Part shown: positions 1 to 40,542 of the stretch, piece by piece
Layout of the letters: each line of letters begins with the position of its first letter
How positions within the stretch are numbered: the first letter of the stretch is position 1
DNA from: Acidobacteriota bacterium
Lineage (GTDB): Bacteria > Acidobacteriota > Terriglobia > Bryobacterales > Bryobacteraceae
Assembly: GCA_016178945.1 (NCBI GenBank)
Contig: JACOSH010000537.1
Coordinates: forward strand, 1 to 40,542
Direction: 5' to 3'
DNA: 40,542 nt
The notes under the pieces: generated by a model
The model's input: the letters and a program-made list of their open reading frames with translations, nothing else
Database searches by the model: none
Told to the model about the DNA's origin: nothing
Position numbers and translations under genes: made by a program

Positions 1-508
1 AGCGGTGCTGCGGGCGTTTGCCAACCGCGAATTCGGTCTCGGCGCGGCCGATTGGGGCCACCATCGCGGCTTCGCGTGGCCGTGGGGCGGGATGGTGGCG
101 GGTCTCCTCGACCCAGTGCCGCCAAGCCAGGCTGATCACACGAAAGACTTCCAGGGCATCGAAGGGGATGGGCAGAACGTCATAGCCGCCCAGGTTGAGG
201 ACTTCCGCCCACAGGAGGTCGTCGGCGTGGCGGGTGGTGACCACCAGGCGCGGGGGATGGGATTCCGCCTCGAAAGCCTGCAACAGATCCTTCCAATCCC
301 CATCGGGCAAATGGCGCGCGCACAGGACCACGGGGACCTGGCCGGCGCGGCAATGCTCCACGGCTTCACGACCGTCGCGAGCCGTGCGAATGGTCCAGTT
401 GGAGTGAGTGAAGATCCGGCGAAGCGCGGCTTGGTCGCTCTCGTCGGGACTCACCGCCAGCACCACGACCTGGCGGCAGGGAAACTCGGGGAGATTGCTT
501 AGGGGCAT
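1..508 (-). CDS. Response-regulator receiver-like protein, 3' end cut by window edge
   Basis: Minus frame from ATG at 508 is open to the window edge: MPLSNLPEFPCRQVVVLAVSPDESDQAALRRIFTHSNWTIRTARDGREAVEHCRAGQVPVVLCARHLPDGDWKDLLQAF... resembles a CheY-like receiver. It is absent from the ORF track because it has no stop inside the window. Confidence 0.7.
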   Translation of the reverse strand, partial: MPLSNLPEFPCRQVVVLAVSPDESDQAALRRIFTHSNWTIRTARDGREAVEHCRAGQVPVVLCARHLPDGDWKDLLQAFEAESHPPRLVVTTRHADDLLWAEVLNLGGYDVLPIPFDALEVFRVISLAWRHWVEETRHHPAPRPREAAMVAPIGRAETEFAVGKRPQHR

Positions 509-656
509 GGTCGTACGGTTCCTTGTTAGGTAGGGCAACTGGAGGGCCGTGCGGAAGGCGTTTGGATGCATGGCCGGACCGGCTGCGCCCGGCCCGCATC
601 GAGCGATTTGCCCCACTGGGGCGCGATATGCCCCGTTGGTGCGGTATGCTCGTGCC

Positions 657-1844
657 ATGTTCCTGCCGGCGCTGGCGCTTCTGGCCGCCAGTATTCATAC
701 CGATTTTGAAGGCGGGTCGCTGGGGAAAGTGGTGTGGGTTTCCGGCACACATGCCCGCTGCGCGGTGGCGGGGGAATCCGACCAGGACAAGCGCAACCGG
801 CAGGCCAACTGGTATTTCTTCCGGGTCGACGGCGCCAAGGGTCAAGAGCTGACCATCGACCTGGTGGATCTGCCGGGAGAGTACAACTACAAACCGAATC
901 GCGGGGCGGTGACCCAGGACACCATTCCGGTGTACAGCGAGGACGGCGGAGAGTGGCGCCACCTGGACCGCGTGGACTACGATCCGCAAGAGCCGCGTCT
1001 ACGCTTGCGGATCAAGCCCGCGGCGGATCGGGTGTGGATCGCGCATGTGCCGCCCTACACCAATCGAGACCTGGACAAACTGCTGGCCGAGTTCCGGCGG
1101 CATCCGCACTTGCGGCGGGCGGTGATCGGCCGCAGCGTCGAGGGAAGGGAGATCCTGCTGCTCACGGTGACCAATCCGGCCATCGGCGAGGCGTCCAAGA
1201 GAATCGTCTGGCTGATGGCGCGCCAGCACAGTTGGGAGGCGGGATCGTCCTGGGCGGCGGAGGGGGCGCTGCGGTTCCTGCTCTCGGCGGAGGCCTCGCG
1301 CCTGCGCGACGAGGCGATTTTCCTGATCTTTCCGATGTGCGATCCGGACGGGGTAGCGCGCGGCGGAGTGCGCTTCAATCGTCACGGCTACGACCTGAAC
1401 CGGAACTGGGACCGGGTGGATGCCGATCGGATGCCCGAGATCGCCGCGCAGCGGAAGGCGGTGCTCGAGTGGGTGGACGCGGGCCGCCGGCTGGACTTGT
1501 TCCTGTCACTCCATAACACGGAGACCGGCGAGTACCTGGAAGGGCCGCCGGACGACCGGCACGCCGCCTTGCGCGACCGCTTCTTCCGGATGCTGAAAGA
1601 GGCGACCGATTTCAATCCGACCCAGCCGGCGCGGAGCGGTCCGCCCTCGTCCACGCCGGGGATGGCGGGCCGGATGGGGGTCCACCAAGGCCTCTCGCGG
1701 GACCGGGACGTCCCGGCCTTCGTCATGGAGCAGATGATCGCTTACAACTCCAAGCTGGGGCGTCTTCCCACCGCCGCCGACCGCCTGCGGTTCGGCGCCT
1801 CGCTGGCGCGGGCGATGATTGCCGCCGCAAGTATCGCTCCCTGA
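657..1844 (+). CDS. M14-family zinc carboxypeptidase-like protein
   Basis: Start MFLPALALLAAS looks like a signal peptide; 'MARQHSWEAGSSWAAEGALRFLL' and 'FPMCDPDGVARGGVRFNRHGYDLNRNWD' are M14 motifs. The track ORF begins upstream at 549. Confidence 0.85.
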   Translation: MFLPALALLAASIHTDFEGGSLGKVVWVSGTHARCAVAGESDQDKRNRQANWYFFRVDGAKGQELTIDLVDLPGEYNYKPNRGAVTQDTIPVYSEDGGEWRHLDRVDYDPQEPRLRLRIKPAADRVWIAHVPPYTNRDLDKLLAEFRRHPHLRRAVIGRSVEGREILLLTVTNPAIGEASKRIVWLMARQHSWEAGSSWAAEGALRFLLSAEASRLRDEAIFLIFPMCDPDGVARGGVRFNRHGYDLNRNWDRVDADRMPEIAAQRKAVLEWVDAGRRLDLFLSLHNTETGEYLEGPPDDRHAALRDRFFRMLKEATDFNPTQPARSGPPSSTPGMAGRMGVHQGLSRDRDVPAFVMEQMIAYNSKLGRLPTAADRLRFGASLARAMIAAASIAP

Positions 1845-1862
1845 GAGGTGAAAAATAGCGGC

Positions 1863-1990
1863 AACCGCTCCGTCACCGTCGCGGCTCGGTACCATTTGTG
1901 GAATGCACTTTCAGAGCCGTGCGCGTTCACGTCACAGCTCGGTAACCTTGTCGTGTACCGGTTCAGAGCCGCACGCGTAAGCAAGCGGTG
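1863..1990. repeat. REP-like composite inverted repeat
   Basis: AACCGCTCCGTCACCGTCGCGGCTCGG (1863-1889) is an imperfect inverse of GAGCCGCACGCGTAAGCAAGCGGTG (1966-1990), with a further degenerate copy (cagagccgtgcgcgttcacg) between. A related sequence occurs at 12138-12196. Confidence 0.6.
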
Positions 1991-2045
1991 TTTGAACAAC
2001 CGCTAGTCGCTTGGAAGCCTGCTTGCATCATCAAAGGTGGAGTCC

Positions 2046-3005
2046 ATGGAAGCCCTGTGGTTTTGCCTGATCGCCTTGATGATCACCACCTACGTGGTGC
2101 TGGACGGGCTCGACCTGGGGGCGGGGATCGTCCATCTGGGCGTGGCGCGGAGCGAGGCCGAGCGGCGCGAGGCGCTGGGCGCGGTTGGGCCGGTGTGGGA
2201 CGGCAATGAGATCTGGCTGGCGGCCGCCGTGGGCGCGGTGTACGCCGCCTTTCCCACGGCCCGCCTGAGCGGGTTCCACTTGCCCCTGATCGCGGTGCTG
2301 GGGCTGCTGATTGCGCGCTGGATCGCGATCGGGCTTCGCCGGCATGTGACCATAATGGGGTCGAGCGCGCTGCTGGCGATTCTGCTGGGGGCCACGCTGG
2401 GCAACGTGATGCGCGGCGTGCCGTTGGATTTCTCCGGCCAGTTCATCCTGCCCTTATGGACCGGTTTCTTCAACTGGTATTCGCTGCTGGTCGGATTGCT
2501 GGCCGGCTTCACGCTGACCGTGCACGGGGCGCTGTGGCTCGCCGGCCGGACGGGAGGGGAGGTGGCCAAAAGGTCGTTGCGCGCCGCCCGGCTCGGCTGG
2601 TGGGCGGTTGCGCTGCTGACCTTCGTGGCGACGGCCTGCACGCTGCGGGTCCAACTCCAATTGTGGGCCAACCTGGAGGCGCAGCGCTGGGGGTTCGTCT
2701 TCCCGGCGCTGGCGCTGGGAGGGCTGGCGGCCGTGCGGTACTGGGTCGTTCGGGGGGCGGCGCCCCGGGCATTCCTGGCGTCGTGCGCCTACATCGCAGG
2801 GATGCTCGGCAGCGCGGCGTTCGGCCTGTTTCCGAATGTGCTGCCTTCCAGCACCGGGCTGGGGCCGGCCCTGACGGTCTACAGCACGGCGGCAAGCGGC
2901 GGTCTATTGAAGGCCGGGTTGCTGTGGTGGATTCCCGGCATGATGCTGGCGGCGGGATACTCGGTCTACATGCATCGCGCTAGAACCTGTACTCCGGGGG
3001 CTTGA
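2046..3005 (+). CDS. cydB: Cytochrome d ubiquinol oxidase subunit II
   Basis: MEALWFCLIALMITTYVVLDGLDLGAGIVHLGVARSEAERREALGAVGPVWDGNEIWL is a CydB N-terminus; multiple TM segments. GTG at 2037 is an alternative start. Confidence 0.92.
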   Translation: MEALWFCLIALMITTYVVLDGLDLGAGIVHLGVARSEAERREALGAVGPVWDGNEIWLAAAVGAVYAAFPTARLSGFHLPLIAVLGLLIARWIAIGLRRHVTIMGSSALLAILLGATLGNVMRGVPLDFSGQFILPLWTGFFNWYSLLVGLLAGFTLTVHGALWLAGRTGGEVAKRSLRAARLGWWAVALLTFVATACTLRVQLQLWANLEAQRWGFVFPALALGGLAAVRYWVVRGAAPRAFLASCAYIAGMLGSAAFGLFPNVLPSSTGLGPALTVYSTAASGGLLKAGLLWWIPGMMLAAGYSVYMHRARTCTPGA

Positions 3006-3513
3006 TGCCTTTCACTCGCAGGTAGACCTCGGCCTGTCCGCGGTGATGCGCGGTGTGCGTGAAGTATGCCCACAGCCATTCGAAACCGGTCAAATTGCGG
3101 GCCGGCGGGCCGGCCACCGTATCCAGACGGGCGGGGGTCATCGCGGCCACGGCCTGGTTGCAGAAATCGAAGGAGTCCTTCATGAACTGGAGGGCCGTCT
3201 CCTTGTCGACTTCCACCTTCCCGGTGTCCTTGGCCCACTCGGCGATCTTGGGCGGGAGCGCCGGCCGCGCCAGGCCGCTGGCATTGGCGCATGCGCCGAG
3301 ATTTATCCCCGCGATGTGCGCCATCAACTGCCCGAAACTCATCTCCTCGGGGTTGGGACGAAACCTGTAGCCCTCAGCGGGCATGGCCGCCGCCACCGCG
3401 AGGGTGAATTCGCCGGAGACCTTCCAATGTTTGACCAGGGCGTCCTTGACGGTGGTTTGGGCCAGCGCGGGAACGGCCAGCGCCAGGATCGGGAATAGGT
3501 GTGCTTTCATCAT
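2980..3513 (-). CDS. DinB-family protein with signal peptide
   Basis: MMKAHLFPILALAVPALAQTT signal peptide; 'FGQLMAHIAG' and 'WAYFTHTAHHRGQAEVYLRVKGIKPP' DinB-like histidine motifs. The 3' end overlaps cydB by 26 bp. Confidence 0.85.
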   Translation of the reverse strand: MMKAHLFPILALAVPALAQTTVKDALVKHWKVSGEFTLAVAAAMPAEGYRFRPNPEEMSFGQLMAHIAGINLGACANASGLARPALPPKIAEWAKDTGKVEVDKETALQFMKDSFDFCNQAVAAMTPARLDTVAGPPARNLTGFEWLWAYFTHTAHHRGQAEVYLRVKGIKPPEYRF

Positions 3514-3554
3514 CGGCCTTCAGGTCGCCGCCATCTCACCCTCAGCGTTTCCGG

Positions 3555-3766
3555 TTAGCTGTCGGCATCAACGTCACCGCGCATCCGCATGCCTTCGACA
3601 TGGAACTCGATCGCCTCTCGCAGGAGTTGACGAGTCTCTTCCAGCGTCGCGGCAGCAGCGACGCATCCAGGAAGATCCCATTTCAGCCCTGCCTGTTTCA
3701 GTATAGATCTCTCGGACTTCGGGTCTGTCGGACTCGATCCGCTCGATTCGCGTCTCTGACCTTCAT
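3555..3766 (-). pseudogene. Fused remnant of a HicA-HicB toxin-antitoxin pair
   Basis: Minus strand: MKVRDANR (HicA-like start), then in another frame SILKQAGLKW (HicA-like end) running directly into DLPGCVAAAATLEETRQLLREAIEFHVEGMRMRGDVDADS* (HicB-like end). Confidence 0.65.
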
Positions 3767-3913
3767 CACCACTATTCTGCCCTACGAAAAACGAATGTTG
3801 GGCTAGCGAGGCCGATCCGAAGCAAGTCCGACCGGCTCGGAGTCATACATTTGGGCCAAGTAGCACGCAACAGTGGAGTTGCCGTCCCGATAAGTGACCC
3901 ATGAGGCAATAAC

Positions 3914-4585
3914 ATGAACGTCGCCTTTAGCAGCCCTCCGAAAGTCAAATGGAACGCGCCCGTAGGCGAGATTCCACGGCCCCCTCGACCGACGCCTCCG
4001 GCGTTCCAGGCCCCCCGGCGTCCCCCTCTGGATACAGTCTGGCTGACCCGGGTTCCCCCGGACGACTTGTCCAAGATCAACAGCGTGGTCTCACAGCTTG
4101 TTGCCAAGTGTGGATTGTCCGCCCAGGAAGCGCGGGCTCTGACCGTCGCCCTGGCGAGCCAGCCGCCTCAAAACCTGGATGCGGAGATCGCCATGCTTCG
4201 CCGGGTCATTAACGGTTACACGCAAATGACGCCCATCGAGATGGACTGGACCAGGGACGTCACTCGCAGAATTGTGACCGCATACAGTCAGTTGCAGGGG
4301 TTCAGAGACTGGAAACCGGATCGGATCAACCCCTACGTCGTGGAGGTGCTCCTGTCTTACGCCGCCTCAATGGTGAACGTTCCGGCGGCGATAAACGCGG
4401 CCAGAGTGCTTGCCAACACCACCGAGGAGGCCTTTCTCAAACTCCGGCCGGAGTTGACACCGCCTGATGCGGGTTGGGCAATCGACGCCATCCTGGAAAA
4501 GGCGGCCGATCTGATGGGCCGGGGCCAACAAACTCCGCTTCAGGCGGCCGAGGAAATCGTGCAGCGTCTGCACAAGAGAAGATAG
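3914..4585 (+). CDS. Hypothetical protein, Pro-rich N-terminus and helical body
   Basis: 223-aa ORF; no family recognised. Followed closely by a second hypothetical ORF with a good SD. Confidence 0.7.
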   Translation: MNVAFSSPPKVKWNAPVGEIPRPPRPTPPAFQAPRRPPLDTVWLTRVPPDDLSKINSVVSQLVAKCGLSAQEARALTVALASQPPQNLDAEIAMLRRVINGYTQMTPIEMDWTRDVTRRIVTAYSQLQGFRDWKPDRINPYVVEVLLSYAASMVNVPAAINAARVLANTTEEAFLKLRPELTPPDAGWAIDAILEKAADLMGRGQQTPLQAAEEIVQRLHKRR

Positions 4586-4611
4586 CACCGTCCAAGAAGG
4601 AGACTACACCC

Positions 4612-5274
4612 ATGCAAATCGCCGCCACCCTAGCCCGCTCGTCGTTCTCAAACTTTCTTCCGCCGGCATCCAAGCCCTTGCTGAAACCGGCCAAACCCGT
4701 GACGTACAGCATGAAGGCGGTGGCGGCGCAGATGGTCGCCCTGTCGCGGCTGAATGCTCCGAGCGCGCTGGCGGGCGCTCTGGAGCGGCGGGAGAAGCTC
4801 ACGACGGTCCTCGAGTACGCAAATCAAAACGGGTTCTCAGCGAGCGAAATCGACCAGCTCAAGCAGATGCTGACCAATCCCTTGGACCCGGCCGCCGACT
4901 CGAAGCTGGAAATGGCGAGAATCCTGACGAAACAGCCCCACAGCGGAGGGCTGAAGGCCTTCCTCGCTCTCGACAAGCTGAGCCAGGCGAATCCCAACCG
5001 GCTTCCACTGGGTCTTGTCAGCGCCCTGTCGTTGTCCACGGGATTGGGCTTACTCACCTTCGACAGCGCCATGGCTACGTCCGGCGCCCTGGTGAAAATG
5101 TTCGAAGAGCCCTATCAGCGCTTCAAGACCGCCTGGTCGTCCCTGCGATCGCCGGCTGCCGAGGAAGACCTGATGGCCCGCCTCTCCCAAAACGCCCACG
5201 GCTTCGACATACCGCTCGTCTCGTACCAGAATATGCTGATGGATCAGGTCCTGCGGGGTTTCGCCAACCAGTAA
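4612..5274 (+). CDS. Hypothetical helical protein
   Basis: ATG at 4612 preceded by 'aagaaggaga' SD; MQIAATLARSSFSNFLPPASKPLLKPAKPV...; no family recognised. The track ORF starts earlier at 4474. Confidence 0.7.
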   Translation: MQIAATLARSSFSNFLPPASKPLLKPAKPVTYSMKAVAAQMVALSRLNAPSALAGALERREKLTTVLEYANQNGFSASEIDQLKQMLTNPLDPAADSKLEMARILTKQPHSGGLKAFLALDKLSQANPNRLPLGLVSALSLSTGLGLLTFDSAMATSGALVKMFEEPYQRFKTAWSSLRSPAAEEDLMARLSQNAHGFDIPLVSYQNMLMDQVLRGFANQ

Positions 5275-5370
5275 CGCAGTCACGGCAACCCGCCCGGCGA
5301 GGTCCAGCCGTCGTGTCTGGCCCCTCCGGGAGGATTGCGCCGCCGGGCCGCTTCTGGTAGATTGCGAACC

Positions 5371-8300
5371 ATGAGGACTCACAGTCTCTGCGTCACGGCC
5401 TGGATCGCGCTCGCGGTCGGGGCTTCCCTTTCGGCTCAGGTCACCACGGGAACCATTCTGGGATCCGCTCGCGACAACTCCGGCGCGGTGGTGGCCGGCG
5501 CCCGAATCACCATTACCGAAACCAGCAAAGGCACCGTCCAGCAGTACTCGACCGACGACACCGGCGCCTACAGCGCGCCCTTTCTGATCCCGGGCGTCTA
5601 CTCGGTGTCCGCCGAGAAGGAGGCGTTCAAGAAGCAGGTGCGCGAGGGCGTGATCCTGCAGGTCGATCAAAAAGCGCGCATCGATTTCACGCTGGAAGTC
5701 GGGGCGGTCACCGAAACCGTGAGCGTGACGGCCGCCGCGCCATTAGTGCGCTCGGACAGCTCCGAGCTGGGCGAGGTGATCGAAGAGCGCGCCGTCCGCG
5801 AGCTGCCGCTGAATGGACGGAACTTCGCGCAGCTTGTCTACCTGACGCCGGGCGTGACCGCCGGACAAATTGGCGAGAATCTTTCCGGCGCCAGCACCTT
5901 CAACCCGCGCGCAGGGTCCAACTTCAACGCGCTGGGCCATCACGGCAACTCCAACGGCTGGCTGGTCGACGGCATCGACAACAACGAGTACACCTTCAAC
6001 ACGGTGATCGTGCAGCCCTCCATCGAGTCGGTGCGCGAGTTCAAGGTCCTGACGGGAGTCTACTCGGCCGAGTTCGGACGCGGCGCGGGCGTGGTCTCGG
6101 TCTCCACCAAGTCCGGCAGCAACGAGCTCCACGGCAACGCCTTCAATTTTCTGCGCAACGACAAGCTGGACGCGAAGAACTATTTCGCGGCGCCCAATGT
6201 GCCCAAAGCGCCGTTGCGGCGCAACCAGTACGGCGCGGCGGTCGGCGGTCCGGTGCGCATCCCCAAGGTCTACGACGGCAAGAATCGCACCTTCTTCTTC
6301 GGCGACTACTTCGGCCTGCGCGAGATCCGCGGCCTGACCTTCGTCAACTCCGTGCCGACCGCGCGGGTAAGAGTGGGCGATTTCAGCCAGTACGAGCGCA
6401 CGCCGGGCAGCCTGATCCGGGTGTATGATCCGCTGACCACGCGGCTCAATCCGAACTTCAACCCCGCGCAGCCGGTCAGCGCCGCCAATCCGCAGTTCCT
6501 GCGCGATCCGTTCACGGGCAACATCATCCCGGCCAACCGCATCAATCCGGTGGGACGGAATGTCGCCAGCGTGTATCCGCAGCCCAACCAGGCGGGCAAC
6601 TTCAACAACTTCACCATCAACGCCAACCGCGTGGTGGAAGACAACGGCTTTACCACGCGTCTGGATCACCGCGTGAGCGAGAAAGATTCGCTGTTCTTCC
6701 GCTATAGCTGGGAGCTGTATAAGCTGGACGCGCCCCAGGGCCAGGCCAACTGTTGTTTGCCCACCCCGCCGGAGGCGGCGGCGAAATTCGAGCTGGGCCC
6801 GTTCGTGGCCGGCATCCAGAACACCCGCCTGACCACGCAGGGGGCCGCGCTGAACAACACCTACGTCTTCAAGCCGAACCTGCTGTACGAGGTGCGCGTG
6901 GGTTTCGCCCGCACCAATCCCTTCACCACCGCCTCCGATTACGGCCGCAACGCCGCCACCTCGCTCGGTATTCAGGGGGTCAACGTCAACCTGCTGACCT
7001 CAGGCATCCCCAACGTCGGGGTACAGGATTTCACGGGCTTGAGCGGCGGCCCGGCCTTTCTGCCGGTGAATCCGAAGCAGACGCACTACCAGATCGACAA
7101 CCAGCTCTTCTGGACCGTCAGCCGGCATTCGCTGAAATTCGGGCAGCACTACATCCGCCGGGACACGTCGCCGTACACGAACATCTCGCCCCGCGGCACG
7201 CTCAACTTCAACAACAATTTCACCAACGACCCGGCCACCAACGCCGGCGGCAGCGGCATGGCGACCCTGCTCACCGGCTACGTCAACAGCGCCAGCCGCG
7301 GCGCCCTGCTGGAGCCGTACTACCAGAGCAACAACGAGATCGCCTTCTTCTTTCAGGACGATTTCAAGGTCTCCCGGCGCCTGACGCTCAACCTGGGAGT
7401 CCGCTACGAGATATACACGCCGGACGTGGAGATCCGAGACCGGCTGGTCAACGTGGATCGGGTGGGCCTGCGGCTCATCTACGCCAACGAGGACGGCGCC
7501 AGCCGCACGGCCAACAAATCCACTCAGCACGGCAATTTCGCTCCGCGCATCGGGTTCGCCTACGATCTTCAGGGCAACGGAAAGACGGTGATCCGCGGCG
7601 GATTCGGCATCAGCTACTTCCCCGAGCCGGTGACGGCCAACGGCCAGCTCGGCATTCAGGTGCCCTACATCTTCTCGCAGAACCTGACCACCGAAACCAA
7701 CCCCACCGATTTCACGCGCGTGCCTCAGGTGCAGAATCCGTTCCCGCCGATTCAGGTGGTCAAGCCCAAGACCACGGCCGAGTACAACGCCCTCAATCCG
7801 TCGGCGCAGGGGCACGATTACAACAATCTCACCGGCTATGCCGAGCACTGGAGCCTGAACGTCGAGCGGCAGCTCCACTCGTCGCTGCTTTGGGAAGGAG
7901 CCTACGCCGGCAGCCGCGGCATTCACGTGATGATCAACCTGCCGCTCAACGAGGTGCAGCCGGGCCTGGGTTCCCAGCCCTCCCGGCGGCTGATCCAGCC
8001 GTTGAACAACATCACCGCGACCAGTATCTTCGCGCCGCGCAATATGAGCAGCTACCACAGCTTGCAGAACAAGGTGGTCAAGCGCTTCTCCCACGGCCTG
8101 CAAGCCCTGTTCAGCTACACCTATGGGAAGGCCGTGGACTTCGGCGGCTCGGCCGGCTCCGGCGGCGGCTCGACCGGCGGGCCGCAGACCATCACCTGTA
8201 TCCGCTGCGGGCGCGGCGCCTCCGGTTACGACATCAAGCACCGCGCGGTGGCCAGCTACGTCTACGACCTGCCTTTCGGTGCGGGCCGCAAGTTCCTCAA

Positions 8301-8760
8301 CCACAAAGGCGTCGTTGACTACGTCTTGGGCGGCTGGCGCCTGACCGGCATCACCACCCTGTCCACGGGCCGGCCCTACAACGTGGGCTTGAACACGGGC
8401 GTCAACAACGGCGCTCCAAGCTGGCCGAATCGCATCGGTCGCGGCACGCTCTCCAACGCGGACCCTTACAAGTGGTTTGACGACAGCGCGTTTGTGGCGC
8501 CTCCGGCCAACACCTACGGCAACGTCGCCCGCGGCGTTCTCTATGCGCCGGGACAAGTCAACTTCGATACGTCCTTCGTGAAGAACTTCAAGGTCACCGA
8601 GCGGGTCAACCTGCAATTCCGGCTGGATGCCTTCAACTTGTTCAACACGCCGGCCTTTGGCTTCCCGAACGCCAACATCGGCTCGCCCACCGTGGGCCGC
8701 ATCACCAGCACCATCGCCGATAATCGCGATCTGCAGTTTGCGCTGAAGGTCGAGTTCTAA
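5371..8760 (+). CDS. TonB-dependent receptor, Oar-like, N-terminal carboxypeptidase-regulatory-like domain
   Basis: MRTHSLCVTAWIALAVGASLSAQVTTGTILGSARDNSGAVVAGARITITE...; plug-like 'GNSNGWLVDGIDNNEYTFNTVIVQPSIESVREFKVLTGVYSAEFGRGAGVVSVSTKSGSNELHG'; C-terminal beta-barrel ending in LQFALKVEF. Confidence 0.93.
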   Translation: MRTHSLCVTAWIALAVGASLSAQVTTGTILGSARDNSGAVVAGARITITETSKGTVQQYSTDDTGAYSAPFLIPGVYSVSAEKEAFKKQVREGVILQVDQKARIDFTLEVGAVTETVSVTAAAPLVRSDSSELGEVIEERAVRELPLNGRNFAQLVYLTPGVTAGQIGENLSGASTFNPRAGSNFNALGHHGNSNGWLVDGIDNNEYTFNTVIVQPSIESVREFKVLTGVYSAEFGRGAGVVSVSTKSGSNELHGNAFNFLRNDKLDAKNYFAAPNVPKAPLRRNQYGAAVGGPVRIPKVYDGKNRTFFFGDYFGLREIRGLTFVNSVPTARVRVGDFSQYERTPGSLIRVYDPLTTRLNPNFNPAQPVSAANPQFLRDPFTGNIIPANRINPVGRNVASVYPQPNQAGNFNNFTINANRVVEDNGFTTRLDHRVSEKDSLFFRYSWELYKLDAPQGQANCCLPTPPEAAAKFELGPFVAGIQNTRLTTQGAALNNTYVFKPNLLYEVRVGFARTNPFTTASDYGRNAATSLGIQGVNVNLLTSGIPNVGVQDFTGLSGGPAFLPVNPKQTHYQIDNQLFWTVSRHSLKFGQHYIRRDTSPYTNISPRGTLNFNNNFTNDPATNAGGSGMATLLTGYVNSASRGALLEPYYQSNNEIAFFFQDDFKVSRRLTLNLGVRYEIYTPDVEIRDRLVNVDRVGLRLIYANEDGASRTANKSTQHGNFAPRIGFAYDLQGNGKTVIRGGFGISYFPEPVTANGQLGIQVPYIFSQNLTTETNPTDFTRVPQVQNPFPPIQVVKPKTTAEYNALNPSAQGHDYNNLTGYAEHWSLNVERQLHSSLLWEGAYAGSRGIHVMINLPLNEVQPGLGSQPSRRLIQPLNNITATSIFAPRNMSSYHSLQNKVVKRFSHGLQALFSYTYGKAVDFGGSAGSGGGSTGGPQTITCIRCGRGASGYDIKHRAVASYVYDLPFGAGRKFLNHKGVVDYVLGGWRLTGITTLSTGRPYNVGLNTGVNNGAPSWPNRIGRGTLSNADPYKWFDDSAFVAPPANTYGNVARGVLYAPGQVNFDTSFVKNFKVTERVNLQFRLDAFNLFNTPAFGFPNANIGSPTVGRITSTIADNRDLQFALKVEF

Positions 8761-8893
8761 CGGTAGAAGGCGAGTAAGTCAGGAGCCGGAAGTCTGAATG
8801 GCGCGGCCCAGCAGCTTGACAACCACCAGCCTTCATCCCTACAGTAAGCGTTATACATCGCCGGGGCGCCGATTGGCATGTGAGGGGGTTAGT

Positions 8894-11800
8894 ATGCTTC
8901 GAAAGATTTCTCGTGCGCTGGTATTGATGGGCCTGTTTGGTCTCCATGGATTTGGACAGCAGACCGGTCAAATGGTTGGGTCGGTCACCGACAGCAGCGG
9001 CGCGGTTGTGCCGGGCGCCACGATCAAGGCTACCGAAGTCGGCACCGGATTCGTCCGCACCACGATCGCGGGCAGCGACGGCGAGTACGTCTTGACGGCG
9101 CTGCGTCCGGCGCACTATGAGGTGACCGTCGAACATGCCGGTTTCCGGACATTCCGCCGTACCGGTATCGAGTTACTGGATAACCAGAGCCTGACGATCC
9201 ATGTCGCGCTGGATGTCGGCGCGGTGACCGAGACCGTCAACGTGGCGGCGGCGGCGGTGCAGGTGAATACGAGCACATCCGCGCTGAGCGAGGTCGTGGA
9301 TAACGCGCGCATCCTGGACCTGGTGCTGAACGGTCGCGACGTCGCCAAGTTGGCGGCCGTGATACCCGGCGTGGCCGTAATCTCGGTGAGCACGGAGACC
9401 GGTAAATCGATTCCGGGCGGGTTGCAGCTCTCGTCCAACGGCACGCGAAACGGCCAAGTCGCTTATAAGCTCGACGGGACCACCAATACCGATCCGTATT
9501 TCCAGGAGAACCAGACCTTCCCGTTCCCCGACGCCGTGCAGGAGTTCTCGATCACCACCAGCAACTATTCGGCGGCCCAGGGAAACAACTCGGGAGCGAT
9601 TGTGAACGTGGTCACCCGCTCGGGGAACAACAGCCTGCACGGCGGCGCATTTGAGTTCGTGCGCAACCGCGTGTTCAACGCGCGGCCTTACTTCTCGCCG
9701 GCCAAGGACTTTCTGAAACGCAACCAGTTCGGAGCCTACGGCGGCGGGCCGGTGCGCCTGCCCGGGTACGACGGGCGGAACAAGACGTTCTTCTTCATGG
9801 GCTGGCAACGAACAGAGATCCGCAACATTGGGAACCCGCTGTCGACGTTTGCCCCGACCAACGACGAGCGGAACGGCAACTTCAGCACCTGCGGGGCGCC
9901 TTGCAACCGCGTGCTTCGGGATCCGCTCGGCGGCAACTTCCCGAACAATCAGATTCCGGTGAGCCGGTTCGACCCGGCCGCCGTGAAGGTGAACTCGTAT
10001 ATCCCGGCCGTGGGAGGCGACGGCTTCATGGTGGTTCAGCGGCCCATCAACTGGCAGCAGGACCAGGGAGTGGCCAAAGTCGACCACCAGGTGACCCTCA
10101 AGGACCGGCTCAGCGCGCGGTACTTCATCGACCACTTTGTGAACGCCGGGAGTTTTGATCCGAAGAACCTGCTCTCGTACCGAAACCCGGTTCTGGCCTC
10201 GCGGGTGCGCAGCCAGAGCGCGGTCCTGACCTACACGCGTACGATGAGCGCGACGCTGCTCAACGACTTCCACCTCGGGTTTAACCGCATTCACGCCGCG
10301 CGAGGTCCCTTCTTCTCCGGCGTGCCGAGCATGCAGGACCTGGGCGTGCGGCTCCCCGTTTATCCGAGCCTGCCGTCGATTTCCCAGATCGAGCCGTCCG
10401 GGTTCTTCAGCATCGGCGACAACCTGGAAGCGAAGTTTCCGCGGACCGGGTTCGAGTGGGCCAACCGGACAAGCTGGGTGCGCGGGCGTCACAGCCTGCA
10501 ATTCGGCGGAGAGGTCAACTTTCAACGGGCGGACATCGCCAATCAGTTCCGCCGCGCCGGACACTTTGTGTTCAGCGGCGATGTCACCGGCCTGTCGATG
10601 GCGGACTACTTCCTGGGCTCCATCCGCACGTTCGACCAGGGGACCGGCGAGTACAAGGCCAACCGGAATGCCTACCCCGCCCTCTATTTCCAGGATGACT
10701 GGAAGGTGCGCCCGCGCCTGACTCTGAACCTCGGGATCCGGTACGAGCCGACCCCGCCGTGGCGCGAGGAGCGGGGCCGCATCCAGATCTTCCGGATTGA
10801 GGACTTCGCCGCCAAGGTGAAATCGTCGAAGTTCGCAAACGCCCCGTTCGGAGAGACGTTCCGCGGGGACCCGGGCGCGCCGCCGGATGGGACGCTGGGG
10901 GATTACAACAACTTCGGAGGCCGCGCCGGCTTCGCCTGGGACGTGTTCGGCGACGGCAAGACCAGCCTGCGCGGCGGCGCCGGAATGTTCTACGACCAGC
11001 ACCTGCAAGGGGACTTCAACAACAACGCGGTCAACGCTCCGCCGTGGAGCATCCGGCTGAGCGTAACCCAGCCGCAGGGGCCCTTCTCCGACCCCTACCG
11101 GGGGCGAACGGATTTCAGCTTGGTCCGAGTTGAGTCCATAGGGGACCCGAACGCGCCGTTCCCGCAGCCGGTTCTGATCTCGACCTATGATCCTCGCCAG
11201 GAAACACCGCTCACGTACAACTGGAATCTGACGCTGGAGCGGGAGGTCCGGCCCGAGTGGCTGGCGCGGGCGGCTTACGTGGGATCTTCGTCCTTGTACA
11301 ACCGGACCACCAAGCAGCTCAACCCGGCACAATACATCCCGGGATCCCCGCTAGGCACCGACGCCCGGCGGCTGTTCGCACCGGTGATCGGCAACGTCGA
11401 TTACTACACGCAAGACCGGCGGGCGCATTACCACTCTCTCCAGCTCTCGCTGACCAAGCGATTCTCGCACGGCTTTACCGTGCTGGCCGGCCACACCTAT
11501 TCCAAGAGCATGGATACGTTCGGTGACTTTGTGAAGCCGTGGTACTTCCCCAACGGCGACGCGATGCAGCAGGGTCCCTCCGATTTCGACCACAAGCAGC
11601 GCTTCGTCCTTTCGTGGGTTTGGGATGCGCCGAAAGCGCGGACCGGCAACGGATTCCTCAAGCACGTGTTGAACGGCTGGCAGTGGTCGGGCAACGGTCA
11701 ATACCAGACCGGCGCGCCGTTTAATATCAAGAGCGGTCGAGACAACTCGCTCACGGGCCTCGGCAACGACCGGCCGAAGCTGACCGGGGTGAGCACGGAT

Positions 11801-12124
11801 CCGGTCGCGGGGGCGGACAAGCGAGTCTGGTTCAACCCGGCGGCATTCGCCATCAACGACGCCGGCACTTTCGGGACTCTGGGGAGAAACGCGTTGTACG
11901 GTCCACGCCTCCACGGGTGGGACCTCGGCTTCTTCAAGAACAATCAGTTCGGCGAGCGAGTGAGGACGCAGTTCCGGGCAGAGATGTTTAACATCTTCAA
12001 CCAGGTGAACTTCAACAACCCCAACACCACGGTGACCGGCGGCGGATTCGGCACCATCACCAGCAGCAACCCCGCCGGGGGCGATTCGCGCATCATCCAG
12101 TTTGGCTTGAAAGTGACATTCTGA
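8894..12124 (+). CDS. TonB-dependent receptor, Oar-like, paralogous to the preceding gene
   Basis: MLRKISRALVLMGLFGLHGFGQQTGQMVGSVTDSSGAVVPGATIKATE...; 'VQEFSITTSNYSAAQGNNSGAIVNVVTRSGNNSLHGGAFEF'; ends IIQFGLKVTF. Confidence 0.93.
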   Translation: MLRKISRALVLMGLFGLHGFGQQTGQMVGSVTDSSGAVVPGATIKATEVGTGFVRTTIAGSDGEYVLTALRPAHYEVTVEHAGFRTFRRTGIELLDNQSLTIHVALDVGAVTETVNVAAAAVQVNTSTSALSEVVDNARILDLVLNGRDVAKLAAVIPGVAVISVSTETGKSIPGGLQLSSNGTRNGQVAYKLDGTTNTDPYFQENQTFPFPDAVQEFSITTSNYSAAQGNNSGAIVNVVTRSGNNSLHGGAFEFVRNRVFNARPYFSPAKDFLKRNQFGAYGGGPVRLPGYDGRNKTFFFMGWQRTEIRNIGNPLSTFAPTNDERNGNFSTCGAPCNRVLRDPLGGNFPNNQIPVSRFDPAAVKVNSYIPAVGGDGFMVVQRPINWQQDQGVAKVDHQVTLKDRLSARYFIDHFVNAGSFDPKNLLSYRNPVLASRVRSQSAVLTYTRTMSATLLNDFHLGFNRIHAARGPFFSGVPSMQDLGVRLPVYPSLPSISQIEPSGFFSIGDNLEAKFPRTGFEWANRTSWVRGRHSLQFGGEVNFQRADIANQFRRAGHFVFSGDVTGLSMADYFLGSIRTFDQGTGEYKANRNAYPALYFQDDWKVRPRLTLNLGIRYEPTPPWREERGRIQIFRIEDFAAKVKSSKFANAPFGETFRGDPGAPPDGTLGDYNNFGGRAGFAWDVFGDGKTSLRGGAGMFYDQHLQGDFNNNAVNAPPWSIRLSVTQPQGPFSDPYRGRTDFSLVRVESIGDPNAPFPQPVLISTYDPRQETPLTYNWNLTLEREVRPEWLARAAYVGSSSLYNRTTKQLNPAQYIPGSPLGTDARRLFAPVIGNVDYYTQDRRAHYHSLQLSLTKRFSHGFTVLAGHTYSKSMDTFGDFVKPWYFPNGDAMQQGPSDFDHKQRFVLSWVWDAPKARTGNGFLKHVLNGWQWSGNGQYQTGAPFNIKSGRDNSLTGLGNDRPKLTGVSTDPVAGADKRVWFNPAAFAINDAGTFGTLGRNALYGPRLHGWDLGFFKNNQFGERVRTQFRAEMFNIFNQVNFNNPNTTVTGGGFGTITSSNPAGGDSRIIQFGLKVTF

Positions 12125-12137
12125 AAAAGCCGGTTCC

Positions 12138-12196
12138 GAGCCGCGACCGTAACGGTCGCGGCTCTGCACGGAGCCGCGCACGTTAGTAAGCGGTGT
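12138..12196. repeat. REP-like palindrome plus adjacent unit
   Basis: GAGCCGCGACCGT-A-ACGGTCGCGGCTC (12138-12164) is a perfect 13-bp inverted repeat with a 1-nt loop, followed by GGAGCCGCGCACGTTAGTAAGCGGTG. It lies between convergent genes and includes the purN stop. Confidence 0.75.
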
Positions 12197-12797
12197 CTGG
12201 GGACCGCACGACCCTTCGCCCTTCCACGCGGTACTTGCCCTCCAGGACAATGCGGATGGCCTGACTGTAGATCCGGTGCTCCTGCTCCAGGATCCGGGCC
12301 GAGAGAGAGTCCACGGTGTCGCCGTCCAGAACCGGAACGGCGGCCTGCAACACGATGGGCCCCGCGTCCAGGTTCTCGTCGACGAAGTGCACGGTGCAGC
12401 CGGCGATCTTGACGCCATGATCGAGGGCCTGATGCTGGGCGTCAAGGCCGGGAAAGGCCGGCAGCAGCGAGGGATGGATATTGAGGATGCGCATCGGGAA
12501 CTGGCGCACGAACCAGCCGCTCAACAAGCGCATGAAGCCGGCCAGGCAGACCAGATCGACCTGGTTGTCCCGCAACACGTCCGCCAGTTGGCGGTCGTAC
12601 ACCTCGCGCTCCAGGTTCTTGGAGGGCAGGCAGACGGCGTTGAGCCCGCGCCGGTGGGCGATTTCCAACCCCGGCGCCTGTGTCCGGCTGGAGATGACGA
12701 CCGCGATCCGGGCATCCAGGGCGCCGGCGCCGATCTGATCGGCGATGGCCTGGAAATTGGAGCCGCGGCCGGAGAGCAGAATGCCCAGCCGCTTCAT
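12183..12797 (-). CDS. purN: Phosphoribosylglycinamide formyltransferase
   Basis: MKRLGILLSGRGSNFQAIADQI...; 'VDLVCLAGFMRLLSGWFVRQFPMRILNIHPSLLPAFPGLDAQHQALDHGVKIAGCTVHFVDENLDAGPIV'. Confidence 0.95.
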   Translation of the reverse strand: MKRLGILLSGRGSNFQAIADQIGAGALDARIAVVISSRTQAPGLEIAHRRGLNAVCLPSKNLEREVYDRQLADVLRDNQVDLVCLAGFMRLLSGWFVRQFPMRILNIHPSLLPAFPGLDAQHQALDHGVKIAGCTVHFVDENLDAGPIVLQAAVPVLDGDTVDSLSARILEQEHRIYSQAIRIVLEGKYRVEGRRVVRSPDTAY

Positions 12798-13822
12798 CGG
12801 TAATCCACTCGGGGAGCGCCGCGCTTGCGGGCCGCCACTTCACCGATGCGAAAGCAGGGCTCCTTCATGCGCCGGAGCAGACGGACGGCCGCGGCCGCGT
12901 CCTTGGCCCCCACCGCCAGGATCATGCCCACGCCCAGGTTGAAAGTGCGGCGGAAGTCGTCTTCCGGGATATCGCCGAGCCGCCGCAGCACCTCGAAGAC
13001 GGGAGGAACGGTCCACGAGCGGGTCTCGATTCGCACCGCCAGCTTGTCCGGCAGCATGCGCGGCGTGTTATCGGTGATGCCGCCGCCGGTGATGTGCGCG
13101 GCGCCCTTCAGGAGGCCCGCCGCGAGCAGCTTGCGGATCGGCCGGAGATAGCTGCGGTGGACTTTCAGCAGCTCGTCGCCCACCGTGCATCCCAGATCGG
13201 GAAGAAAGGTCTTGGGGCAGTAGCCGGCGACCTCGAAGAGCAGCTTTCGGGCCAGCGAGTAGCCGTTGGTGTGGAGACCGGTGGAGGGCAGGCCGAGCAG
13301 CACGTCCCCGGCGCGGATGAGGCCTCCGGTGAGCAGGCCGGAGCGCTCGGTGGCGCCGACGATGAACCCGGCCAGGTCATATTCGCCGGGCGCGTACAGG
13401 CCCGGCATCTCCGCCGTCTCGCCGCCGATCAAGGCGCACCCGTTGCTCCGGCATCCTCGGGCGATGCCGGAGATCACGCCGGCCGCCACGCGCGCGTCGA
13501 GCTTGCCCGTGGCGAAGTAGTCGAGGAAGAACAGCGGAGCGGCGCCCTGCACCGCGATGTCGTTCACGCAGTGGTTGACCAGATCCTCGCCGACTGTCTG
13601 GTGGCGCCCGGTCAGGAAGGCCACCTTGAGCTTGGTGCCGACGCCGTCGGCCGAGCTGATCAGAACCGGCCGCTTCCAGCCGGACAGCGCGTAGGAAGCC
13701 CCAAACGCTCCTATCCCGGTGAGCACGCCGCGCGTGAAGGTGCCGCGGGCCAGTTTCTTGACGGAGGCGACGGCGCGGTCAGCTTCGTCGATGCTGACGC
13801 CGGCGTCTTGATAGCGAATCAC
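12794..13822 (-). CDS. purM: Phosphoribosylformylglycinamidine cyclo-ligase
   Basis: MIRYQDAGVSIDEADRAVASVKKL...; 'ISSADGVGTKLKVAF', 'ALIGGETAEMPGLYAPGEYDLAGFIVG', 'HITGGGITDNTPRMLP'. Overlaps the purN start by 4 bp. Confidence 0.96.
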   Translation of the reverse strand: MIRYQDAGVSIDEADRAVASVKKLARGTFTRGVLTGIGAFGASYALSGWKRPVLISSADGVGTKLKVAFLTGRHQTVGEDLVNHCVNDIAVQGAAPLFFLDYFATGKLDARVAAGVISGIARGCRSNGCALIGGETAEMPGLYAPGEYDLAGFIVGATERSGLLTGGLIRAGDVLLGLPSTGLHTNGYSLARKLLFEVAGYCPKTFLPDLGCTVGDELLKVHRSYLRPIRKLLAAGLLKGAAHITGGGITDNTPRMLPDKLAVRIETRSWTVPPVFEVLRRLGDIPEDDFRRTFNLGVGMILAVGAKDAAAAVRLLRRMKEPCFRIGEVAARKRGAPRVDYR

Positions 13823-13826
13823 CTTC

Positions 13827-14822
13827 CTATGGTATTACCTTGGGCTTGATCACAGCCACCCCGATGGGCTTGAGCGCCCGCACCAGCTCCTGGTAGACGC
13901 CCTCGTCCGGGTAGGTCCCCACAATCGCTCCGCCGGAGCCGGCGAACTTCGAGGTCGCCCCGCAGCGGCGCGCGGTGTGAATCATCTCCAGATTCCCCTG
14001 GTCGATCTTGTAGATCCTCGATCGCAAGTCGAAATTGGCGTTGATCAGCGCGTCTAGCCGGGCGTAATCGCGCGCCTGGAGGGCCGACGCGCCCTGCTCG
14101 GCGTATCCGGCCCAAGTCTTCATGGCCTCGACCACTTCCTGATCTCCGGCCCGCCAGCGCTCCCGAATATTGTTGTGAAAGACCTCGGTGCCCTCGCTGA
14201 GCGAAGTGCGATAGGCCACATACACGTTGGGCAGCAGCGCCGGGTCGAGGCGCCGGTAATCGCCATAACCCTGGCGGTCCATGATCTCCTTGGCGAAGTC
14301 CATGTAGACGAGCCCTTCATAGGCCTGGATCACGCGATCCTGCAGACCGGCCGGAACGCCCAGCTCGCGGGTCTCGGTCTCCAGCACCAGGTTGGCCCTG
14401 ACGGGCAGCGGAATATCGACGTTATAGTAGGCGCACAGCGCGCGCAGTGCGGCCGTGACGATGGCGCTCGATCCGCCCATTCCCAGCCGCTGCGGGATGT
14501 TGGAGTCGTACTCGATGGTGAAGTTGCGTTCGTCCAGCTCGATCCCGCGCGCGCGGCAGTCGTCCATGAAGCGCACGATCAGGGCCTGGATGATGCGGAT
14601 GCCTCCGTAGTAGCCGCGCCAGCGGGTGGTCTTGTAGAGGTCGTCGAGATTCTCCCAGACCGGGGTGTCGCCCTTGGAGAGCTTGATCTCCAGGCGCGCG
14701 CTGGGATAGAGGAGCACGCGGGCGCGAAAATTGCGGACGGAAAAGGAGATGGTTTTGCCGAAATAGCCGTCGCTGGGATTGCCGAGGAACCCGGCGCGGG
14801 CATAGGCATAGGTTTCGATCAT
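13827..14822 (-). CDS. GHMP kinase, glucuronokinase-like
   Basis: '[27 protein letters not shown]', '[21 protein letters not shown]', '[24 protein letters not shown]', '[18 protein letters not shown]' are GHMP motifs resembling plant glucuronokinase. Confidence 0.85.
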
Positions 14823-15262
14823 GGGACTGAATCACATACTAGCGTCACCGGCCCGTCGTTCACAAGATGAACCGCCATGCGGGCCTGGAAGACGCCGGTC
14901 CGCACATCGGCCAGGCGGGCGCGGGCCGCGGCCACGAACTCCTCGTACAGGGCGCGCGCCGGGCCGGCGTCCGCCGCGGCGTCGAAGCTGGGGCGGCGGC
15001 CTTTCCGGCAGTCGCCGTAGAGGGTGAACTGGGAGACGATCAGCAGCCCGCCTCCAGTGTCGGCCAGGCTGCGATTCATCTTTCCCTCCTCGTCCGGAAA
15101 GATGCGCAGGCCGGCAACTTTCTCCACCAGGTAGTCCACATCCTTCCGGGAATCGCTCTTGGCCACGCCGAGCAGGACGACCAGCCCCTGGCCGATCGCG
15201 CCGGTGACTTCGCCGTCCACTTCGACGCGGGCCTCGCGGACCCGCTGAATCACAACTCGCAT
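14819..15262 (-). CDS. dtd: D-aminoacyl-tRNA deacylase
   Basis: [93 protein letters not shown]... Start at 15262; overlaps the GHMP kinase start by ATGA. Confidence 0.95.
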
Positions 15263-15279
15263 GGCGGATTCCTGCCGGT

Positions 15280-15672
15280 CTAGACCTTCCATTTGTAGAA
15301 GTAGAATAGCAGCGGCGTCTTGCCCGTATTGACGATGCCGTGCAGGCGGCCAGCGGCGCAGTACATCATGGAGCCGGGACCGGCCTTGAAGATCTTGCCG
15401 TCGAGCGAGATCTCTCCGGCGCCTTCCGTGATGACCATAAATTCCTCCTCCGGGTGCCGATGCGGCGCATGGGGCGTCATGCCGGGCTTCAGCAGGAGGC
15501 TGCCGGCGGTCATGGATCGAACCTGTTCGGTCGCGCCGTCGAAGTAGATTCGCAGGTCGCCGAAGGGCTCGCGGGTGAGCTTGGCATCGCCGGCGGAGAG
15601 CGTGTGGTTGGGGAGTTTGGCGGCCAGCGCGGGGAGGCCGGCCAGAATCAGCAATTCGCGTCGGGTGGGCAT
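15280..15672 (-). CDS. Cupin-domain protein
   Basis: '[66 protein letters not shown]' is a cupin; [18 protein letters not shown] leader. Confidence 0.85.
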
Positions 15673-15723
15673 AGATTCTCATGATACGCGAGCGGGCGAT
15701 AAGATAAGGGCGGAGGCTGCCGC

Positions 15724-16008
15724 ATGAAGAGATTGGCGATCGCGCTGGTGGTGCTGGGAATCGCGCTGGCGCAACGGGCGGATAAGAAAGACGACAAGCC
15801 GGTGGCCAAACCGGCGGCGGCGGAAACCGCCACGTTGCAGATGCAACAGCTCTTGACCAACCAGGTGGAGCAGCAGGTGCGCGAACAGATCCTGCGCCTC
15901 AAGCAGGAGCTCAAGATGGAGCTGCGCAACGAGATCAAGCAGGAATTGCGCTACGAGCTGAAGAATGAGCTGCGCATGGAGCTGAAGATGGAGCTGCGGC
16001 AGCCATGA
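15724..16008 (+). CDS. Small secreted protein with repetitive charged coiled-coil helix
   Basis: [17 protein letters not shown] signal peptide; C-terminus [33 protein letters not shown]. Stop overlaps the next ATG. Confidence 0.7.
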
Positions 16009-16544
16009 CCCAGACGCTGCCCAACGGCAGGGTCCTGCGGCTGATGCAGGGCGACATTACCCGGGTGGCGGTGGACGCCATGTGCAACGCGGCCAACTCG
16101 GCGCTGGCCGGAGGCGGAGGAGTCGATGGAGCGATCCACCGCGCCGGCGGTCCGTCGATCATGCGCGAGCTGGACCAGATTCGCGCGCGCATCGGGCACT
16201 GTCCCACGGGAAGCGCCGTCGCGACCGGGGCCGGCAACCTGCCCGCCAAGTGGGTGTTCCACGCGGTGGGGCCGGTCTACCAGGACGGCCGGCATGGCGA
16301 AGCCGGGTTGCTCATGTCCTGTTATGCCACCTGCCTGGCGCTGGCCGAGGAGCGCGGCGCGGAGACCCTCAGCTTCCCGTCGATCAGCACCGGTGTGTAC
16401 GGCTATCCGGTCGACGAAGCGGCGCCGGTGGCGCTGCGCGCGGTGAAGGAGCATCTGGCGCGGGAAGACACAAGGGTGCGGGAAGCCGTCTTCGTGCTGT
16501 TCGATCAGTGGACCCTGGAGGCGTACTCCCGGGCGTTTTCTTGA
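16005..16544 (+). CDS. Macrodomain protein (O-acetyl-ADP-ribose deacetylase-like)
   Basis: 'LMQGDITRVAVDAMCNAANSALAGGGGVDGAIHRAGG', 'CPTGSAVATGAGNLPAKWVFHAVGP', 'LSFPSISTGVYGYPVDEAAPVALRAVKEHL'. Confidence 0.94.
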   Translation: MTQTLPNGRVLRLMQGDITRVAVDAMCNAANSALAGGGGVDGAIHRAGGPSIMRELDQIRARIGHCPTGSAVATGAGNLPAKWVFHAVGPVYQDGRHGEAGLLMSCYATCLALAEERGAETLSFPSISTGVYGYPVDEAAPVALRAVKEHLAREDTRVREAVFVLFDQWTLEAYSRAFS

Positions 16545-16603
16545 GCCCATCCGCCTCGAAGATGGCAGAAGTGCGCGAGAATAGAAATGACACAGAGGCA
16601 TGA

Positions 16604-16822
16604 ATGACCACGAAGGATGCCCTTCACCAACTCGTCGACGAACTGCCGGAGGATCAAGCGGAACTGGCTCGCCAGTGGCTGGAGGATCTGCGTCATGCGG
16701 CCGACGACGGCGGTCCACCGCTCGACTCGGACACCCTGGCTTCGCTCGATCGCGGTCTCGCCGACATCTCCGCCGGCCGGGTGAAGGCGCTCGATGAGTA
16801 CGAGCGCGAACGCGGATTGTGA
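16604..16822 (+). CDS. Small antitoxin-like protein upstream of RelE-like remnant
   Basis: MTTKDALHQLVDELPEDQAELARQWLEDLRHAADD...LASLDRGLADISAGRVKALDEYERERGL; its TGA overlaps the following GTG. Confidence 0.6.
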   Translation: MTTKDALHQLVDELPEDQAELARQWLEDLRHAADDGGPPLDSDTLASLDRGLADISAGRVKALDEYERERGL

Positions 16823-16965
16823 ACTACCGCGTCGTTATCGCGCACGAAGCCGAGAAGGTGCTCGACCGTCTTGGCTGGCGCATCCTGTTCACGGTTGACC
16901 GCGACGCGAGGGTACTCTTCGTGGCGACCGTCGATACTCGCGGTCAGGTGTACAAACACTCGTGA
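16819..16965 (+). pseudogene. RelE/ParE-like toxin with internal in-frame deletion
   Basis: GTG start overlaps the antitoxin stop: MNYRVVIAHEAEKVLDRLGWRILFTVDRDARVLFVATVDTRGQVYKHS*. The RelE-like start is joined directly to the 'WRILFTVDRDARVLFVATVDTRGQVY' end. 48 aa, so below the ORF track cutoff. Confidence 0.65.
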
Positions 16966-17186
16966 CTATCGGGAGCCCCTCCAGCGCGCCCGCCCGGCCG
17001 CGTCCTCTCCTGGTGTTCCGAACAACGATCGCCTCGTGGACTCCTTCCCGCGTTCCATTCCCTGCCCGTAACCGCCTCAGGTAAAGAGCGTTCGCTCGCG
17101 ACTTATGCGCGTCCGGTTTGCGCATCCTTTATTCCCTGTGGTAGAGTGCTCATGCGCATCGGCTGGCGGCGCCAAGGGGAAGACAA

Positions 17187-19904
17187 ATGACCTGTCAAGT
17201 AACGAAGCGCTGTTTCTATTGGGTGGCAGCGGTTCTCTTGCTGGCCGCAACGTCGAACGGATTGTTCGGCCAGATGTTATACGTCGGGAATTTCGCCGAC
17301 GCCACGATCTCGGCATATGTCATCGATCAGGAGAGCGGAATTCTCACCGAGATCTTGCCGCGAGTTGCCACGCCCGGGCGTCCCACGTCGGTGACAGTCC
17401 ACCCGAGCGGAAAGTTCGCCTATGTGACGAACGGTGGCGACCCCGCTATTGGCGGACCGAACCTCGCCGCGTTTTCGATCGACGCCAACACCGGCGCATT
17501 GACGCTGCTCGGCAGTGCGCCCGTGACGCCCGGAAGCAGCCCTCAATCGGCGGTGGTCGACCCCTCTGGAAAATTCGTGTTCGTTGCGCACCAGGGGGCC
17601 AACAACGTCTCGGTATTCTCCATCGATACATTGACGGGCGCCGTGTCGCCGATCCAGGGTTCGCCGTTCGCTACGCCGCAGGGCCCCAGCAGCCTGGTGG
17701 TCCATCCGAACGGCAAGGTCGTCTATGTTTCAGCCGGCGGCGCGGGCCAAATCGCGGCCTTCAACATTGGCGCCAACGGAGCGCTGACCCCGGTCGCGGG
17801 ATCGCCGTTCGCGGCCAGGAATAACCTGTTCTGGATGGCCATGGACGCGGCCGGCAAGTTCCTCTTCGCAGTCCAGAGGCAGCAGAACGGCGTCCTGGTG
17901 TACTCGGTAAACGACACGACCGGCGCATTGACGCTGGTGATGGGGTCGCCATTCCCGGTGTCGGGAGCAGTAGCGGGGGTGGCCGTGGACCCGGCAGGCA
18001 AGTTTCTCTATGCATCGAACGTCGGCGGAACGGTCCATGGGTATCGGATCGGCGCCACGGGCGCGCTGACTCCGATTCCGCCCGGGTTCTATCCGGCGCC
18101 GTTCGGGGCCTTTGCCGTGATCCTGGACCCGTCGGGCAAGTTCCTGTACGTCCCGGCGCAGCAATCCAACGTTGTTGGGGGGTACGCGATTGACGCCGAC
18201 AGCGGCGCCCTGACCCCGCTCCCGGGAGCGCCGTTCCCGGCCGGTGTTCAACCGCAGCGCGGCGCCACGGTTCTGTTAACGCCGCCCGTTATTCCACCGA
18301 TCAGTGCGGATTCCGCGCTCAGCCTCTTCAGCCACGCGCTTCCGGGCATGCCTAACGCCGCCATTGCGCAGGGCTCCAGGTTGGCCATCTCGGGCAAGAA
18401 CATCGGGCCGGCGGCAGGAGTAACCAGCGATTTTCCACTCAAGACCGAGCTGCGCGGCGCATCGATTCAGATTCAGTCCGGCGACGTGACCACAGCGGCA
18501 CTCATGATATACGCGTCGAACGGATTCGTAACGGGCGTCGTCCCATCCACCACGCCCCTCGGCGACGCCACGGTGACAGTCACCTATAAGGGCCGTATGA
18601 CCGCGCCGCTCCCGATCACGATTGTGAAAACGTCGGTTGGAATACGCACGCTGAACGGTCGTGGCAACGGACCCGCCAAAGCGTGGACCGTACCGCCGGA
18701 TACAGTCCTGCGTCCGGATCCGTCGATTCTTCAGACTCCTAACACGTTGAACCAGTCAGCCAAGCCCGGGCAGTTGGTGGTTGTCCACGCCACGGGACTT
18801 GGGCCGGTGACCTTCGATGAGACGCAGGATCTGTCGCAGGAGCTGGGCGTTCCGGCGGATGTGATCGTCGGGAATAAGCTTGCTACCGTGATGTACGAGT
18901 TGGGCGCTACATGGGGTACCGACTACATCGTGTTCAAACTTCCGGCCGACGCGCCGGAAGGGTGCTACGTCCCGATTGCGATCCGGGCGGGCGGCGTGAC
19001 CAGCAACGCAGCCAGCATTTCCGTCTCCGCTACGGGCGGGTCGTGCTCCGACGCAACCGGCCTGGCGGCATCCGATATCGATGCGGCGCAGAAGTCAGGA
19101 CAGATCCGCATGGGGACGATCCTGCTGAACCACATCGACTTTGCGCAGTTTGGCGCGGATGATGAAGCGGCCGGCATCTTCGCGCGCTATGATTTCAATG
19201 CACTACTGGAGGGGTTTTCGCCCGGAAACAACGGGGCAGGGATAAGACCGGCGTTCGGAACTCCTCCACTCGGGACTTGCACGGTTTCGCCGGGAACGCC
19301 TACCATTACGAGCCGCTTGTTTGATCTGCCGTCGGATCAAACGCCGTTTCAATTCCTAAACGCGGGGCCGGCGCTCAATCTGAGTGGACCGAAGGGAACG
19401 GTGCAATTGCCAGCGCCGTCATATTACGTCCACCAGCACGACAGCGTCATCACACCGGGCGATTATACGGTCGACAACGGAACCGGGACGCAGGCCGTGG
19501 GGCCGTTCAAGGCCGTTCTGAATTTGCCACCGATGGTGACGTGGACCAATAAGGACGACCTGGCTTTCCCGGACCGCACTCAGGATCTCACGGTCACCTG
19601 GAGCGGCGGCATTCCGGACAAGGAATTCGCGCTTATTGTGGGACTTGCGGTTAGCAATCAGGTCACCGCGGGCTTTCTCTGCGCGGAGAAGGTCTCGGCG
19701 GGCCGGTTCACCGTTCCTGCTTGGGTGCTTTCGAGCCTTCCAGCGTCGGACGCGTTCACAGACGGAGATCAGATCCTGCCAGGCGGACTGCTCGGTGTGG
19801 GCACGGCTCCGCTCACCAGTGTCGGCCGCTTTACCGGGCCTGGATTGGACTTTGGAGTCTTCACGTACGAACAGGCGACGGTAAATCTGGTTTACTACCG
19901 GTGA
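17187..19904 (+). CDS. Lactonase-like seven-bladed beta-propeller with Solibacter-type C-terminal domain, secreted
   Basis: Repeated 'PSGKFxYVxxxGxxxVxxFxIDxxTGALTP' blades; C-terminal 'NTLNQSAKPGQLVVVHATGLGPV...APEGCYVPIAIRAGGVTSNAASISVS' resembles TIGR03437. Confidence 0.88.
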   Translation: MTCQVTKRCFYWVAAVLLLAATSNGLFGQMLYVGNFADATISAYVIDQESGILTEILPRVATPGRPTSVTVHPSGKFAYVTNGGDPAIGGPNLAAFSIDANTGALTLLGSAPVTPGSSPQSAVVDPSGKFVFVAHQGANNVSVFSIDTLTGAVSPIQGSPFATPQGPSSLVVHPNGKVVYVSAGGAGQIAAFNIGANGALTPVAGSPFAARNNLFWMAMDAAGKFLFAVQRQQNGVLVYSVNDTTGALTLVMGSPFPVSGAVAGVAVDPAGKFLYASNVGGTVHGYRIGATGALTPIPPGFYPAPFGAFAVILDPSGKFLYVPAQQSNVVGGYAIDADSGALTPLPGAPFPAGVQPQRGATVLLTPPVIPPISADSALSLFSHALPGMPNAAIAQGSRLAISGKNIGPAAGVTSDFPLKTELRGASIQIQSGDVTTAALMIYASNGFVTGVVPSTTPLGDATVTVTYKGRMTAPLPITIVKTSVGIRTLNGRGNGPAKAWTVPPDTVLRPDPSILQTPNTLNQSAKPGQLVVVHATGLGPVTFDETQDLSQELGVPADVIVGNKLATVMYELGATWGTDYIVFKLPADAPEGCYVPIAIRAGGVTSNAASISVSATGGSCSDATGLAASDIDAAQKSGQIRMGTILLNHIDFAQFGADDEAAGIFARYDFNALLEGFSPGNNGAGIRPAFGTPPLGTCTVSPGTPTITSRLFDLPSDQTPFQFLNAGPALNLSGPKGTVQLPAPSYYVHQHDSVITPGDYTVDNGTGTQAVGPFKAVLNLPPMVTWTNKDDLAFPDRTQDLTVTWSGGIPDKEFALIVGLAVSNQVTAGFLCAEKVSAGRFTVPAWVLSSLPASDAFTDGDQILPGGLLGVGTAPLTSVGRFTGPGLDFGVFTYEQATVNLVYYR

Positions 19905-19905
19905 T

Positions 19906-21948
19906 TCAATCTCTCGCAAAGACGCCAAGATCGCCAAGAAGCTGCCAGGACTCGTCGAACAATCCCGCCAGCGCCACGTCGGGGACGTCGGCGCCCTCCT
20001 TGACCTTCAGGACCGCGAAGTCGCCCAGCCGCGGCATGCTGTAGTCGGCCTGGTATTCGCGTTCGTCGATGGTCAGGCCGGAGTTCAGGACCACGTAGCG
20101 CGAGGGGCGCAGTGGGTTGGGATAGATCAGCGCGGGGAGGTGTTCGGCGGAAGGGAAATCGCGGCCGCCCAGGCTGACCGACTCCCGGGTCCAGCGCACC
20201 GGCAGCTTGCCCCCGAGGCGCGCGATCCAGCGGTTGCTGCCGGGATCACCGAACAGGGCGACATTGTATTGCGCGAAATCGGCCTCAGTGACGTCCTTGT
20301 CATCCTTCATGCGGGGGTGGGCGCGATACCATCGGGCGTACACCCGATCGAAGCGCGCCAGGATCCGCAGGGCTTGCTGGTGAGCCGCCTCGTTCCACGG
20401 GGTGCCGGTGGGGCGCACCAGCAGGAACGGGTCGAGGAAGGCGTCGTCGATGGGGCCTTGCAGCCCGTGTGTCTTGCGCAAGCCGGATGGTTTGCGCGCG
20501 GCAACCCGCCAGGCGGCGCCCGCCTTCTCCAATTGGATTTCGGGCGCCGGTTTCACGCGCAGGTTCTGGCCGTCGATCCGGATGACGGCGGCGTGGCGGG
20601 TCTCCCGCAGGGTCAGGCGCGCCAGGTTCCGGGTGGCGACCTGGTAGCGCCGGCCGTCCCGGTCGCGGATCGCGTCCACCTCCGCGCGCTCGTAATGCTT
20701 TTCGAGCCCGTCGAGCGACACCCAATACGACTGGTTGTAGCGCGTCGTATAGGTCAGGAAGCGAACGTGGTCCGGAGACGTCTGGCCGCGGTCGCCCCAC
20801 TCCTTGAGAAAGGCGTCCACCTGCTCGCGAACCAGCGGGCTGACGTTGTGGCCGGTATTGGCGGAGATCAGGAAGATGGACGGCGTGCCTTTGGCCCGCA
20901 GGAAGTTCGGCTCTCCTTCCGGTGGAAAGCCTTCCTTTTCCAACTGCGCGCGCACCTGAAGCGAGGATTCCAGTTGGCCCCGCGTCTGTTTGCCGGGCTC
21001 CGGCGGAATCCCCGCGACGCCCGTGTCGCTGTCGCCGTCGTGAGCCGCAATCGGGATGTTGAAGGCGTTCAGCGACCAGTCGATGATGTTCTCCCAGATG
21101 CGCAGCGTGGCCTGCTGGTAGGGCGGATAGCCGGGCATTTGCGACCGGCGCGGGTAGGTTCCGGCCCCAATGTCGGCGGCGACGAAGCGGTCCGGGTGGT
21201 GCAGCGCGATGTGCCAGGCGCCGGCGCCACCGAGGGAAAAGCCCCGCAGCACGATGCGGGCGGGATCGATCTTGTAGCGTTTCCGCACCGCCGCGATCGC
21301 CTCGAACACGTCGACTTCACCGGCCCAGTGATTGGCGTTGTTCCAGCGGCCGTAAGCGTCGAGCGTAATCTGGCCGGCGTCGGCGGTGCTGTAGGTCAGG
21401 CTCCTGCTGGGAGTGGGGAACCGGAAAATGAAATTGGCTTCGCTCAGGCGCTGATCGCGCCCGTGCAGCCATACATAGAGCCGGACCGGGCGCGTTCCGT
21501 CGTAGGAGGCGGGGACGGTCAAGCCGTAGGGCTGGACCGAGCCGTCCAGCGCGGAGTAGTAGCCGTGGATCTTGCGGCCCTGTTGCGCCACCCAGGGCGA
21601 TTGCCCGCTCTGCAACAGGCGCGCCCGTTCGAGCCCCTGGTCCAGCACCGCCAGCGCCTGATCGATCCCCTCCTGCGTGAAGAAAGTCTGCGGAAACTCC
21701 AGCAGCCAGCGGCCCGACTTTGCGTAGACGTCGATATCCGCGAGCAGGTCTTCTTCCAGGCGGCCGGCTCGCAAGGCGCGAATCAGGGCGTCCAACTGGT
21801 CCACCTTGGCCTGGATGTGGCGCAGCTCTTCCGGCTTGGGCTGAATGGAGGGAACTTGGAACCCTCCGCCCTTCTTCTGCTGGGGAGGCTGCGCCTCGGA
21901 CCGCCACGCGGCGGCAATTAGGAAGATCGCTATCGCCAATCGGTTCAT
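19906..21948 (-). CDS. Secreted alpha/beta-hydrolase (esterase/prolyl-oligopeptidase-like)
   Basis: MNRLAIAIFLIAAAWRSEAQ signal peptide; 'VRLYVWLHGRDQ', 'IDPARIVLRGFSLGGAGAWHIALHHPDRFVAADIGAG' GxSxGG nucleophile motif. Confidence 0.87.
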   Translation of the reverse strand: MNRLAIAIFLIAAAWRSEAQPPQQKKGGGFQVPSIQPKPEELRHIQAKVDQLDALIRALRAGRLEEDLLADIDVYAKSGRWLLEFPQTFFTQEGIDQALAVLDQGLERARLLQSGQSPWVAQQGRKIHGYYSALDGSVQPYGLTVPASYDGTRPVRLYVWLHGRDQRLSEANFIFRFPTPSRSLTYSTADAGQITLDAYGRWNNANHWAGEVDVFEAIAAVRKRYKIDPARIVLRGFSLGGAGAWHIALHHPDRFVAADIGAGTYPRRSQMPGYPPYQQATLRIWENIIDWSLNAFNIPIAAHDGDSDTGVAGIPPEPGKQTRGQLESSLQVRAQLEKEGFPPEGEPNFLRAKGTPSIFLISANTGHNVSPLVREQVDAFLKEWGDRGQTSPDHVRFLTYTTRYNQSYWVSLDGLEKHYERAEVDAIRDRDGRRYQVATRNLARLTLRETRHAAVIRIDGQNLRVKPAPEIQLEKAGAAWRVAARKPSGLRKTHGLQGPIDDAFLDPFLLVRPTGTPWNEAAHQQALRILARFDRVYARWYRAHPRMKDDKDVTEADFAQYNVALFGDPGSNRWIARLGGKLPVRWTRESVSLGGRDFPSAEHLPALIYPNPLRPSRYVVLNSGLTIDEREYQADYSMPRLGDFAVLKVKEGADVPDVALAGLFDESWQLLGDLGVFARD
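19911..19940. repeat. Dispersed motif CTCTCGCAAAGACGCCAAGATCGCCAAGAA, copy 1
   Basis: Near-identical to 22081-22110; overlaps the 3' end of the esterase gene. Confidence 0.8.
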
Positions 21949-22080
21949 CGCTCAGGTCTCCTGGCTAGCTTAACGACCCAGGCTACCATGCGGGAACCGC
22001 TCACCAACCCGGCGTAGCCGGAACCCCAGGCCAAGGCGATTCTGGCTGAGAGTAGGCGTCCTTGGCGGGCTCCGGATCTA

Positions 22081-22110
22081 TCTCGCAAAGAACGCCAAGA
22101 TCGCCAAGAA
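22081..22110. repeat. Dispersed motif TCTCGCAAAGAACGCCAAGATCGCCAAGAA, copy 2
   Basis: Same motif as 19911-19940, intergenic. Confidence 0.8.
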
Positions 22111-22153
22111 GAACAGCACCGGGAAGCTCGGCACGGACCTAAGTTCGGGCTGG

Positions 22154-22765
22154 TTAGCCGCCGATGATCGGAATGTCCGGCGCGGCGGTGCGAGGAAGCT
22201 TGCCGGTCAACCTGGGATCGTCGGCCACCTCGATGCCGCGCTTGTACGGCGTGAAGCCGGATTTGAGGTAGAAGGCCAGCGCCTTGGGGTGGTCGAGCGA
22301 GCAGGTGTGGAGCCAGAAGCGCATGGGCCGGTAGCTCCAGGCCAGATCGATGGCCTGCGCCATCAGGAAGCGGCCGGCTCCGCGTCCGATCAGGTCGCGC
22401 GTTACGCCCAGGAAGGCCAGCTCAATGTCGGGGAACCGGGTTCGGTCGAGTTCCAGAATCCCCTTGCGGAGCCCGTCGTGCAGCAGGAAGTAAAGATCGG
22501 CGTGCGGGCTCGCCAGGGTCGCTTCAAGCTGGGAATCGGTGAGGAGCAGGCGGCTGAACCAGAGCCAGTCTTCCCCGATCCCGCGGAACAGCTCGCGGTA
22601 CTCGTCGGGCCTCACGCGCCCGGCCTTCTCCAGACGGAATTCCTGGCCTTCCGGACCGGCTCGGGAGGCGGGAGGGGCGGTCATTTCCAGGTAGGTGACT
22701 ACGGCGGCGATCTTGCCAGGCGGCAGATCGGCGTAGCCGTCGAGGGTGAGGATTCCCTGGGTCAT
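22154..22765 (-). CDS. GNAT-family N-acetyltransferase
   Basis: 'GILELDRTRFPDIELAFLGVTRDLIGRGAGRFLMAQAIDLAW...MRFWLHTCSLDHPKALAFYLKSGFTPYKRG' acetyl-CoA-binding region. Confidence 0.88.
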   Translation of the reverse strand: MTQGILTLDGYADLPPGKIAAVVTYLEMTAPPASRAGPEGQEFRLEKAGRVRPDEYRELFRGIGEDWLWFSRLLLTDSQLEATLASPHADLYFLLHDGLRKGILELDRTRFPDIELAFLGVTRDLIGRGAGRFLMAQAIDLAWSYRPMRFWLHTCSLDHPKALAFYLKSGFTPYKRGIEVADDPRLTGKLPRTAAPDIPIIGG

Positions 22766-23262
22766 TCCGCCCTCTTGCTCGCCGTGGCCTCAATATAGGA
22801 TGAAAAGGCCTCCGGCTTGCCGGGCGGCGCGATTTCAAATTTCAACGCCAGCTTGCCGGGGCCGGTGCGGCGGTAGCTCAGCCGGAAGCGCGGGCCGGCA
22901 GGCGCGGGGTCGCTCAGGAACTCAACCGAGTCGGCCGACGACGCGACCGCGTAGTGGATCACGTGCCCTTCATTGTCGAAGTAGATGGCGCGCAGCTTGT
23001 CGCCCGCGGGCTCCGGGTAGACCACCATCAGGTCCTCGTGGGAAAAGGCGGGCCGCTGCGGCGTAGCGGGGTAGCTGGCGCGATTCTTGCGGACCAGGAT
23101 CTTCCGATCCAGATCCAGCCGGAAAGAAAAGCTGCCGGTCCCTTCGCCCGGTTGGCCCGTGCCGGCGCCCGCCCAGTCTCCGATCAGGAATCGGAGAGGG
23201 TCCCAGCGGTCGGTGGCCGACAGCGAACCGAGAAGCAGAAGTGCGAGTGTGAGGGTCTTCAT
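22762..23262 (-). CDS. Secreted FABP/THAP4-like heme-binding beta-barrel domain protein
   Basis: MKTLTLALLLLGSLSATDRWDPLRFLIGDWAGAGTGQPGEGTGSFSFRLDLDRKILVRKNRASYP...; start at 23262 chosen over the longer track ORF; ATGA overlap with the GNAT gene. Confidence 0.65.
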   Translation of the reverse strand: MKTLTLALLLLGSLSATDRWDPLRFLIGDWAGAGTGQPGEGTGSFSFRLDLDRKILVRKNRASYPATPQRPAFSHEDLMVVYPEPAGDKLRAIYFDNEGHVIHYAVASSADSVEFLSDPAPAGPRFRLSYRRTGPGKLALKFEIAPPGKPEAFSSYIEATASKRAE

Positions 23263-23314
23263 CTGGAGGCGAAGATAGCACAGTGGCTTCCGGCCCGGCG
23301 GGGGGAGGGCGGCC

Positions 23315-23340
23315 GCTGGCGGCCTGTCCTCCCAGCCTCC
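23315..23340. repeat. Direct repeat, left copy
   Basis: GCTGGCGGCCTGTCCTCCCAGCCTCC; matches 23827-23851 with a few differences and one gap. Confidence 0.6.
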
Positions 23341-23352
23341 GTGATAACGTAT

Positions 23353-23808
23353 ATGGTTATGAAACGACTTATCGCATGCGTTGTGTATCTTCTCAGCCTG
23401 AGCCCGATCTTTGGAGCTGACAGTCTCATGGTTGGGACCTGGGTCCGCCGCGATACAAAGGAACGGGTTCACGTCACCCTGAAAGTGGAGGCGGCGGGCG
23501 CCGGCCTGAAACTCACGTACACGGTTACCGCTGCACAGGCCCCGGCGGGCCAGATCATGACCGTGTTGACTCAGCTCGACGGTAAAGACGCTGTCGCAAT
23601 GGTCGATGGCAAGCCAAGTGGTCAAACGATGGCGATCAGGTCCATCGATAGCCGTCACATGAGTGGAATCGTAAAAATGGCGGGGGACCAGATTGGCGCC
23701 TCGAAATCGGAGATTTCGCTGGACGGCAAGGTGTGCAAAGTCGAGAACACCTCCAAGGGACCCGATGGGAAACCCACCACATCCGTCGAGTATTGGGACA
23801 GGAAATAA
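23353..23808 (+). CDS. Small secreted hypothetical protein
   Basis: MVMKRLIACVVYLLSLSPIFGADSLMVGTWVRRDTKERVHVTLKVEAAGAGLKLTYTV...; signal peptide; start at 23353 or 23359. Confidence 0.75.
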   Translation: MVMKRLIACVVYLLSLSPIFGADSLMVGTWVRRDTKERVHVTLKVEAAGAGLKLTYTVTAAQAPAGQIMTVLTQLDGKDAVAMVDGKPSGQTMAIRSIDSRHMSGIVKMAGDQIGASKSEISLDGKVCKVENTSKGPDGKPTTSVEYWDRK

Positions 23809-23826
23809 TCGAGTGCCCTGGTGGAC

Positions 23827-23851
23827 GCCGGCGGCCGTCCACCCAGCCTCC
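23827..23851. repeat. Direct repeat, right copy
   Basis: GCCGGCGGCCGTCCACCCAGCCTCC. Confidence 0.6.
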
Positions 23852-23860
23852 TTATGACAT

Positions 23861-24163
23861 GACCTGCTGCTCACCCACGGCCACGTGATCGATCCCAGAA
23901 ACAGGATCAAACGCCCCGCGCGACGTGGCGGTCAAGGAAGGCAAGATCGCCGCAGTCGCCGCCCACATCGATCCAGCCCAGGAGCGCATGGTGATCGAGG
24001 TGGGCTCCCTCTACGTGCTCCCCGGACGGTGCTTTGCCCTGGAGCTAGGCATGTGTTCGGCGCGAAACTGACTGGGAATCAACGGCTTGCATGCGAGATG
24101 ACGCTTGGGGAAGGTCCCGGCCAATGGGCACCAGGGGGACTGGGTGTGGGACAAGATACTTGA
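23861..24163 (+). pseudogene. Dihydroorotase-like amidohydrolase remnant (frameshift plus large internal deletion)
   Basis: DLLLTHGHVIDPRNRI, then +1 frame from 23910 NAPRDVAVKEGKIAAVAAHIDPAQERMVIEVGSLYVLPG (amidohydrolase start), then FGAKLTGNQRLACEMTL (amidohydrolase end) from 24056. The metal-binding core is absent. Confidence 0.75.
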
Positions 24164-24179
24164 ATCTCGCTAAAACAAC

Positions 24180-24208
24180 TTGACAACATTACACTAAGAC
24201 TATATGAT
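24180..24208 (+). promoter_or_regulatory. Sigma70-type promoter for hsp20
   Basis: TTGACA (24180-24185), 17-nt spacer, TATGAT (24203-24208), in an AT-rich patch; SD AGGAG at 24216-24220 before ATG 24230. Confidence 0.75.
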
Positions 24209-24229
24209 GGCTTATAGGAGAACAAAACA

Positions 24230-24664
24230 ATGTCAATCAGCCATTACGATCCACTTGCTGCGCTGCCGGCCGGTTTCCGTCTGTTCGAAGACGCCGTCAC
24301 CCGGATGCTCAGCGAGCCCCGCGGCGCTCGTCCGTGGTCGCCGGACGTCGACATCCTGGAGACGGAAAACGAGTTGGTCCTGAAGGCCGATCTGCCCGAG
24401 GTGAAGCTCGAGGACATCGAGGTCCGGGTGGAGCACGACACCCTTTCGCTGAAGGGCGAGCGCACGTTCGAAAAGGAGGAGAAGGCCAAGGGCTATCACC
24501 GGATCGAACGCAGCTACGGGAGTTTCTCGCGCAGCTGCACCCTGCCGGACTCGGTGGACAGCGAGCAGGTCCGGGCGGCCTACAAGAACGGCGTCCTGAC
24601 CGTCACGCTTCCGAAAAAGGAAGCGGCCAAGCCGCGACAGGTTAAAGTAGAAGTGAAGGGATGA
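24230..24664 (+). CDS. Hsp20/alpha-crystallin family small heat-shock protein
   Basis: 'PDVDILETENELVLKADLPEVKLEDIEVRVEHDTLSLKGERTFEKEEKAKGYHRIERSYGSFSRSCTLPDSVDSEQVRAAYKNGVLTVTLPKKE'. Confidence 0.96.
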   Translation: MSISHYDPLAALPAGFRLFEDAVTRMLSEPRGARPWSPDVDILETENELVLKADLPEVKLEDIEVRVEHDTLSLKGERTFEKEEKAKGYHRIERSYGSFSRSCTLPDSVDSEQVRAAYKNGVLTVTLPKKEAAKPRQVKVEVKG

Positions 24665-24670
24665 AGAAGA

Positions 24671-24767
24671 GGTGTCAGGTGTCAGGTGTTAGGTGTCAGG
24701 GGTGGTGGGCCTTACCCTCACAGGTTGAAACGAGCACCAAGCCACCTAACACCTGACACCTGACACC
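24671..24767. repeat. Perfect 25-bp inverted repeat of GGTGTCA heptamers
   Basis: Arm 1 GGTGTCAGGTGTCAGGTGTTAGGTG (24671-24695); arm 2 CACCTAACACCTGACACCTGACACC (24743-24767); 47-nt spacer. Each arm is a short heptamer array. Confidence 0.92.
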
Positions 24768-24783
24768 CAACACCTGCTCAGCT

Positions 24784-27428
<2,645 letters not shown>

Positions 27429-27432
<4 letters not shown>

Positions 27433-28280
27433 CGTCCGCGAACACGCTGAGAACCGTCCTGCTGCTGGGGCTGCTGAGCGGGCTGCTGCTGTTCGGCGGC
27501 CAGATGATCGCCGGACGAAGCGGCCTCTTCCTGGGACTGGCGCTGGCGGTGGCGATGAACTTCGTCAGCTACTTCTTCTCCGAGAAGATCGCGCTGTCGA
27601 TATACTCGGCGCAGCCGGTGACCCCCTCGGTGAACCGGGACATCTACTACCGGGTGGGCCCGATGGTGGAGAATCTGTGCCGCCGCATGGGACTGCCCAT
27701 GCCGAAGCTGTGGGTGATTCCGGAGGAATCGCCCAACGCCTTCGCCACCGGCCGCAACCCGTCGCACTCGTCGGTGGCCTTTACGCACGGGCTGCTGGAG
27801 CTGATGGACGACGCGGAAGTGGAGGGCGTGATCGCCCACGAATTGGGCCACGTGCTGCACCGCGACATCCTGACCAGCTCGATCGCGGCGACCCTCGGGG
27901 CCGCCATCACCAGTCTGGCCCAGTTGAGCTGGTTCTTCGGGATGCGCCGCGACGATGACGACGAAGGCGGCGGCGGGTGGGGCGGCCTGTTGATGCTGAT
28001 CCTGGCGCCGATCGCCGCGATGCTGATCCAGATGGCGATTTCGCGCACGCGCGAGTACGCCGCCGACGCGGCCGCGGCCAAGTACACGGGCACCCCGCAG
28101 GGCCTGATCGCGGCGCTGCGGAAGCTGGAGAGCGGGTCGCACCGCCTTCCCATGGACGCCTCCCCGGCCACGGCCCATATGTTCATCATCCAGCCCTTCA
28201 CCGGCCAGTCGCTGATGCGGCTGTTCTCGACGCACCCGTCGACCGAAGAGCGCATCGCCCGACTGCAGGCGCTCCGTTGA
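27429..28280 (+). CDS. htpX: M48-family membrane zinc protease HtpX
   Basis: '[17 protein letters not shown]' HExxH; '[17 protein letters not shown]'; N-terminal TM hairpin. ATGA overlap with the clpB stop. Confidence 0.95.
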
Positions 28281-29428
28281 ACCAGGTCCGCGTCACTCGT
28301 AAGGGCGCCGATCGGGTGGCTTCGGGCCACCCCTGGATTTTCGCAAGCGACGTCACCGACCGCGGCCAGGCAGCTCCGGGCGATGCGGTGAAGGTGGTGG
28401 ATCCCAAGGGCCGCGTGCTGGGCACGGCTCACTATAGCTCGATCTCGCAGATCTGCCTGCGCCTGCTCTCGCCGCGCGTCGAGGAGATCGACGCGGCCTG
28501 GTTCCAGGCGCGAATCGCCGCCGCCGAAGACCACCGGCGCCGGGTGGTCCACGATACCGACGCCTACCGGCTGGTTCACGCGGAGGCCGACGGGCTGCCC
28601 GGTCTGATCATCGACCGCTACGCGGACTACTTCGCGGTCCAGACGCTCAGTCAAGGGATGGATCGCGCCAAGGAGTGGATCCTGGCGGCGCTGCCGCCGT
28701 CGCGCGGCGTGGTCTTCCGCAACGACGCTCCGGTGCGCGCCAAGGAAGCGCTGGCTCTGGAAACCGTGGCCGCCTCGGGGGAAATCCCCGAGACGGTGGA
28801 GGTGGGAATGAACGGCCTGCGCCTGCACGCCGACCTGCTGCGCGGCCAGAAGACCGGCATCTTCCTCGACCAACGCGAGAATTATCTGGCCGCCGCCCGC
28901 TACGCTCAGGGCGCCGCGCTCGACGCCTTCACCTCGACCGGAGGATTCGCCCTGCACCTGGCCGCGCGCTGTGAGCACGTGGAGGCGGTGGACTCCTCGG
29001 CCGCCGCGCTGGAGACGGCGCGCCGGAATGCGGCCGTCAACGGCATCGCCGGCGCCGATTTCCGCGAAGCCGACGTCTTCGACCTGCTGGCCGGCTACGT
29101 CTCCGCCCGGCGCCAGTTCTCCACCATCGTGCTGGATCCCCCGGCCTTCGCCAAATCGCGCGGCGCGCTGGACGGCGCCGCCCGCGGCTACAAGGAGATC
29201 AACCTCCGGGCGCTGCGCCTGCTCTCGTCCGGCGGGGTGCTGATCACCTGCTCCTGCTCGCATCACATGAGCGAAGCCAGGCTGCTCGAGATCGTGGCCG
29301 AAGCCTCACTCGACGCCGGGCGCACTCTGCGCGTGCTGGAGCGCCGCACGCAGGCCCAGGATCATCCCATCCTGTTGACGGTTCCAGAGACGCACTACCT
29401 GAAGTGTCTGATCCTGCAGGTGGTGTAG
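28277..29428 (+). CDS. Class I rRNA methyltransferase, PUA plus SAM domain, RlmI-like
   Basis: TTG start overlapping the htpX stop; 'GHPWIFASDV', 'GLPGLIIDRYADYFAVQTLSQGMD', 'GQKTGIFLDQRENY', 'LDAFTSTGGFALHLA', 'VLDPPAFAKSRGALDGAARGYKEIN'. Confidence 0.92.
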   Translation: MNQVRVTRKGADRVASGHPWIFASDVTDRGQAAPGDAVKVVDPKGRVLGTAHYSSISQICLRLLSPRVEEIDAAWFQARIAAAEDHRRRVVHDTDAYRLVHAEADGLPGLIIDRYADYFAVQTLSQGMDRAKEWILAALPPSRGVVFRNDAPVRAKEALALETVAASGEIPETVEVGMNGLRLHADLLRGQKTGIFLDQRENYLAAARYAQGAALDAFTSTGGFALHLAARCEHVEAVDSSAAALETARRNAAVNGIAGADFREADVFDLLAGYVSARRQFSTIVLDPPAFAKSRGALDGAARGYKEINLRALRLLSSGGVLITCSCSHHMSEARLLEIVAEASLDAGRTLRVLERRTQAQDHPILLTVPETHYLKCLILQVV

Positions 29429-29430
29429 GC

Positions 29431-30621
29431 TCAGCGCCGGATGCGGCGCATGCCCTCGCCCCAGGCCAGACCCAGGCGCACCGAGAGCACCGCCGCCACC
29501 GCGGCCAGGGCCATGCGGGTCCAGAACTCGGCCGGCGTCTTCTCGATGGCGGTGAACACGCCGAGCGTCACGTCGTTTCTGGCGGGCACGAAGTAGGGCA
29601 GGTAGTGCGCCCCGAAAACCCAGTTGCGCGCGGCCGGCGATTGCAGGAAAGAAGCGAACGGCCATTGCACGGCCAGGAAGGTCCCGAGGAATAGCGCGCC
29701 GCCCGCCAACGCCAGCTTCCAACGGTTCCACGGTTCGGCGCGCCGCCGGAGCAGGTCGAGGGCCAGGGCCGGGGCGAGCAGCAGCATGGGGAATCCGCCC
29801 ACCGGGATGAAGTGCGTGACCTGGCGGTAGACCGGGCCCAGCTTCGGCTCGGCGGGGAACAGCGGCAGAATCCACAGGAAGCCCAGCCCCAGGACCGTCA
29901 GGATGGCGGCCACGATGGTCGTGCCCCAGCGATGCCGCGACGCGCGGGCCACTGCCGTCAGCCCCAGCGGCGCGGTGAGCGAGACCACCAGGTAATAGCG
30001 CGCGCTGTGCATCTGGTTGCGGCTCAGGTATTCGAGGAAGACCCCGACCATGTCCCGCGCCATGAGCGCGCCGACATACAGGAAAACCCATTCCAGCCGG
30101 GCGCGCAACGCGCCCGAGGCGCGGTTCATGGCGCCCAGCGCCAGCAGCAGCGCGCCGAATTTGATCGCCACGATGCCGAAGATCAGGATGGAGTGGGGCG
30201 GGCTGAGGATCTTGACGTCCAGCCCGTAGGCGTTGTGCCACCAGTCGTCGAACGGCGCGGAAGCCAGCATCGCCACCGCGCCCCAGGTGGCGAGGAAGGC
30301 GCCCAGCGGTCCGCGGAATCCCCACATCCGCACCGACGCCGCGCGCAGGCGGCCGCTGCCGAAGGTGGTGTCGAGGATCAGGTATGCCGAGCCGAAGCCG
30401 GCCAGCAGGCCGCACAAGTAAATCGCCATGTGGGCGGGCGTCCAGAAGGTGTCGCGCCCGATGCTGGCGTGCCAGGAGATATCCCAGGTGCCCCCGATGG
30501 TCGCCGAGGTGGCCGCCAGCGCGAAATTCCAGATGTACCAGGGGACCCGTACCGCCTTCTCGGATGCGATATCCTGACTACTCGCCGCCAGGTGTCCTGG
30601 CAGCGAAACGGAGTGAGCCAC
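29431..30621 (-). CDS. Polytopic integral membrane protein, function unknown
   Basis: 396-aa ORF with about ten hydrophobic segments; no family recognised. Confidence 0.8.
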   Translation of the reverse strand: MAHSVSLPGHLAASSQDIASEKAVRVPWYIWNFALAATSATIGGTWDISWHASIGRDTFWTPAHMAIYLCGLLAGFGSAYLILDTTFGSGRLRAASVRMWGFRGPLGAFLATWGAVAMLASAPFDDWWHNAYGLDVKILSPPHSILIFGIVAIKFGALLLALGAMNRASGALRARLEWVFLYVGALMARDMVGVFLEYLSRNQMHSARYYLVVSLTAPLGLTAVARASRHRWGTTIVAAILTVLGLGFLWILPLFPAEPKLGPVYRQVTHFIPVGGFPMLLLAPALALDLLRRRAEPWNRWKLALAGGALFLGTFLAVQWPFASFLQSPAARNWVFGAHYLPYFVPARNDVTLGVFTAIEKTPAEFWTRMALAAVAAVLSVRLGLAWGEGMRRIRR

Positions 30622-30655
30622 GGCGAACCTCCTCTCCGATTATAAGGGAGACGAC

Positions 30656-31885
30656 ATGAAACGACGCGAATTCTTCCATAGCGCGACCGGGCTGGGAGCG
30701 GCGCCCTTCCTGCAAGCGGTCCAGGTGGGTTCGAGGCCCGCGCTGAAGATCACCGATATCAAGACCTTTCTGGCGGGAGCCGGCGGGCGCAACCTGGTGT
30801 TCGTCAAGGTGGAGACCGATCAGGGCATTCACGGGATCGGCGAGGCCTACTCGTGCGGTCCGGACGAAGCCACGGTCAAGGTGATCGAAGACTTCAAGAC
30901 CTGGCTGGTGGGCCAGGACCCGCGCAACATCGAGCATCTGTGGGCGATGATGTACAACTTCACGCGCTTCCCCGGGGGGCTGGTGGTGAACGCGGCGATC
31001 AGCGGCATCGAGCACGCCTTGTGGGACATCTCGGGCAAGGCGGCCGGACTGCCGGTCTACATGCTGCTGGGCGGCAAGTGCCGGGAGAAGGTGCGGGTCT
31101 ACCAGTCGATCGGCGGCAGCACGCCGCAGCAGGCGGACGAGAGCGCCCGGCGCCTGATCGGCAAGTACGGCTACACGGCGGTGAAGATGTCGCCGCATCC
31201 GCCCAAGGACAACGCCAGCCCCTACAACCTGGTGACGCGCGCGGCGGGCGATCGCGTGCGGGCGGTGCGCGAGGCGGTCGGCCCGGATGTGGATATCGGC
31301 GTGGACATCCACGCCCGCTTCTTCGAAGTGAACCGGGCTATCCGTGTGGCCAAGGCCATCGAGCCGTACAATCCGATGTGGCTGGAAGAGGCGATCCGCT
31401 GCGAGAACGAGGACGTGATGGCCAAGCTGGCCGATCACGTCAACATCCCGCTGGCCAGCGGCGAATGCAACTACACGCGCTTCGAGTTCCAGAAGATCAT
31501 GGCCACCCAGGCGCTGGACATTGTGCAGCCGGATGTGTGCCTGTGCGGCGGCCTGCTGGAGATGAAGAAGATCGCGGCCATGGCCCAGGCGCAATACGTG
31601 GTGGTGGCGCCGCACAATCCGATGGGCCCGGTGGCGACCACGGTCAACGTGCACTTCGCGCTGTCGACGCCCAACTTCTTCATCCTCGAGTACCATCCCG
31701 ACGACGAGAGCCCGCGCAAGGATTTCCTGAAGGAGCCGCTCATGGTGAAGGACGGCTACATCCCGGCCCCCACCAAGCCGGGTCTGGGCATCGAACTGAA
31801 CGAAGAGGCGCTGCCGAAGTATCCGCCCCGGCGCTGGCATCGGGGATTCGACTACCGGGCGGACGGGAGCGTCGCGTATATTTGA
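30656..31885 (+). CDS. Mandelate racemase/muconate lactonizing-type enolase, DgoD-like, Tat-type leader
   Basis: MKRREFFHSATGLGAAPFLQ leader; 'WLEEAIRCENEDVMAKLADHVNIPLASGE', 'DIVQPDVCLCGGLLEMKKIAAMAQAQYVVVAPHNPMGPVAT'. Confidence 0.92.
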   Translation: MKRREFFHSATGLGAAPFLQAVQVGSRPALKITDIKTFLAGAGGRNLVFVKVETDQGIHGIGEAYSCGPDEATVKVIEDFKTWLVGQDPRNIEHLWAMMYNFTRFPGGLVVNAAISGIEHALWDISGKAAGLPVYMLLGGKCREKVRVYQSIGGSTPQQADESARRLIGKYGYTAVKMSPHPPKDNASPYNLVTRAAGDRVRAVREAVGPDVDIGVDIHARFFEVNRAIRVAKAIEPYNPMWLEEAIRCENEDVMAKLADHVNIPLASGECNYTRFEFQKIMATQALDIVQPDVCLCGGLLEMKKIAAMAQAQYVVVAPHNPMGPVATTVNVHFALSTPNFFILEYHPDDESPRKDFLKEPLMVKDGYIPAPTKPGLGIELNEEALPKYPPRRWHRGFDYRADGSVAYI

Positions 31886-31982
31886 AGTGGGGATCATCGA
31901 AGGGGCCAAAGGCAACGGCAGGGTCGCGCGTACTTGAGCTTGTACCCGATTTGGGAACGCGCTACGATAGGGTTTGCGGGTC

Positions 31983-32306
31983 ATGGCCAGGAGCACGCTC
32001 ACCCGGTTCGTCGGTAGGCTGGGCGGGTATAAGGCACAGGCCGCAGTCGCGGCTGCTCTGGATGCATGGTTTCACGAAACAAAGCGTGCGGTGTGGCGGA
32101 GTTCAGCCGATGTGAAGAGACACTATTCGACGGCGAGCATTCTCGATGCGGAGCGGGTAGTATTCAACATCAAAGGCAACGACTATCGACTGGTGACGGC
32201 GATCGACTACCGTCGTCAGGTTGTGTACGTGAAATGGATCGGGTCGCACGCCGCCTACGACGCGATTGACGCGAGGGCAGTGAGGTATGAAGGTAAAGCC
32301 AATTAG
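31983..32306 (+). CDS. higB: HigB-type mRNA interferase toxin
   Basis: 'ETKRAVWRSSADVKRHYSTASILDAERVVFNIKGNDYRLVTAIDYRRQVVYVKWIGSHAAYDAIDA'. Confidence 0.92.
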   Translation: MARSTLTRFVGRLGGYKAQAAVAAALDAWFHETKRAVWRSSADVKRHYSTASILDAERVVFNIKGNDYRLVTAIDYRRQVVYVKWIGSHAAYDAIDARAVRYEGKAN

Positions 32307-32670
32307 GACCGGAGCGGACCATGAGGCGGCGCTGCTCGAAATCCAGCGTCTATGGCGAGCGAAGGAAGGAACAACTGAGGGCGACCGGCTGGACGTGCTG
32401 CTCACGTTGGTGGACGCGTATGAAGACGCTCACTTCCCCATCGATCTGCCCGACCCCATCCAGGCCATCAAGTTCCGTTTGGAGCAACAGGGGCTCGACT
32501 ACAAGGCTCTCATCGGGGTAATCGGCACGCGGACCCGGGTCTACGAGGTCATGCGGGGAGACCGCCCGCTGACTCTCCGCATGATCCGCCGGCTGCACGA
32601 GCGATTCGAGATCCCGGCCGAAGTCCTTATCCGGCCGACCGGCAAACGCAGCCGCGGCAAGGCCGCCTGA
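32287..32670 (+). CDS. higA: HigA-type antitoxin with HTH
   Basis: 'MKVKPIRTGADHEAALLEIQRLWRAKEGTTEGDRLDVLLTLVDAYEDAHFPIDLPDPIQAIKFRLEQQGLDYKALIGVIG'; overlaps higB by 20 bp. Confidence 0.93.
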   Translation: MKVKPIRTGADHEAALLEIQRLWRAKEGTTEGDRLDVLLTLVDAYEDAHFPIDLPDPIQAIKFRLEQQGLDYKALIGVIGTRTRVYEVMRGDRPLTLRMIRRLHERFEIPAEVLIRPTGKRSRGKAA

Positions 32671-32685
32671 TCTTCGCAGCCGGAC

Positions 32686-32915
32686 CTACACGTCCCGCGA
32701 ACTGAGCACGGTGCGGGTGCATTGTCCGTCGCTCGAAATGAGTCGCCAAACCTCGTATAGCTCCGAGGCGTAGTCGACACCCACCGGACCAGGAAGAGTG
32801 CGTCGGGACGCCGGAGGTACTCGACCAGCCTGTCATGGTAGTGCTCGACGATATCGGGTGGCGGGCAGAAGAGCGGTAGGTGCTCCTCCACCCACTCCGC
32901 AAGTATCCGCCGAAA
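32686..32915 (-). pseudogene. Frameshifted remnant of a small uncharacterised protein
   Basis: FRRILAEWVEEHLPLFCPPPDIVEHYHDRLVEYLRRPDALFLVR in one frame continues as GVDYASELYEVWRLISSDGQCTRTVLSSRDV* in another, switching near 32775. Confidence 0.5.
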
Positions 32916-33085
32916 CGGCGATCAAAACTTCGGAAACGGTCGCCTGCAAATGCGCCGGAAATCGAGCACGCGGCACTCCTCACTTGCATTGTAGTCCCTG
33001 TAGTGGTTCTTCCCAAGCTCTCCGTCGACAGCTCGCGATCACAGTTCGATCGCCTTGAGCGCGCCAGCTTGGGCAGGCCGGCGCC

Positions 33086-33443
33086 GCCTACCCCAGACAA
33101 AAAACTTTGCCGTCCTGCGAGCCGATGACGAGTTTGCCCGCGCCGATGGCGGGCGAGGCGGAGAGCGGTGCGCCGGCCTCGAACTCCCAGAGTTTGGCGC
33201 CGGTGGCCAATCGAGGACCTACAAGCGGCCGTCGTTGGAGCCGATGTAGACGCGGCCTTCGGAGATGGCCGGGGAGGAGTCGACGCGGGCGCGGGTTGGA
33301 AAGCTCCAGACGGGCTTGCCGGTCGAGGCGTTGAGGCAGTGGACCAGCTTGTCGCGGCCGCCCAGCACCACTTTGCCGGCGGCGACGGCGGCCGATGAAT
33401 AGAAGGGGAACTTGCGCTCGGGATGCTCGTAGCGCCAGATCAC
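33086..33443 (-). pseudogene. Duplicated 3' fragment of the PQQ-propeller gene (copy A) with a 1-nt deletion
   Basis: Nearly identical to 36574-36932; GGCCAATCGAGG versus GGCCAGATCGAG breaks the frame near 33209. Confidence 0.9.
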
Positions 33444-33565
33444 TCACGCCGCTCACACTGCCGGTGGTCACGGCCATCGCCGTCGACCCCACCAATCCGT
33501 TAAACGTCTATACCAACACCAGGCCGAACGCTGGCGACGCGTTCGTCGCCAGGATACTGGAGTAG
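33443..33565 (+). pseudogene. Fragment of an SBBP-type beta-propeller protein
   Basis: LTPLTLPVVTAIAVDPTNPLNVYTNTRPNAGDAFVARILE* with no start codon, abutting the PQQ fragment exactly where its similarity ends. Confidence 0.5.
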
Positions 33566-33908
33566 AACCGCCGCGCGCGCGCCAGCTCCGGTGACGCCAG
33601 CCCCAGCAGCTAGCGCGCCAGCGTCTCCTGGCCCGCCCGCAGTGTGCGCCGAGGCAGAGCAGATCGAACAGCGAGCCCTTGCCGGACAGATCCAGGCTTC
33701 CTCGCAACGCTTGCAGAGATGATTCCCGGCATGCTTCGCCTAAACCGGTTGGGAATTGAGGAGCATGCGACCTCGGCGCGGTAGCAACCCGGTTTGCGCA
33801 CGTTCTGACGCGGCAGCGTAGGCCGGCATGCATACTCGACCTTCTCTTCGATATACTGATGGCGGCCGCACAGGCAGTGAAGTCCCGGGCAATGAAAGGC
33901 GGAGAACG

Positions 33909-36542
33909 ATGAAACCTAGAGTTCTGGCCCTCGCGCTACTTTCAGCGTCGCTCCCGGCGGTGTTCGCTCAGAGCACTACCATCCGCGTCGCCATCATCCC
34001 CGACAGCCAGAGTCTGACCGTCACGCCTCAGACCGAGACCGTGCTGCGCGTCACCGTCTTCGGGTCCGACGGCAAAGTCGCGCCGGACCTCGGGGTGGTG
34101 TTTGTGGCGCCCGAATCCGGCGCTACCGGCTCCTTTCCGGAGGCCCCTTCCGACGGAGCCACGCTCTACTGGACGAAGACCGACTCCGATGGCAGCGCGT
34201 CGGCGCGCTTCCTTCCCAACGGAACGGCGGGCATCTACCTGCTGGCCGCCGCAGTGGACGGCAGCGATGCCAGCGTAACCTTTGCGGTGACCAGCTCGGC
34301 CGATGCCCCCTCCAACACGCTCTCCGGCGACGAGGCGCGAGCCGCTCTGCGAGCGCAGCTCACCCTGAAAGCCTTTGACGATGAATCGCAGCGCCTCCAC
34401 GGCCCCGTGCTTCTGCCGGCCGGCTCCACCGTCAAGGCCGCCGGGCAGAGCAGCCGGCTCTTTCCCACCACGCCCGCGACCACGGAGAGATCCTCCTGGT
34501 TGTTCTGGATCGACGACAACCCTCTGGCCCGCTTCGAGCATCCCACGCGCTTCGTCATCCTCGACGCCGCCTCGGGCAGCTCCGATTTCAACGACTTCAC
34601 CCGTATCGCCACCCTCACGCGCCAGGGCTGGTGGCCCGAGGTTATACTGCCCGGCGCGGACACGCCGGTATCTCTGCTCTCTCCGCTGCGCACTAACAGC
34701 GGTCTCACCGTTTCACGCGCCGCCCGAGCCCGCCCCGCGGCCGTCGAGCTGGCGCGCGCCCCCTTCGCCAACGTCAGCCCCGACCAGACTTGCGCCATTG
34801 TGATTTATGGCCCCTCCGATACCGCCATGTCCATCGATGCCGACGACATGAGCAAATTCTTCCACGAGAAACTGCTCATCCCCGAGACCAACATTTTCCG
34901 GGGCACGAATCTGTTCGGATTCTCCCGCCCCACCAACGGCTCCATGCTGCAGGCTTTTGTCCGCGGCGCGGTGCGTCAGGGTTGCAAGAAAGTCTACCTG
35001 TACGTCTCGGCCCACGGTTCGCTTGGAGCCAACGGCAACTCTTGAACCGGCGATTCAGGGTCCTCGGTCGAGGACTGCCAAAGCGGTTACATCTGTTTGG
35101 ATAATGAGAACAACAACGATGGTTCCACGGAGTTCGACTATCTTTCTTATCAGGAGCTCGGCCAGTTCCTCCAGCCCCTGAAGGACCAGGCCGAGGTCTG
35201 CATCATCCTCGACGTCTGCTTTTCGGGCGGGGCCATCGCCCACATGCAGAATATCAACCTGACCGGCGCCATCGTCACCGGCGCCGATACGAGCGGCTAT
35301 ACAGTCGAGCTGAATCTGCCGCTCATCGGCGGCGGCTACTTCACCAGCGCTCTCATCAGTTGCTGGAAGGACCTCCTGGGCCAGCGTCCCGGCCAGCCGG
35401 CCGGTTTGGACGAGGTGACCCGCTGGGTCACCGCGAACGGGGGCGCGAGCGCCAATAACGGGCATCCTCAATTCGCAACCATCGATGCCAAGGGCGGCGT
35501 ATTTCCGCTGAATACCGCGATTATTGAAAAGGTCGACGACCCCAAGAGTAACCCGGTGACTGTGAGGATCGACCGGCCGGCCGGGGCCAACGGCGGGCTG
35601 GTCGTCAAGCTGACGATCTCCGATCCCACGGTGGCGAATTTCGGCGGGGAAACAACCGTTGTCAAGGCGCTCCCGGCCGGAGTGAATTCCACCACCATCC
35701 AGATCACCGGTCTGCGCGACGGCGTCACCACGTACACGGCTGAGACCCAGGACAGCAACAACAAGCCGTATAAGGGTCTGGGAACCGTGCGCGTGGGCGA
35801 CGGCTACTTCGTGCAGCCCAACCCGATCCGGATCAAGGCCGGCGACAAAGTTTCCGCGACCCTGTTCCGGATGTTCGGCGTCGCCAACGTGACCGGTCCG
35901 GTAAAGTGCACGTTCATTCCCAAGGACCCCACTCAGACCGGAATCGCCGGGGTTACACCCGATGTCACCTTCAACACCGGCGAAACCCAGAAGACTTTCA
36001 CAGTGGAGGGACTACGTCCCGGAACCGTGATCATCAAGGTGACCGACAACCTCGCGTTTCCGCTGGGCACCACGTTCCAGGTGATCGTGGAAGGAACTCC
36101 GCAGACCGGGTGCCTGTTCCAGGGCACGGCGGATTCCACCTTCGTGGTGAGCTTCGATCCGCCTCCGATGCATGATCCGTTCATCGGAATCCGCCGCGCG
36201 GTGCTCCAGTACAACTCTACCGCCCAGGGCGCGGTCACCATCTCCAGCGATCAGCCCCAGGTGGTGCGCGCCACCGGAACGCTGAACCAGACCACCTGCG
36301 TGTTCAATGCGTCGGGAACGGGAACCGTCGCGGGCTTCCAAAACGTCTCGTGCCAATACCGGAACGTCAAGGTGGATCGCGCCACCAACAGAATCCAAGG
36401 CGATTACGCGCTGGGCGTCAGTCGCGAGCTGCCCAGCGGCCACGAGATCGTCTACAGCTTTACGGGAACGTTCCGCGCCGGCACTACCGCCTCGGCGCCC
36501 GCACGGCCGCTTGCCGGACCAAGCCTGCCAGCGCCGCGATGA
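33909..36542 (+). pseudogene. Secreted caspase-like (clan CD) cysteine peptidase with Ig-like regions, one in-frame stop (TGA at 35043-35045)
   Basis: Signal peptide MKPRVLALALLSASLPAVFAQ; catalytic-His-like 'KKVYLYVSAHGSLGANGNS' before the stop; same frame after it TGDSGSSVEDCQSGYICLDNENNNDG...AEVCIILDVCFSGGAI with the catalytic-Cys-like motif; Ig-like C-terminus. Confidence 0.8.
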
Positions 36543-36573
36543 AGGCGTCGATCCCCAATCACATGCGGGCGCG

Positions 36574-36932
36574 GCCTACCCCAGACAAAATATCTTGCCG
36601 TCCTGCGAGCCGATGACGAGTTTGCCCGCGCCGATGGCGGGCGAGGCGGAGAGCGGCGCGCCGGCCTCGAACTCCCAGAGCTTGGCGCCGGTGGCCAGAT
36701 CGAGCACGTAGAGGCGACCGTCGTTGGAGCCGATGTAGACGCGGCCTTCGGAGATGGCCGGGGAGGAGTCGACGCGGGCGCGGGTTAGAAAGCTCCAGAC
36801 GGGCTTGCCGGTCGAGGCGTTGAGGCAGTGGACCAGCTTGTCGCGGCCGCCCAGCACCACTTTGCCGGCGGCGACGGCGGCCGAGGAGTAGAAGGGGAAC
36901 TTGCGCTCGGGATGCTCGTAGCGCCAGATCAC
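36574..36932. repeat. Direct duplication copy B (3' end of intact PQQ-propeller gene)
   Basis: Matches 33086-33443 in the same orientation, about 3.5 kb apart. Confidence 0.9.
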
Positions 36933-37658
36933 CTTTTTCTGCTTGAGGCTGGCGGCGGCCACGTCGTTGGCGAAGGTGCCGAAGTAGGCGACCTCGGCCA
37001 CCAGCGCGGGCGAGGCGCCGGTGTAAGCGCCGGAGGGGAATTGGAAGAGCTCTTCGCCGTCCGAGACGCGGATGCCGCGGACCACTTCATCGCATCCGGA
37101 GATATAGGCGATGCCGCCGGCCACCGCGGGCGTGCCGTGGACGTAGTTCTCGGTGCGCAGTTTCCAGAGCGCCGCGCCGTTCTTCACCGCCAGGCAGTAC
37201 AGGGTGGCGTCATAGGAGCCGATCAGGACGCGATCGCCCACCACCACGGGCGAGGACTTGATCTCGCTGCCGGTCTTGTAGGTCCACAGGGCCTTGCCGG
37301 TTTGCGCGCCGACGGCATGGAAGACCCCGTCGAGGTCCCCGATGTAGACCACGCCGCCGGCCACGGCGGGCGAGGATTCGCCGATGCCGTTCTTGGTGGC
37401 GTGATATTTCCAGCGCAGCTTCCCGGTGGCCAGATCGAGCGCGATCAGATCGCCGGCCTGCGATCCCACGTAGACTGCGCCGCCGGCAATCGCCGCCGAG
37501 GATTCGATGGACTCGCCCCCTTCCCAGGTCCACAGCAGCTTGAGGGTCTTGGGAAGCGTGGCGGTGGTGACGCCGGTCAACTGCGGGTTTCCCCGGAACT
37601 GCGGCCAGTCCTGGGCGGCGGCTGCCAGGGCGAGGAGCAGCAGGACTAGTAGGCGCAT
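36576..37658 (-). CDS. Secreted PQQ-type (BamB-like) beta-propeller protein
   Basis: MRLLVLLLLALAAAAQDWPQFRGNPQLTG...; repeated 'AGGxVYVGxxxGxLxALDxxTGKxxW' blades. Confidence 0.9.
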   Translation of the reverse strand: MRLLVLLLLALAAAAQDWPQFRGNPQLTGVTTATLPKTLKLLWTWEGGESIESSAAIAGGAVYVGSQAGDLIALDLATGKLRWKYHATKNGIGESSPAVAGGVVYIGDLDGVFHAVGAQTGKALWTYKTGSEIKSSPVVVGDRVLIGSYDATLYCLAVKNGAALWKLRTENYVHGTPAVAGGIAYISGCDEVVRGIRVSDGEELFQFPSGAYTGASPALVAEVAYFGTFANDVAAASLKQKKVIWRYEHPERKFPFYSSAAVAAGKVVLGGRDKLVHCLNASTGKPVWSFLTRARVDSSPAISEGRVYIGSNDGRLYVLDLATGAKLWEFEAGAPLSASPAIGAGKLVIGSQDGKIFCLG

Positions 37659-38740
37659 CGGTAGATCTCCAGGGCGCCCGCCTCATCGAAAGGCCGGGGA
37701 TTGAAGCGGCCGGTCCACTGGCCGGCGGCGTCTTGGGCCAGGCGCGGCAGATCGTCAGCGGGGATGGCGAGGCCGGACAGTCTCGGGGACAGGCCGCCCG
37801 CCTGGGCCAGCTCCAGGAGCCGCGCGGGCAAGTCCGCGGCCAGCTCGCGGTAGAGCGCCGCTCCGTTCCATTCGACGACATGCGCCAGCAGCGCGGCGAT
37901 GGCGATCCCGTGGGTGGTGCCGTAATGCGCGGTCAGCGGATTGGCGCAGGCGTGCGTGGCGCCGAGCATGGAATGCTCGATGGCGATGCCGGCGCAGTGC
38001 GCGCCCAACTGCATCGCGCCGACCGCCTCCAGATCCTGGGGAGCGGCCATGGTCCTTTCGTAGTTCGCCGCCAGCAGCCGCCAGGCCTCGCGGGAGAAAC
38101 ACAGCGACAGCGGATTCCGCCGCGTGGTGACCGAGGTTTCGACCGCGTGCGAGATGGCATCGTAGCCGGCCGCGGCGCGCACGGCCGGCGGCTGCGAGGC
38201 GGCCAGGGTGGGATCGAGAATGGCCACGCGGAACGAGGCCTTGGGATCGCCGCAAGCCATCTTGACGTGGGTCCGCGCCTCGGTGATCAGGGCGTAAGAC
38301 TGCGCTTCGCTGCCGGTGCCGGTGGTGGTGGGGATTCCGATCATAGGCAGCATCGGATGGGCGGCCTTGCCGTAGCCCCAGTAGTCGCGCATGCTGCCGC
38401 CGTTGGTGAGCAGGAAGTTGATGCCCTTGGCGCAATCCATCGAGCTGCCGCCGCCCAGGCCGACGATGGAGTCGACTTTGAGCGGCGCGGCGAAGGCGCG
38501 GCCGCGCTTCACCATGCCGGTATTCGGGTTGGGGCCGAAGTCGTGGAACGGGAGCACCTCAATGCCGCTCGACTCCAGAAGTCCGGCGGCGCGCGCGACG
38601 TGGCCGGCCTCGACCAGGCCATGGTCGGCGACCAGCAAGGTGCGTCGAAAGCCCAGCTCGCGCGCCAGGTCTCCCAGCCTGTCGAGGGAGCCGGGACCGA
38701 AGACCAGGCGCGTGCGCGCGTGGAACTCGAACGGCGTCAC
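37646..38740 (-). CDS. Iron-containing alcohol dehydrogenase
   Basis: GTG start at 38740; 'VDSIVGLGGGSSMDCAKGINFLLTNGG', 'PTTTGTGSEAQSYALITE', 'AGIAIEHSMLGATHACANPLTAHYGTTHGIAIAALL'. Confidence 0.93.
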   Translation of the reverse strand: MTPFEFHARTRLVFGPGSLDRLGDLARELGFRRTLLVADHGLVEAGHVARAAGLLESSGIEVLPFHDFGPNPNTGMVKRGRAFAAPLKVDSIVGLGGGSSMDCAKGINFLLTNGGSMRDYWGYGKAAHPMLPMIGIPTTTGTGSEAQSYALITEARTHVKMACGDPKASFRVAILDPTLAASQPPAVRAAAGYDAISHAVETSVTTRRNPLSLCFSREAWRLLAANYERTMAAPQDLEAVGAMQLGAHCAGIAIEHSMLGATHACANPLTAHYGTTHGIAIAALLAHVVEWNGAALYRELAADLPARLLELAQAGGLSPRLSGLAIPADDLPRLAQDAAGQWTGRFNPRPFDEAGALEIYRCAY

Positions 38741-38742
38741 AG

Positions 38743-40167
<1,425 letters not shown>

Positions 40168-40169
40168 GA

Positions 40170-40542
40170 TCAGTTCGCCGCCACCTTCAGGTTATCGAAA
40201 TAGACCTCGTACGTCGCGTCGGCGTAAATTCCCGGCGCGCCCTGCTTGTTGGGGATCGGATCGACGCGCTCGATCATCCAGCCGGCCGGCTCCGGGTCCG
40301 AAGCCAGCCAGGCCTTTCCCTGAGCGCGCGTCTTGCCGCCGGGCAGATTCTCCACGCGCAGCTTGACGCGATACCAGGTATTGGATTTCCACTTGAACTC
40401 CTTGGCCACGGTGCGCGCGGTCTCGGGCTGCCAGGGCTGCAGCTCCAGCCGCTCGTGGTTCCCGAACAGGACCAGCGCGTAGCGCTGCGCCACCACGCCT
40501 CCGTCGCCCATCTGGCGGCGTTTCTCGGTGGCGAACACGTCC
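40170..40542 (-). CDS. C-terminal part of a probable PQQ-propeller/LamG-like secreted protein, cut by window edge
   Basis: Frame open to the window edge; '...FKWKSNTWYRVKLRVENLPGGKTRAQGKAWLASDPEPAGWMIERVDPIPNKQGAPGIYADATYEVYFDNLKVAAN'. Confidence 0.65.
   Translation of the reverse strand, partial: DVFATEKRRQMGDGGVVAQRYALVLFGNHERLELQPWQPETARTVAKEFKWKSNTWYRVKLRVENLPGGKTRAQGKAWLASDPEPAGWMIERVDPIPNKQGAPGIYADATYEVYFDNLKVAAN

What the first reader, a model, noticed from the sequence alone, without database searches (positions are those of the whole stretch)
35043..35045. Caspase-like secreted peptidase with an in-frame TGA between catalytic His and Cys motifs
33909-35045 and the sequence from 35046 to 36542 are in the same frame with no other stop: ...SAHGSLGANGNS-TGA-TGDSGSSVEDCQSGYICLDNENNNDG...IILDVCFSGG. 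The stop separates the His-Gly motif from the Cys motif, so neither half alone has the predicted dyad. A single TGG or CGA to TGA change would explain it. Secreted bacterial caspase-like proteins with Ig-like regions are little studied.
Basis: partly seen in the sequence, partly recalled or inferred. Interest (0 to 1): 0.66.

Follow-up and report, generated by a model that had tools for sequence, protein, structure and literature searches.

The report
Caspase-like peptidase gene with in-frame stop
A rare secreted caspase-like protease gene in an Acidobacteria draft genome is cut by one stray stop codon; a second gene nearby (ClpB) is cut in the same way, so this is most likely a sequencing or strain variant or a fresh mutation, although a selenocysteine reading cannot be fully excluded.

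Summary
In detail: 33909-36542 is one reading frame broken only by TGA at 35043-35045, between the clan CD His (codon 369) and Cys (codon 437). Every full-length homologue found reads through this place as a single ORF, and the read-through catalytic domain folds like metacaspase, legumain and caspase-9. So this is one gene with one stop, not two genes. The stop sits in a loop of about 20 residues unique to this protein, so homologues cannot say which residue belongs there.

I tested selenocysteine. The genome has SelA, tRNA-Sec and a TGA-containing formate dehydrogenase, and a hairpin fitting the bacterial SECIS model follows the TGA. But such a hairpin arises by chance in 1-3% of cases, does not resemble the lineage's own SECIS, no homologue has Cys or Sec there, and SelB was not found in this assembly. 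The genome's only canonical ClpB, 9 kb away on the same contig, is also cut by a lone stop: TAA, which cannot encode Sec, where all 12 relatives aligned have Glu. No such lesion was clear in about 300 kb sampled elsewhere. Best reading: an isolated nonsense in the assembled sequence (consensus or strain variant, or very recent mutation). Low interest, with a small selenoprotein outside chance.

The parts
33909..35042 (+). N-terminal part (378 aa): signal peptide, weak Big_1-like domain, conserved SWLFWIDD..HPTR region, first half of the caspase-like domain with catalytic His369 (35013-35015)
35043..35045 (+). in-frame TGA, codon 379, in a loop unique to this protein
35046..36542 (+). C-terminal part (498 aa + terminal TGA): catalytic Cys437 (35217-35219) and C-terminal beta-rich region
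35059..35076 (+). hairpin with GGUC loop 20 nt after the TGA; fits the bacterial SECIS model; arises by chance in 1-3% of comparable places
   Evidence: model from PMC13188914
24784..27432 (+). ClpB gene, also interrupted by one in-frame stop (TAA 26056-26058): the comparison case

Best explanation
33909-36542 is one gene for an exported protein: a signal peptide and beta-rich N-terminal part, then a clan CD (caspase/legumain-like) His-Cys cysteine-peptidase domain, then a beta-rich tail. As assembled it carries a single nonsense codon between His and Cys. Translation would end ten residues after the catalytic His, giving an exported fragment without the Cys strand, hence no peptidase. The nonsense is most likely a base in the draft assembly (consensus error or minority-strain variant); less likely it is a real, very recent mutation in the population. 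Shown: one gene, intact homologues, clan CD fold, a second unrelated nonsense on the same contig. Inferred: that the TGA is not recoded, and the split between artefact (about 0.5) and true recent mutation (about 0.3).
For: All full-length homologues found read through the place as a single ORF: L014/G068 1191 codons, L015 and L016 (Armatimonadota), L017-L019 and L067-L071 (Bryobacteraceae and other Acidobacteriota), L072/G248, L020. There is no second lesion in 877 codons and the coding signal is unbroken, so the lesion is very recent or not real. The only canonical ClpB of the genome, in the same window, has one TAA (26056) where all 12 relatives aligned have Glu, and no relative's ClpB listed has a stop; TAA cannot be Sec. 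A coding-potential screen of 342 kb of this assembly found clear isolated within-gene stops only in this 40-kb contig, apart from the formate dehydrogenase Sec codon. The window comes from a draft assembly of 606 contigs, 92% complete, 4% contamination; its tetranucleotide profile is typical of the other contigs.
Against: No reads can be seen, so neither an error nor a fixed mutation is shown directly. The stop is TGA, in a Sec-decoding lineage, followed at the right distance by a SECIS-like hairpin. The enrichment on this contig (2 in 40 kb, none clear in about 300 kb) rests on two events, on a screen in which real gene boundaries were set aside by eye, and was noticed after the fact.
Confidence: 0.8

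Rival explanations
1. The TGA encodes selenocysteine: the hairpin at 35059-35076 is a SECIS, SelB delivers Sec-tRNA, and the product is a full-length exported clan CD peptidase with Sec in a loop beside the catalytic His (a new selenoprotein family).
For: The genome has tRNA-Sec (77.7 bits against a cut-off of 47; ARAGORN agrees), SelA (truncated at a contig end) and an FdnG/FdoG formate dehydrogenase with in-frame TGA. SelB is over cut-off in 25 of 31 genomes searched. The hairpin meets the published model: 7-bp stem, loop GGUC, spacing 20 nt.
Against: As good a hairpin appears in 3.1% of synonymous reshufflings and after 1.1% of codons in window genes. Overall folding is unremarkable (z -1.26; 40% of TGAs fold as well). 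A covariance model of the lineage's own formate dehydrogenase SECIS does not match it (weak evidence, as that model carries much formate dehydrogenase sequence). No homologue has Cys or Sec here; the whole loop is absent from them. SelB is not found in this assembly. A TAA-broken ClpB on the same contig shows that non-Sec stops occur here.
Confidence: 0.08
2. General leaky read-through (near-cognate tRNA) of a fixed TGA makes some full-length protein, as proposed for many bacterial in-frame stops (PMC7918605, abstract only read).
For: The downstream part is undamaged.
Against: No conserved stop in any relative; nothing specific points to it; the ClpB TAA would need the same excuse.
Confidence: 0.08
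3. The gene is really split into two working proteins, the second starting downstream of the TGA.
For: The downstream ORF has an in-frame TTG at 35097.
Against: No evident ribosome site or signal peptide for the second half; each half lacks one member of the dyad; every full-length homologue is a single ORF.
Confidence: 0.04

Closest known systems
Clan CD cysteine peptidases: metacaspases/orthocaspases (C14) and legumains (C13)
   Same: His-Gly and Cys-x-[SA] motifs on successive strands; Foldseek top hits of the read-through model are metacaspase-9, legumain, caspase-9, MALT1 and GSU0716 with probability 1.00; weak profile hits to C13 and C14 among the members.
   Different: About 10-16% identity to solved members; no Pfam family over cut-off for the window protein; exported, with a conserved N-terminal SW..W.DD..HPTR region that matched no named family.
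Pseudo-orthocaspases (PMC6426788)
   Same: Relatives in Bryobacteraceae keep the fold but have lost both catalytic residues.
   Different: The substitutions here are Met/Ala for His and Asn for Cys, whereas the paper's common dyads are YS, YA, FS and YN; the window protein itself keeps His and Cys codons.
Bacterial selenoproteins with SECIS (formate dehydrogenase alpha, FdnG/FdoG)
   Same: In-frame TGA followed by a small hairpin with G and U in the loop; same genome.
   Different: Formate dehydrogenase has the TGA in all relatives that cover the site, at a conserved active-site position with a lineage-wide hairpin; the peptidase has none of these.

Membership tests
Clan CD (caspase-like) cysteine peptidase | His-Cys dyad in the order strand-His, helix, strand-Cys | tested here: met
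   H369 and C437 align with the HG and C motifs of active-type homologues, counting the frame read through
Clan CD (caspase-like) cysteine peptidase | caspase/legumain fold | tested here: met
   model confidence only moderate (mean pLDDT 61, core strands about 70-89)
Clan CD (caspase-like) cysteine peptidase | peptidase activity | not testable with these tools
   needs an assay on an intact homologue
Selenoprotein | organism has Sec machinery | tested here: inconclusive
   SelA, tRNA-Sec and a TGA-containing formate dehydrogenase present; SelB not found in this assembly; SelD not tested
Selenoprotein | SECIS directly after the TGA | tested here: inconclusive
   fits the published model but 1-3% chance rate; no match to lineage SECIS
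Selenoprotein | Sec/Cys homologues at the same position | tested here: not met
   position absent from all homologues found
Pseudogene / nonsense allele | homologues intact across the stop | tested here: met
Pseudogene / nonsense allele | stop present in the reads and fixed | not testable with these tools
   no reads available

The most novel reading that the evidence does not exclude
Codon 379 is selenocysteine, making this an exported caspase/legumain-like selenoprotein, a family not in the published lists, with Sec in a loop next to the catalytic His.
Probability: 0.07. Interest if true: 0.75.

Novelty: new member of a known kind. Interest (0 to 1): 0.2.

Why it matters
As it stands, mostly a lesson: a lone in-frame stop in a draft genome from metagenomes should be weighed against other lone stops on the same contig before recoding is invoked. 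The peptidase family itself (exported, rare, with a conserved unnamed N-terminal region and a branch that lost both catalytic residues) is little described. If the TGA were Sec, it would put selenium in a peptidase family; the 2026 prokaryotic selenoprotein review does not mention caspase, peptidase or protease.

Tried and rejected
Genetic-code change: rejected, since the gene's own terminal stop is TGA. Two separate genes: rejected by single-ORF homologues. SECIS as an Rfam family: no match. Lineage SECIS covariance model: finds the genome's formate dehydrogenase (56 bits) but not this site. SelB in the assembly: matches were EF-Tu, CysN and other GTPases, none over cut-off. Homologues on plasmids or viral contigs: none. 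First genome-contig scan with the short second half found nothing; the two-sequence profile found seven. Contig foreign to the assembly: composition typical. Other lesions or frameshifts in the window: none seen besides ClpB.

Full report
What is there. The frame 33909-36542 (+) holds 378 codons, TGA at 35043-35045, 498 codons and a terminal TGA. The start has a plausible ribosome site and a signal peptide. The stop lies ten codons after the conserved His (SAHG) and 58 before the conserved Cys (DVCFSGG). Coding signal runs through the stop in the same frame and no other frame competes. The window is contig C534 of a draft genome of 7.3 Mb in 606 contigs, 92% complete, 4% contamination, the only one held for its genus. 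A genome of its family (G807) is identical over 3.9 kb to a record labelled Bryobacter sp., so the window is from an acidobacterium of the Bryobacteraceae or close to it.

One gene, not two. Few genomes carry a homologue. A protein search found one in the same order (G068, 33% identity over the whole length, one ORF of 1191 codons). A two-sequence profile then found seven loci, in Acidobacteriota, Armatimonadota and a deltaproteobacterium, and a profile of the catalytic region found more in the same family, including G248. In every full-length one the region from the N-terminal part through the His and Cys motifs is a single uninterrupted ORF. The window is the only one with a stop. The stop sits in a loop of about 20 extra residues between the His motif and the next conserved strand (LSYQEL) that no homologue has, so the original residue cannot be read off.

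Fold. No Pfam family passes its cut-off for the window protein; some relatives match Peptidase_C13 or C14. AlphaFold2 on an 11-row alignment gave a moderate model (mean pLDDT 61, core strands about 70-89), and Foldseek placed it with metacaspase-9, legumain, caspase-9, MALT1 and the Geobacter protein GSU0716, probability 1.00. It is a clan CD cysteine peptidase by fold and dyad. Relatives in Bryobacteraceae keep the domain but have Met or Ala for His and Asn for Cys, so this family has an inactive branch, as known for orthocaspases (PMC6426788).

Selenocysteine tested. The lineage decodes UGA as Sec: SelA is over cut-off in 37 of 41 genomes including this one, SelB in 25 of 31 but not this one, tRNA-Sec is present here, and this genome's formate dehydrogenase alpha subunit has one in-frame TGA, as do its relatives. 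After the peptidase TGA there is a hairpin (GGUCCUC-GGUC-GAGGACU) whose loop starts 20 nt downstream, meeting the published bacterial SECIS model (PMC13188914). But the model is permissive: 44% of TGAs in the window meet the loosest form and 1.6% a strict one, 1.1% of in-frame codons in window genes are followed by as good a hairpin, and 3.1% of synonymous reshufflings make one, since the stem is written by common codons for SSVED. A covariance model of the lineage's formate dehydrogenase SECIS scores 56 bits on this genome's own copy and finds nothing at the peptidase TGA; that model carries much formate dehydrogenase sequence, so this is weak negative evidence. No homologue has Cys or Sec at the place.

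The comparison that tips the balance. Annotating the window showed that ClpB (24784-27432), the only canonical ClpB of this genome, is also cut by a lone in-frame stop, TAA at 26056-26058. All 12 relatives aligned have Glu there, two solved ClpBs have Glu or Lys, and none of the relatives' ClpBs listed contains a stop. TAA cannot be selenocysteine. A coding-potential screen of 342 kb of the assembly found clear isolated within-gene stops only in this contig, besides the formate dehydrogenase Sec codon; the other same-frame stops look like ordinary gene boundaries, mostly with a start within a few codons. Two lone stops 9 kb apart in otherwise pristine genes suggest a contig with base errors or mixed strains, or, less likely, two recent mutations.

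Verdict. The best explanation is an isolated nonsense in the assembled sequence, not recoding. I give this 0.8, selenocysteine 0.08, leaky read-through 0.08, and two separate genes 0.04. Whether the stop is in the living population cannot be told without reads.

Noticed in passing
window 24784-27432 (+), stop at 26056-26058: The genome's only canonical ClpB is interrupted by a lone in-frame TAA where all 12 relatives aligned have Glu.
   Followed up: yes
L017, L018, L019, L067-L071: Bryobacteraceae homologues of the peptidase keep the domain but have Met/Ala in place of His and Asn in place of Cys: a conserved pseudo-peptidase branch.
   Followed up: partly
G000:C437:5873-8854 (-), L086/L107: Formate dehydrogenase-N/O alpha subunit with an in-frame TGA and a lineage-conserved SECIS-like hairpin; almost certainly a selenoprotein.
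   Followed up: partly
G000 whole genome: SelA (truncated at contig end, C217) and tRNA-Sec (C450) present but no SelB found, although 25 of the 31 genomes searched have it; probably missing from the assembly.
   Followed up: partly
window 5335-12124 (+): Two adjacent genes for large outer-membrane beta-barrel proteins with a carboxypeptidase-regulatory-like N-terminal domain (PF25183 and PF13620).
   Followed up: no
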